Shown in pieces: positions 1 to 64,000 of a stretch of 64,000 bases of DNA. Source of the stretch: Hermatobates lingyangjiaoensis (Eukaryota; Arthropoda; Insecta; Hemiptera; Hermatobatidae); assembly GCA_026182355.1 (NCBI GenBank), contig JAPFBL010000257.1:248001-312000 (forward strand), in the 5' to 3' direction. The position numbers and the translations under genes were made by a program. Position 1 is the stretch's first letter, and every line of letters begins with the position of its first letter. A model generated the notes under the pieces. That model was not told where the DNA came from, did not search any database, and was given only the letters and a program-made list of their open reading frames with translations.

Positions 1-1050
1 AATTAGGATGTAGGATAATTACATTTATTTTTCTTCAAAGAATCTTTTCAATTTTGAATTATGTTTTAAATTGTTTGTCTTTATAGAATTATTATACTGG
101 GAATTTTATGGTTTCATAGTATTTAATAAAAACTTCTTTTCTTTTCCTTTGTCAAAAATCATTTAGAACAATTCACGATGAGCGAGTGATACCTTTTTCC
201 TGCCTGCTTTACTCTGTTATAAGGTTCCTATGAATGTATATTGAAACAAATCCATAAGTAATAAGCCAGTTTTATACACTCCAATCAAAGTTGAATTCAG
301 TATAATTTAAAATTTTATTGCTTGAAGCTTCTAAGTTTTGAAAATAATACATGTGAACTATTAGACTAGAATAGTGCAAAATCTGGATATTTGTCAACAA
401 ACACAAGTCCTCTTTCTTTAGAAAGGAGTTCATGCCTCACACTTCAATTTTACCCAAAGATACTATGATTCACAAACAAAAAATAATTTACAACTCATTT
501 TGTGAGACAAATGCATCATACCTAGGAAAGCACCTGGAATTTATGTTTATTGGCGGTGATTTTTTCATGTAAAAATATTATTCCTCTTATATCTCACATA
601 AGTCAATAAATTATTTCGTTTTTTCATTATGAAAATAAATTTTATTTCAGTAGATTCATTCAAAAAATTTCCCTTTCAAGTATATTCAAGTATAGCAGCA
701 GATCTCTTAGTCTAGAATAAACAATCAGTTTTTATAGCTTTATTGCTTTGTGCCATGAATAAAAGTACATGGATTTTTTTTATAAATTGCTAACTTTTTT
801 TTAATTTTTGGGCGAATTTTCTGGTTTTTCATAAGCCGCTTAGCTTCATAAACAGAAAATGTACTGTAATGACCCTCTGGTGAATGTAATTTAAAAAAAA
901 AATTATCTCAGCTCATCCTCCTTAGAGTGTTCTACTTTTAGGTATAGTTTCACTTTCATTCATCAAACTGTGTGGCTTGTACCGCTCTCACAAGCTTTCA
1001 GATTTAATTAGAAAGCAAAATTTTTACATTTTATAAAAAAAAAAAATTCC
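1..1050 (+). repeat. Dispersed repeat family A, copy 1 (5' part outside window)
   Basis: AT-rich sequence whose blocks recur in the same order and orientation at 8.7-10.0, 21.9-23.3, 46.6-46.85 and 62.85-64.0 kb. Shared landmarks are the opening GATGTAGGATAATT, the segment with TACTCTGTTATAAGGTT near 215, a TTGGCGGTGATTTTTT block near 550, and AGCTCATCCTCC near 909. No open frame is kept in this copy. The copy starts inside the unit, because copies 3 and 5 have about 350 bp of homologous sequence before this point. I see no terminal inverted repeats or target duplications, so the class of element is unknown. Confidence 0.6.
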
Positions 1051-1210
1051 CGTTGTTTGACGTATGAACAAACAGAAAAATGCGCAGGTATTATTCACTT
1101 TGCATGAATAGTACATCGGATACGTGTTTGTAGGTTTTCTTTTATTACATGCCCATAAATGAAGTTACAACTAACAAATACGCCAGACTACAACTTGACA
1201 GACGTTTTAT

Positions 1211-1640
1211 TTGGTTTTCCTATGCAAAAAAATACCCAAGTTAGCAAACGTTAAAACATCTACTTCACCTTTTAGAGGACCTATCAAAACTACAACTGAC
1301 AACAGTTGCTTTACAAACAATTGCAATGCCAATTTGGACTTACAACATTCAGCTATAGGGGAGCAACAAACGTTGCAATTCTCAGATAATAGAATTTTTT
1401 AATCTAATATCTTTCAAAAAAACCTTTGTTTCTTTGTCTATGTGCCAATCAAACCTTAAACAATCTCAACCAAACCTCAATATTCTAACAGTTTGGTATG
1501 TAACAATATCTCTTTAGAAGACGACCAACGAATATATCCGCACATTATAGTACACGTCGTAACTAGCAGTTTCAGAACATAGGTTTTCTACTGCTTGATT
1601 ACTCTGCCACTATAATTTGGAATTTCAGTAATTCATGTGA
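1211..1640. other. Gap between repeat copy 1 and LINE, nothing recognised
   Basis: AT-rich sequence with a 63-codon open frame at 1211-1402 that has no recognisable domain. I see no gene or RNA here. Confidence 0.5.
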
Positions 1641-1767
1641 GATATTAAGTTCGTCTGTATAGTAATGATGTCGTATTCGCAGTCATGTGGTCTTGTTAGT
1701 CATGGTTTTCAATGTTTTTAGTATTAGTTGGAAAAGTAGTCAGATAGTCAATAGATGAAGTAATTGT

Positions 1768-3156
1768 TCAGTGAGGTTGAGGAAGGTTGGTGGGAGGATT
1801 TAGAGTTTGTACAAGGAGGTTGGGATGAGTAGGTAGTTTGTTGTCTTCATTGGTCGTAAGTCGGGTAATGTAACTATCTATGGATCCCATTTTCAATTCA
1901 TGGTGAATATCGACATTATGGGCGTACCAAGGAGCCCTGGATATAAGGCGGACACACTTATTTTGAACAATCTGGATACAAGCCTTGTTCATTGGTGTAG
2001 CTCTAAACCAGACGGAGCATCTATAAGTCATTGCAGAACGAACGACCCCCTTATAGACAAAGTCCTTGACCGAATCTGGAGAATTCCTTGATTTGAAAAG
2101 AGAATATAGATCACACATCAAGTAAATTCCAAGCTTGGATTTATTATGTAGGTGTTGCTTGAATGTTAGTCTAGAGTGTCCAATAAGACCCAGATATTTT
2201 ACATGGGTTTGGTAGGGAATGATCTGGTTACCAATGAAAACAGGAGGAGGACGGGGAGGGACACTTTTGCTGAATCGAACATGGGAACTCTTTGTTGGGT
2301 TCAACGCTAGTTTCCACTTTGTGAAACATTGCAATTTCCTGGTGGCATAGCTCACATTAGTACATCTATAAGCTACAGCGGTGTCATCCGCGTAGAGTCC
2401 AAGAAATGTCTCAATCTGATTGGGTGAATTGGGAGTTATTATAGCAGGAGGCTTGGAGAAGTCAAGTGTATACAGGCAATATAGGCTTGGACCAAGAACA
2501 CTGCCCTGGAGAACACCCCTATGCATTTGTCCAGTTGGAGAATGTCTATCATTAATAGAAACAAAAAAGTTTTGTCCAGAGAGGAAAGACCCTATAATCT
2601 CCACAAACCATTCAGGCAAACCAAAACAGCCTAGTTTGTGTAATAGACCACTCTGTCAGACCGAGTGGAACGCTCGCTCAAGATCCAGAAACACTGCCAC
2701 TGTCTTGTAAGGGAGGAATGGCCTCGCGAGTGTCGTTCCTTGCTTGATGAACTGGACCAATCTTCGAAGCTGTAAAGTTGTCCCATGTTCACTTCGGAAG
2801 CCAAACTGTTCCGGCTGGAATGGCAAATAGGGTTTGATTTTCAAAAGAATCAGCCTCTCAAAGACTTTTACCCAGACAGGGTAACAGACTAATAGGTCTA
2901 CAGTCCTGTGGGGAATGACCTGATTTGTGTGGTTTTGTAATAATATAACTTTTGCTAACTTCCACGCAGCTGGGAAGTAGCCCAGCCAAAGACAAGAGTT
3001 ATAAAGTGCAGTCAAGGCTGCTAAAACTTTAGGGGGAAGTTTAGAAAGTAATTGATTACTAATGCCATCATAACCGTGGTAAGATTTCGATTTAAGGGAT
3101 GACATGATATGATGTGTTGAATTTCGGATTTTGGAGTTAGGGAACTGGATCTTCAC
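1768..3156 (-). pseudogene. LINE reverse transcriptase, one in-frame stop
   Basis: RNA-directed DNA polymerase domain of the LINE. An N-terminal block (SYHGYDGISNQLL, FPAAWKLAKV) is followed by GFRSEHGTTLQL, the first catalytic-Asp block AVFLDLERAF, the GVLQGSVLGP motif and the active-site YADD (GLYADDTAVAY). After these come KYLGL and the usual C-terminal region ending near the HPN motif (THPNLL). The two halves, 3156-2656 and 2619-1768, are in the same frame and are separated by one TGA at 2653-2655, where the family normally has a Trp after AFDxV. All catalytic aspartates survive, so this is a fairly young dead copy. It would act at the chromosome by target-primed reverse transcription. 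Confidence 0.85.
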
Positions 3157-3174
3157 AGAGATTATAGCATAGCA

Positions 3175-3385
3175 TAGGGGATGCTATTGCAAATAAGAAC
3201 TGCTGTGCCACCCCCAAATGTGGGCCTGTTAGTTCTCTCTACTTTGTAGCCCGGAATGGAGAAGCAAATATTGGGCTTTAAGAAAATCTCAGACAATAGA
3301 ACCAAATCAGGTTTGAGAGATCTTAGCAGCTGAGAGAGTTCTGTCTTTCATCTCTGGACACCACCAGAATTGTACACAATGTAAG
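3175..3385 (-). pseudogene. LINE endonuclease N-terminus (fragment)
   Basis: The minus strand reads YNSGGVQR, a stop, then KTELSQLLRSLKPDLVLLSE, then IPGYKVERTNRP and GGGTAVLICNSIP. This is the beginning of an exonuclease-endonuclease-phosphatase domain that nicks target DNA in LINEs; the E of LLSE matches the conserved metal-binding Glu. A TGA interrupts it after GVQR. It joins almost directly to the RT block, so the catalytic His and Asp blocks are deleted. Confidence 0.7.
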
Positions 3386-3660
3386 TCAACGAGTCGAGGG
3401 AACGTTAATTGCTCTCGCAACCATTGGTTTTAGAGCAGATGTCATCGTTTGTTGTTGGTCAGTGAGGTTGTCGGAGTGAAAGTTAGAGGCCTCAGCTAGC
3501 TTTGTTACGATCAGATCCAAGACCCCTGACTTTTTGAGGATGTTGACGATATAGTCGTCCAATTCTGAAGAAGATTTGTTAGTACTCGATTTTGGACTTT
3601 CCTTCCGTCCAAGACTGTCTCGTTAGGAAACAGTCAATGGAGGTGGGATTGGAGTGGGAA

Positions 3661-6228
3661 ATATAGAACACCTTCCAGAAATATCTTCCTTACAATAGTA
3701 ATAACTTAGTCCTAAATACTTCTTCTATAAATACCAATTGACACCAGAAAGAAGTTGATCAAGTGACTTATTTTAGTGTATTATTTTAAATGAATTATTA
3801 TTATTATTAGTATTTTCTTAATTTGAGACATATTATTATTATAAATTCCACCTCATGAATTATAATGACTGGATTATTTCTTCCCTCCTATCTCCTTGTG
3901 CGGTAATTATACATCTTTGCCATGCATGTCACTAGTAATGATATCTAGTATTTTTACGATTTTTAGTAAAATAAAATGTAACATTCAACCCTGAGTACGG
4001 CACTGAAGGTGAATGCCTGTAAGTTCTGCCGTTAGTGCAAGTAACAGCATCATAACAATACTTAAAGTGAACAAGTGAATTTAGTTTGCTAGTATATCAT
4101 AAAAAAATTTGCAGTTAACTGTCACATAAGTAATATCTAAAAATTCAGTTAAGCATCATAACAATGCACATATTCCACGGGGTCATAGTTTCAAGAAAAC
4201 AGACTCTCGCTCTGGGTGTGAATACATTCATTCTACTAATCCATCTACAAATCTGTTTATGACGCCCGCAATTAATCAGATAAATATAAATCGTAAATAA
4301 TATTAAACAGTCAATCATCACAAATTTAGTGATAATTGTTTTAATTGTATATTTTTAATGCTATTACATAATTATAGTTTAAACAGGTAATAACTAAGCC
4401 AAAGGAGATTAGAATTAAAAGTTGGTACCAGCAGTCTGCATGGAAATGGCGATCATGTTGAAAGGGTAAGTACAATATTGGGATATCACTGAGGAAATGA
4501 GTCCAGAAAATAAGATCCCTTTAATTGACAATTTTCCTTCTTTACTGGGTAAAAAGAAATTTGTCTTGATACTCTGAAAGTACAACTATGTATAAATACA
4601 TAGGAATAATTATGAAATAAATTAGGATACAAGATATAATAGTTTTTAGCTAAGAAGATTTATACTGGGAGAGTTCGGTATTTCACTGTTGCATTCATAT
4701 ATGAAATGTGAAAATGCTGCCACTTAACGGTAAATAAATGTATACAACTTATTTTTTGTATCAAATAGAAAAATGCTTTATTTTTTCAATGGAAAATTAT
4801 TTCCTGGAATTTGATGTAGATAAGAATCATGGTTTTGTGAGAGCATAAAATTATTAAATTGCATTTTGACCAAAAAGAAGAGGGCAGTACGATATTGGGT
4901 CCGTTGACAAATGAAAGTGAATTTATGAGTAATAATCACAAATAAATAAAGAGAAATTGTAATTAAGTTCAACAACATTTAGGTAAACTACCATTAAAAG
5001 TAATGGTTGATGTTAAAAAACCACCTTCAGTGCTACACTTACTGGACCAGTATCACAAATGTTTTGATCATTGGTCACGGACTTGTTCTCTCAAGGGCAG
5101 CACTCTCTGAGTGGTTGCTGCTTGTTCTTGTATTACTTTATTATGAATAATGACTCTTTTTAAATTATATATTTAATATTAATGACAGTTTATTGATAAT
5201 TTTATTGATACAAGGCTCAAATGATATTTCATCAATGTATATAAATAGATCATGTCACAAACAAATAGATAATCATTCTATTAACGGAGTATTTTGTATT
5301 AATTTAATGCAAATTATGGAATATTTGAGTGTTTTTGTATTACTTTAATAGAAATATTCATTGATTAACGATTTAATGTAATATAAATGAGATTATATTG
5401 TGAGCACAATCCAAGGCAAGACAACTAAATTGATAAAAATGATTTAATGTTGCACAAATATTAAAACATCATACCTTTGTGAAACATCATATATTTAATG
5501 AATCTTTAGTATCGACGACCTTATATAAGACAGAATTGTGCTATAATAAACCAACAATGATGGGAGCATCTATCCTAGCAGTCTAATTATACAATGTAAA
5601 GTTATTTTAATGGTGTTTCAAAACCGGTTTTTAAGCAAGATGTCTCTCTCTCTCACCTATAAAGACACAGAATACTTTTAATATTCATGACATCTGTGAG
5701 GAACTACTTCAAATAGAACGCCACTTGGATGCTTCAAAAATGCCAACTGTTACAAGTTGTGTTCAATGGGTCACGTTCGATCAGATGGAAAAAAAGTGAA
5801 AATTCTGACAACATTGCTTCTTAAATATATTTTCAAGATAATCATTTAAAAGACCTAATGATATAATGCCACTATTGCACAAGAGTAACACAGTATTCTA
5901 CCTTGTCCAATAAATACTTGAATGCAATATATGAACTATAATCAGTTCAAGCAATGTGCTGGCCAAATTTATTTTGGCAGGATGATGATATTAAAATTAG
6001 TTAAGCTATTCAGTGTATGCTAATTTAAAGGAACCAAGCGTTTAAATGGGAGTTCACATTCTGTATGGTAGAGGCTGTAGACAGGAAATGTGTTGGGATA
6101 TGCAAGGATAGCGTTAAACAGAAGCGATGACTATGGCGGGAGGTCACTGAACTCTTGATCTTGAGCCCGGGGACAACGACTGAGGTGGTGCTGCCGGGAA
6201 CTAGTGATCAATATATTGGTAATAATGG
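3661..6228. other. AT-rich stretch without recognisable gene
   Basis: Low-complexity AT-rich sequence. A 66-codon frame at 4778-4978 (minus) has no recognisable domain. A GGTAAGTAC donor-like site occurs near 4467 on the plus strand, but no convincing exon precedes it. It lies downstream of the carrier gene, and I looked here without success for that gene's missing last exons. Confidence 0.45.
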
Positions 6229-7123
6229 ATCAGGATCAGTGATGAGATTCAGCCGGTTCGCACCGGTTCGTGCGAAACGGTGCTTAAAATATTATGAGTT
6301 CGGCGAACCGGCTGTTAAAATTACGTAAACCCCTATTCAGACCTGTATTAATTAGCCCACTATCAAACTCCACAAGTGTTACGTGACTTGTGCATGTATG
6401 ACAACGTAATTTGCGCATATATATAGCCTATATATAACTAAACAATTTAGTTTCGTTTGCGTAACTGTTACAGTGCTCAAACTACTCATGACAATGCAGA
6501 TGTTGAGTTGGTCTAGCCTACATTAGGCCTAGTTTTAACTTTTCGTTCTCAATCAAATATTGAATGTTCTTAGATCTAATTTCCTGAAATCGCCAGATTG
6601 AAGTAAGTGTTTGTTTAGATAAATAATTCAGGGATGGCTGCCTGTCTGGAACAAAAATTTTCTGAAGGACCTAGCTTTAATGATTGATATTTTGAATGAA
6701 ATGTCATTGCTCAGTAATGCCCTTCAAGCAAGAGGCTTAACTTTGTTCAGAGGAGAAAACCTCATAAAGAGATCTATTAAAGCATTTGAATTGCTTAAGG
6801 ACAATATAGGGACATTTGAAAATGAAATTGATGAGAGGGTTGCTTCGGACGCATTCAAAGAGATCGAGTTTACTTAAAACCACAGATTTGTTAGCCTACC
6901 TCGTCAAAAGCTACTGGAAGCAATAATAGAAAATATGAAAAAAAGACTGATCGCTGGTGATGATGTTAAAGCATAAGCAATGAGCAGGAAAACTTCCTTG
7001 AGCTATTTAACTCGACGAACTCATAATATTTTAAGTACCGGTTCGCACGAACCGGTGCGAACACACAATCTGTTTTCTTAGAACCTGTTCTTAAAAAATA
7101 TGAATCCAGCCACTGATCAGGAT
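6229..7123. mobile_element. Non-autonomous hAT element with perfect 8 bp target duplication
   Basis: The element proper is 6237-7115 (879 bp). It opens with CAGTGATGAGATTCA and closes with the complement of CAGTGGCTGGATTCA, a hAT-like terminus. It is flanked by identical 8 bp copies ATCAGGAT at 6229-6236 and 7116-7123, the duplication length typical of hAT. Both ends carry nested palindromes built from CCGGTTCG/CGAACCGG (about 6252-6320 and 7035-7063), giving complex subterminal hairpins. The interior keeps only a fragment of transposase, so mobility would need a helper. The intact duplication suggests a recent insertion. Confidence 0.9.
6680..6976 (+). pseudogene. hAT transposase fragment inside the element
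   Basis: A frame starting MIDILNEMSLLSNALQARG and continuing through FELLKDN and DAFKEIEF is broken by a TAA at 6875-6877. It then resumes in the same frame (NHRFVSLPRQKLLEAIIENM, RLIAGDDVK) to a stop at 6974-6976. It resembles a central alpha-helical part of hAT/KIAA1586-type transposases, as I recall the family. It lacks both the BED zinc finger and the RNase H catalytic residues, so it is an internal remnant rather than a working enzyme. Confidence 0.7.
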
Positions 7124-8690
7124 ACCGGCCCAGGCGGGGTAGGAGTGAAGAGTGATCCGAAAATAGTACTACTGGAGTATTACACTGACACAAGAATTGT
7201 AGGAGGAGGGGGGTTGAACTAGAAATAAATCCATCGCACTAAAGATGTGTGTAGTAGATGAGTGTGTAGATCTCAGGTAAATAAATATACCAGTAACTAA
7301 GGATTAACAATGAAAGTTTAATTATGTCAAGTAATTTTAACACAATATATGTGTATATGGACTTCAGAACAATACTGGAACAGGAAGACTCTTGGTCTCT
7401 CATTTTAAATTAAAATGTGAAGTTTAACTCAATAGCAGTGCCTACACTGTCTCTTTGTTGCCAACCCACAACACCAATCTGGAAATGGTAATGTTACACT
7501 ACTAGTACTAACAACTCTTTTACATTAAGTTATAAACAGGGAGGCTGTAAAAGAATCGATACAGTTCCATCACATTAATGTTTGCTACGACTTATTAAAA
7601 TCATGAATTATTTGACATTTATTATAATTTTTAATTGTATTTTACACTTTCAGGTATAAATCCATGTTTTAAGAAGGCTAATTAAAGTTCACGCAATTTT
7701 ATATTAACGGTTTATTCTTTGCAGTTTAAATGAAAATTTAACTGCGCCTAATAATTTTTATTAGAATAGGTGTGTATAAAAATGGAAAACTCTTCTCCAT
7801 TGGTGTCTCATACGTTCACTCTCTGTTTTCCAATATTGCTCTAAAATCCATTTTCATTACTCCTGTATAAATTATAAGGCATTATTAAAGTTTTAACTTT
7901 AACCGTATAGAATAAATATTTCATATAAAAATGCATGCATTTTCATTAAATACAGTAAGATGCCGATTCAATTTCAAAAATGTCAAAAAAAAGACAAGAT
8001 ATTAAATAATTATGATTAATTAATGTCAAACACTAAAGTAATGCTACCGTATACCTATATCATACCTCACCCCACACAACAATTTTAAAATATCATATGT
8101 TTATGCCATGCTTAATTTAGTATAATTTAACCAATAAGTAATGATAATTATGCGAACAAATATTCATATAATGCTATCCTAGCATTTATTGGATATTTAG
8201 TGTTTTTATTATCTTCCAAGCAATGAAAAAATGGATGCCATTATGATCAGATATGAGTAATATTAAATAAGCAAAGCCTTTCTCTGTCAGATAACTCTGG
8301 GAAGAATATTAACTCACTATTGTGAATTCTAACTAATCCCTAATCATGAAGGAGACCTAAACAAACTTAACTTTCTCTAAATCCCTTTACCAATGATATT
8401 TATCATAATATTGAAACTAAACCTTTAATTTTGAGTTTAAAATGAAGCATGGTGAAACTAAACATATAATCCAACAAACTAGATGATTCAGCTTCGAAAC
8501 TAATTAAATTGACATACAAAGCAAGATATTTTCCTATGCCAGTTTATGAAATTCAATCAAATTTATCTAATAAGTTAAAAGAGAGCAGCAGCAAGAAAGG
8601 TGAATAATCTTATACTTTTTGCGTCTATAATTGCCCATTTAGATATAATATAAATCTATATGGGAGACGTTTATTACTACTTTATTACTA
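7124..8690. other. AT-rich stretch without recognisable gene
   Basis: No convincing coding frame, RNA gene or repeat end was seen. The sequence is AT-rich with short homopolymer runs. Confidence 0.45.
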
Positions 8691-10040
8691 GAGATCGTAC
8701 AGATACTGATTGAACCAGTTAACAATATACACGCTTATTTTTGTATATCACACAATTGATGTTTATAATATCTTTATTACCACAGCAGTAATAATACTTC
8801 TGTAAAGGCAAAGAAAAAAAAATTGAGCTACGAAATAATCTCTTACAGGAGAACATTGCTTTTGTTCTCATGGACACGTATATCTCATACATGGCCATCT
8901 GTAACATTTCACCTCCTACATTGAAGATTTAAACCAAAGTCATCCCTTTAAGACTTCAAAATATTTTGCTTTTGTTTGAAAAATGTTAGAAATATATATG
9001 AAACATTTTCAGTGTCAAATACATGCATATTGTTAATACTACTGAGGTTAGTATGATTTATATTGGAAATACGTAAAACCGTCATACCTCGTAAGATGAT
9101 AATGGAGTCGTTGGAGCGCTTTTGGACGTTGTTCATCTTCGATGCGATGCAGGTTTGTTGCGATCGAAGATGGACAACGTCTGAAAGCGCTCCAACTCCA
9201 GCATCATCTTACGAGGTATGACGGTTTTACCTATTTCTAATATAAATTTTCAGTGTCATTTAATCACCAAAGAATTACCTTAAAATTGCTATCCGTTTTG
9301 TAATATAGAACTAAGAAATCCATTTCTCATACTTCAATATTAATCTAAATAATATGACTCATAAACACAGAAAAATCTACATCTGATATCATGTTTTGTC
9401 ATATAGATTGATTTTGTAAATTTCGTGTGACAAATCGACCATACCATTGAAATTATGAGAAATAATTTGTTTCATTGACGTGTGGATGTAAGAATTTTAT
9501 TCTTTTTAATTTTTATTTCGGTCGATTTACTCAAAAAATGTCTAAGTCAATGTAAATAAATGTAAAAAAACCGACAAATATAGCAAGTGATGATCCATTA
9601 ATTGGATGAATATTCAGTGTTTGTAGCTTTATTGCTCTTTGTGGTAATTAATAATTCACTAATTTTTTTATAAATTGCCAATTTTCTGAAAAAAATTCAT
9701 TATTCTTTAATGTGCCCTTTAGCGTCAAAAATTTTTTTTTCTGAAAATAGAAATTGTACTCTATCGCTCTTTTGATTAGAGTAATTTTGAAAGATTTTCT
9801 CAACTCATCCTCCACGTAATGTGCAATTTTTAGGTATAATTTTATGTTAATCATTAATCAAAAATAATGGCTTGCATCGTCCTCAGAAGCATTCAGATTG
9901 AATTGTAAGTAAAAATTTGTACATTTTATTGAAAAAAATTTTCCTGTTATCTTAAAAGTTTGATGATTTTGTCAGTTATTACTTTTGTAGCTTTTAAGAT
10001 AACGCCAATATTTCAAGACTTTAGAATTAGATAGTTGAAA
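8691..10040 (+). repeat. Dispersed repeat family A, copy 2, split by a hairpin insertion
   Basis: It matches copies 3 and 5 in order. GTACAGATACTGATTGA is near 8698. A degenerate peptide segment (ITTAVI) is near 8775, followed by the GGAGAACATTGCTTTTGTTC block near 8848. The CATACTTCAATATTA block comes after 9330, and the CTCAACTCATCCTCCAC block near 9800. The hairpin at 9058-9244 sits inside it, replacing or disrupting the middle of the unit. Confidence 0.6.
9058..9244. repeat. Foldback hairpin element, copy 1
   Basis: An almost perfect inverted repeat with arms of about 80 bp. It begins near ACGTAAAACCGTCATACC and ends with the complement GGTATGACGGTTTTACC. A second smaller hairpin (CATCTTCGAT/ATCGAAGATG) lies at its centre. 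A second copy in opposite orientation is at 17151-17338, and similarity extends into the flanks (TAATATAAATCATACTAA), so the hairpin is part of a longer mobile unit. No coding capacity. Confidence 0.75.
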
Positions 10041-12885
10041 AAAAAAATGCTGTGTAAACAAGAGGGTGACTTTTTCATCATGGATAAGTGTTCCCAAACT
10101 ATATAGCACACATACATTATGAGACCGATTTTTCTGTAAAATATAAATTTAATCCATCAAAGATTGTGGACTTTAGCGTCTGCACAAACTTGTGGATACA
10201 CACATAGACACACACGACATCATTGAAAAAACTTCATAAAACGACTTTGGGGTCCTCAAAACATGTAATTCTGTATTTTTACTGCAAATTTACTTATAAT
10301 CTAATATCTTTCACCCCTCCATTTTTTTAGATGCAACAGAGAACTTGTTACGTAAGAAGAGCACCACGAAAGACTTGACAGAGTTCAATTATTTATGACA
10401 AGTGTGTCAACGTACCATCGCCTGACTTTTAGAAGAATTGCATTTGCTCCACAAAACACCAAAATTGCCCCTATTATATCTAGTTAAAGATTTGTAAGCA
10501 TTACTTTAAATAAATAACAAGTAACTATATGAATAACTATGCTCTGAATTTTAAATGATTTAAAATTGATTTTGTGGGTAAAGGAAAATTCTCATCTTGA
10601 ATCTCAATAATAAATGGATTTCAACTAATGAAAATTATATGCTTTAAATATTATTATTTTCATCAGCCTAAAATTGTTTTTATAGAGAAATGGCAATAAT
10701 TCGTTTTAAAACTTTCAGAATTCTTGGAAGAGCAGTTTTCATAATGGTTTTGGTCACTTCAAATTAATGGAAGTGAAGTACACACGGTTTGTTTCCAGTA
10801 ACGATTGACAGTAACAGTTAGTATAGTCTTGAAAGTAATTCTTCGATATTATTTGTGAATATAATTGTAAATTGTGAACATAATTTGTGAATGAAAAGCC
10901 TTCGTGTTTGATCATAGCTACATTTCATTATATTTAAAACTTTTCTTCACAGTGTATTGAAAAGTTCAAATTTAGTGAATTTTTTTTCATTAGAATGTAA
11001 TAAATTTTGTTTAATTTTTTATATTGATATAAAGTACTTATGACTTACGGTGGCTGAGTTTGCTTGTGAAACAATTTTTGGACAAACAATTATCAATCCA
11101 AATGGTAAAATATGTTATATTAAAAATAGGTTATTTATTTGGTATTGTGGGATAGGAAGGTTGAATAAAAATGACTGTTAGGGTGTCGATTGGGTGAGTC
11201 CTTTGATGATAGTGTATGGTGACGTGATGTGGTGAAGAAGATATGAATAAATAGCTCCAATTGATACTGACACTCTTCTTCTTTTACAGGGAGAGACTAT
11301 TGAACAAAAGTGATAAAGGATCGTCCAGATTCATTTAATTCCTTTGACGTTTAGTTTAACCTGAACTAATGTGAGATAATTGCTATTTTATTTTAGTAAT
11401 CGATAGCATTCAGGCATTGAAAATATTGAACAACATCTCACTATAAAGGGAATATGTTTCACACACTTGTAAACAAATTTTGTCTGTTTAACAAATTTTT
11501 GTTTTGTCTACACTAGTAGTGTAGACACACAGGTAGTCTACACTACCTGTTCTCACTGCTATTGTGTACGTATAGGTGGGTTTATATTAGGGTGTACCTA
11601 GTTTATGAAAGGTAATTGGATTAACAGTGTAGATAATGTAGTGATGGAAATGTTGAGATAGTGTCAAAGAAAAATAAAACTAAATTATTTCTAGTGTTAT
11701 TTTTTCTTGGGTCACATATAAAAAATAAATTACTAGCTGTCCCATTTAATATTGACTAAATGAAGGAAACACAGGGAAAGAAAATAGAAAATATAATGTC
11801 TTCTTATAACTTAACCATCAATTAATTGTTCGTTCTACGAACGTTAGTTAATCATGAATTACAAATGTCAAACTCCGTCCTACCCAGTGAGTTTGAATGT
11901 ATGAGCTTGACTCGTTTGGGAATGCTTGTTGATTTGTTGTTACTGATAGACGAATCCAGAAATTTGTTAAAAGTACGATCCATCACCACATCCATCATCC
12001 ATCAAAACCATCACAAAGTATGATGGATTTTATATTTTTAGTTCAAAATTTTTGTTATGATGTACATAACTGGAAGGCATATTTTATAAACGAAAAAAAC
12101 AATGTTTTTAAGAAATTAAACCCTCTGTCATCACTTTAGTAGATATCAAAGGAGTTTAAAAATTAAATTATCAAAGAAATTTATTTTTTATGATGTAGAT
12201 GTGCATTCTGACTCTTTTTTCGTATATTTATTTTTTCAAATATTTTTATCATGTTTGCCCTCCCTTCCATGACATGACTTCAAAACCTTGGAAGATTAAT
12301 TGTTTTTTTGAACAGAAATTGAAAGCTATAAATGGTTAAAATCTAAAAACTATTTTAACACTAACATGCAAAATGTCTTGATATATCTAAACATATTTGA
12401 TAAGTACTTTATAATGAGCATACCGTAAATCTGAACAACTAGAAAAGAATGTTTACGTGTAATAATTAACCTGTGCTTTAATAGTATATCTAAGATCCTA
12501 GTGGTACTGACAACTATTTAAACCGATTGCAAAAACAAACTTTAAATTATCTATTGATTAAAAGTTACAAATTAACATTATTTGTTAAATATTTACTCTA
12601 AACAATAATAATGTTGATAGATAATGTAAAACCATCAACAGATCTTGAAGAAGTTAAAAATAAACAGGAGCTTGTCAGTTTATGGTGGTAAAGGACTTGT
12701 TTGGAAGGGGCGTTGTGAACAAGTAGAGTATGAATGCAGAGGGTCCACAACAAAAGCAGTTATAATTATAATTAGGGGTCTAAAGCAACTCTATTAGAGG
12801 TCTCTACGCCCAAATTGTTATATGTATTGTTTGACGACCAAACTAAAGCTTCTAAACAACATATGTATAAATAACATATGTAAAC
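10041..12885. other. AT-rich stretch without recognisable gene
   Basis: No gene recognised. It contains a 21 bp palindrome at 11507-11527 (GTCTACACTA then its complement) followed by a direct echo of the same motif. A 65-codon frame at 11826-12023 has no identifiable domain. Confidence 0.45.
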
Positions 12886-12888
12886 TTC

Positions 12889-12892
12889 TACA

Positions 12893-12942
<50 letters not shown>

Positions 12943-12946
12943 TGTA
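12889..12946. repeat. (TA)n microsatellite within a palindrome
   Basis: TA repeat at 12896-12939 flanked by TACAATCA on the left and its complement on the right. It marks the left edge of the 12.9-15.0 kb cluster of Penelope-like terminal repeats. Confidence 0.8.
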
Positions 12947-13127
12947 CTAAAAAAACAGTGTTTCAATAATATGTCGCTTGGAGCAGCACATGTAATGACA
13001 GTTAACGGTTGTTGTAATGTAACAGAACCCAGCCTTGAGTAAGTTTGTTTTTCAATTTGTTTATGATGTTTCTAAAGTAGAAATGACAAATGTCCATTGT
13101 TTATTGTTTTTTTGTTAGTTTATAGCC

Positions 13128-13160
13128 CTGAGGATGTCTTAAAATAAAGACGAAACGTTG
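13128..13160 (+). ncRNA. Hammerhead-ribozyme-like core (Penelope-type)
   Basis: CTGAGGA at 13128-13134 fits the hammerhead CUGANGA box. It is followed by a perfect 5 bp stem, GTCTT (13136-13140) with AAGAC (13147-13151), and then the GAAA box at 13152-13155. One extra T lies between the first box and the stem. Penelope-like retroelements are known to carry hammerhead motifs in their terminal repeats. The cleavage-site side (stems I and III) is not clear here, so activity is uncertain. Confidence 0.45.
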
Positions 13161-13164
13161 AAAA

Positions 13165-13215
13165 AAAGGTGATTCCATATATTTACCCTGACCAAACTCC
13201 GAGAAGAAGAAAAAA
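13165..13215. repeat. Short repeat shared with the 14.33-14.42 kb palindrome
   Basis: The segment from ATTCCATATATTTACC to ACCAAACTCCGAGAA recurs directly at about 14370-14405 and inverted at 14340-14375. It follows the hammerhead-like core and probably belongs to the same terminal repeat. Confidence 0.6.
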
Positions 13216-13609
13216 TGTTTGTCATTGTAATTATAGTTACAATACAATTAAAATAATACGATTACAATAACCATTGTAAATAGAGAACCGAATGAACATA
13301 AAAAAAAATCATTGGAAATGTATATTAAATAGCATTTTCTATTATGTAACGTTTAGGGTTTATAGAAGTTATGTAGCATACGTATGACTGTTTATTCAGG
13401 TATGTTGAATTGTTACTTTACTATTAAAATTTAGTAATCATAGAAAATTTGATATCCAGATTTTGACAGATTTACATGTTTTGAGGTCTAAGTAGTAGAA
13501 GTGTGTATTTAGCCTTAACAATATTATATGTGGTAAATCCTTCTTTTTTTCTGACTCAGGTAGTTATGAAGTTTTATTAAAATACAACCGTAATTGTATG
13601 TAATTATAT

Positions 13610-14205
13610 ATATATAATTAAAATTAACCGCAGTTTCGGCATTCACGATCTTAAGACTGATAGATTCGATCCTATTAACTAACGTCCTACTAACACGGTT
13701 CAACTGGAAAAGGAGTTGGCCAAGTGACATGTTAAATAAAATCGATGAGATAGTCAATGGTATTAATAGATTAAAAGAATTAGTAAAGGTTAATATAAAC
13801 AGAGATAAAAGGTCAATAAAGAACAACAATCAAAGCGGTTAGAATAAAAGAGTTGAAAGGTCAACAGTATGTAGAAAAATTGTGTACTTGTCTAATTACA
13901 GAAAACTAGTTAATAAAGGAAAGAAAAAGGGCATTTAATTCACTTACCCATACCCCTTGAGAACAAAACAAAGAATACTTTTCATTTTGTATATTCTGTA
14001 ACAAAACTAAATTGATGGACATTGTAAATTAATTCATAGGTAAAACTGCAAGCCTCGCTCAAAGTTATTCAACAAATTTGCTTATAATGAATAAGGTAAG
14101 AATTTATTCAAGAATCTAATGATATGAATCGTAGTTCGTAGGATAGAAATCTCTCAGTCTTAAGATCGTGAATGCTGAGACTGCGGTTAATTTTAATGAT
14201 ACCTG
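13610..14205. repeat. Inverted repeat pair flanking about 490 bp
   Basis: AACCGCAGTTTCGGCATTC and the following GATCTTAAGACTGA (about 13615-13662) recur in inverted form at about 14153-14203 with a few changes. On the minus strand the left arm reads AAGATCGTGAATGCCGAAAC, which resembles a decayed hammerhead core (stem, then GAAAC). The DNA between the arms has no recognisable frame. Confidence 0.65.
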
Positions 14206-14259
14206 TTTGAAAGAGGATCTGCTGCCTATTTTACCAATATATATATATATATACGTACT

Positions 14260-14311
14260 GGTCAAGAAAACAGTACGGTATATATATATATACCGTACGG
14301 TTTTCTTGACC
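14260..14311. repeat. Palindrome around a TA tract
   Basis: GGTCAAGAAAAC...GTACGGTATA mirrored by TATACCGTAC...GTTTTCTTGACC, nearly perfect over its whole length with a TA core. Confidence 0.8.
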
Positions 14312-14327
14312 ACAAAATATTAACAAA

Positions 14328-14418
14328 CACTTTTTCTTTTTCTCGGAGTTTGGTCAAGGTAAATATATGGATTCCATATATTTACCCTGACCAAACTCCG
14401 AGAAAAAGAAAAAGTGTT
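14328..14418. repeat. Perfect long palindrome with almost no loop
   Basis: Arms of about 44 bp meet at TATGGATTCCATA. The left arm begins CACTTTTTCTTTTTCTCGG and the right arm ends with its complement. It is followed directly by a (TA) run at 14425-14464. Confidence 0.8.
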
Positions 14419-14419
14419 T

Positions 14420-14469
<50 letters not shown>

Positions 14470-14509
14470 GATTAAATAATATATCGACCGTTTGATGGAA
14501 AAGGTGTGT

Positions 14510-14822
14510 TCTCTAATCAGGATTCGGTTAATTTTGTAAGATAAAAAATCAAACTCTCCTTGCAGACGTTTTGGTTTTATTTAAAACCTTTTTCATAGGC
14601 AGAAGTAAGATTTTTTTAACTAAGAAAATGAAATTTACATTGTTGTTCCATTAAATAATGTAAATTTCATACATTGTTGTTCCATTAAATAATGTAAATT
14701 TCATTTTCTTAGTTAAAAAATTCTTACTTCTGTCTATGAAAAAGGTTTTAAATAAAACCGAAACGTCGGCAACGAGAGTTTGATCTTTTATCCTACAAAT
14801 TGACGAAATCCCGATTAGAGAA
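14510..14822. repeat. Inverted repeat of about 125 bp arms with duplicated centre
   Basis: The left arm (TCTAATCAGGATTCGG onward) is mirrored by the right arm ending CCCGATTAGAGA. The centre is a 34 bp unit duplicated in tandem (14637-14670 and 14671-14704) that begins ACATTGTTGTTCC. The right arm contains a hammerhead-like stem and GAAAC box. Such back-to-back terminal repeats fit the inverted pseudo-LTR arrangement known for Penelope-like elements. Confidence 0.75.
14736..14768 (+). ncRNA. Decayed hammerhead-ribozyme-like core
   Basis: A perfect 6 bp stem GGTTTT (14744-14749) with AAAACC (14754-14759) leads straight into GAAA at 14760-14763, followed by CGTC. The upstream box reads CTATGAA rather than CUGANGA, so it is probably inactive. 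Confidence 0.35.
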
Positions 14823-14823
14823 C

Positions 14824-14856
14824 GCACACACACACGCACACACACACACACACACG

Positions 14857-14900
<44 letters not shown>
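14824..14900. repeat. (CA)n followed by (TA)n microsatellite
   Basis: Mostly CA units with a few CG interruptions at 14824-14861, then uninterrupted TA to 14900. Confidence 0.9.
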
Positions 14901-14903
<3 letters not shown>

Positions 14904-14919
14904 AGAAAAACGATCCACA

Positions 14920-15150
14920 AAGGCCAACAAACGTTTTGCAGTAAAGTATAGGCACAGAGTGAAGATAGGAACACTCTTAAAGTTTCTAATTGAACCGTCA
15001 TCAGGAGAGCAGAGACAGGGACAAAAAGCGCACTTGCGAAGCGATTATTGGAGTTGGGTCGCTTCCCAAACGGTTCTACCACAAATTAGAGACTGCAAGT
15101 TTTTTCGAAAAACTTATGAAAAAGCAAGTTTCAGCTAAATTTGGTCTAAT
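14920..15150 (-). repeat. Probable Penelope terminal-repeat remnant
   Basis: On the minus strand this begins with a sequence coding KMVEPFGKRP-like text and runs into CTCTCCTGATGACGG, with a perfect CTGATGA box at 15004-14998 and GAAAC near 14986. The stem between the boxes does not pair well. It lies next to the other hammerhead-like repeats and probably belongs with them. Confidence 0.35.
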
Positions 15151-15589
15151 TTTTAACAATAATGTATACAGGAAGGACTGCTACAAAAATTTACAAATAT
15201 ATACATATGAGGTGCTCAGGTATTATTGTAATAAATTATGATGCTCTTGAACCGTGTTGTTTTGTACGTTACATCTCACTTCAACCGGTTTCTGATCTTC
15301 TCGGTGTTCAAGAGAACTTCATATTGATGCTTAGTGCCGAAGTATCCTATGTTATATTACTAGTAGTACATTTTGCAGAAAGCAAAAATTAATGCTTGTT
15401 AGTTATAATGTATGCATGTCCTCATTTAAATTTAAAATATAGTGTATTTTCAAACTTTTTTAGTAGATAATGTATTAGTTTAATCATATGTTTTATTACA
15501 GGATAATTAAATTAAATTTTAAACTATTTTTTATTTAAATTCATGCATTTTTTCATTACCACAGAGGTTAGTATCATTAATATTAAAAT

Positions 15590-15765
15590 TATAGTAATCC
15601 GTCTTACCTCGTACCCTGCTGCTGAAGTTCTTAGACCGGTTTCGGGCGTCGGAGTTGATCAGTTCTTGTTGAAGATGGGTGACGCCCGGAACCGGTCTAA
15701 GAACTTCAGCAGCAGGGTACGAGGTAAGACGGATTACTATAATTTTAATATTTTTTATTTAGTTA
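15590..15765. repeat. Foldback hairpin element, second family
   Basis: Near-perfect arms: ATAGTAATCCGTCTTACC through GGTTTCGGGCGTC, mirrored by GACGCCCGGAACC through GGTAAGACGGATTACTAT, with a loop of about 27 bp. The arms share an (A/T)ACCTCGTA core with the hairpins at 9.06 and 17.15 kb, but the rest differs. It lies in the carrier gene's downstream region. Confidence 0.75.
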
Positions 15766-15846
15766 TTTAGTATTAATGATTATGTAAAATGATTTAGTAA
15801 AATATATGAGTAAATTGATGGTAATTCATACATGTTAGAATATCAC

Positions 15847-16014
15847 CTCATAAATGGAGAGATTAATGCCGACGAAGAGAATCATGCCAATTGTATTAGG
15901 AACATATCCTCGGAAGAAGTATAGAGCGCCATGTGTACAGTACATGGACTTTATGAAGGTCAACAGGCTTTCTTTAAGCGGCTTCTCCATTAATGCTATG
16001 TTAGTTTTGATGAC
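15847..16014 (-). CDS. SCaMC-like mitochondrial carrier, exon with second-repeat C-terminal half
   Basis: 168 nt, 56 codons, phase 0 at both ends. The acceptor is TTTCAG at 16015 and the donor GTGATA follows 15847. The product begins VIKTNIALMEKPLKESLL, continues SMYCTHGALYFFRGYVPNTI and ends GINLSIYE. These correspond to the matrix helix and even-numbered membrane helix of carrier repeat 2 (FYKGYVPNLLG...GIDLAVYE in vertebrate SCaMC proteins). With the previous exon it forms the second signature, YPLD joined to VIKT, i.e. PxDxxK. The normal next exon, with the third repeat, was not found between here and position 1. Confidence 0.85.
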
Positions 16015-17150
16015 CTGAAATGAGTTGTGAACGATCGAGTTTTATTATGTAAATGCCGAACTTATATTCATTAGATTAATCAGAATAACAATATTATCAC
16101 TATAATAATTATCATCTTCAGTGTATTATCAGTATCACAATAAAAAATATCAAGTGTCGGAACAAAATTGTTATCAATTACAAGTAGAGTTTACTAATTT
16201 TTTTTCGGCAATAATATGTTGTGGTATTTTTTATTTCATAGTAAAATACAATCTGAAAGAGAAGCGGATTTTTTTTCTTATCCTGATTTTTGCTGAGAGG
16301 ATAAAAGTATTTATAGACAATAGCTATAGAACAGTGGTTAAAACTTGTCAATTTCAGTCAGTTCATTATCAATTAGACATAATAGATTTAGTTATACATT
16401 AAAAAGTTTAAAATCAATTAATTAATATGGCTATCAATTCAAAAACAAACTGTCATATTATGGAACTTATATAAAAATAAAAATGATTTCATCAGAGAGG
16501 CTAGGAAAAAGAACTGATTTTGAAAAGGGTTAAATCGTAAATAAGATATACTAGATGGGTCAGAGATAGCGAATGCAAGGATATTTACATGAGCAATCTT
16601 ACTTTCAGACTAACAAAAAGAAAAATTTGTTTACATATTTTATTAGAAACCTACATATTTTATACTTTTTTCAAACAGAAAGAAAACTGTTGAAGTACTG
16701 GACTTTAGTAATAAACTTACTACATAAGAGTTGAATTGAGTTCTCATGCAATGCATACATTTTTTTAAACATAATAATCAATCAAAATGAATTCTAAAAC
16801 TAGAACTTTCTATTACAAAGAAATTTGTTAATGTTAACTTCTTAGTTCTGACTTGTAAGCAATTTTACATATATCACATTCATATTTTTCATAATATAAT
16901 TTTCATCCTTAATATTTTACTAAAAAAATAAATTTCCTTCGTTTTTTTTTGAGTAATTGGATTTATTTTAAATTTTTTTAATGTATAACACAATAGTAAT
17001 AATAGAAGGTTTTATATTGTACGATATGATGATGAGTGTTTTAGAACGCTGACATTATCTAATTTAGTTGCTCCAGTAATTTGTAAGAGATGTGAAGTAC
17101 AATACAGAATTGAAATTTGGAATGGTGTTTATGCAGCTTTTAGTATTTTT
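16015..17150. other. Intron sequence, nothing else recognised
   Basis: AT-rich DNA inside the carrier intron. A 93-codon frame at 16121-16402 (plus) is hydrophobic but has no domain, and I treat it as chance. Confidence 0.5.
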
Positions 17151-17338
17151 TATATTAGAAATAGGTAAAACCGTCATACCTGGTAAGATGATCATGGAGT
17201 CGTAGGAGTTTTTCGGACGTTGTCCATCTTCGATCGCAAAAAACCTGCATCGCATCGAAGATGAACAACGTCCAAAAGCGCTCCAACGACTCCATGATCA
17301 TCTTACGAGGTGTGACGGTTTTACGTATTTCTAATATA
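17151..17338. repeat. Foldback hairpin element, copy 2 (inverted relative to copy 1)
   Basis: The same hairpin as at 9058-9244 but in reverse orientation. Both arms, the internal small hairpin and the outer flanks (TAATATAAATCATACTAA) are shared. The arms differ at a few positions, so the two copies have diverged since insertion. Confidence 0.8.
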
Positions 17339-18738
17339 AATCATACTAATCTTATTGGTATTAACAATATGCATGTATTTTATTATTTTGGCTTCAAGAA
17401 TCATGAAAATTGTCATTTTTTATATATATTAATTAGATGACTCATGAAATGTTCATCGATTTATTCACAAAACGATTATATAGACAAATGTTAATATTAA
17501 TCTACTAAGTACAGTTTGATTACAGTATTTTTATTTTTATTTTATGTGCAACTAAATTATTTTTATCTGTAAATAACACAACACAATAGATTGAAATAAA
17601 TTGGAGGCGTGTAATGGTTTACTTGTAGATTGAATCAGGTCCAACATTAAATCGGGATTTCAGATCTGAGTGCTCAGAGGGGATTTTGTGCATTTGGGAA
17701 CACTCCAGATGAAGAATTAACATTGGAAACAGTCCAAACATGCCTTCTTCCTCAAATCACTACACCTCCCACCTACATCAACTAAAGTAACATCAATCTT
17801 TTCGAGTAAATCCGTATATCGCAAACCATAAATTTCAATTAAATAAGAAGGAACATTATTAATTTTTTAAACAAATACATTTTGGATGTAATTGTTTTAA
17901 CAGGATAAAAAAAATTGATATTTCTCCATCCATTTAACCCAAAGCCAAATGTTGGTATGGTGTTTAATTATATTTGAACACTTCTCAGGTTCGAATTATA
18001 CCTCATTTAATAACAACAGAATATGTCTGATACATGTTATTGCTTATCATCTATTCCTGATAATGTTTCATGTAATTTGGAAATGAGCAAAACAAATGTT
18101 TAAATCACGTATGTTTTTATAATGCTTTGATTAAAGTCAAAGCTTCTTTTATTTTCTTGAAAATGAAGATAATATTCTCTAGATGGCTAAATATTAGCTC
18201 ATTTTACTGTTCTATTTTCTATGTGGCACACTTAATCCTTTCTTTCTTGCTAAGAGGTCTTTTCCACAGTGTCCATTGGGGTTGCGAAGGCAAGAGCATC
18301 AATGATTCAAAGCTGAAATATCTTTTTGAACTATTTATCTCCATTAAATTACAGATTATAGTCGGAGATTCTGGAAGCCTACATTCTCCTAAAAACCTTT
18401 CCTACCTCACACGTATTGCAACTTTTGCTGCGGCATTTGCACAAGTTGGCCCGACAATCTCAAATCTAGTTAACTTCTTACATTCCAATATCGTTATTTT
18501 GGTTTTTCCATAAACCATCTAATTTTTGTAATGTATTGTACCAATCGAACACTTTCAGGGTCAAGTCTTCTTTCAACCTATCCTTCATTCTAAAAACTAC
18601 CTCTCATGATCCTTGTCATTAAATCCTTTTTTAGTATAGTTTTGATTTTCGGTTTAAATCATATTGTACAAAGTCCATCACTGTTATGCAACAATATTGA
18701 GTTATGACTTTACCTAAGGGACGTCATTTCGTCGCATA
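17339..18738. other. Intron sequence, nothing recognised
   Basis: A 128-codon frame at 18127-18513 (plus) and an overlapping open stretch on the minus strand are present. I recognise neither and cannot support a gene. Confidence 0.4.
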
Positions 18739-19667
18739 TACGAGGTGTGTAAATAAAGTAGTGAGACTGGCAACGTCGCTTTCGATCTGGCAACGCTGGA
18801 GACGCGTGGCCTTGAGTAGCGTCAGGTGCACGTGTGATGCGCCTCCAGTATGAATCTGAACTCGCCACAGTCATTTGTTTGTCCGTAGCGTTGGTTTTCG
18901 TGAAATGGTTTTTTCTTGAGCGTTTTAAAAATGAGTGACCTCAAAGTTGAGCAGCGGTGTGCAATCAAATTTTGCTTCAGACTTGGACATAATGCAACCA
19001 AAACTTTTGAAAAACTTCAGGAGGCCTATGGAGAACGTGTTTTATCAAGGGCACAGGTTTTTCGGTGGTTTAAGGAATTTTCAGAAGGAAGAGAGTCGAT
19101 TGAAGATGAACCACGAAGCGGAAGGCCTTTAAGTGCAAACACCGATGAAAATGTCAACAGAGTACGGAACCTTGTGCGTTCAGATCGACGCTTGACAGTC
19201 AGAATGATCGGGGAACAGTTGAATTTGAATCACACCTCCGTTCATCACATTTTGACCAATGAATTGGAGATGAGACAAGTGGGTGTTGCATCACGACAAC
19301 GCGCCCTGTCACACTGCCATCTCAATAAACGAGTTTTTGGCCAGTAAAAACATTCCTGTTGCTCCTCAGCCTCCTTATTCACCAGACTTGAGTCCTTGTG
19401 ACTTTTTCCTCTTCCCGAGATTGAAAAATCACCTCAAGGGAACTCATTTCGGGACACTACAAAGCATACAAACTGCTGTAACCGACCAGCTGAAGGCCAT
19501 TCCAGAATCCGAGTTCCAGCAATGCTACAATGATTGGAAGGACCGTCTCCAGCGCTGTGTGGCTTCCGAAGGGAACTATTTTGAAGGTGACAATATCACA
19601 TTGTAATTATATTTGAATAGAAAATTTAAAAAAAATCAGTCTCACTACTTTATTTATACACCTCGTA
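18739..19667 (+). mobile_element. Mariner element, internally deleted, intact ends and TA duplication
   Basis: Terminal inverted repeats of 29 bp at 18741-18769 and 19637-19665 (CGAGGTGTGTAAATAAAGTA at the left) differ at one position. They are flanked by TA on both sides, the mariner target duplication. The whole element is 925 bp against about 1.3 kb for a full mariner, so roughly 350-400 bp are missing. It lies in a carrier-gene intron in the opposite orientation. With both ends intact it could still be moved by a transposase supplied elsewhere. Confidence 0.95.
18931..19606 (+). pseudogene. Mariner transposase, internal deletion with frameshift
   Basis: The ATG at 18931 opens MSDLKVEQRCAIKF, the first helix-turn-helix. 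FEKLQEAYGE, then FRWFKEFSEG and EDEPRSGRP (linker) follow, and then a second helix-turn-helix. Homology stops near ELEMRQV at about 19280. The frame then changes and resumes with HHDNAPCH, PYSPDLSPCDFFLFPRLK and the C-terminus, ending at 19606. The spacing between the Asp of HHDN and the Asp of PCDFF is 34 residues, the mariner DD34D signature. The first catalytic Asp block lies in the deleted part, so the enzyme cannot be active. Confidence 0.95.
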
Positions 19668-20311
19668 AATAAATCATAAATGAAAATAACTTATAGTGTT
19701 ATAAAAAAAATCTTAATTAATTTTTGATGCAAAAAATAAGTCTTTTATTCTTTACTAAGAATATTTTAAATATGTATTTAACTATCATTTTTATTAATAA
19801 TTTTTTGGTCCTGGTTCACTTTACGCTTAATGTATTTCAAATTCACTATGAAATTAATCCTTAGTTTTAATTAGTGTAAATTAGTTTTAACACCAAAAAA
19901 AGAATTCAATGGGTTTATTAGAAAGATAAGTTAAAATTTTACTAGTTTTGAGAATTTCAAAATTTATCTTTAGAAGTTCGATATATTCTGACAAAATATG
20001 TGCCAGTTGATGAAAGTTTAAAACTTCATACACGCCCAAAACTAAACAGTAACCCGCAAGTTATACATACACTTCTCTATACCTTTTTTGACTGTTTATC
20101 ATGGATGGAGAAGACCTGCATGGAGGACTACAAACTGACCTTAAAGGAGAGTACTGGCCCGTAGGATTGTAACAACTGATATCCTGAATTGCTTCACTCT
20201 CGACTTGTTAAACTGAGTGTCACTGACAACAAAATACGAACAACAAAGACAACTATGTGTGCTTACATAACAAACACAAGAATACCACACAAACGCACAC
20301 GCACGAACTCA

Positions 20312-20349
<38 letters not shown>

Positions 20350-20965
20350 CACACACACACACGCACACACAAATAAAGGTACATTCATACACAAACTAAC
20401 TAGTACTCAAATTCGAAAGAATACAAAAACAGATCAAACAGAGGATAGTGTAGAAGTGAGAAACAATAAAATGAGGAGAGATAATTACTGAAATGTTAGA
20501 GTGGTATAACATAAGTAACTTAATATTCAAGAATGACAATTTTAGTTCTTAAAATATTTTATAATAGAGTAAATATTTTAGCCATCAACATGCTTGATTC
20601 AGGCTATAATCTTATAAAACTACTCACATTAACGCTTAATGCAATAGGAACCTAGTAACCTTCAATCTGATTGCTTTTGAGCAAACAGCGAGAAAAGTTA
20701 TTGTTTGTATGGTTTAGGCGTTTATGAAATTAGCGTTTGAAATTCAGCCTGATGGGATAATCGGATTAAAGAAGCTGAGATGTCACTGAGGTAACATTGA
20801 TTCATATCGATCCATTCTTTCGCTTTCAAAAAAGTGTTTAAGTTGGTTTGGGTGTATGAACCTATCATATTATTATATCTCAGAACTAATAATTAGTTTA
20901 AATATAATATACCAATGACAATGTTATAATGTTGAAGAATAAAATAGTAAAATGGTTGGAATTAC
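19668..20965. other. Intron sequence with (CA)n microsatellite
   Basis: AT-rich DNA; the CA repeat is at about 20313-20370 with a few CG and CT interruptions. I see no gene. The 100-codon frame over the repeat is an artefact of the repeat. Confidence 0.55.
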
Positions 20966-21138
20966 ATCTAGTGGGTACACGAGAGTGTGACTGAAGCCAC
21001 TAGCCAACAGCGCCGCCATGATTCTGCGATGGGTTCTCAAGGGCATGCCTTCCTCTTTGAACTGCTTCTTTAGGACATGGTAGGACGAGAATCTTATCGC
21101 TGACTCTGGCCCGATCTTCATAACATTGACCATGTTAC
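20966..21138 (-). CDS. SCaMC-like mitochondrial carrier, exon across repeats 1 and 2
   Basis: 173 nt. It enters with 2 nt that complete a Gly codon begun in the previous exon (acceptor TTGTAG) and leaves in phase 0 before GTAATT. The product is GNMVNVMKIGPESAIRFSSY, then HVLKKQFKEEG, RIMAALLASGF and HTLVYPLD. It aligns by eye with SCaMC [21 protein letters not shown]...YPMEV. It contains the end of repeat 1 and the first membrane helix of repeat 2, and supplies the P and D of the second carrier signature. It would act in the inner mitochondrial membrane as an ATP-Mg/phosphate exchanger, by family. Confidence 0.88.
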
Positions 21139-21889
21139 CTACAATTTGTATTGTATAGTATTAACATTGTTTTGACCTTATAAAACATTATTTTTATTTA
21201 ATAAAAACGAAAATGCTAAAATTAAGAGGTACATTTGGATTAATAAGGAAACAATGAAGTGAATGAGCAGACCATATTTTCTACTGTTTTGAAATCATTG
21301 AAACTTCTATCAAATTATTGCATATCCACTCAGTTTTGTTAAAACTAAATGAGAACTGCAGAACATGTTTTTATTTGTGATGTAAGGTAACATGGTTAAC
21401 CTAATAGTCATCAAAATCTTCATAAATAACATTCTAGAAATAACACATTATCACAGAAATAACTGTTACTTGATTTTGCTCATGCTTGAATTATATTTAT
21501 ATCAATCATTAAATGAAGTAGTTGAATTTTTCGACGAAAATAGAGAACTCCCTACTAGGCTCTAATATACATATTCTTTCGTTAAACCAACCAATTTAAC
21601 CTTTCACTATGTATGTACCAGTTAGAATTAATTATATTTTTTCGATTCTATGCTGTTAAATTAATTATTTTGAGAAGTACAACAAATACGACCAGTTCGT
21701 AACTTACACTAGCTGAGATTAAGCTAAAAGTTAGATGTATGTCATTTTTAATGGAAATTAGAAAAAACAGAATTGAGGAGAAAAACAAAAAAATCTGGAG
21801 TGCCATACACTTAACTTTATATAAGTAAACATAATATCAAACTTCTTGATATTATTCTATATATAAGTATATAATATATAATGGTCCAT

Positions 21890-23330
21890 TTAGGCATAGT
21901 ATAAATGTATAGGAGATGTTCATTAGTCTTTCATTCCTGGAGGTAGTACAGATAGTGATTGATCCACTTAAAAATATATATATATATATATATGGTAGTT
22001 TTGTATATCACACCAGTGATGCATATAATATCATTAGTATAACTACAGCTGTAATAACATTTTTGAAAAACGAAAGTATAGATTTCATGTTACGAAATAA
22101 TCTCATACAGGAGAACATGACCTTTGTTCCAAAAGATTTAAAACAAAGTTTCCCATTTATAACTACAAAATATTCGTATTCTCTCTCAAAAATGACTAAA
22201 ACATATAAGGAAAAATGTCGTGATAAGATAATAACTTAATTTAAGATGTAGGATAATTTCATTTATTATTGTTCAAAGAATGTTTTCAATTTTTAATTAT
22301 GTTTTACATTTTTGGTCTTTTATAAAATTATTATACTGAAGATTTTATGGCATCCTAGAGTTTTTTCAAAAATCTCTTTTGTTTCCCTTTGTCAAAAATC
22401 ATAAAAATCTAATTTACTCTAAACAAGTGTTATCTTTTCCTGCGTGTTGTACTCTGTTATAAGGTTGAGAAGAAATTGTAAGATATTGAAAAAAAATATA
22501 TTGGTAATTCCCCAGTTTTGCATACTCAAATCAAATTTAAAGTCGCCTTTTCAGTATAGCTTAAAACTTTTATTGCCAGAAGCTTGAAGATTTTAAAAAT
22601 AATAGATGAAAATTATTAGACTGGAATAGTGCAAGAAACTGGGTATTTGTCAAAAACATAATTACTCTATCTTGAGGAAAGGGTCAATTCCTCACACTTC
22701 AATATTACCAAAAGATACTATGATTCATAAACACAAAAAAAATTACATCTGATATTAAGTTTTGTTCAACATATAGATTTCGTCTATCGAAATCCATCAT
22801 ACCATGGAAAGCGTCAGAAATTATGTTTTATTGGCGTTAATTTTTTACATGTAAAAATTGTATTCTTTTACATATCATATTAAGTCATTAAATTATTTAA
22901 CAATTTTTCATTGAACCTCTAAATAACAATTTTGTTTGAGTGGAGTCACTAAAAAAATGTCTATATCATTGTAAACATTGTAAATGAATTTAAACAAATA
23001 CGACAAGTATAGCATGTAAACCATTAGTCCAATGGTTTGCCCAGATCTGGGAATCTGAATACAGAAAGTGTTCTTTAACGCCTTTTTGGTTAATGTAATT
23101 TTAAAAAAATATTATCTCAACTCGTTCTCCACATAAGGTTCTATTTTTGGTATAGTTTTATTTTGATCCATCAAATATATGGTTTGTATTGCTCTCACAT
23201 GCTTTCACAATGAATTATAAATAAAAATTTTTATATTATATTGAAAAAATATTTGCTCTTGTTTTAAAAATTGCTCTTATAGTCTCAAACATAATGCCAA
23301 AATTTCAAGACATTAATTTTTATACTTGCA
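21890..23330 (+). repeat. Dispersed repeat family A, copy 3 (most complete)
   Basis: The longest copy, holding the blocks of copies 1, 2 and 5. GTACAGATAGTGATTGAT is near 21947, followed by a TA microsatellite and a frame to 22239. That frame has a conserved peptide block (SITTAVITFLKN, LIQENMTFVP). The TACTCTGTTATAAGGTT block is near 22450, and the CTCAACTCGTTCTCCAC block near 23115. The peptide block recurs, broken by stops, in copies 2 and 5, so the unit may have captured or once encoded a protein. It ends about 40 bp before the next carrier exon. Confidence 0.6.
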
Positions 23331-23367
23331 ATAATTAAAATTTGAATATTATAAACAATATAAATAC

Positions 23368-23443
23368 CTCTCCAAAGGCTGTAAAATCCCTGTTTCTTGT
23401 ATATTCCAAGCAATGTATTCAATGTAGAGTTGTGGGCATGTAC
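23368..23443 (-). CDS. SCaMC-like mitochondrial carrier, small exon of repeat 1
   Basis: 76 nt, 25 codons plus one base. The acceptor is ATTCTAG and the donor GTATTT. The product is VHAHNSTLNTLL, then GIYKKQGFYSLWR, with the final G shared with the next exon. This is the matrix helix of carrier repeat 1 (IYKKQGFYSLWRGN matches the family EGGxRSLWRGN pattern). It is too short to appear as an open frame and was found by following the splice phase. Confidence 0.85.
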
Positions 23444-25432
23444 CTAGAATATATTAAACCATAGTAGACCATCACAAAAGCGTTGCGTTCATGAAATACT
23501 TTTGTAGAAGTGTACTTTCCGTCTCTGAGTGACGACTTATTATTGTATAACGTATCATATTAAAATATATGAAAATATTATTATTATTTTAATAATAAAA
23601 AATCATAAAATATCACTTAACTTTGTTAAGTGATAGCAAAACAAATATTTAAGTGCATTAAATATTAAATCATAATTGGCAATTTTTGGATAAAAAGTAA
23701 TAGCAAATAAAACTTAATGTATGAATATATAAAATAGAAAAGCATAGTTAAAACAATTAGAGAAAATAAATTGTTGGTCCAAGTTAATACGATTATTGAG
23801 CGTCCTTCTAGGAGCTAAAAGTGTTTTTTTTTAGAAACTCTTAAAATTACATATTTGTGTGGTGAGGTACCTTTTTTAAGTACATACATTGAAACCATGA
23901 TGGTGGAAATTAGATTGAATAGCTTTTGGAAAACTACTTCTAATTGACTAAGAATCTATAGTCATGTTGTGAAAGATTAGCATGGTACTTTTAGACCTAC
24001 ATACAATGAATAACATTGGTTGCAGTCCATACTGTCGACCCTACCACCAGAGGTAAGGAGGAAAATGTAATAACAGTAACTCTCTAAATCACTGCGCTAA
24101 TAAGAGGATAGTGGTCAATAATTTTCTCAAATAGGATATCTATTATTCTTTAGAATTGGAGGGACCTCCAAAAAATGAAGGATTGTACGAATGTAATATC
24201 TGCTGAATGCGACTGTTATTTAAATGATTGTGGGACAGTTTAAGCATTGTAACGATGAACAGGATATTAATGTTAAAAAAAAAATGGTTATGCCAAGATG
24301 TGTTCAAATAGATTGTAATCTGACAAAATCGTAGTCAATTTGAATCTGTGACCTATGACAACTTCTGTCCCGCCAGGCAAGATTCGATCAGTTCATTTGT
24401 AGTTGTGTAGTTGTTTTGTAGATTTGTAGTTTAAAATTGATAATCATATGTTGACTACGGAAACTTTACTGAGAAGTGGAACTTATGCAATTAAATTAGT
24501 TAAGATAAAATAGAAAGATTTATTTTTGCTGGACAACTATTATGTGAAATACATTAGATTAAGATACTGCAACATGTCAAGCTTTTAATTTATCTCAAGC
24601 AATAATTTATGAAAAACTATTATCAATTTTGATCAAATAAATAATCGAAAAAGTCTGATGGCAGGGACTAGACACTGTTATCAGACTGTTGAAAATAAAT
24701 AAATTATGTAAAGTTAGGTTTTTGAGTCTTATAATTTACATATAAAATTATATCTCAGGATGTAATAAAAAAAAGCAATTTAACATTAATAGATGTATCT
24801 GTCTTGATATAGATGAACCAATATATTCAGTATATTTGAGTTTATACTGAAATATACATTCATTATTCATTACGATGAATAATAATATGATACTCAATTT
24901 ATTAAAAATATAAATGCATATATTTATATGTGTACAAAATGAAAAATATAAAATAAATCAAATTAAACTATTTTACATTTGTTAATCTTGTGTTTATAGT
25001 GTGCATATAAGTTTTATTTCCTTATGTAAGAGACCCTCCTTGTGTATTATGACAAATCAGGAGTCAGAATCAAATCTGCTAAGAAGATCCACCATGTTGC
25101 TTTCAATTTCTTTGCACTACTTTTCCAGAATCCTACACGTTTTTATCGGTGTAATTTTTTTTAAATCCCGGGCATTGGAAACAAAGTATGACCAAAAAAT
25201 CTTAGAGTTGTTACATAACTTTTCATAGTCAATTATCAGAAATTTATAGTCTCTTATGACTATTTCATTATGCTTAATTAAAATTTCTGCTTTCACTAAA
25301 TGGATTTATTAAAATATAACACTGCAGATAGAAATGATTATCAGGATTTGGAATTGGAATCTGTTATTAGTATATATTTTTGAGAGATACTTTTCGTATG
25401 TCAGAGTAAAAAATAAATCGAATTTTATATAC
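23444..25432. other. Intron sequence, nothing recognised
   Basis: AT-rich. A 75-codon frame at 25001-25228 (plus) has no domain. Confidence 0.45.
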
Positions 25433-25558
25433 CTGAGCATGTACTTTGACACGATCTAACGGTGCAGTCAATGTTCTGGACAATATTCCTGCAATGGCAC
25501 CTGCTCCAAAGTGTTTCCATTTATCATCAATGCTTTGAATAGAAGTCAGCCGTTGGTT
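25433..25558 (-). CDS. SCaMC-like mitochondrial carrier, exon opening repeat 1
   Basis: 126 nt, 42 codons, phase 0 at both ends. The acceptor is TTCACAG and the donor GTATAT. The product is NQRLTSIQSIDDKWKHF followed by GAGAIAGILSRTLTAPLDRV and KVHAQ. It holds the first membrane helix (GxxAGxxSRTxTAPLDRxK), and PLDRVK is carrier signature 1. The order and phase with the 23.4 and 21.0 kb exons are exact, so this is a genuine multi-exon gene on the minus strand. Confidence 0.88.
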
Positions 25559-27055
25559 CTGTGAAGATAAAAAACAAAATTTTATGGTTTTAATTAATTG
25601 TAGTATAAACAATTCAGAGTTTAAGGTAATATCAATATTCTGTAACGGAAAGAAAAGAGTTGTTAATCATTCATATTTTTCACAAGTATTTTCATTTGCT
25701 CTAATATTAATATATTTGTTACCAATTGATTACTCTAGTTTAGGAGTTGAAACATGTTTTTATCATTTCCTCATTTCTAAAGGAATTCCTTAAAAAAAAC
25801 GATAGTTTTTATAATCTTTTTTTTTTAAATTATTTCCTGCACACTACATACTTCTCAATAGCCTGGAAATACCCAAACTCAACAAACTCTCTCATTATTT
25901 AATTTTTTGAGATTCATCAACCTTCTGGTAAACCTAAAAAAGAATTACTCAAAAGGGTAGTTATAAAAGGAATACCCTCTCCCAGACCTCAAAAATATTA
26001 TTACAGACCAGTAGTTTGGTTACCAATATCACCGCTTAACTATAGATAACTTTGCACCAACAATTGGTGTGGTATTATTCGAGAACCTTTCTTGATATGA
26101 TTGAAATCTTAGAAAGGTTCAGACCTTTGATGGAGTATGACACTCGGGCTTGCCGTGTCGTCTGAAGAAAATTCTACCCTCAGCATACTACCTTATCCTT
26201 TGCAGCTACTTTATGTTAGATATTGTTGATCGGTAAAAGATCTGTTAAACCATCTTACCTTCCTATCTATCAAGCTTAAGTAAAGCAGAGGAGCATATTA
26301 GTTCATATTATACATCAAATCTACTCGACTCATATTCCGACCCATTCAAAAACAATTATTTTACACTTTACAGATGTCATTAGAATCCTATGTAGTGACA
26401 CTGATCTTGCTTTCTCTATTCAAAATCTTCAGTAACAAATCTCTCTCAGCTGGAATCTTGATGCCAAAAGAAGATAATCAAAATTAACTCAGATAATTTT
26501 TCGACAAGACTTGATGACACGATACAAGCTTTATCTCGACAGACAATCAGATGTAAATATACTGAAACATAACTGGTTAAATGACGACTGTAGTTCTTTA
26601 AAGACTTTATCAACATCTTTGTACTTCAATATAGTGAGAGAGATTATTATGTTTGATGTTTTATACGTTTATGTAATTTATATTATAAGCTTAGTCTGAA
26701 GATGGTCACATAGATAGCTGAAACACAGATGATACAGTTTTTGAGGAATTAAGGTCTTTATTTATACCTCTATTTCTTAATTTGAAATTTTTCAAAATTA
26801 AAACAGAATACAGAAACCTATTTGGACTTACAGATTTAAAGTTGAAGCATCAGTAAAACCTTTGAATATGCAAACTTCTGTATGATACTGGCTAATACTC
26901 TAAATTAGAATAATTATTTAACTAAAAGTAAATAATTCAAAGTGCAAAGAAAAGTCACTGAAGTTGTTGACCTTAATGAAATAGTTTAATCCGATAAAGT
27001 ATATTTAATTAGTTCTGCTTATACTAAAATGAGGGTTTGAAACTAACGATGTGAC
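25559..27055. other. Intron sequence with unassigned repeat-like stretch
   Basis: The part from about 25,900 to 26,760 is less AT-rich and carries fragments that look like decayed coding sequence (HQPSGKPKKELL, KYYYRPVVWLP), but I could not assign them. A weak hammerhead-like core sits at its right end. Confidence 0.35.
26696..26725 (+). ncRNA. Weak hammerhead-ribozyme-like core
   Basis: CTGAAGA at 26696-26702 and GAAA at 26720-26723 are spaced as in a hammerhead. The intervening stem (GGT with GCT, wobble pairs) is poor. It is most likely a decayed Penelope terminal motif. Confidence 0.25.
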
Positions 27056-27225
27056 CATAATTTGCTTCATGTTTGTGGCGTAAACTTTTGTGACACTGCT
27101 CCGGGGAGAGGAATCAAAGATGTCAGTCTGAAGCTTGTTCAATGACACTTTCCCGTTTATTCCTTCACTGAAAAACTTCAGCAGGTCATAATTCAAAACT
27201 CTGGATACAGAATATTCCCTAGCAG
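27056..27225 (-). CDS. Possible upstream exon of the SCaMC-like carrier
   Basis: The acceptor TTCATATCAG precedes 27225. The frame enters with 2 nt and stays open to candidate donors after 27056 (ATG|GTCACA) or 27044 (TTA|GTTTCA), both phase 0, as the next exon requires. The product includes REYSVSRVLNYDLLKFF, SEGINGKVSLNKLQ and TDIFDSSPRSS. The middle part vaguely resembles a degenerate EF-hand loop, which would fit the N-terminal calcium-binding half of SCaMC. The donor is non-consensus and the EF-hand likeness weak. No start codon exon was found. Confidence 0.45.
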
Positions 27226-27980
27226 CTGATATGAAAATAAACATAATTTTTTAGTTCAAGAATAAAGAAAATAAGTGAATGAAATAATTATTGTTGCGTC
27301 CTAAGTCAATAACCGTCCAGCTGCTGAGATCAATGTTCCCACTCTCGGTTCAATTTTCACAAACAACTAAGGTCTAAACAAAAGTGAAATTCATTTATCA
27401 ATATTACTTATTTTTAGTTTAAAAAACCACATTAAATTTCCTTTTCTGATTTAATAATAAGTCTTATTATCGTTAAAAAGTAAATGATTTATTTTTATAT
27501 GTAAAAATGTAATTATCAAAAAAATAGTATATTAAAGAAATAGCTGAATCATTTAATGAATTAGTTGAAGATAAAATGCAAACCAATTTTCAAAATGTGT
27601 GGCAATTACTAGCTAAGTTTAGCTGAGACATAAAATTATGCTTACCATAATGAAATATGTCCCGTGGGATTTAAATTGAAATATCCATTACTTTTTGTGA
27701 CTCTTACCACCCCGTATCGTTTTGTAAACAAAGAAATTAATAGATTTATAGATTAGGAAATAGATTAGATAAATTAATAGATTAGGAAAAAAATTTTGTA
27801 GAAAAAACATCATAACAAAATATACACCTGAGAAGAAATTTTGTAAACAAATCTGTTTGGTTTTAAATGTTTAGGGTGGTAAGAACAATTGAAGTAAAAG
27901 TTTTATAAGAACTTTACTGTATACTCCGTTGTATAATTAAATTTATTTATAATTTTTTTAGATATAAAAAAATCAAAAAG
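27226..27980. other. AT-rich DNA between the carrier exon and the giant palindrome
   Basis: No gene or repeat end recognised. Confidence 0.5.
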
Positions 27981-27986
27981 AACATG
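27981..27986 (+). other. Target-site duplication, left copy (AACATG)
   Basis: This 6 bp abuts the first base of the palindrome's left arm. The same 6 bp in the same orientation abuts the last base of the right arm at 40528-40533. Sequence further out differs on the two sides. Confidence 0.85.
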
Positions 27987-28007
27987 AGTAGTTAAGTTTT
28001 ATAAACT

Positions 28008-28085
28008 CTGGCACACTAGCTCGAATATTATTATAAATACTGGCACACTAGCTCGTATAGTATTATAAATACTGGAACTAGGTCA
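28008..28085. repeat. Subterminal 32 bp tandem repeats, left arm
   Basis: Two full units start at 28008 and 28040 with CTGGCACACTAGCTCG, and a third partial unit starts at 28072. The mirror copy is at about 40429-40506. Subterminal tandem arrays often serve as transposase-binding sites; that role is inferred. Confidence 0.85.
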
Positions 28086-28605
28086 CCCACCAGCTGTGTT
28101 ATGACTGGGGCTTGAACACTGACCTACTTTCAAGGTCACCCACAGCCCAACCTATCATTGGTGATATATATATTTATTTTTATATCATTTTAATAATTTT
28201 TTAGAGATGAAAATAGAAAAAAAAATGGTGATATAGAAGCGATATTTTAATTAAAGTGAATGGAGCATTGAGAAAGTTTGTTGACGAATGAACCCAGCCA
28301 GCTGGTCAACTGCCGCTTCAACCTCATTACTATACGAACACGGGTCACAATCATTCCCGTTAGAACCAAGACGTACTTCCCACACAATCTTGTGTATCCT
28401 ACTAACCTGACACACACTTCTGCCTCAACAACCTGTTCCCTACTAACAAACCCACTGACCCACCGCACCCACACCCCTCACCCACATGTACCACCCGCCT
28501 CCCACACCTTCCTGTTCCAGTCAGTCGGCCGCTCATTAGTATTCACCCCTTCTATACAGAGTTCCTTTGTCATCTGTTCATTATTATAAAACATCACCTT
28601 CCACT

Positions 28606-29345
28606 GCTGAGTGTAGGTATATTGAGTTTGGTATCATTTCACTCAGCGTGGGAAAATAATTTGGCTCGGATGGCACTTCGTGCTTTCCGAAATTTCATTA
28701 TTTTTTCGATATCTCTTACCGTTTACGAGTTACAGCCTTTTTTAGCCCTTAAAGCTATATTGTCAATAATGGGATGATATAGTAGAGTTTATTGATCATT
28801 ACCTTGTTGTAAATAACGAAGAAAGAGAAATTTGTATTGATTTTAGACTTTATTTGCTCATGTCATTTCGCTTTGAGTCCCTTCGAAGGGATCATAAGGG
28901 CTGAGTGGAGGTACATTGAGTTTGGTATCATTTCACTCAGCGTGGGAAAATAATTTGGCTCGGATGGCACTTCGTGCTTTCCGAAATTTCATTATTTTTT
29001 CGATATCTCTTACCGTTTACGAGTTACAGCCTTTTTTAGCCCTTAAAGCTATATTGTCAATAATGGGATGATATAGTAGAGTTTATTGATCATTACCTTG
29101 TTGTAAATAACGAGGAAAGAGAAATTTGTATTGATTTTAGACTTTATTTGCTCATGTCATTTCGCTTTGAGTCCCTTCGAAGGGATCATAAGGGCTGAGT
29201 GTAGGTACATTGAGTTTGGTATCATTTCACTCAGCGTGGGAAAATAATTTGGCTCGGATGGCACTTCGCGCATTATTTCATTATTTTTTCTATATTTCTT
29301 ACCGTTTACGAGTTAGAACCCTTTTTTAGCCCTTAATGCTATGTT
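28606..29345. repeat. 294 bp tandem repeat, about 2.5 units, left arm
   Basis: Units start at 28606, 28900 and 29194 with GCTGAGTG followed by AGGTA(T/C)ATTGAG. The third is cut short and more diverged. The first two differ at only a few positions. The mirror array occupies about 39169-39908. No open frame runs through it. Confidence 0.9.
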
Positions 29346-30159
29346 TTTACCAGTGGTAGTTTTTAGTTGTCTTTTATCATTAATAATGATAAGGAGTAAT
29401 TTTTAATCAGTTTGGATTATTTGATGTTCATCTGATGGGAATATCAGTTCTTTACAAGGGCTCGGAAGGGTCGAGAGATTGTTATGGGTATGGATTTTGA
29501 AATAACTTAACACCATCTGTAAATTTTATAAGGAATGCTTTATGCTTTTTACGTCAGCTGTCTACGGACTGTCCTACTGTTGATCATAACTAGCTTGACG
29601 CTAGAGTGTTGACTTCATCTGAGAACAAGCCAGAGCAATATTCACACATCATATATGGTCCCACACTTATATCAAACGTCTTCACCTCTATATGCAAACT
29701 CTCACCATCTTTTCCTCTTCCTCAATGTTTTGATTCACAAGTGGACTAATAACTGAGTCATATCTAACTCATGGTTACCCTAATGACATTACTGTACCAA
29801 GTGAATGTTATAATGCACACAATGAAAAAAAAAACTCATTGTTTTTGGTCTGGAGCTCAGTTGGGCATGTTCACTTGTAGTTCAACATGTCTCGCAGACT
29901 CTTGTTAGTTTACACACTCGCTGTACACAGACATCAATATCCAGATGGTCAAATCCTAATTTATTATTGAATTTATGTTGATTTTTTTTTTTAACACAAC
30001 ATTACTCATTAAATTGAGTAAGTTCAAAGGGGGTGGGTGAGGGAGGAGTGAATTGGATGCCAGCTCCTAACATGTCCATTATTATTGTAAATAAAATTAG
30101 CGTTAATGACATGGATAATCGTCCCGATAAAGGCTCGCTCCACCTGTCCAGACACTACA

Positions 30160-30360
30160 TGCTGGCTCCAGATGGAGGGGTCTGCGTGGAAAGAATAATT
30201 ACAAGAGAGTGTTATTCAAGCATGACTCATCCGCCCAAGGTGAGCCGACCTTAGCCTATCCAGCCACATCTCCTAAACCTGTCGAAACATGCTCAAGGTT
30301 ACCACCCGAGTCTACTGCAGTACATTAACCTTCTACATTAACGCTAAGACATGTCGCGTT
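30160..30360. repeat. Diverged copy of the inner-repeat block, left arm
   Basis: The stretch with AATAATTACA, GAGTGTTA and ATGACTCATCCGCCC parallels the block at 30690-30860 (AATAATTACACAAGAGTGTT, GATGATTCATCCAACC). It is an older direct duplication. The 73-codon frame across it (30033-30254) is probably not a gene. Confidence 0.6.
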
Positions 30361-30379
30361 GTATTTTTTCACATACACT

Positions 30380-30985
30380 CATAGTCAATGCAGTCCAATA
30401 TCCACCTGTTTCATATTACTGTTAATACTAATTTGAGCAAAGTATGCGTAAAAGAGACAATTATGAGGAAGCAGATAGGCAATATGAGATAAAATCACGT
30501 GTTTATGAGAGTGTATATTTAGATAAACACCACCTAGTATATGGTAGCTGTTATAATGGAGATAAAATTATCTCATGCGACAAGTGTCACTATGTGAGCG
30601 ATATTGAGACAGATTAATATAAATAATTTTAATTTGAGTATGCTAGTCAGACATAACTATCAAATGTGATGGGGTCATTGACCTTAGCCCATGCAGGCTC
30701 AGGTGGGACTGTGTGGACTGAATAATTACACAAGAGTGTTAGTCAGGGATGATTCATCCAACCTTGGTGAGGAGGGCCTGTCCTCCTAAGCCTATCCTAG
30801 CAGGTATGTTTGAGTACATTATTAACCGTCTCCATTGCAAGTCGAGACAAGTGATGATGAGACAAGGTGAGTGAATCATTAGGAGTGTTCTGGTCCGATT
30901 GCAAGTGAGTAGTTCAAGGTCACACGACTGAACGATTGGAAATACATAATCTACATTATACCCTGCTTAGTCTTGAACACTACAT
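30380..30985. repeat. Inner inverted repeat, left side of the left-arm protease gene
   Basis: It runs up to about 15 bp before the protease start codon. The same sequence, inverted and diverged, lies at 32965-33865 behind the gene. Matching landmarks are the GTGTATATTTAGATAAACAC segment, the GAGATAAAATTATCTCATGC segment and the GTTCAAGGTCACACGAC segment. Confidence 0.85.
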
Positions 30986-30999
30986 TGTAGGAGAAGGAC

Positions 31000-32565
31000 A
31001 TGATGTTTTACATTTTGTTAGTCTCTATGTCAGTCATTCACTTATGCAGAGGAGTAGACTACATCGGATACTTGAAAACATATGGCTATTTGGAGGACGC
31101 AAGTAAAGAAGAAGGTGTTGCTTCAATATATAGCAACGGTGTTGTTAAAAATGCCATTCGTTTATTTCAAAATAATTTCAATATTGATACTAGTGGAGAA
31201 TTAACGTCCGAGACTTTACATTTGATGGAAAGCCCAAGATGTGGGGTAAAAGATGATGTTTTATCTAGATATTCTACAAAAGGAACATTGGAAAATCTAA
31301 AATGGAAAGTAAACACGATAAAATGGTACACATACGACAGTGAAATACCTCACGATATTGTTGAAAAAGCCTTATTTCTTTGGGAAGAGCATGCTAACAT
31401 AAGTTTTATTAAAAGCAAAGACAAACCAAACATCGTCATGAAATTCTCCGACGCAAATCATACAATGATTCAAAACAATGCCACATTATGTCAACCATTT
31501 GAGAAAGTCACGATAGCTCATGCATATTCTCCAAAAACTGGACTTTATGATGACACGCTTGAAATGCATTTTAACAATGAACATTATAACTGGGAAATGA
31601 CAATGAAATTGCCTGAAGACGGAGACATATCATTTTTTCATACACTTGTACATGAAATTGGTCATACTTTGGGTTTGAACCATAATACAGTCAATAGAAA
31701 CTCTATTATGCATCCAATTTATAGAATACCAGATGGTATACGAAACATGAGCGAGCTTGCTTTAGATCCCACCGACATTTCATCAATTGTAAAGTTATAT
31801 GGGAAAAAACCTGTGAAATCAGCTGATACAACTTCTACTAATTCATTACCAGGAATGGAAGAAATGAACTACGTCACGGATCTTTGCTCCTACAGATATA
31901 AAATTGATCATGTTCTAATCACTCAAAAATCAGTTTATTTCTTTTACAAGAAATATGCATGGAGAGTGAGTTTAGTGGAGTCATTAAGAAGTAAATACCA
32001 AATGTCAGCTGCATATAGAATAAATCAATGGTTGGGCTTTTTTCTAAGAAACTTTAACGGAATAGATTCAATTTACCAAAATCGTAATGGAAACCTTGTA
32101 ATGTTTGTTAATAATACAGTTTACACTGTTGATTTTCCCCGTCTCCGTTTGGTTAAGAAAGAACCATTGATGAATATTGTTCATCACGGAATGATGAAGA
32201 CTATAACAGGATCATATGTTGACTACTTGGGAAGAGTTTATTTAATTGCAGACCACTATTACCTACTAGAAGCGCTCGAAAATGAATTTGTTATAAAAGG
32301 TACATTGGAAGATCTATATCATGGCTTAAATGCAAGAAGTATTACATCAGTGTTTCGTCATATGAACGGTAAATTATATTTCAATTACAAAAAAGAAGGC
32401 TATTTTGTGGAATATGATGAATATTTACAAAGTGTTACAGGAAACATTGTAAATGTCTTAGAACTGTTTAACATAACCTGTGTAGAAGACAGTATCCTTA
32501 ACGATATTCACGACCTAACTAACCAATTGATTCACTTACAACGAGAGAAAAAAATGTTGATATAA
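31000..32565 (+). CDS. Secreted matrix metalloproteinase with hemopexin domain, left-arm copy
   Basis: 521 codons, no intron, first ATG chosen because the signal peptide follows at once (hydrophobic core FYILLVSMSVIHLC, residues 3-16, probable cut after about 18). The propeptide (19-88) has a peptidoglycan-binding-like fold ending in the cysteine switch PRCGVKD (Cys81). The catalytic domain (about 100-268) has AHAYSP and the zinc site HEIGHTLGLNH (218-228, general base Glu219), with Met-turn SIMHP (Met237). A hinge leads to a hemopexin-like domain bounded by Cys296 and Cys494, as in the family disulfide, and a charged helical tail. I predict a zinc endopeptidase of extracellular matrix, secreted and self-inhibited until the switch is removed. 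A polyadenylation signal AATAAA lies at 32760. Intronless structure in a mobile element suggests capture from a processed or viral source. The copy in the right arm encodes the identical protein. Confidence 0.95.
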   Translation: MMFYILLVSMSVIHLCRGVDYIGYLKTYGYLEDASKEEGVASIYSNGVVKNAIRLFQNNFNIDTSGELTSETLHLMESPRCGVKDDVLSRYSTKGTLENLKWKVNTIKWYTYDSEIPHDIVEKALFLWEEHANISFIKSKDKPNIVMKFSDANHTMIQNNATLCQPFEKVTIAHAYSPKTGLYDDTLEMHFNNEHYNWEMTMKLPEDGDISFFHTLVHEIGHTLGLNHNTVNRNSIMHPIYRIPDGIRNMSELALDPTDISSIVKLYGKKPVKSADTTSTNSLPGMEEMNYVTDLCSYRYKIDHVLITQKSVYFFYKKYAWRVSLVESLRSKYQMSAAYRINQWLGFFLRNFNGIDSIYQNRNGNLVMFVNNTVYTVDFPRLRLVKKEPLMNIVHHGMMKTITGSYVDYLGRVYLIADHYYLLEALENEFVIKGTLEDLYHGLNARSITSVFRHMNGKLYFNYKKEGYFVEYDEYLQSVTGNIVNVLELFNITCVEDSILNDIHDLTNQLIHLQREKKMLI

Positions 32566-32964
32566 TAACAAAATTCGATGCATACAACATTTCACTGGCT
32601 TGTCACATCGGCTACAGTCAGTAGCCAATGACAATGATTTGTCAGGAATAGACAAAGGACAGGAATTGGTTCCTCTGTGCTACATGATCGATCAGTCAAT
32701 CAGATCTGTTATTAGAAAATGTGTTAATATTCAAAGACATGTACACAATTAGTCAAAGTAATAAATATTTTGATTGAATTTTTGTTTTTTTCCACCCCCC
32801 AGCTGTCATGTATTTATTGTAATTGAGTTAATAAAGAGACAAGATAGATCAATTGTTTAAAAATCAATGCTACTTTATATAAATATTATATTCAGCCTAT
32901 AGGAACAATAGGATGTAATTCTTTCATCAATTGTTATTGTATAACTGCGTAAATAGTATACTCT

Positions 32965-33442
32965 GGTCAGTCTTGAACACTAGGTTCAGTCGTGTGAACT
33001 TGAACTACTCACTTGCGATCGGACCAGAACACTCTTAATGTTTCACACGCCTTGTCTCATCATTACTTGTCTCGACTTGCAATGGAGATGGTTAATAATG
33101 TACTCAAACATACCTGCCAGGATAGGCTTAGGAGGACAGGCCCTCCTCACCAAGGTTGGATGAATCATCCCTGACTAACACTCTTGTGTAATTATTCAGT
33201 CCACACAGTCCCACCTGAGCCTGCATGGGCTAAGGTCAATGACCCCATCACATTTGATAGTCATGTCTGACTAGCATTCTCAAATTAAAATTATTTATAT
33301 TAATCTGTCTCAATATCACTCACATAGTGATACTTGTCGCATGAGATAATTTTATCTCCATTATTACATTTATATTAAAGTAAAATAAGTCACTTCATCA
33401 TCTCAAGAATAAAACGCCTCGATCATCCATATCATTAGAGCC

Positions 33443-33494
<52 letters not shown>

Positions 33495-33865
33495 AGAATA
33501 TTTACATCTTTATACCATCAAACTAATAACATCTAGCAAACCAATTAAGTTGGATAGGTTCATAATGATTTAAAGAAAAAAAAAAATATGGATATTGATG
33601 TGATTTTGAAGTAATTTTAGTATCACCTGTGCTTTTTTTTTTTTAACATCATTTCCATACACTTTATAACTACATGCTGTAAAAATATCACTAAGTCCAC
33701 CAAAATAATAATAAGGAGTGTTTATCTAAATATACACTCTCCGTAAACATCTGACTATATTTCATAGTGTGTCTCTCTACACCTCATGATTGACTCTTTT
33801 ACACAGACTTTGCTCAAATTATCATTAATAGTGATATGAAACAGGTGGATATTGGAATGATTTGG
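32965..33865. repeat. Inner inverted repeat, right side of the left-arm protease gene
   Basis: Inverted and diverged relative to 30380-30985. It is interrupted by about 345 bp (33370-33715) that include a pure (CT)22 tract at 33447-33490. The interruption is absent from the left inner repeat, so it is either a later insertion here or a loss there. Confidence 0.8.
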
Positions 33866-33884
33866 CTTGATTTAGTTGAATGAC

Positions 33885-33924
<40 letters not shown>

Positions 33925-33930
33925 AGAGAG
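33885..33930. repeat. (GA)n microsatellite, left arm
   Basis: 46 bp with two interruptions. Its mirror in the right arm (34583-34624) is a pure (CT)21 of 42 bp, so the arms have drifted here. Confidence 0.9.
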
Positions 33931-34237
33931 CACACTTGCTAGTCTTTTGAACTAGCATATTATATCTTGTAGTAGATATAATAGGAGAGAGCTGTCACAG
34001 GGCTACTGAGCAGTTCAAGGTCACACGAAGGGACCATTAGGGACCAATTAGAGTAAGAACTATAATACATTTACCAAAACTATCTACAACTCACATAGAA
34101 AACTAACACAAATTATTGAGACCAACAGATACTTAAAAAAAGATTATTTTATAATCAGAGTTCTTAAGTACACATCTATTTCAAAGTAACAAACAAAAGG
34201 AAATTAGTTTTACCTTGGAAAGTGTGCTAAGGGTTAT

Positions 34238-34275
34238 TATGTAACTTATCATGTAATGGTTATCATGTAACTTAA
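34238..34275. other. Central spacer of the giant palindrome
   Basis: 38 bp of non-mirrored DNA between GGGTTAT and ATAACCC. It contains two direct copies of TATCATGTAA (34247-34256 and 34261-34270) and a third imperfect one at its left edge. Direct microrepeats at the turn-around point suggest template switching when the palindrome was formed. Confidence 0.85.
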
Positions 34276-34581
34276 ATAACCCTTAGCACACTTTCCAAGG
34301 TAAAACTAATTTCCTTTTGTTTGTTACTTTGAAATAGATGTGTACTTAAGAACTCTGATTATAAAATAATCTTTTTTTAAGTATCTGTTGGTCTCAATAA
34401 TTTGTGTTAGTTTTCTATGTGAGTTGTAGATAGTTTTGGTAAATGTATTATAGTTCTTACTCTACTTGGTCCCTAATGGTCCCTTCGTGTGACCTTGAAC
34501 TGCTCAGTAGCCCTGTGACAGCTCTCTCCTATTATATCTACTACAAGATATAATATGCTAGTTCAAAAGACTAGCAAGTGT

Positions 34582-34582
<1 letters not shown>

Positions 34583-34627
<45 letters not shown>

Positions 34628-35013
34628 ATTCAACTAAATCAAGCCAAATCATTCCAATATCCACCTGTTTCATATCACTATTAATGATAATTTGAGCAAA
34701 GTCTGTGTAAAAGAGTCAATCATGAGGTGTAGAGAGACACACTATGAAATATAGTCAGATGTTTACGGAGAGTGTATATTTAGATAAACACTCCTTATTA
34801 TTATTTTGGTGGACTTAGTGATATTTTTACAGCATGTAGTTATAAAGTGTATGGAAATGATGTTAAAAAAAAAAAAGCACAGGTGATACTAAAATTACTT
34901 CAAAATCACATCAATATCCATATTTTTTTTTTCTTTAAATCATTATGAACCTATCCAACTTAATTGGTTTGCTAGATGTTATTAGTTTGATGGTATAAAG
35001 ATGTAAATATTCT

Positions 35014-35068
<55 letters not shown>
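34583..35068. repeat. CT and GA microsatellites of the right arm
   Basis: Pure (CT)21 at 34583-34624 and (GA)25 at 35019-35068, counterparts of the left-arm tracts at 33885-33930 and 33447-33490. The second is 6 bp longer than its partner. Confidence 0.9.
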
Positions 35069-35073
<5 letters not shown>

Positions 35074-35550
35074 GGCTCTAATGATATGGATGATCGAGGC
35101 GTTTTATTCTTGAGATGATGAAGTGACTTATTTTACTTTAATATAAATGTAATAATGGAGATAAAATTATCTCATGCGACAAGTATCACTATGTGAGTGA
35201 TATTGAGACAGATTAATATAAATAATTTTAATTTGAGAATGCTAGTCAGACATGACTATCAAATGTGATGGGGTCATTGACCTTAGCCCATGCAGGCTCA
35301 GGTGGGACTGTGTGGACTGAATAATTACACAAGAGTGTTAGTCAGGGATGATTCATCCAACCTTGGTGAGGAGGGCCTGTCCTCCTAAGCCTATCCTGGC
35401 AGGTATGTTTGAGTACATTATTAACCATCTCCATTGCAAGTCGAGACAAGTAATGATGAGACAAGGCGTGTGAAACATTAAGAGTGTTCTGGTCCGATCG
35501 CAAGTGAGTAGTTCAAGTTCACACGACTGAACCTAGTGTTCAAGACTGAC
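34650..35550. repeat. Inner inverted repeat, spacer side of the right-arm protease gene
   Basis: Mirror of 32965-33865. It follows the end of the right-arm protease gene on the minus strand. Confidence 0.8.
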
Positions 35551-35949
35551 CAGAGTATACTATTTACGCAGTTATACAATAACAATTGATGAAAGAATTA
35601 CATCCTATTGTTCCTATAGGCTGAATATAATATTTATATAAAGTAGCATTGATTTTTAAACAATTGATCTATCTTGTCTCTTTATTAACTCAATTACAAT
35701 AAATACATGACAGCTGGGGGTGGAAAAAAACAAAAATTCAATCAAAATATTTATTACTTTGACTAATTGTGTACATGTCTTTGAATATTAACACATTTTC
35801 TAATAACAGATCTGATTGACTGATCGATCATGTAGCACAGAGGAACCAATTCCTGTCCTTTGTCTATTCCTGACAAATCATTGTCATTGGCTACTGACTG
35901 TAGCCGATGTGACAAGCCAGTGAAATGTTGTATGCATCGAATTTTGTTA

Positions 35950-37515
35950 TTATATCAACATTTTTTTCTCTCGTTGTAAGTGAATCAATTGGTTAGTTAG
36001 GTCGTGAATATCGTTAAGGATACTGTCTTCTACACAGGTTATGTTAAACAGTTCTAAGACATTTACAATGTTTCCTGTAACACTTTGTAAATATTCATCA
36101 TATTCCACAAAATAGCCTTCTTTTTTGTAATTGAAATATAATTTACCGTTCATATGACGAAACACTGATGTAATACTTCTTGCATTTAAGCCATGATATA
36201 GATCTTCCAATGTACCTTTTATAACAAATTCATTTTCGAGCGCTTCTAGTAGGTAATAGTGGTCTGCAATTAAATAAACTCTTCCCAAGTAGTCAACATA
36301 TGATCCTGTTATAGTCTTCATCATTCCGTGATGAACAATATTCATCAATGGTTCTTTCTTAACCAAACGGAGACGGGGAAAATCAACAGTGTAAACTGTA
36401 TTATTAACAAACATTACAAGGTTTCCATTACGATTTTGGTAAATTGAATCTATTCCGTTAAAGTTTCTTAGAAAAAAGCCCAACCATTGATTTATTCTAT
36501 ATGCAGCTGACATTTGGTATTTACTTCTTAATGACTCCACTAAACTCACTCTCCATGCATATTTCTTGTAAAAGAAATAAACTGATTTTTGAGTGATTAG
36601 AACATGATCAATTTTATATCTGTAGGAGCAAAGATCCGTGACGTAGTTCATTTCTTCCATTCCTGGTAATGAATTAGTAGAAGTTGTATCAGCTGATTTC
36701 ACAGGTTTTTTCCCATATAACTTTACAATTGATGAAATGTCGGTGGGATCTAAAGCAAGCTCGCTCATGTTTCGTATACCATCTGGTATTCTATAAATTG
36801 GATGCATAATAGAGTTTCTATTGACTGTATTATGGTTCAAACCCAAAGTATGACCAATTTCATGTACAAGTGTATGAAAAAATGATATGTCTCCGTCTTC
36901 AGGCAATTTCATTGTCATTTCCCAGTTATAATGTTCATTGTTAAAATGCATTTCAAGCGTGTCATCATAAAGTCCAGTTTTTGGAGAATATGCATGAGCT
37001 ATCGTGACTTTCTCAAATGGTTGACATAATGTGGCATTGTTTTGAATCATTGTATGATTTGCGTCGGAGAATTTCATGACGATGTTTGGTTTGTCTTTGC
37101 TTTTAATAAAACTTATGTTAGCATGCTCTTCCCAAAGAAATAAGGCTTTTTCAACAATATCGTGAGGTATTTCACTGTCGTATGTGTACCATTTTATCGT
37201 GTTTACTTTCCATTTTAGATTTTCCAATGTTCCTTTTGTAGAATATCTAGATAAAACATCATCTTTTACCCCACATCTTGGGCTTTCCATCAAATGTAAA
37301 GTCTCGGACGTTAATTCTCCACTAGTATCAATATTGAAATTATTTTGAAATAAACGAATGGCATTTTTAACAACACCGTTGCTATATATTGAAGCAACAC
37401 CTTCTTCTTTACTTGCGTCCTCCAAATAGCCATATGTTTTCAAGTATCCGATGTAGTCTACTCCTCTGCATAAGTGAATGACTGACATAGAGACTAACAA
37501 AATGTAAAACATCAT
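35950..37515 (-). CDS. Secreted matrix metalloproteinase with hemopexin domain, right-arm copy
   Basis: Mirror copy of the left-arm gene: 521 codons, identical predicted protein, with the same signal peptide, cysteine switch (Cys81), zinc site (218-228), Met-turn and Cys296-Cys494 hemopexin domain. The two genes converge on the central spacer, about 1.7 kb from their stop codons. Read-through of either would make antisense RNA to the other. No stop or frameshift separates the copies, so they are either very recently formed or kept alike by gene conversion. A polyadenylation signal (AATAAA on the minus strand) lies near 35755. Confidence 0.95.
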   Translation of the reverse strand: MMFYILLVSMSVIHLCRGVDYIGYLKTYGYLEDASKEEGVASIYSNGVVKNAIRLFQNNFNIDTSGELTSETLHLMESPRCGVKDDVLSRYSTKGTLENLKWKVNTIKWYTYDSEIPHDIVEKALFLWEEHANISFIKSKDKPNIVMKFSDANHTMIQNNATLCQPFEKVTIAHAYSPKTGLYDDTLEMHFNNEHYNWEMTMKLPEDGDISFFHTLVHEIGHTLGLNHNTVNRNSIMHPIYRIPDGIRNMSELALDPTDISSIVKLYGKKPVKSADTTSTNSLPGMEEMNYVTDLCSYRYKIDHVLITQKSVYFFYKKYAWRVSLVESLRSKYQMSAAYRINQWLGFFLRNFNGIDSIYQNRNGNLVMFVNNTVYTVDFPRLRLVKKEPLMNIVHHGMMKTITGSYVDYLGRVYLIADHYYLLEALENEFVIKGTLEDLYHGLNARSITSVFRHMNGKLYFNYKKEGYFVEYDEYLQSVTGNIVNVLELFNITCVEDSILNDIHDLTNQLIHLQREKKMLI

Positions 37516-37529
37516 GTCCTTCTCCTACA

Positions 37530-38134
37530 ATGTAGTGTTCAAGACTAAGCAGGGTATAATGTAGATTATGTATTTCCAATCGTTCAGTCGTGTGACCTTG
37601 AACTACTCACTTGCAATCGGACCAGAACACTCCTAATGATTCACTCACCTTGTCTCATCATCACTTGTCTCGACTTGCAATGGAGACGGTTAATAATGTA
37701 CTCAAACATACCTGCTAGGATAGGCTTAGGAGGACAGGCCCTCCTCACCAAGGTTGGATGAATCATCCCTGACTAACACTCTTGTGTAATTATTCAGTCC
37801 ACACAGTCCCACCTGAGCCTGCATGGGCTAAGGTCAATGACCCCATCACATTTGATAGTTATGTCTGACTAGCATACTCAAATTAAAATTATTTATATTA
37901 ATCTGTCTCAATATCGCTCACATAGTGACACTTGTCGCATGAGATAATTTTATCTCCATTATAACAGCTACCATATACTAGGTGGTGTTTATCTAAATAT
38001 ACACTCTCATAAACACGTGATTTTATCTCATATTGCCTATCTGCTCCTCATAATTGTCTCTTTTACGCATACTTTGCTCAAATTAGTATTAACAGTAATA
38101 TGAAACAGGTGGATATTGGACTGCATTGACTATG
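37530..38134. repeat. Inner inverted repeat, outer side of the right-arm protease gene
   Basis: Mirror of 30380-30985. It contains the one-base difference (CTGCTCC against CTGCTTCC) that shifts the arm register. Confidence 0.8.
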
Positions 38135-39168
38135 AGTGTATGTGAAAAAATACAACGCGACATGTCTTAGCGTTAATGTAGAAGGTTAATGTACTGCAGT
38201 AGACTCGGGTGGTAACCTTGAGCATGTTTCGACAGGTTTAGGAGATGTGGCTGGATAGGCTAAGGTCGGCTCACCTTGGGCGGATGAGTCATGCTTGAAT
38301 AACACTCTCTTGTAATTATTCTTTCCACGCAGACCCCTCCATCTGGAGCCAGCATGTAGTGTCTGGACAGGTGGAGCGAGCCTTTATCGGGACGATTATC
38401 CATGTCATTAACGCTAATTTTATTTACAATAATAATGGACATGTTAGGAGCTGGCATCCAATTCACTCCTCCCTCACCCACCCCCTTTGAACTTACTCAA
38501 TTTAATGAGTAATGTTGTGTTAAAAAAAAAAATCAACATAAATTCAATAATAAATTAGGATTTGACCATCTGGATATTGATGTCTGTGTACAGCGAGTGT
38601 GTAAACTAACAAGAGTCTGCGAGACATGTTGAACTACAAGTGAACATGCCCAACTGAGCTCCAGACCAAAAACAATGAGTTTTTTTTTTCATTGTGTGCA
38701 TTATAACATTCACTTGGTACAGTAATGTCATTAGGGTAACCATGAGTTAGATATGACTCAGTTATTAGTCCACTTGTGAATCAAAACATTGAGGAAGAGG
38801 AAAAGATGGTGAGAGTTTGCATATAGAGGTGAAGACGTTTGATATAAGTGTGGGACCATATATGATGTGTGAATATTGCTCTGGCTTGTTCTCAGATGAA
38901 GTCAACACTCTAGCGTCAAGCTAGTTATGATCAACAGTAGGACAGTCCGTAGACAGCTGACGTAAAAAGCATAAAGCATTCCTTATAAAATTTACAGATG
39001 GTGTTAAGTTATTTCAAAATCCATACCCATAACAATCTCTCGACCCTTCCGAGCCCTTGTAAAGAACTGATATTCCCATCAGATGAACATCAAATAATCC
39101 AAACTGATTAAAAATTACTCCTTATCATTATTAATGATAAAAGACAACTAAAAATTACCACTGGTAAA

Positions 39169-39908
39169 AACATAGCATTAAGGGCTAAAAAAGGGTTCTA
39201 ACTCGTAAACGGTAAGAAATATAGAAAAAATAATGAAATAATGCGCGAAGTGCCATCCGAGCCAAATTATTTTCCCACGCTGAGTGAAATGATACCAAAC
39301 TCAATGTACCTACACTCAGCCCTTATGATCCCTTCGAAGGGACTCAAAGCGAAATGACATGAGCAAATAAAGTCTAAAATCAATACAAATTTCTCTTTCC
39401 TCGTTATTTACAACAAGGTAATGATCAATAAACTCTACTATATCATCCCATTATTGACAATATAGCTTTAAGGGCTAAAAAAGGCTGTAACTCGTAAACG
39501 GTAAGAGATATCGAAAAAATAATGAAATTTCGGAAAGCACGAAGTGCCATCCGAGCCAAATTATTTTCCCACGCTGAGTGAAATGATACCAAACTCAATG
39601 TACCTCCACTCAGCCCTTATGATCCCTTCGAAGGGACTCAAAGCGAAATGACATGAGCAAATAAAGTCTAAAATCAATACAAATTTCTCTTTCTTCGTTA
39701 TTTACAACAAGGTAATGATCAATAAACTCTACTATATCATCCCATTATTGACAATATAGCTTTAAGGGCTAAAAAAGGCTGTAACTCGTAAACGGTAAGA
39801 GATATCGAAAAAATAATGAAATTTCGGAAAGCACGAAGTGCCATCCGAGCCAAATTATTTTCCCACGCTGAGTGAAATGATACCAAACTCAATATACCTA
39901 CACTCAGC
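39169..39908. repeat. 294 bp tandem repeat, right arm
   Basis: Mirror of 28606-29345 with the same unit boundaries and the same internal variants. This shows the tandem array was already formed before the arms were duplicated. Confidence 0.9.
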
Positions 39909-40428
39909 AGTGGAAGGTGATGTTTTATAATAATGAACAGATGACAAAGGAACTCTGTATAGAAGGGGTGAATACTAATGAGCGGCCGACTGACTGGAAC
40001 AGGAAGGTGTGGGAGGCGGGTGGTACATGTGGGTGAGGGGTGTGGGTGCGGTGGGTCAGTGGGTTTGTTAGTAGGGAACAGGTTGTTGAGGCAGAAGTGT
40101 GTGTCAGGTTAGTAGGATACACAAGATTGTGTGGGAAGTACGTCTTGGTTCTAACGGGAATGATTGTGACCCGTGTTCGTATAGTAATGAGGTTGAAGCG
40201 GCAGTTGACCAGCTGGCTGGGTTCATTCGTCAACAAACTTTCTCAATGCTCCATTCACTTTAATTAAAATATCGCTTCTATATCACCATTTTTTTTTCTA
40301 TTTTCATCTCTAAAAAATTATTAAAATGATATAAAAATAAATATATATATCACCAATGATAGGTTGGGCTGTGGGTGACCTTGAAAGTAGGTCAGTGTTC
40401 AAGCCCCAGTCATAACACAGCTGGTGGG

Positions 40429-40506
40429 TGACCTAGTTCCAGTATTTATAATACTATACGAGCTAGTGTGCCAGTATTTATAATAATATTCGAGCTAGTG
40501 TGCCAG
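40429..40506. repeat. Subterminal 32 bp tandem repeats, right arm
   Basis: Mirror of 28008-28085, ending about 20 bp inside the right terminus. Confidence 0.85.
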
Positions 40507-40527
40507 AGTTTATAAAACTTAACTACT

Positions 40528-40533
40528 AACATG
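40528..40533 (+). other. Target-site duplication, right copy (AACATG)
   Basis: Directly follows the terminal CTACT of the right arm and matches 27981-27986. Confidence 0.85.
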
Positions 40534-40935
40534 ACCCACATAATATTCTTTTTGAAATGGTTAGTGGTGCTTAAAATTTGAAATTTGAAAATAGTGCCTG
40601 GACTAACAAAATATTTGTTAGAGACTTTCCTACTATAAAACTTCATATCCCTATTAAAAACTATAGTAAATGATAAGTATTCCCACAATAACAAAACAAT
40701 GTCATTGCAACGTAGTTCAAGACAAATCCAATGACATAAGTATGTTAATAATATTTATTTATATAAATATATACAACATATAAATAAACAGGATAAACAG
40801 GCGTATACACAGGAGTGTAATACCTTTAGACCTAAAATTATCAAGAAACCAGTGCTCCAATTAAAATCAATGGTTGAGAAGGTATATCAATATTAATAAA
40901 CCAAGCGTTACTGGCTCACATTTAGGTCTATCAAT

Positions 40936-41190
40936 ATGAACGACGGTGAAGCACCTTCTGCAGACAATATCAACGTTTCATACAATCAAGGTTTTTTCCA
41001 AATGCGGCATCGTGAACTTGGTTCAGTAGCTACCAATACAGCTCATAGAATCAGATCTTCATTGAAGAAACTGGCACAGAAGAAGAATGACCGGATTTTT
41101 TTTGTTAAGATGTAGAGATGAAGGGATTGTTCCTTCTCATATATCTAATATTGTATCAGCCTTGAAAATGCCAAACAATTTTTGGTAAAA
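40936..41190 (+). pseudogene. Penelope-like element, N-terminal protein fragment
   Basis: The ATG at 40936 opens a frame with MRHRELGSVA, RIRSSLKKLAQKKNDRIFF and a stop. Past a run of eight T the next frame continues LLRCRDEGIVPSHISNIVSA. The LAxxKNDRIFLxRCRxxGIxPxHI pattern is, as I recall it, the conserved start of Penelope-like reverse transcriptase proteins. A length change in the T run probably caused the frameshift. The related flanking motif TTTAGACC(T/A)AA...AAGAAACC occurs on both sides (40828 and 41221). Confidence 0.5.
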
Positions 41191-41289
41191 TGTCGTTGTA
41201 TAAACAGTATTGAAAATTCTTTAGACCAAAGATCCTCAAGAAACCCATCTCTGAACTTTATAAACCAGTGATCGAGAAGCTACACCAAA

Positions 41290-44200
41290 GCTAATATATG
41301 AAATATATTTATTAAATAATATATTTTTTAATTTATGATTATAAATCTGTCTCATCTTGTTGGGTTGGACCCCATCATCTAACTTAATAATTTCCTTAAA
41401 ATCCCAATTTAGGTAGAGGTACATTGAATTCTATTCTTCATCCTATGACCATGTTTGTTCTCTTCAAACTAATAAATCAATATTTGATGAAACATAAAAT
41501 AACAAAAACACGTAAAGACAGTTTCTTTAATGGAAAGAAATACTCAAATCATTGCAAGGTTTCTTTAAACACACACATCTGTAAAGTATAAATGAAAACA
41601 GAAAAATGAGATTATATTCAAAACCATTAATAAGCAAAATAACTAAGTATAATGTAAAAACGTTAAATTATTAAATTATTTTAACTTCTTTGTTATAAGA
41701 TTATTGCACTCATATAATAATTTAAGAGAACAATCTAGTAGAGATTTAATAGTACAAATATTTAACATTTTCAAATACAATTATTTAAAAAGTTTTCTTA
41801 AGTCGATTTTTTTGTGAAGGAATTTTTTAGAATTTTCCTCAAAAGTTTTCTTTTTCTACATGAGTACTGAACAAAATAGTCACTCCCAATTTTGACGAAT
41901 AAATCAATAACAAATTAAAAAAAGATATTAGAGACTAAATTGCATATTTAATATATCAGTCTCACAGTTTTAAATTTATTGGCAATGTAAAATTACAGTT
42001 ATGAATTCAAATGTTATAACTTATTTGAAAATTTATTTTGAATTATCTGGAACCAAGTTTTTTTGATTAGTAAAATGCAAACCTCGATAAGAAAGAAAAA
42101 TTATTTTAAGCTATGTATATAATATATTGAAATTAATTAAACATCACCCTTATCCTTATTAACAGTATAAATACATTCATACTGTATTAATGCCATAAAT
42201 AAATTTCCCTACGTTACGATTTATGATCTCATTATTTAGAATGTTATATTGAATGATACTTTATCTTTATTATAAATTATAATCTCATAGAAGACCTTAA
42301 AATGTTTTTTAATACCAGTCTTACAAAAGAAACGATCTACCTCTAAGTATCCGTCCTTAGTAATAGTGTAGGGACGTTTAACTCCATTAGTAATCGTTAC
42401 CAACATTTCTATATAAACGATTTTAGATTGACAACAAACAAATCAAATTAGAAAAAATATATTTCCTTAAGGAATATATTAATAAATTCAAAAAGGGTTA
42501 ATTTTAATAATTGATTGCATTAAATTCCTAATTACTTCAATTAAATGAATTAATCAATGAAGAGACTGAAACATTAAACAAATGAATAAATAAAGAAATA
42601 AGCAAACATTAAATAAAGAAAGAGAGACCTACTGGGCGCATTAAACCGCATTACATTGGATAAAGATTACTTAATCATTACACCTGAAACAGACTTCTAA
42701 GACAACTATAAACAGAATGTAAAGAAATGCTAACCTATTTATTTATTGAAGAGCAGAGGTGCTGAAAAAGTAACATTCTCCATGTTTTGTCGTATCAAGA
42801 GTACACTACTACTTATAATTGACAAGCGAATGTAAAAATGTAAAAAATTGACTTACTTAACGATCTGTTACGAAACATTACCTTCTATTTTTTGTTAGTT
42901 TAAAAAATATGAATCTAAAGTGGTATTACAAATGAGACTCTAACGTGGACGACTTATTTTAGTTGAATATCTTTGTCACATTTCTGAAAATGTTACTGTG
43001 TTTTCAAATGTTGATTAAATTATGTAGGCTTATTAAACCTATAATTTATTTTTTAATGAATAAACAAAGTTTGTCATAATTTGTTTGAATACAAATAGTG
43101 TAATGCACTTAGTTGACCATTATTATTGTGGTTTAGAAGTTGATTTTTATTTCAGGAGCTTCCTTTGAAATTTTGTGATATATATTAATACTAAAAAGAC
43201 AATCAACACATTTTAGAGTTGATACACTTTTTTCAAAGGTTTTCTTTGCGCTTTTGTTTCAATAATGGTGACAGTTCTACTCTTATTCTTTTCTAACATG
43301 TCTAAATTCTTTTCTTATTGTCTAAATATCTCAACTAAAAGTAATAAAAAAAAGTTGGAAATTATAATTAATAGCCCACTGAAGAGTATTTATTATCAAA
43401 TAGACTGTATGGAAAAAATAAAAAAATAGTATAGGGAGAGAAGGGCTAGTTAGCAGATAGCCGGACAAATCCAGCGTCGCTCTCATCCCGAGGGCATGAA
43501 TAAATTCATGATGTCTGTTGTGGATATTAGATTCCCGTCTTCCCAATCGAACGAGACAGAGTCCAGAAAAACTAATACCTTTCTATTAATACCCTGTAGT
43601 AATATTTCTTATAATAGCGTATTTTAAAGTTGATAGTAATAATGAAAAATGTAACTGCATATATAATAGTGGCAATTTTCTAAGTAGAATTTCCTCATCA
43701 AAATTACTAAAATTTTTAAATTCCTCATAATCAATATTTATATCATGGTAATACTTAATACAAACTTTCAAGTTTCGGTAACCATTAGAAGAGTTGGTTG
43801 AAACTAGTTTTCGTTTTGGCATAATTACAATGATTGACCTTTTCCAACTTCAATATTATCCAAAACCAATAGACTCTTTATCAAATCAAAAACTAGATGT
43901 TTATCTAATGTCAGTAATTCTAACGATAGAAGTTTTATTGTGGTAGTTGACAAATAAGAGATATCAAGTACCTTCAAAATAATTTAGGCAGTACTCTGAA
44001 AATATGACATCAAAAGACGGGCCACTAGTGTAAACAGAGATCAAAGAGGAAAAAATATAAAATAAAGAGTAAAAAACACTTAAAATCATGTTAATACCTT
44101 AAATGAAAGACACAGCGGGAACCTCTTAACTAATAGTTAAGATTAGTTTAACAGTTTAACTACTAGTTAAACTATTAAAACTACCGCAGTGATATTTAAT

Positions 44201-46234
44201 TTAATCTGTATTAAGATTAAAAAGGTTCTGAAATGAAGAGTGCAAGTAATGGGATAATCTTATTTTGTAAGCAACAATTCTTGAAAGGAGTTGAACAACA
44301 AAATTACGGGGTATTTATGGCACATAGGAGAAGGTATCTATTTATATCTGAAAGGATCTTAATACAAAAATTTAAAAAAAAAAACACGTAATAAACCGGC
44401 TTAAAAATGCAAAGAAATCATAAATACAAATAATATAATTAATGAACTAACTAATCACTAAAATAATAATCGCTTAAATCAGTAACACAATTGAAAAGAT
44501 GTGATCAATTTGTAACTGCAGACGAAGAAAGAAATAAAAGGAATATAAACTGAATACAGTAATAAAAATCCATTTATTTAATAAAATAATATTTAGAAAT
44601 CAGGAATTTGAGGCATTATATTTTAAATACTGTTGCTAGAAGGTTATATAACAGAATAACACAAAAAATACTCAGATCAGCTGTATTCAAAGCTAGAAAC
44701 GTCCAAAACCGGCCCAGGAAATCAGTCTACTTTTGTGCAGGAAGTTTCAAACAAAATATAATTTAAATATACAGGACTATTGCATAAGAGTAATGTCAAG
44801 AATAACCTCATGTTGTTTGCTAACTTGTACTCACTTTGCAGTGTATTACAATATAACAGTACAGTTAGTAATAATTTTACATTTGTGACAATGACAAATT
44901 TGGCAAATATATTCGTTTAAAACTTAAATTTTTCAGAAGTAGAAATTATAATAATTATTTTTACTTTTTTACCAAATATAAAAAGGATGTGAGTTTGATA
45001 GAAAGTAATTAAATAATTGGTATAGGGAAACCTCAGATAATGTATCAGTTTTTACCTTAGGCCCGTTGTTTGTCTTGTTTGTCATTTCAATTTCTTGTCT
45101 TGAAAACTTGATAAACTTGAAATGTCTTGCTTCTTGTATCTCTTACATGCTCATTGTCAAGTATACTTGTGAATAAAAACAACTTGCCAGTAGTGATAAC
45201 AACTTTGCTATAACAAACAGACTTCAAGTGTTTTCATTTTTTTAAATTTTACTAAAAATTTTCTCATAATACTGGAATTGAAGTATACTGGTTAATTTTA
45301 TCAAAGAGTTTATTTAAATAAACTGCATGACTAATGCGCTTGAGGTAAGTTTATTCCATTTAACTTTGTTGTTATCTTCGAGCTCTACAATTGTGTAAGG
45401 GTTATGTAATAATTTGTATGGTTTGACATAGTAATTTTAATATTTTTGACTTAATTAGTTTTAACACTCGTTGATACCTAAAAACATAATAACATGTGCA
45501 ATATGTACATACCATTATATAATTGCGAAGAGATTAGTTTAAGAAGTATAATCAATAGTATTTTATTCAAACTACCTCTTATGAAAGTGTGTTTATCAAA
45601 AAAATGTTCAATTGGGTAGAGAAGACAAATTGATTCGTCAGATAACATTTTATAAACATGTTATTGATTCCTTCTCCAGACTCCTATATTTAGGGTAGAT
45701 TTTGAAAATGATTCCTGAGCAATGGCTATTATAATGTTCGAGATTTATTGGAAGTAACTAAGTTCTCTTAGGTGCAACAACCATTCCATGTTCTTTATTT
45801 GAATCTTCATTCACATTCCAGCCTTTCACACTTTTGTAGGACAGTTCAATTATCTTTTTTAACTTCCTTTCTATCTTGTATGGGACAAGTTATTTCACGT
45901 GTCTATAATAAATGTTTCTTTTACTATTATTTATTCATTTTCAATTTATTTAGGATCCTCTAAATGAAAAAAAAAGGTAATTTCAGGTCCTGAGACTAAC
46001 TTTTACCAAAGTATTTTAAGGTTTCAAAATTACAAATCTCCTTTTTTGTTTATTCGTAATTCTCCTCATAATTTTTTTTATTATTTCTTTCCAATGTTTC
46101 ATTCTAAAATATTCTAAAAATCATATTTTATGGGGGGAAAAAAAGGACAGTAGGCCTTTTACTGATGACAAAAAAAAAATGGTTTCATCTTTCGATATGA
46201 ACGTGAGTTCATAGGTTCTGTAAACCATCAAACC
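41290..46234. other. Long AT-rich stretch without recognisable gene
   Basis: Several frames of 60-80 codons occur with no domain or family likeness. I see no repeat ends or RNA genes. Confidence 0.4.
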
Positions 46235-46540
46235 TTGGAAACTTTTATGATTCCCTGCATTACATCAGACCTACTTCTTTTCAACCGACACGTGCTTACA
46301 ATTCATCAGGATATGAATCAAGTAATTGCAATTATTAATAGGAAGAACTTCTTGGATTTCATTCGACTACTAAAAGTTGATAAGAAGCTGCTGCTCAGAA
46401 CATTTTTTCTGTCTAATCTCCTTTATCAACTCATGTATGAGAATGATATCTCAAACAACAGAAGAGTTATCACTTTCCAAGAAATTACTAAAAAAAACAA
46501 ACTTTTATTTGATCTCAGTAAAGTCTATGAGTGGTGCTAG
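46235..46540 (+). other. Unassigned 101-codon open frame
   Basis: A leucine- and isoleucine-rich frame (SDLLLFNRHVLTIHQDMNQ, LLRTFFLSNLLYQLMYEND) ending in a TAG. It is longer and more protein-like than neighbouring frames and could be a decayed exon. It has only a loose likeness to the C-terminal half of insect chemoreceptors, and I would not name it. It stops just before a partial copy of repeat family A. Confidence 0.25.
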
Positions 46541-46589
46541 TGGTACTGCCAGAAAAATTTTGATTGCAAAAAAAATCAAGGATTTTCTT

Positions 46590-46860
46590 TCAAGAGTTTG
46601 GTTGTCAGATAGAATGAAATATTTTGACCATAACATAGTCTGTTTTGGTCAAAATATTTCATTCTATCCTTCATTATTTTTCCTTCATTTTCCTTCCCCT
46701 TTGTCAAAAATCATGTATACCAATTTTGTCTTAGTAAGTGTTATCTTTTTTCCTGCGTCTCATACTCTGTTAGAAGGTTGCTATGAATGTATATTGAGAA
46801 AAAATATATTAGTAGTTAGCCAGTTTACACATAACACAGTTTAAATAAAACTGATTTACT
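46590..46860 (+). repeat. Dispersed repeat family A, copy 4 (partial), with a short hairpin
   Basis: It shares CCTGCGT(C/G), TACTCTGTTA(G/T)AAGGTTG, TATGAATGTATATTGAGAAA and TTAGCCAG with copies 1, 3 and 5, in the same orientation. A perfect hairpin with 22 bp arms (TAGAATGAAATATTTTGACC and complement, 46609-46667, 15 bp spacer) sits at its left edge. Confidence 0.6.
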
Positions 46861-47600
46861 GAGTCAACCATCTTTTTTCTAGTGTACAGATCTTTTCCGA
46901 TAGTTACGTAATCAATCAGTTAATATTCAGAATTTCTCTCTCGTGGATAAATTAAAACTAATTACTACATAAAAAAAATCCTGAAAAACTTAATAGATAT
47001 CAAGATACTTGTTGATTTCAAGATCAAGTGAAGTTGCCTTGTTGAACTCCACTTGAAATTGACGCGTAAAGCCATGTTTTGAGAAACGTTTTACTGAACT
47101 AGTAAGATATGTGATCAAAAAATATATATACCATTATGGTGTTTACAGTGGCACACCCAAAAACTGCGACGATATCATCGAAGTCGATTATTGAGCTTAA
47201 TAACTTCTAGAGTGTACAGTACGAGCGGACGTGTTGATAGTTCATGCGGTGAACGGAACAGTTAATGCGGTGTGTATGTGTTTGGATCTCTCCCATATGG
47301 ATTTACCTCCAAACCGATTTTAAGAGTCAATAGTCTGAGTGACTAGTGCTGCCACAAATATAGCATTAGATGCAGTTATAGAGTAGTTAGGTAGAGTACA
47401 TACAGGGTAGATAGAGTATATAGCTCTTTTCGTATAAAGGTTACATTATTTCGTTTGAAACTCCATTGTCTTGCACATATACACAACAATCAGTACTGCT
47501 TTATGTCACTCTCCTTTGTAATCCCATTCATATCCTCATTACATCACTCTACCTCATTTTGGTTCATATTCTCTTCATACGTAATACAGTTTCGATCTCA
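46861..47600. other. Spacer between repeat copy 4 and the copia relic
   Basis: Nothing recognised. Less AT-rich around 47,140-47,400, which might be part of a decayed LTR; there is no proof of this. Confidence 0.35.
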
Positions 47601-48700
47601 ACAAGGGACTGAAATTATTGAAATGATGCTATTTCTACTTTCCTAGAGATAAAATATTTTCTGGAGAAGTTTTCAGTAATACGAGATACATATTTTTGTC
47701 TGTCTATGAAGTTACGTGGAAATGGTCCGATCACATCCATATATAGTAATCCTAAAATTGCTTTTGATATTTTTGGCGATTTGGAAAAGAGTAATAGTAT
47801 ATTTTTCCCATCACGGCATAATGCACAGTTTATGAAGTCTTCATTGAAGAGGATTGCAGTCACCCAATTATTTTTCAACAACTTTATGTAGACACAGTTT
47901 AAATATTTCAATAGACGAGACGATAACGCTTGAAAGATACTAACAACTGATTACGGCCATGATTTTTTTTTTTTGATATTTTATCTGTAATGCAATCTTA
48001 ACTATGTGTAGTAACTAGAACTAATCTTCGAACGAAACAAACACATTCCATTAATCGAACATGTATATGTTTTCTTAAACACAATACTGTTGTCTTTTTC
48101 AATTAATTTGATCCAAAACTAAGTTAGTAGCTATAAAGGGCACATACAATATACTAAATATATTATCAAAATTGTTTAAAACTTTCGTCAGTTTTTCTAA
48201 ACTCTGCTTCTCATTTTACCTCATCCGCTAGAGTAACTTCATGACGTGTGCCCCATGAAAACTTTAGATCCTCTCTCTTTGAGAGGTCATGTGCCTTAAG
48301 AGTCTAGACTCTTCAATGAAGCATTTCGTGTCTTCACCACTATCTCTTAAAATTATTAACTTGTTACTGTGTTTTATCTATCAACAGTTTGATAAAGAAA
48401 TTGATAGAGTTCATCTTGTGTTGAACTAAGAATGTCGACTACCTCAATCAAACCTTACATGATCTATTCCACTACTCATAAAACAGTTCATTCTTAAGTC
48501 AAGTACCTTCAAAAATCTACTAGGGTATTATCTTCAGCAGTTTTAGACAAACGGAACTATGTATTGCCTTTGAGCAACTTTGTTTCACCAAATCATTTGT
48601 TAATTTCTGACTTAATGATTCCATAGCCATAATAATGGACCCATATTCTTCTGTTACTATTGTAACATTACTGTGCCAATATATACATTCTCCAAAGCCT
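47600..48700 (-). mobile_element. Decayed Ty1/copia retrotransposon
   Basis: The minus strand shows copia blocks in order. A possible gag piece lies near 48640-48570 (SIIMAMESLSQKLTNDLV). An aspartic-protease area follows near 48350-48100, with a DSG, then RHMTSQRE, then WGTRHEVTLADE in a shifted frame, then LYVPFIATNLV. Then come the pre-integrase/integrase start (47911-47615). Many stops and frameshifts separate the pieces. No RT, RNase H or LTR was identified. Confidence 0.65.
47615..47911 (-). pseudogene. Copia integrase N-terminal fragment
   Basis: The 98-codon frame holds CALCRDGKN (the second cysteine pair of the zinc-binding region), FSKSPKISKAILGLL, YMDVIGPFP (first catalytic Asp block, the family xxDVxGPMP) and YVSRITENFSRKYFISRK (family TFIDDFSRKxxVYFLK). 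The conserved second Asp pair is altered to TEN, and the remainder of the core is missing. Confidence 0.65.
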
Positions 48701-49585
48701 TATTTATAGGTGACAGTTATTTAAAATCTCATTTACATTTCTTTCAGGTAAGTAGTATTTAGAACAGAATCATATTTAACAATTATTTGCATCAAATCAG
48801 TATCGGTGTTGAAGATAAGTTTTCATCTTAAGTTTCCATCAACAAGTAATTCTAGTATTGTGATTCTATTGTGCCTTCTTATAACTAGATCTTCTAGGAA
48901 CAATAAAAGTTATAAATTATGTAGGTTACTGAATTATATGTAGTTATTGAATCAATAACAACTTCGATTTTAGTAAACAGAGAAAACGATTAATTAAATA
49001 AAATGTATTCCCTTAAACTGATTATTAGTACAGTATAACTATTGTTAATAAAAATTACACGGAATATAAATTTATTATTATGAATTTAAAGTATATAATA
49101 TAGGAAATATAAAATTTCTTGAATTGAGAAAAATTAAATGATGTAGGGAACACAGTTTTTAGTTCTAAAAGAATGTTGATATTAGCAAAATGACGTAGGT
49201 AGCATCGTTGTAGAATAATACCCTAAAAGGAGAATATTTGTAATGAAATTTATCATTTAAACATCTGAAGGCTTCGCAATAAAATACTTGATAGCTTAGT
49301 AGCGATTCGGCAACTCAGGTGGGTGACGAGAAACCAGTGGGCGTTTGGGTAGGCGTTGGACAATAGATGGATGAAGAAGAAAAAACATAGTTTCACAATC
49401 TTATCTATAGTGAGGCTGACTTTTAGGGAAGATAGCACTAGACCATTTGCCACTGGTGACGGTTGACTTATGACCGTTCCTATGCGTAATAATAGGCGGT
49501 TTCACTCGTAGTTTCAATAGTCGGCGAAGCTTATCTGCGTTGTATGTTTAGTTCCGTGTTATTCATATTTTTCTTCGCTTCACCA
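48701..49585. other. AT-rich stretch, possibly the decayed left part of a hAT relic after 49,290
   Basis: No gene. The part 49,290-49,460 is GC-richer, with GTGGGTGACGAGAAACCAGT and similar text as found beside hAT ends, but no clear terminus. Confidence 0.35.
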
Positions 49586-49879
49586 ACCAACACACAACTA
49601 TCTAAGTGTCTCTTATGCAATGAAACGTTTTCTAATGATGCAATGAAACCATCTCGACTCCGTGATCATCTCCTTAAAGTATGCATGCATGCAGACAAAA
49701 AGAACAAGTTTCTCATAAACTGTTTATGGTTAATATCGTCATTATACTTTTCAGTGTTTCGTTTTTGTAAGTCTACAGATATTAGTTTGGTTAAAAATGT
49801 TCTTGTTTTGTCTCGGTGGGTGAGAAGCCATCAATGTTGGAAAAAGTGGGCGATAAGTTAAAAACGGTTGGGGACCACT
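49586..49879 (+). mobile_element. hAT relic with BED zinc finger and right terminus
   Basis: A frame at 49604-49710 reads KCLLCNETFSNDAMKPSRL, then RDHLL and HADKKNK. This is the BED-type finger of ZBED5/FAM200-like hAT transposases (CxxC...HLxxxH). The histidine spacing is disturbed by an expanded ATGC repeat (GTATGCATGCATGCAG). The DNA ends with CGGTTGGGGACCACTG at 49864-49879, the complement of a hAT-type CAGTGGTCCCCAACC terminus. The left terminus and an 8 bp duplication were not found. Confidence 0.6.
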
Positions 49880-52080
49880 GGTCTACATTGTTCAAAAGTT
49901 GTCATTTCCTTTTTCATTCTTAAGTTTCACCGGACTTCTCCATATTAATTAAGGACACATGAACAGGAAAAAAGAATTAAATCAACTTATGATAGTTCTT
50001 CTGTTTGACGCTACCTTATCAGTAGTAATACTATTATATTTTTTTAAAAATAAATGACACCACTGAAAGTGCTACAACCGATCACAGATTGTGATAGATA
50101 ATTGCTCAACATTCTTAATATACAACTTGAAAATGACAAAACTTTAAACTTCCTTCGTAGAATTAATTCATTTGTGACTAACATAAAAGAGCTTGTGTCC
50201 TGTTCTACATAGGTCGATGAATTTTCACTATATTAATGCCTATTAATAGAATTTAAACAAATATTTTTCTTACTAATCATTTAATTTTTTCAAGCTTTTA
50301 GACGTATACGGTATTATCATGTAACATATTCTTGGACATCTAAATTATTTTTGGAAGATTTCTTACTTTTCTCCCTGAAGAGAAGGGTTAATAGAGAATT
50401 AATAAGAAGAATGATACATGTATGCGATTTCTGTCAATAATGTAGTCTAATTTACCTCTATGAGAGACAATTCATAAAGAGATAATAGCCTGGCATGAGC
50501 TTTGAATGTAAGCTTATTAACACAATCAAAGTGAAAAGATTTTGAACACGCTACAGGTCACATCTTTGATGGATCAGTCAGATATTACATACTAAAATAT
50601 CCCTTGTAGTATAGATGAAATATCCCGTTTTGGGGCAATTTTGCAACCATCACAAGTGCAATGTATGTCCCATTATATGATGTTAGACACCAATTTTTTT
50701 TCTAAACTACTATCTATAAATAGTTACCATTTTGCAGGTATTATGGAACTAATATTAACTTTAAATGAAAAAAGTTTCAACTTTTTTAATAAAAGATAAC
50801 ACACACCTTTGATAGATCATAATGAACTTGAAACAAAAATACCAATTTATAGAATATTTGAGCTGTAATAACTGAAAATTGCTTTAATTAATAAGAGATT
50901 TAAAGCATTTTGTGAAAAAAAATAATAGGTTGAACTGAAAAAAAGTTGAAATTTTCATTTTATCATTCGTTGAAACCTGTTAAAACAAGCAATGATCTTT
51001 TCTGAATTTAGTAACTTTAACGATTCTGCTACATCTCGCAATCTTTGCTATCATTCTTAACTTATGTACTTCCTATTTCATAACGTCTAATTACATTATT
51101 TATTTTAACTAGTGTCTTGATTGTTGGTAAGTTTAACAAGGTTTAGCTCCTGGAGCTACTAGTCAGGTTGTAAGATCTTTCCGCCATTGTTTCTGTTATT
51201 CTGTTTCCTTCTATTAAATAAACCTAATCAATGATCTCTAAGTAGAAACTTTCATCTGCAGTGCTGCTTAATATTGTTAGATGATTTGTTTATATTATAT
51301 TCATGTGAATTGTATAAAATATTATTACACTATATTTAAGCAGCTGATTTAGTTGTTTATATTATTAAATCATTTATTTTGTTTTATATTTGCATAAGAA
51401 AGTAATAAAAATACATTAAAATGGTACAAACAATTTTATAAATATATATTTAAACTTTACAATTGGTATAGGAATAAAAGCCACAATGATATTGTAAGAA
51501 CTAAATTAGTGTTCTATACCGTGATTTACGGGGTGGCATACCACTCAGACAGATAACCACTTATAGAATAATAGGACTAGGTTAAGCACGCGGAGTATCT
51601 AACTGAAGCCATAAACTAGCATATTGCAAAATTCTTGAAAGAGGAATTCGCTTATGAACGTTCAGCATACTTGAAGTTTTCATATGTAACAATGACACAA
51701 TGAAAAACAAACAAACCTCATACTTAGCTGCTATATTTATCATGGCTCTGCTGCAGATTCAATCACTGTATTTACACAAATAGTGGTCATGAAAAATATT
51801 TATACACTTTATGAGTATAATATTTTTAAGAATTAATAACAAGAAAAGTTTGTACTCGATTTTATAGATACTAATAGTCCTGTTTTAGAAGTATTCGTAA
51901 TAACTACTACTTCTGACAGAGTACTATAAAAGAATTGATTTAATGAATTAAGTTTATAAGATTGTATTACTAGTAATATAATAAATTAGTTTATGATTAT
52001 TAATATTATTTTGTTTTATTCAATTAATAGTATCAGAGATTAATATGACTAATCATTATTCCTTTGTCCAAAAAATGTAT
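49880..52080. other. AT-rich stretch without recognisable gene
   Basis: Nothing recognised. Confidence 0.45.
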
Positions 52081-52094
52081 TATATATATATTTG

Positions 52095-52289
52095 AATAAA
52101 TGAAAAAGACAACACATACAAGAAACGAGAAAACTTACTGCATCAATATTTCGAACTGAAGTTCAGGTCTGAACGCACGTGCCTCTTCTTCTTCCCTTCT
52201 ACTCCCTTCCTGACGTAGAACTTCAGTTCGAAATATTGATCCAGTAAGTTTTCTCGTTTCTTTTATGTGTTTTCTTTTTCATTTATTTA
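52095..52289. repeat. Inverted repeat with hammerhead-like core
   Basis: Arms run from AATAAATGAAAAAGACAACA to about 52185 and mirror from about 52212 to 52289, with a short CT-rich loop. On the plus strand the right arm has CTGACGTA (52210-52217), stem GAAC (52218-52221) with GTTC (52226-52229), and GAAA at 52230-52233. This is a hammerhead-type arrangement with one extra base in the first box. Confidence 0.7.
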
Positions 52290-52309
52290 TCTGTCCGGTT
52301 TGGACCGTT

Positions 52310-52312
<3 letters not shown>

Positions 52313-52357
<45 letters not shown>
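52313..52357. repeat. (TA)n microsatellite
   Basis: Pure TA between the two inverted repeats. Confidence 0.9.
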
Positions 52358-52360
<3 letters not shown>

Positions 52361-52620
52361 GGTAACTCACCACAAATTAAAGAAGATAGTCGCTCTAAGG
52401 CCTTTCGCTTTCACGTCGTCAGAGAGCAAGTGAATACAAGTTGTAAGCAGGTTATGAATATTTGTAATTCATATCATATAATTCATATAATCAGTTACCT
52501 GAATATTTATAATTCATAACCTGCTTACAACTTGTATTCACTTGCTCTCTGACGACGTGAAAGCGAAAGGCCTTAGAGCGACTATCTTCTTTAATTTGTG
52601 GTGAGTTACCTGGATATTTA
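52356..52620. repeat. Long inverted repeat with two opposed hammerhead-like cores
   Basis: ATTCAGGTAACTCACCACAA onward is mirrored by the sequence ending TTGTGGTGAGTTACCTG; the arms are about 105 bp and almost perfect. Each arm carries the same ribozyme-like motif, pointing in opposite directions. Confidence 0.8.
52544..52580 (+). ncRNA. Hammerhead-ribozyme-like core, best stem I
   Basis: GCTCT (52544-52548) pairs with AGAGC (52575-52579) as stem I. The CTGACGA box is at 52549-52555, and GAAA at 52565-52568 is followed by GGCC. Stem II is short and imperfect. Its mirror copy lies near 52398-52433 on the minus strand. This fits a type I hammerhead as found in Penelope-like elements; cleavage was not shown. 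Confidence 0.4.
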
Positions 52621-52646
52621 TATCACGTGTTATTGTGACAATTTTC

Positions 52647-52662
52647 TATATATATATATATA

Positions 52663-52717
<55 letters not shown>
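52647..52717. repeat. (TA)n then (TG)n microsatellite
   Basis: TA with one break to 52680, then uninterrupted TG to 52717. Confidence 0.9.
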
Positions 52718-52721
<4 letters not shown>

Positions 52722-52799
52722 TCTGTCCATCTCCTACTGCAAAACTGCCAATTTCAGATCTATCTTTTGACAAAGATCTTTTCTAATGTCCCCTAATAC

Positions 52800-53060
52800 T
52801 GATAGTGGTATAGTTCAATATGGATGTCCTGGCTGTCTTACTTACCCTATCATCAGCCGTGCTCCTTTCATTATTTCCAGTCTTGACAGTCACACCTACC
52901 CTATTTCTCAGAAGACCTACTGTACTTGTGTAATTTGATTTGTCTATTGGACTGCAATCTATTGTACAACTTCTGCTTATATAGCCAGTTTGTTTATCCT
53001 AACGCTAATATCACCTTGAGAACTTCAGAAGAAGCACTTATTTCTCTGTTGAGAGGCAGA
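52800..53060 (+). pseudogene. Probable Penelope GIY-YIG endonuclease region (decayed)
   Basis: The plus strand reads QYGCPGCLTYPII, FIISSLDSHTYPISQKTYCT and CVI, then after a frame change LICLLDCNLLYNFC and FVYPNANITLRT. The pattern CxxCxTxPI...YxI...xCxxxxVIYLxxCxxC is that of the cysteine-rich linker and GIY-YIG nuclease at the C-terminus of Penelope-like proteins. Key Gly and Tyr residues are unclear and several stops interrupt it. It sits right beside the hammerhead-bearing inverted repeats, which supports the call. Confidence 0.45.
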
Positions 53061-56000
53061 TTTGCTCCTAAGTTTAACCCCTTAAATGTTAATTTTTTTA
53101 CTTATTATTTATATTGTCTTGATAGATAGTTTTGTCTACTTATTCATATTAAATTTATGCTTAGTTTTAATGTATGGACTATGCCGATTAGGTGCATCTT
53201 GAGTGAAACTGATTTCAGACGTCTCTGGTCTTCGGAGCGACTCACATTTTTCCACCTGATATAACGCAGTCAAAATAAAGTAACGGGCTTTAAAAAAAAT
53301 AAAATACATTGAAGTTTTAAAACTATATAATGATTTGAGACAGGGGCCTAAAAGGTAGTAGATTTTTCGTGAAATGGCCTCATTTGATAGTCATATGGTT
53401 ACACTGACTTTTCTTTTAGATGTTAGAAGGAAAGAAAATGTCTTGTTGTGAAACCATTTTAAATGAACACCAATTTTTAGTAGACAATTCTCGTAGTGTG
53501 TTCATTTTTTGGGGTATTTGCAATGTGATAATTTAATATCAGAAACCATTGTGTTTTGTTGTTCGTTAAGGGTAAAGGGAGAAGGGTTTGAGATCAGTGC
53601 CTTCAATCAAGTGAAGTTTGAAGCTGTTTGACAAGGAAAGCCGTTAGGGCAGCTTTCTCTCTATTGTACCGACAATCAATTGATCTAATTTGGAAGTATT
53701 AGGTCAATTAATCAAGATCAATTAGGAGCAGATATCAATCAAACTAACAACATTTTGTTTACTAATTTTGAACAGTAAATGTTATGTAAAATTGGCTTTA
53801 TTAAACTATTCCTTAGTAGGGACGAGCAGCTAAGGAAGGCAGGTGAAGCCATGTCTCGCTTAACAGTCTTGGAAAGGAAAAAAAAAATAAAATAAGTAAA
53901 ATAGTTAAACTGAGTTAAATGGTTATATTTAATCAATGGAATGCATTATTAAGATATTTTCACTTCACTTGTTTTCGATTGCTTTTATTCAAAATCGCTG
54001 GCTTTCCACATTTACTGTTCAGATACATAAAAGAAATGTACGGCAAAGCTGGCATCTACGGTGCCTGTAGATAAATTGCGGAGTGACTGTTAACTATACT
54101 GGAATGCTCTGCAGTGATACCGTATTTCATTCTCTCTGTATATCCCAATTTAAAACTTTTGCTATTAAATAAATTTCTAATGTGCAGTGCTTTTTGTTAG
54201 CAATGATATGTATTAGTACTTTTTTGTGCTGAGCGATCATAGACCTGCTGCGAAGAACCACTAAGTAAGGCACGCAGTTCTCCTGCCTCACGGCAGGAGG
54301 CTGTGACTGTAATGAAGTCACCTGCCTCACCTGCCATAAACCTCACGCACGTCACTGTTTCTTAAGAATTTTCCCAACTCATAGAATGATTGAACTAATT
54401 CTATAATGAAATGAATCACTAAATATTTATTTTCTTCTAATACTGTATTCATGTTGCCTGAAGTGAATTTAAATACTCTTTTTAAATCGACCAATGTAAC
54501 TGAGATTACATATAAATGACTTGTAATGTAATATTCATTACTACTCACCGGGTGCTTATCAAACTAGTTTCTAAATTTCCACCATTTTGGCAGTCTACAG
54601 TTTTTGAACTGTAGTTCATTTATTAATGTTCTTTTGAAATTCTTAGTGTGTGTGTTTGTGTGTATCCAAAACTAGTGGACTGCTACAGATCACACCTTAT
54701 GATAGATAAATTCACATTTAATCCAATAAATTAGGGTAATGTTAGTCGTTAGTAGAACTTTATTTCGGTTATGAATTACGTGAAGTCATAAAAGCGTGCA
54801 CAAAAGAAATAGTACATGGATATTGTTAGTACCAAAGATATATAAACAAACTTGAAAATATCCCGGTTAAAGGCTGCTTGTTAATAAGTTTTGGTGTTAA
54901 GTTTAAGCTTAACTTTAAGATGATCTGATAACAAAAGACAAAGAGGAACGAGTAAGAATGAACATAATTGCGATGAGCTCGGAGATTGAGTGGCATAATA
55001 ACTAGGTACCAATTGTTGGATTTTTCTTTGAAATTAAGAAGCTACCATTACTCTATCTCTTATTTCATAGCTACTATAATAGGTGGTTCGAGATTTATCA
55101 GCAACAACATGTGAAGTTCTCTACAATAAAATTCACTATTACGTGTGTTTTCAAACACATTTATAATTAATTAAATTAATATATCCGTTCTAAAATGGCT
55201 GGTATATTGTTCTCAATTTTAATAAAATTGTAATGCACAGTTTATGACAATTTAAATTTACCTAAATTTGTAATTAGAGTTTCTTTTTTCCCAAATCAAA
55301 AATAAAAATATTCTCAGGAGGATTTAATGTTGGGAAATCTTTGTGGGAACTGAAATGTGTGTAGTTCAATTCTGTTCCACATCTCAAATATAAGGCTTCC
55401 TGAGAAGCCCCATCTCCTCTGTTTGTGATACTCCACTTCGATAATACTTTTTTCGGGAAATACAACTGAGATTGCATATAAATGATTTTATAAATATAAA
55501 ATTTATTTCTTCGATTAATATGCTGTTAAAAACAAATCTCTTCATCCATAAAACTGCAAAATTATTGCATTAATCTTAATACAAACAAATCTATATAAAT
55601 AAAATAATGATTTTGTCTGTACATTGCTTAGAACTGACTCATTTCAAGTTTTCTTTACGTTTCATACATTAGAGAAACCGAATCCACCCTTAGAAAAATT
55701 TCTGTCAGTTTGTCCACAAAATTTTGTCACAAGTAAACTCAGCCACCATAAAATATATCAAGCTGAAACTTTTACAATAGATTTGTGTATGTCTAACTTA
55801 AAATATAGGCTCTGAATTGATTGGAAATTCACGAGCCCACTTAGAGATTGTTGTGGGGAAATCGATTTCACTTTGGTCAAGAAACCTCCTTATTTCCTCT
55901 TTTTTAACTGATTAATTTTTTGTAAGAGTAGTATAAATCGTTTTGAAATTTATTTTAACTTTATATTGATAGTTTTTGTATCTCTAATATATTTTAATTG

Positions 56001-58216
56001 AAGTTTTAAATACCAAAATAATAATAGGTGACAAATAACTTCAAGAATCATGTTTGTATAAAATATATTATTATGCTAAACATTTGATTATAAAATATTA
56101 CTTAGGTTACAATAATTTGCGTACGACATACATTACAATAATCAATAATAAACTAACAATTGAAATTAAAAACCAAATTTTAATTTTGGTTTTTACATTC
56201 TAAAATCTAACGTTTTAGGAAACAGTCAACATTTCCTCACACTTCCCATAATTCAAGCGTACTTTTTTCACCTGTATGTAGTAAATGTTAAACTAATTAA
56301 TAATTTATAATTATTAATTAATGCATATTTATATTATTTGATAAAATATATGTGTTGTAAAAATAATGGAGGGAACGACTAAACAATAGACACTATAAAA
56401 AATGAGAGTATGTATATTTACTGCTTTCAATATCAATAAAAACATTACAGTAGTATAAATGTACCAAAAGAATTGGAACTTTTTATATTTCAGAAGTTCT
56501 TATGACCAGTAGTACCAATGATCTTGAGATCGAATCATCATGAACTTCTTTGTTCCTAGCATGTCAGATGCCACTTACCCTATACCCCCTAGGTATAAAT
56601 AAATAAACTTGAGCAAGGTATTGTTTAGGTCTACCGATAAAGAATCTGCCAGAAAATGCGATCTCCATAACTAACGTGAATTTCATTCAACAGCAGACAC
56701 TGTGGAAATCTTCGTGAGTGATCAAGAGAAAAGGAATATTAAGGAATTAAATATTGGCTTGAAACAATTCAACTTGTTTAATACAATCAACTAAAAGAAC
56801 TCTATACACAATCAATCAAAGTTGAATTTTTTAATAAATTTAAAGCAGTACGATTTTAATAAAATAGACCACAAACTTGATAAATTCTAAGTTTCTTCTA
56901 TCCTTCTATCCATTAAGAAGGAAATTATTACTTAAGAAAAAACATGTATTTTGAAATGGTTTTATAGTGTTTTTTATGTACAGACACTTTCACAAAACCA
57001 GATCTTAAAGCTAATGTCGTTGAAAAGATAGAATCCTTATATGTCCCATATTTTTGCCATACATTCATGACAAAAAAATATTCTTTGAAGGACTGTTGAT
57101 CAATTATTACAAAACTTCAGGAATAATATTTGGATACCACTTTTCTATCGTTTTATTTGAATCTACTTTAAACTCCTATAAAAATATTTAAAATGCCTTC
57201 GAAGGCAGTAATATTTGCAATTAGCTACCTATTCAAAATTTCATGCAAACATTTTTCATTTAAAGGCTTTTCAATTATAATTTAAAAAATATAGGACTAT
57301 TGTTTATTTTTTCAGTATATTGGAAAAAATAAAATTTTTCCATTCGTAATCATATTAGATTTTTTAATTAATTAATCTTGGTAAATATTCAGTCAGCGAA
57401 TATTTCATAATTAAGAGTTAAATTTACCCAGTGAGATGTGGTTACAATAATAGCAAACAATTAAGTGTACACACATTTATTATAATTACAAACTATCACA
57501 ACAATAAAGCCTACTTTAGTAAATATTGGATTTTATTTAAGATGGAATATAAATCCTACTAAGTATACACAAGGAATTCTCTTTATAGAGTTGCATAAAA
57601 TCAATTAAAGTTTCGTGTATTGTAAATGTACAGAAGAAATATTGTCAACTTAGAGATAAAAGTTTTAATAAAAATTAAGATATACTTTTAAAAACAAAAT
57701 AAACTTCTAATGAAAGACTTGATTTATTTATTTTTCTAATAATTCAATTATTTCTTTAATTATTCATTTATTTATTTGTTTACCTAAATTCAAGTTAAGT
57801 TCATAATTACTGAAAAGCCTCTATAAGATATGTGGAATGAAAAGAAAATTTACAACATTCAAGGATATCTGGTAAGGGAATGGCTTTAATTATAGAATTT
57901 TTTAATATGTCAATACACGGGAATTAATCATAATAGAGAAATATGCATGAAAAAATATTGATATGAATTATACGTTTCCAACAGTGTTTTTTTCAAACTT
58001 AATCCATCAAGTCTTAAAATAAATTAATTTCTCCATTAATTTTGTGAAAAGGAGAGTATTTTCTGTTGAAAATCATTAGTTTTTCATAAAGTTTTTTGAT
58101 GTAGAGACTGTACACAATTGAATTATATAAGTTAAAACAGTTGTGTTCTAAGAATTAGACAAAAAAAATGTCAACCCTTGAAAGGTATTCAATAATTCTT
58201 TAATTTAAACATTAGT
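53061..58216. other. Long AT-rich stretch without recognisable gene
   Basis: Only short frames without domains. A small hairpin CTCCTGCC/GGCAGGAG is at 54278-54298. GC-richer islands near 53,580-53,900, 54,240-54,350 and 55,320-55,440 could be decayed repeats; I could not identify them. Confidence 0.4.
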
Positions 58217-58351
58217 TATGATCAGAATAAGGAAAAAAACACTAGGTGTCTACACAAATAATTTTATTCAACGTGGACACGTTTCGAACACTTAGTGTTT
58301 AAAAAGCGTCGACGTTGGATAAAACCTTACTGTTTCTTTCCCTTATTCTAA
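58217..58351 (-). ncRNA. Imperfect hairpin with hammerhead-like 3' half
   Basis: The imperfect inverted repeat runs from AGAATAAGGAAAAAAACAC to GTTTCTTTCCCTTATTCT. On the minus strand CAACGT (stem I) is followed by a degenerate first box, a stem ACACTAAGTGT, then CGAAAC (58286-58281) and GTGTC, the cleavage triplet GTC, and finally ACGTTG that pairs back with stem I. Only the CUGANGA box is spoiled, so it is a decayed ribozyme-type motif. Confidence 0.4.
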
Positions 58352-60562
58352 CTATCACTAAATACCATACAATACATTACTGCATAGTTCTTCAATTCAA
58401 TCATTGGTCTTCTTTGTTATCGCAATATTTCGAATATTTCGATCTGTATACTTATAGTAATTGTTCATTTTAATTTCAGAAGCCCAGAAAATCAAATAGA
58501 AGCATTAATAAATCAATCAAAAAGATTTTCGGTGGATTGTTTTCCCTTAGATATTTTCTTTGTTAATTTAAGAGATCAAATAATCTTTTATGTTATTTTC
58601 TGAAACACCTACATTAAAATAAAGAATGCATTGATTAAATAATTCAAATCATAAGATTACCATTTTCTGCAAAATAATGTAATCATGATAATAAAATTAT
58701 AAATATTGAACAGGGAAAAATAACTTATGATGATAACTTTGACACAGTGCAAACAGCTCATCTATAAGACATATTTAATCAACTATATAAATAAACAATA
58801 ACATGTATCACAGTATAGATACTTAAATATAAACAGTTAATTATACAATTAGGTATATGAGTGATAGAGTATATATAATAAAGCATATGTATATGCTAAG
58901 CGTGCTTAATTGATGATATGTTTCCAAGTTTTTTAACGCTGAATTGTTATAAATCACAACTTTGATTATTTATATTACCAAAATAAGAAAAACATAATGA
59001 TTGTTTTTGAAATAATGATATTGTGATTTTAATGTATTTGCATCATCAATTATAGTGGTTAAACTGTTTTTTTAAAAAAATCAAATCAATGTTATTCGTA
59101 AAAAATGGAATTATGTAAATTTAATAAATGTGAAATATTCTGGCGTTGTCATTACAGGTTATGTTATGTAACCAGGTTATTCAGTGATAAAATGTTATTT
59201 AGTTCAGAAAAAAAATGACTTTATATTGCATAAGGTAAAAATCTTTTGTTATACGTAAGCTCCCAGTAGCTTAAAAAATAGGAAAGAAAAACGACTTTCT
59301 ATTATATCACTATAATCAAGGTTGTATGAAAATATAAGTTTCAAAATATAAAAACATTAACAAAGAAGTTAGTATTAATTACATCAATTTACATTCGTAA
59401 TTCAGTCCCTAATTTTACTCAGCGTTAAGGATTAATTAAGAGTGAATTTCTTTACAAGTCAATTTCAAGAACTGCTTAACATATGGAAACAAATGGAATA
59501 TTTTACTATATTAAATATTCCTACCCTCAATTTAATTCAATAAAATTACTTTAAATGTGAAATGTAGTATATCGAAGTAAACTTTATGAGAAGTAGACTA
59601 CTGAAGTAGAAATTCCAATTCTCTTCTGTTTCATATTTGCAATATTAATTCTCTAAATTAATATAGTTTTAATTTACTTTAATTTAAATTTGATGAAACA
59701 GTAGGCCATTCATAAAATTGTTAAATTATAAATGTCACACTTGGACTACTAACTTTTGTTTTTTTCATATCTGTCATTGCAATAGAGATCACAATTGGCT
59801 ATACAAATCTTAAAAAAACGTCTTGTTTTGTTAGAACGTGAACAATTTTTTTGGAATTAACTGTTTAAATAATTTAGTTCACATGTAATAATTTTTCTCC
59901 ATAAAATAAGTATACATAGATTTACTATATACAAAATGAAAATATTGAAATATTTGCAATGTGTAAAAGTACACTTTAAATAATATTGTTATGTTTAACT
60001 TTTAACTTTTTTTAGTTTTAAACTACACTTAATTAATCTGTTATGCAAAGACTTTGCTGTTTTAGATTTTCTTTCTAATTTAAAAAAAAAAATTCCCAAA
60101 ATTTTGTTAATTTATTCCAGTTGCAATAAATTATGTGTATTTTGAGTGCAGGCAAATTATTAACTCTATACATCCTAAACTAAAATTAAAAAAAAACTGT
60201 TACTCTCAAAGTTTATGACAATAGATTGTTGCTAAAATGGCTCTTTGGTTCAAAAAAGATCTCATGTTTAGTCTAAAGTAGTATAGAATTCAATAAACAA
60301 ATGTTACAGTTGTGTTTTCATATAATGTATTAATTATAGAATAATTAATTTACTTGTATAAATTGTATTATATCATTGATATCAATGAGAAAATTATCTT
60401 TGAGTAAAGCGCTTAGATTTGAAAAAGAGTATTACTGTAAAATTTAACTTCGAAAACACAATTCGGAAAATTTTTTAAAATATTCTATAAGGTAAATTTA
60501 AATCATAGAGTGATGCGTTTTATGTTAGGTATAGTGGTTATTTCTGAACTCAGAATGTGACT
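58352..60562. other. AT-rich stretch without recognisable gene
   Basis: Nothing recognised. Confidence 0.5.
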
Positions 60563-60584
60563 GATGGTATTTAGGCTTGACTTG

Positions 60585-60685
60585 GAGGTGCGGGGGGTGC
60601 GGGGTGTGGTAGGGGTGCGAGGGGTGCTAGGGGTGCAGGATGTGCTAGGGGTGCGGGGTGTGCTAGGGGCGCTACGGGTGCGGGA
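60585..60685. repeat. GC-rich minisatellite (9 bp and 18 bp units)
   Basis: Variants of GGTGCTAGG and GGTGCGGGG in tandem, very G-rich on the plus strand against an AT-rich background. On the minus strand it would read as Ala-Pro-Leu repeats. It is bordered by GC-rich unique DNA to about 60,770. Confidence 0.85.
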
Positions 60686-60758
60686 AGAGCCGAGAGGCCT
60701 CCCTGAGAAGACTTTCTTCCGGTCGGTGCACTATTTTCGGGGCAGCAAACTCCAGCCA
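60670..60758 (-). other. Possible exon beside the minisatellite
   Basis: The minus strand has an acceptor-like TTTTTATGCAG ending at 60759. An open frame with ordinary composition (WLEFAAPKIVHRPEE, SLLREASRLFPHP) follows, running to a GTAGCG donor-like site near 60,672. An alternative frame starts MAGVCCPENSAP. I recognise no family; the call rests on GC content and splice-like borders only. Confidence 0.25.
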
Positions 60759-60779
60759 TCCTGCATAAAAATGACATCA

Positions 60780-61265
60780 GTTAGCAATCTAAACAATACT
60801 TTGAAGTCTTTTATCACACGAGGTAAAGTAACTGTATAATATCATTTCCTATAGAGGTATTCTCTGACTTTCTGTCAAGAAATTTTAAGTTTGAGTTTTT
60901 TTCCTTTTTAATGATGTAGTATAAAAAAATTAATTAAAAAAATAATATTTCAGGTTTTTTTTAAGAAGATTGCTTAAAACATGTATTACATATCAAATAA
61001 CTTGATTGTTCTATTGACAATTCTTGTTATTGACAAATCTTGTTCTATTAACCATAGAAGGCTTTTTATAGCCTTCTATAAAATAAAATAGTGTGTTCAA
61101 AATGTAGGATAAAATGTGATAAATAACTTGTGATAAAAAACTGAATATTTCATATTTATGTTTATATTTTCATAGATTTTTAAATTTATATTAATAGTTA
61201 GATTGCGTTAGCTTAGGTTGGAGGACATATGGAAGAAAACACATAGGCCAAAGATTGGCTCTTCG
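60780..61265. other. AT-rich stretch without recognisable gene
   Basis: Nothing recognised. Confidence 0.5.
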
Positions 61266-61269
61266 TGAT

Positions 61270-61515
61270 TCAACGCATTGATCATTCTCATAGCGAGTCC
61301 TAAATTTTGCCCAACTCAAGTCTATTTAAGAGAAGAGAAGTCTTTAGCGAGTACATCGTACAGGCTATCGACCGAAGGCTTAAGATTCTTCCTGATGGAC
61401 GACGTGCTGATTTTTTTTCATCTCTCGTGCGAAGTAATCCGAGGGCAGAGCGGGCATTGAGCCCCGGACCTACCAGTCCAGAGGAGAGAATGTAACCACT
61501 GGGATACCCTGGCAT
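61270..61515 (-). repeat. tRNA-derived SINE
   Basis: On the minus strand the head reads GCCAGGGTATCCCAGTGGTTA (A-box-like), and about 40 nt later GGTCCGGGGCTCAATGCC (B-box-like), as in RNA polymerase III promoters of tRNA-derived SINEs. A less AT-rich body follows to about 61,270. A clear poly(A) tail and target duplication were not seen. It lies immediately downstream of the Penelope relic. Confidence 0.6.
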
Positions 61516-61549
61516 CTTTATGTTAATAATCAATTTTATGTTTGTGCTA

Positions 61550-62610
61550 AAAGCTTGCAGTATGTTTCAAGAAATTCATTGATTGTGACCCTGATAAAAG
61601 TCTTTTGTAATTAGCTTTTATTTCTAACCTAAATAAAGGCGTTTCTCTAAAGCGTAACTCTTTAGGTAACCCATCGATCAGGACATCTGAGAAGGGTAAT
61701 TTACCAGTTTCTTCTTCTTCCATTGTGAACTGGCATAATGAATTTAATTTTATTACAATTAATTTAAAGCGCCTTTATTTATAGAATTAGGACAGATGCA
61801 TAGTATATCGTCAACATATCTATACCATTTAACATGTCTAGGCATTATTGAGCTAAACATTTTAGTTTCAAAAAATTCCATGAATAAAGTACTTAGGAGG
61901 GGGGGTAAGCAGTTACTCATTGCAAGCCCAAATTATTGTTTATAAAAATTATTTTCAAACTGAAAATGATAATCTACCACACATAACTTTATAACTCTAT
62001 TATTGTGGCAGAAGGTAAGAGAAGGGAATAACTAACTAACTCCTCCTGGAGTAAACTCAAAAGATGAGTTACAGGTACATTGGTAAAAGTCAAAGGTAAA
62101 TTGGTAAAAGGGGCTTCACTTCAAAACTAATCAATCTATAATTTTTATTGAAGTTGACGCTTTTTAAATTTCTAATTAGATCAACATTGTTTTTAATATG
62201 GCTGCCTGAATTTTTTCCAATTAATGGCCAAAAACACTTACTAACCATTTGGACAAGCCATATGATGCTGAACCAACCTAGCTCACAATCAAACGTATTG
62301 GGTAATTATCCTTATGCGTCTTGATTGACCCGTACATATATGGCAATGAAGGGGATTTTGATAAAAATTTAGTAATATGTTGGTGTTGATTTTTTAAGAT
62401 AGATTTAATTTTTTTATTAAACGAACTATTGACCCTTTCCAAAGGATGACCTTAACTTTGTATACACATTTTTATCTTTTAGCATATTCTCTATTTTATT
62501 GACGTAATCTTTTTTATTTAATATTATTGTTACTTTAGATTTAAAATGTAGAAATGAATAATTTAAATATTTTAAAAGGAAAGTGTGGTTTGATCCAGCA
62601 TCAAACAGGA
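61550..62610 (-). pseudogene. Penelope-like reverse transcriptase, multiply frameshifted
   Basis: The minus strand gives the blocks in order. First is ILNKKDYVNKIENMLKD with NVYTKL (about 62530-62450). Then MYGSIKTHKDNYPIRLIVS with YGLSKWL (about 62340-62240; family PKxHKxxxPxRPIVS). Then LAMSNCLPPLLSTLFMEFFE with KWYRYVDDILCI (about 61900-61800; the YVDD active site). Last is EEEETGKLPFSDVLIDG (about 61725-61680; family E...G.LPFLDV). Frameshifts and stops separate the blocks. This retroelement class uses tRNA-unrelated target priming and often carries hammerhead motifs in its terminal repeats. Confidence 0.85.
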
Positions 62611-62849
62611 AGACACCTTTAAACAAATGTTTCGTCTATATTTGTAGATATCTTCAGAGCAACATTGATACAGTAATTAATTGCGGTAAGATAAAAATAA
62701 TATATATGCTCATTATTTATGTAAATATACATAATTACCTTGGTATTTTTCTATTAAAAAATCTGGAGTGGCCTTCACTCAACTTTACTATAAGTAACTT
62801 AATATCAAATTTCTTGAGTATATAACACATAACGTCACAATTAAGCATA

Positions 62850-64000
62850 ATGTAAACATCTAAATGGGATATGATTATTAGTCATTCATTCCTGAGGTAG
62901 TACAGATAGTGATTGAAGGACATATCAATATATAAGCTTATTTTGGTACATCACCAAAGCTGATGCAAATAATTTCATTAGTATAACTACAGCAGTAATA
63001 ACATTTTTGAAAAACCAAAGTTAACATTTCTTGATATGAAATATTCTCCTACAAGAGAACATGGCTTTTGTTCAAATAGCCAGTGGATTTCTTACATCGT
63101 TTACTTGACATCCTTCTACATTGATTATTAAAGTAAAATTTTCAAATTTAAAACAGGAAAATACCATTTTTTTCTGAAAAACATCGTAAACAGCGAAGAA
63201 AATGTTGTTTTAAGGTGATTTATAATTAAAGATGTACGATAATTACATTTATTAATCTCTAAACGAAAGATTTCAATTTTGAGTTATCTTTTACATTTTT
63301 GGTTTTTTACAGAATTATTATAGAGGGAATTTTATGGCTTCTTAGTATTTAATAAGATTATTTTCTTTCGCTCTTTGTCAAATATCATATATACGAATTT
63401 TTTCTGAGTGAGTGTTATTCCTGCCTTCTGTACTCTGTTATAAGCTTGCTATGAATGTATATTGAGAAAAAATGTATTAGTAATTAGCCAGTAATTACAT
63501 ACTCAAATCGAAGTCAAAGCCAGCTATTCAATGTAATTTAAATCTTTTATAGTTGGGAGCTTCTAATTTTTGAAAATAATAAATATGAACTATTAGACTA
63601 GAATTCTAAAAAAGAACTGGATATTTCTCAACAAACATAAGTCCTCTTTCTTGAGGAAAGAGTCCATTCCTTACATTTCAATATCATGGAAAGGTACTAC
63701 ATTCACAATTATAATGTAATTGTAACTGATATTAAGTTTTGCTCAAGAGTGCAACATATAGATTTTTTAAAGCATTTTATGAGAAAAATCCATCATGCCA
63801 TGGAAGACAAAGGTAATTTATTTATATTTATTGGCGGTGATTTTTTCACATGTAACAATATTATTCCTCTTACATCTCATAAAAGTCAATAAACTATTTA
63901 AATTGTTCCTTTATAAATATCAATTTTATCTCAGTGGATTCACTCAAAGAATTTCTAAGTCAATGTAAACAATGTAAAAAAATATAAAAAATTCGACTAG
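62850..64000 (+). repeat. Dispersed repeat family A, copy 5 (runs off the window)
   Basis: It contains GTACAGATAGTGATTGAAGG near 62900 and the ITTAVITFLKN peptide block near 62985. GATGTACGATAATTACATTT is near 63232, TACTCTGTTATAAGCTTGC near 63430 and TTGGCGGTGATTTTTTCACA near 63831. The last of these lies in a 68-codon frame (63686-63892). Orientation is the same as in copies 1-4. Confidence 0.6.

What the first reader, a model, noticed from the sequence alone, without database searches (positions are those of the whole stretch)
27981..40533. A 12.5 kb palindrome that is itself a transposon: giant inverted repeats, 6 bp target duplication, metalloproteinase cargo
Seen: two arms of about 6.25 kb are near-perfect reverse complements around a 38 bp spacer, and identical AACATG copies abut both ends exactly. 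Known: Polinton/Maverick elements have 5'-AG ends and 6 bp duplications; Dada elements make 6-7 bp duplications. Inference: this is a foldback or internally deleted relative of such an element, or a new class, carrying a secreted protease instead of the usual replication genes. Flanks that are not mirrored, together with the duplication, argue against a fold-back assembly artefact.
Basis: partly seen in the sequence, partly recalled or inferred. Interest (0 to 1): 0.95.

Follow-up and report, generated by a model that had tools for sequence, protein, structure and literature searches.

The report
Palindromic Polinton satellites carrying a metalloproteinase
A 12.5-kb stretch of this animal genome looks like a jumping DNA element that is one near-perfect mirror image from end to end, has similar copies elsewhere in the genome, seems to borrow the machinery of virus-like Polinton transposons, and carries a gene for a matrix-digesting enzyme in each half.

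Summary
Arms 27987-34238 and 34275-40527 are near-perfect reverse complements (two substitutions) around a 36-nt loop, and AACATG abuts both ends. It is one copy of a family. Nine further copies, each read as two halves, are mirrored too. 13 of 14 copies with both ends read have a perfect 6-bp duplication. The ends, AGTAGT...ACTACT, match a published Maverick motif, and the first 122 bp are identical to both ends of a 16.8-kb Polinton in the same genome with integrase, polymerase and capsid genes. Some private changes sit at mirrored places in both arms, so arms have been copied from each other; one-arm differences also exist, concentrated in a few arms. A separate palindrome (C66) is half a Polinton, a loop, and the mirrored half, with its own duplication. 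My reading is a non-autonomous snapback derivative of Polintons, comparable to AAV snapback genomes, that spread as a transposon with a proMMP-like gene in each arm. Mobilisation by Polinton enzymes and hairpin replication are inferred; gene conversion is a live rival. Six answered paper searches listed no such element.

The parts
27981..27986 (.). left target-site duplication AACATG
27987..34238 (+). left arm of the palindrome (6252 nt)
27987..28108 (+). left terminal 122 bp, 100% identical to both ends of the C370 Polinton
28606..29345 (+). about 2.5 tandem units of ~294 bp; other copies have more matches to this unit
30549..30933 (+). 385-nt repeat, inverted partner at 32984-33368, flanking the metalloproteinase gene
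31003..32565 (+). intronless 520-aa proMMP-like gene (cysteine switch PRCG and HExGHxxGxxH zinc site as read by me, hemopexin-like C-terminus), left copy
32760..32765 (+). AATAAA, possible polyadenylation signal after the gene (motif recalled, not tested)
32984..33368 (+). inverted partner of the 385-nt repeat
34239..34274 (.). 36-nt central loop; of 10 copies read it is exact (either orientation) in 4, altered in 5, absent in 1
34275..40527 (-). right arm of the palindrome (6253 nt)
35950..37512 (-). proMMP-like gene, right copy, same protein; the two copies converge on the loop
39169..39908 (-). tandem units of ~294 bp, right copy (low edge calculated by mirroring the left copy)
40406..40527 (-). 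right terminal 122 bp
40528..40533 (.). right target-site duplication AACATG

Best explanation
The feature is a non-autonomous, fully palindromic derivative of a Polinton/Maverick, in effect an integrated snapback satellite genome. Shown: the element is a palindrome with Polinton-type ends, a 6-bp duplication and an MMP gene per arm; it is multicopy; the same loop, exact or altered, is recognisable in 9 of 10 copies read; private changes have been copied between arms; and the genome holds a Polinton with identical tips plus an independent half-Polinton palindrome. Inferred: the palindrome arose when a displaced strand, made by protein-primed replication, folded back and was extended along its own sequence, giving half genome, loop, and mirrored half with the same end twice. 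The element is replicated and integrated in trans by Polinton PolB and integrase. A displaced single strand of it can snap into a full-length hairpin, so one arm can template the other. The MMP, probably secreted, is cargo, possibly serving spread through the extracellular matrix.
For: Nine further copies mirrored, of nine read as two halves. 6-bp duplications in 13 of 14 family copies, TA in the middle of 10 of the 13 (binomial tail 3.5e-8 against TA in the flanks). First 122 bp 100% identical to both ends of C370:847-17662, which matches rve integrase, DNA_pol_B_2, double jelly-roll capsid, PLA2-like and BIR, and A32 ATPase just under its cut-off. The (AGT)2//(ACT)2 motif and 6-bp duplication match published Mavericks (PMC8097293, passages). 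Ten private changes in six elements with intact genes are present at mirrored places in both arms. C66:276095-290125 is an independent palindrome with PolB in each arm (3 differences in 4344 nt), a spacer of about 690 bp, another tip and duplication TCGAAT; 5.1 kb of its arm is colinear with the right half of C370 and its spacer with the next part of C370. C250 has mirrored PolB stretches without a substitution in 1403 nt, C632 identical ones over 1001 nt. AAV snapback genomes, which replicate with Rep and helper functions, are a documented parallel (PMC8235507, passages).
Against: No transposition, extrachromosomal form or hairpin was observed. Beyond the tips the MMP arm shares almost nothing with the Polintons read, so its parent is unknown. 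The C370 PolB has an in-frame stop, though seven PolB matches elsewhere lie in open frames of 1175-1215 aa. One-arm differences are frequent: 27 one-arm against 13 mirrored sites in the six elements with intact genes, and 112 against 9 in all ten. They are concentrated in a few arms and may be base-call errors, but that is not proven. The stretch between tip and gene differs by hundreds of nt between the arms of C1584, C74 and C79, and the C211 right arm has lost the MMP gene. C79 has no matching duplication. C66 lacks about 2 kb of C370 inside its arm, and its outer 1.3 kb is mostly unlike C370. The C222 PolB pair is no closer to each other than to C66.
Confidence: 0.72

Rival explanations
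1. Palindromic Polinton derivative as above, but changes are copied between arms by ordinary gene conversion on the chromosome (as in Y-chromosome palindromes, recalled), not by hairpin replication during transposition.
For: In the five-element comparison, C74 and C101 are each mixed at a site where other elements carry both variants, as conversion tracts would give. One-arm differences exist, so the arms are not forced to be identical.
Against: Five elements differ from each other by only 1-5 changes in 3627 columns, yet each of them has at least one private change that is already mirrored, so conversion would have to be fast after insertion. The half-Polinton palindrome C66 needs a fold-back event for its origin in any case.
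Confidence: 0.35
2. Assembly or sequencing artefact: fold-back reads or arm collapse made palindromes out of one-armed insertions, and polishing copied bases between arms.
For: C147, C79 and C76 have arms with clustered differences, and C84, C147, C79 and C4 have broken gene frames, as poor base calls in long inverted repeats would give. Mirrored private changes could be polished in.
Against: A fold-back read cannot create a correct 6-bp duplication beside a different right flank; 15 of 16 elements tested have one, two of them (C1614, C370) in TA runs and so weak. The same loop recurs at separate loci. Some arms of one element differ in length by hundreds of nt or by a deletion, so arms were assembled separately.
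Confidence: 0.06
3. A foldback element of a classical cut-and-paste superfamily (FB/Galileo type) or a Dada element, with a chance resemblance of its ends to Polinton.
For: Long inverted repeats with internal tandem repeats are typical of foldback elements (recalled); Dada makes 6-7 bp duplications (finding text).
Against: 122 bp of identity to both ends of a Polinton, the (AGT)2 motif and a consistent 6-bp duplication. FB and Galileo duplications are 9 and 7 bp (recalled).
Confidence: 0.04

Closest known systems
Polinton/Maverick self-synthesizing transposons (polintoviruses)
   Same: 6-bp duplication, (AGT)2//(ACT)2 ends, 122-bp terminal identity to a Polinton in the same genome
   Different: No PolB, integrase, ATPase or capsid frame; the entire element is a palindrome; MMP cargo; 12.5 kb against the 15-20 kb given for Polintons (PMC4028283, passages)
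AAV snapback defective genomes (5'-SBG and 3'-SBG; PMC8235507, passages seen)
   Same: One genome end plus part of the genome, self-complementary with or without a loop, needing helper proteins in trans
   Different: AAV forms are packaged molecules; here the palindrome is integrated, has a duplication and has multiplied as a chromosomal family
Palindromic defective adenovirus genomes (recalled, not looked up)
   Same: Protein-primed linear DNA that forms mirror-image end duplications
   Different: Not known to me as integrating elements
Foldback elements (FB, Galileo; recalled)
   Same: Very long inverted repeats with internal tandem repeats
   Different: Different duplication length and transposase superfamily

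Membership tests
Polinton/Maverick | 6-bp target-site duplication | tested here: met
   window AACATG; 13 of 14 family copies
Polinton/Maverick | (AG)3//(CT)3 or (AGT)2//(ACT)2 end motif, as given for vertebrate elements | tested here: met
   AGTAGT...ACTACT against PMC8097293 passages
Polinton/Maverick | terminal repeat shared with a gene-bearing Polinton | tested here: met
   122 bp, 100%, both ends of C370
Polinton/Maverick | own protein-primed PolB | tested here: not met
   per arm, frames of 90 aa or more are the MMP and two short overlapping ones, plus one frame across the right end
Polinton/Maverick | own rve integrase, packaging ATPase, capsid proteins | tested here: not met
   hence filed as a non-autonomous derivative, not as a Polinton
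Polinton/Maverick | mobilised by Polinton integrase | not testable with these tools
   inferred from ends and duplication length
AAV-type snapback genome (works like) | self-complementary part genome with loop and one end type | tested here: met
   C66 against C370; for the window the self-complementarity is met but its parent genome is unknown
AAV-type snapback genome (works like) | replicates as a hairpin with helper proteins | not testable with these tools
   mirrored private changes are consistent, not proof
Dada | Dada transposase and small-RNA-gene targets (recalled) | tested here: inconclusive
   no long frame besides the MMP in the element; Rfam scan of the window has no match; other insertion sites not scanned
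Foldback (FB/Galileo) | 9- or 7-bp duplication (recalled) | tested here: not met
   6 bp

The most novel reading that the evidence does not exclude
Snapback genomes of a protein-primed DNA virus lineage have become a stable class of mobile element. Near-perfect palindromes, formed more than once from Polintons, are inherited in the chromosome, amplified in trans and renewed as hairpins, and one lineage has swapped all viral genes for an MMP, acting as a satellite that may help its helper leave tissues.
Probability: 0.42. Interest if true: 0.92.

Novelty: new variant of a known kind. Interest (0 to 1): 0.85.

Why it matters
Defective snapback genomes are known as by-products of virus replication. 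Here such genomes appear fixed in an animal chromosome, formed at least twice, and in one case multiplied as a transposon. That would give a record of protein-primed replication in Polintons, for which a single-stranded intermediate has been proposed (PMC4046053, passages), and a way to test it: a palindrome stays mirrored across transposition if one arm templates the other or if conversion is fast, and young insertions can tell these apart. The elements also show how a protease gene can be carried by a virus-like satellite.

Tried and rejected
Artefact, chance, Dada, foldback superfamilies and simple internal deletion were considered and set aside for the reasons given.

Searches that led nowhere: MMP in viral contigs (no relative); C370 capsid protein in viral contigs (none); PHROGs for the MMP and two short frames (none); Rfam on the window (none). 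Paper searches: 24 (57 papers, 20 listed), 93 (8 of 8 listed), 94 (16, 12 listed), 95 (11 of 11), 115 (5 of 5), 116 (11 of 11); no listed title or abstract start describes a palindromic or snapback Polinton or an MMP-bearing Polinton. Passages of PMC6431247 and PMC8504770 did not either. Paper some searches failed; look-ups (malformed; not held) gave no text. The C632 centre lies in tandem simple sequence and is weak evidence on its own.

Selection on the MMP is undecided: variable sites inside the gene are 0 of 8 in five elements (coordinates judged by me), 0 of 16 in six and 4 of 52 in ten, while the gene is about 39% of those columns; but C211 shows three amino-acid changes and no silent one in 1233 nt.
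Full report
What is there. The window holds a 12,541-bp palindrome: arms 27987-34238 and 34275-40527, two substitutions between them, remaining differences mostly in CT/GA or homopolymer runs, a 36-nt loop, and AACATG flush against both ends. Each arm has a 122-bp tip shared with a Polinton, tandem units of about 294 bp, an intronless 520-aa matrix metalloproteinase gene, and a 385-nt inverted repeat on either side of that gene. The two genes converge on the loop. G+C is about 0.34-0.37 inside against about 0.26-0.30 for most neighbouring 2-kb bins, though other bins of the window reach 0.32-0.40.

It is a family. A 420-bp query (duplication plus tip) matches 60 places in the 910-Mb assembly (92 candidates, 40 scored, so a lower bound). 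Fourteen pairs, including the window, are inverted ends about 11-15 kb apart. I read nine further pairs as two overlapping halves; all nine are mirrored, C84 being disordered at the centre. Other matches were read in part. C211 is a palindrome whose right arm has lost the stretch with the MMP gene. C213 is mirrored through its centre and has a broken MMP frame. Of C104, C1614 and C1629 I read only the ends. C97 is a truncated relative about 87% alike without an MMP match in the 7 kb read. Single-ended matches at C50, C364, C72, C1515, C1615 and C49 were not read. Of the ten fully read copies including the window, the loop is exact in four (window, C1584, C74, C101; either orientation), recognisable but altered in five, and absent in C84. 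One founder that multiplied as a palindrome explains this best.

It transposes with a Polinton signature. 13 of 14 family copies with both ends read have a perfect 6-bp duplication; C79 does not. TA is in the middle of 10 of the 13 (tail 3.5e-8 against the flank frequency of TA); C1614 lies in a TA run and is weak. The C370 Polinton also sits in a TA run with duplication TATATA; C66 has TCGAAT, without the central TA. The ends AGTAGT...ACTACT match one of the two end motifs reported for vertebrate Mavericks, which also have 6-bp duplications (PMC8097293, passages only).

There is a likely helper. C370:847-17662 is a 16.8-kb Polinton with a terminal repeat of about 248 bp whose first 122 bp are identical to the palindrome tip at both ends. 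Its frames match rve integrase, DNA_pol_B_2, the double jelly-roll capsid domain, a phospholipase A2-like domain and BIR, and poxvirus A32 at E 0.00019, just under the cut-off; protease and minor capsid frames are my reading and had no Pfam match. Its PolB is interrupted by one in-frame stop; seven PolB matches elsewhere lie in open frames of 1175-1215 aa.

Palindromes formed more than once. Of 33 PolB matches, five loci have them in mirrored pairs: C66, C632, C250, C222 and C1615. C66:276095-290125 has arms of about 6.7 kb with PolB in each, a spacer of about 690 bp, another tip and the duplication TCGAAT. 5.1 kb of its arm is colinear with C370 16078-10950 (92-93%), and its spacer with C370 8982-8196; about 2 kb of C370 between them is missing, and the outer 1.3 kb of the C66 arm is unlike the C370 right end apart from about 130 bp like its left subterminal part. 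So C66 is essentially the polymerase half of a Polinton, a loop, and the mirrored half. Mirrored PolB stretches of C250 agree without substitution over 1403 nt; those of C632 are identical over 1001 nt, but equally identical to C250, so they say nothing about homogenisation. C222 is mirrored but not closer to itself than to C66 (98.3 and 98.4%). C1615 is known only from coordinates. The ends of these four were not read.

Arms have been copied from each other, with exceptions. In five elements (window, C1626, C1584, C74, C101) 5050 gap-clean columns hold 19 variable sites, 14 mirrored and 5 differing between arms; these five were chosen after one search showed no arm difference in them, which favours the result. 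Chosen instead by an uninterrupted MMP frame in both arms (the five plus C76), there are 13 mirrored and 27 one-arm sites, of which 10 mirrored and 25 one-arm are private to one element. With all ten (17-20 arms per region), 9 are mirrored and 112 one-arm. The one-arm sites are concentrated: arm-to-arm differences in 3627 columns are 0 in five elements, 1 in C84, 4 in C4, 7 in C76, 14 in C147 and 21 in C79, many in clusters within single arms, and look to me like base-call errors, which I cannot prove. Ten private changes at mirrored places still need copying between arms (or polishing errors). The tip-to-gene distance agrees to within about 20 nt in seven of ten elements and differs by about 580, 610 and 990 nt in C1584, C74 and C79 (calculated).

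The cargo. The protein has a signal-like N-terminus (my reading), the PRCG cysteine switch, HEIGHTLGLNH, and a C-terminal domain framed by two invariant cysteines. A model of moderate confidence (mean pLDDT 70.7, pTM 0.49) matches full-length proMMP-1 (Foldseek E 3.9e-24, domains not superposed as a whole, rmsd 19.9) and single MMP catalytic and hemopexin domains. The nearest proteins are 27-34% identical: three unnamed sequences and one annotated from the beetle Onthophagus taurus. The reading frame is uninterrupted and identical over 515 aa in 10 of 18 arms outside the window, and in both window arms. A role in crossing basement membranes is speculation.

Mechanism. Protein-primed replication displaces single strands. 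If a truncated strand folds back and is extended along itself, the product is part of the genome in mirror image with the same end twice. Once formed, its single strands are full hairpins, so a round of replication can re-copy one arm from the other, and Polinton integrase can insert the duplex because only the ends matter. The anatomy, the family, the ends, the duplications and some copying between arms are shown; the replication route and trans-mobilisation are inferred. AAV snapback genomes are the nearest described parallel (PMC8235507, passages).

Limits. The genome search answered only twice, so copy number, empty sites (not searched), any MMP-bearing parent Polinton and the host's identity are open. 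No raw reads were available, so assembly and polishing effects on arm identity cannot be excluded.

Noticed in passing
L035 (G000 C84:8838993-8843151): A 4.2-kb relative with 615-bp terminal repeats (99.35%) and a non-mirrored interior with pieces about 69-85% like the palindrome arm; no clear 6-bp duplication.
   Followed up: partly
L054 and L055 (G000 C370:847-17662): A Polinton carrying a PLA2-like domain and a BIR domain frame besides the usual genes; its PolB has an in-frame stop.
   Followed up: partly
L056-L058 (G000 C66:276095-290125): A palindromic half-Polinton with PolB in each arm and duplication TCGAAT.
   Followed up: yes
L038-L039 (G000 C211): One arm of a subfamily-2 palindrome has lost the MMP gene, with one breakpoint at the 385-nt repeat.
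   Followed up: partly
L021-L022 (G000 C79): Mirrored copy whose two flanks do not share a duplication (TATATG and TTCCTT).
   Followed up: no
window 18904-19606: Two overlapping frames that look like a broken mariner transposase (recalled resemblance, not searched).
   Followed up: no
window 1768-3183, minus strand: Frames with a YADD motif that look like a non-LTR reverse transcriptase (recalled resemblance, not searched).
   Followed up: no
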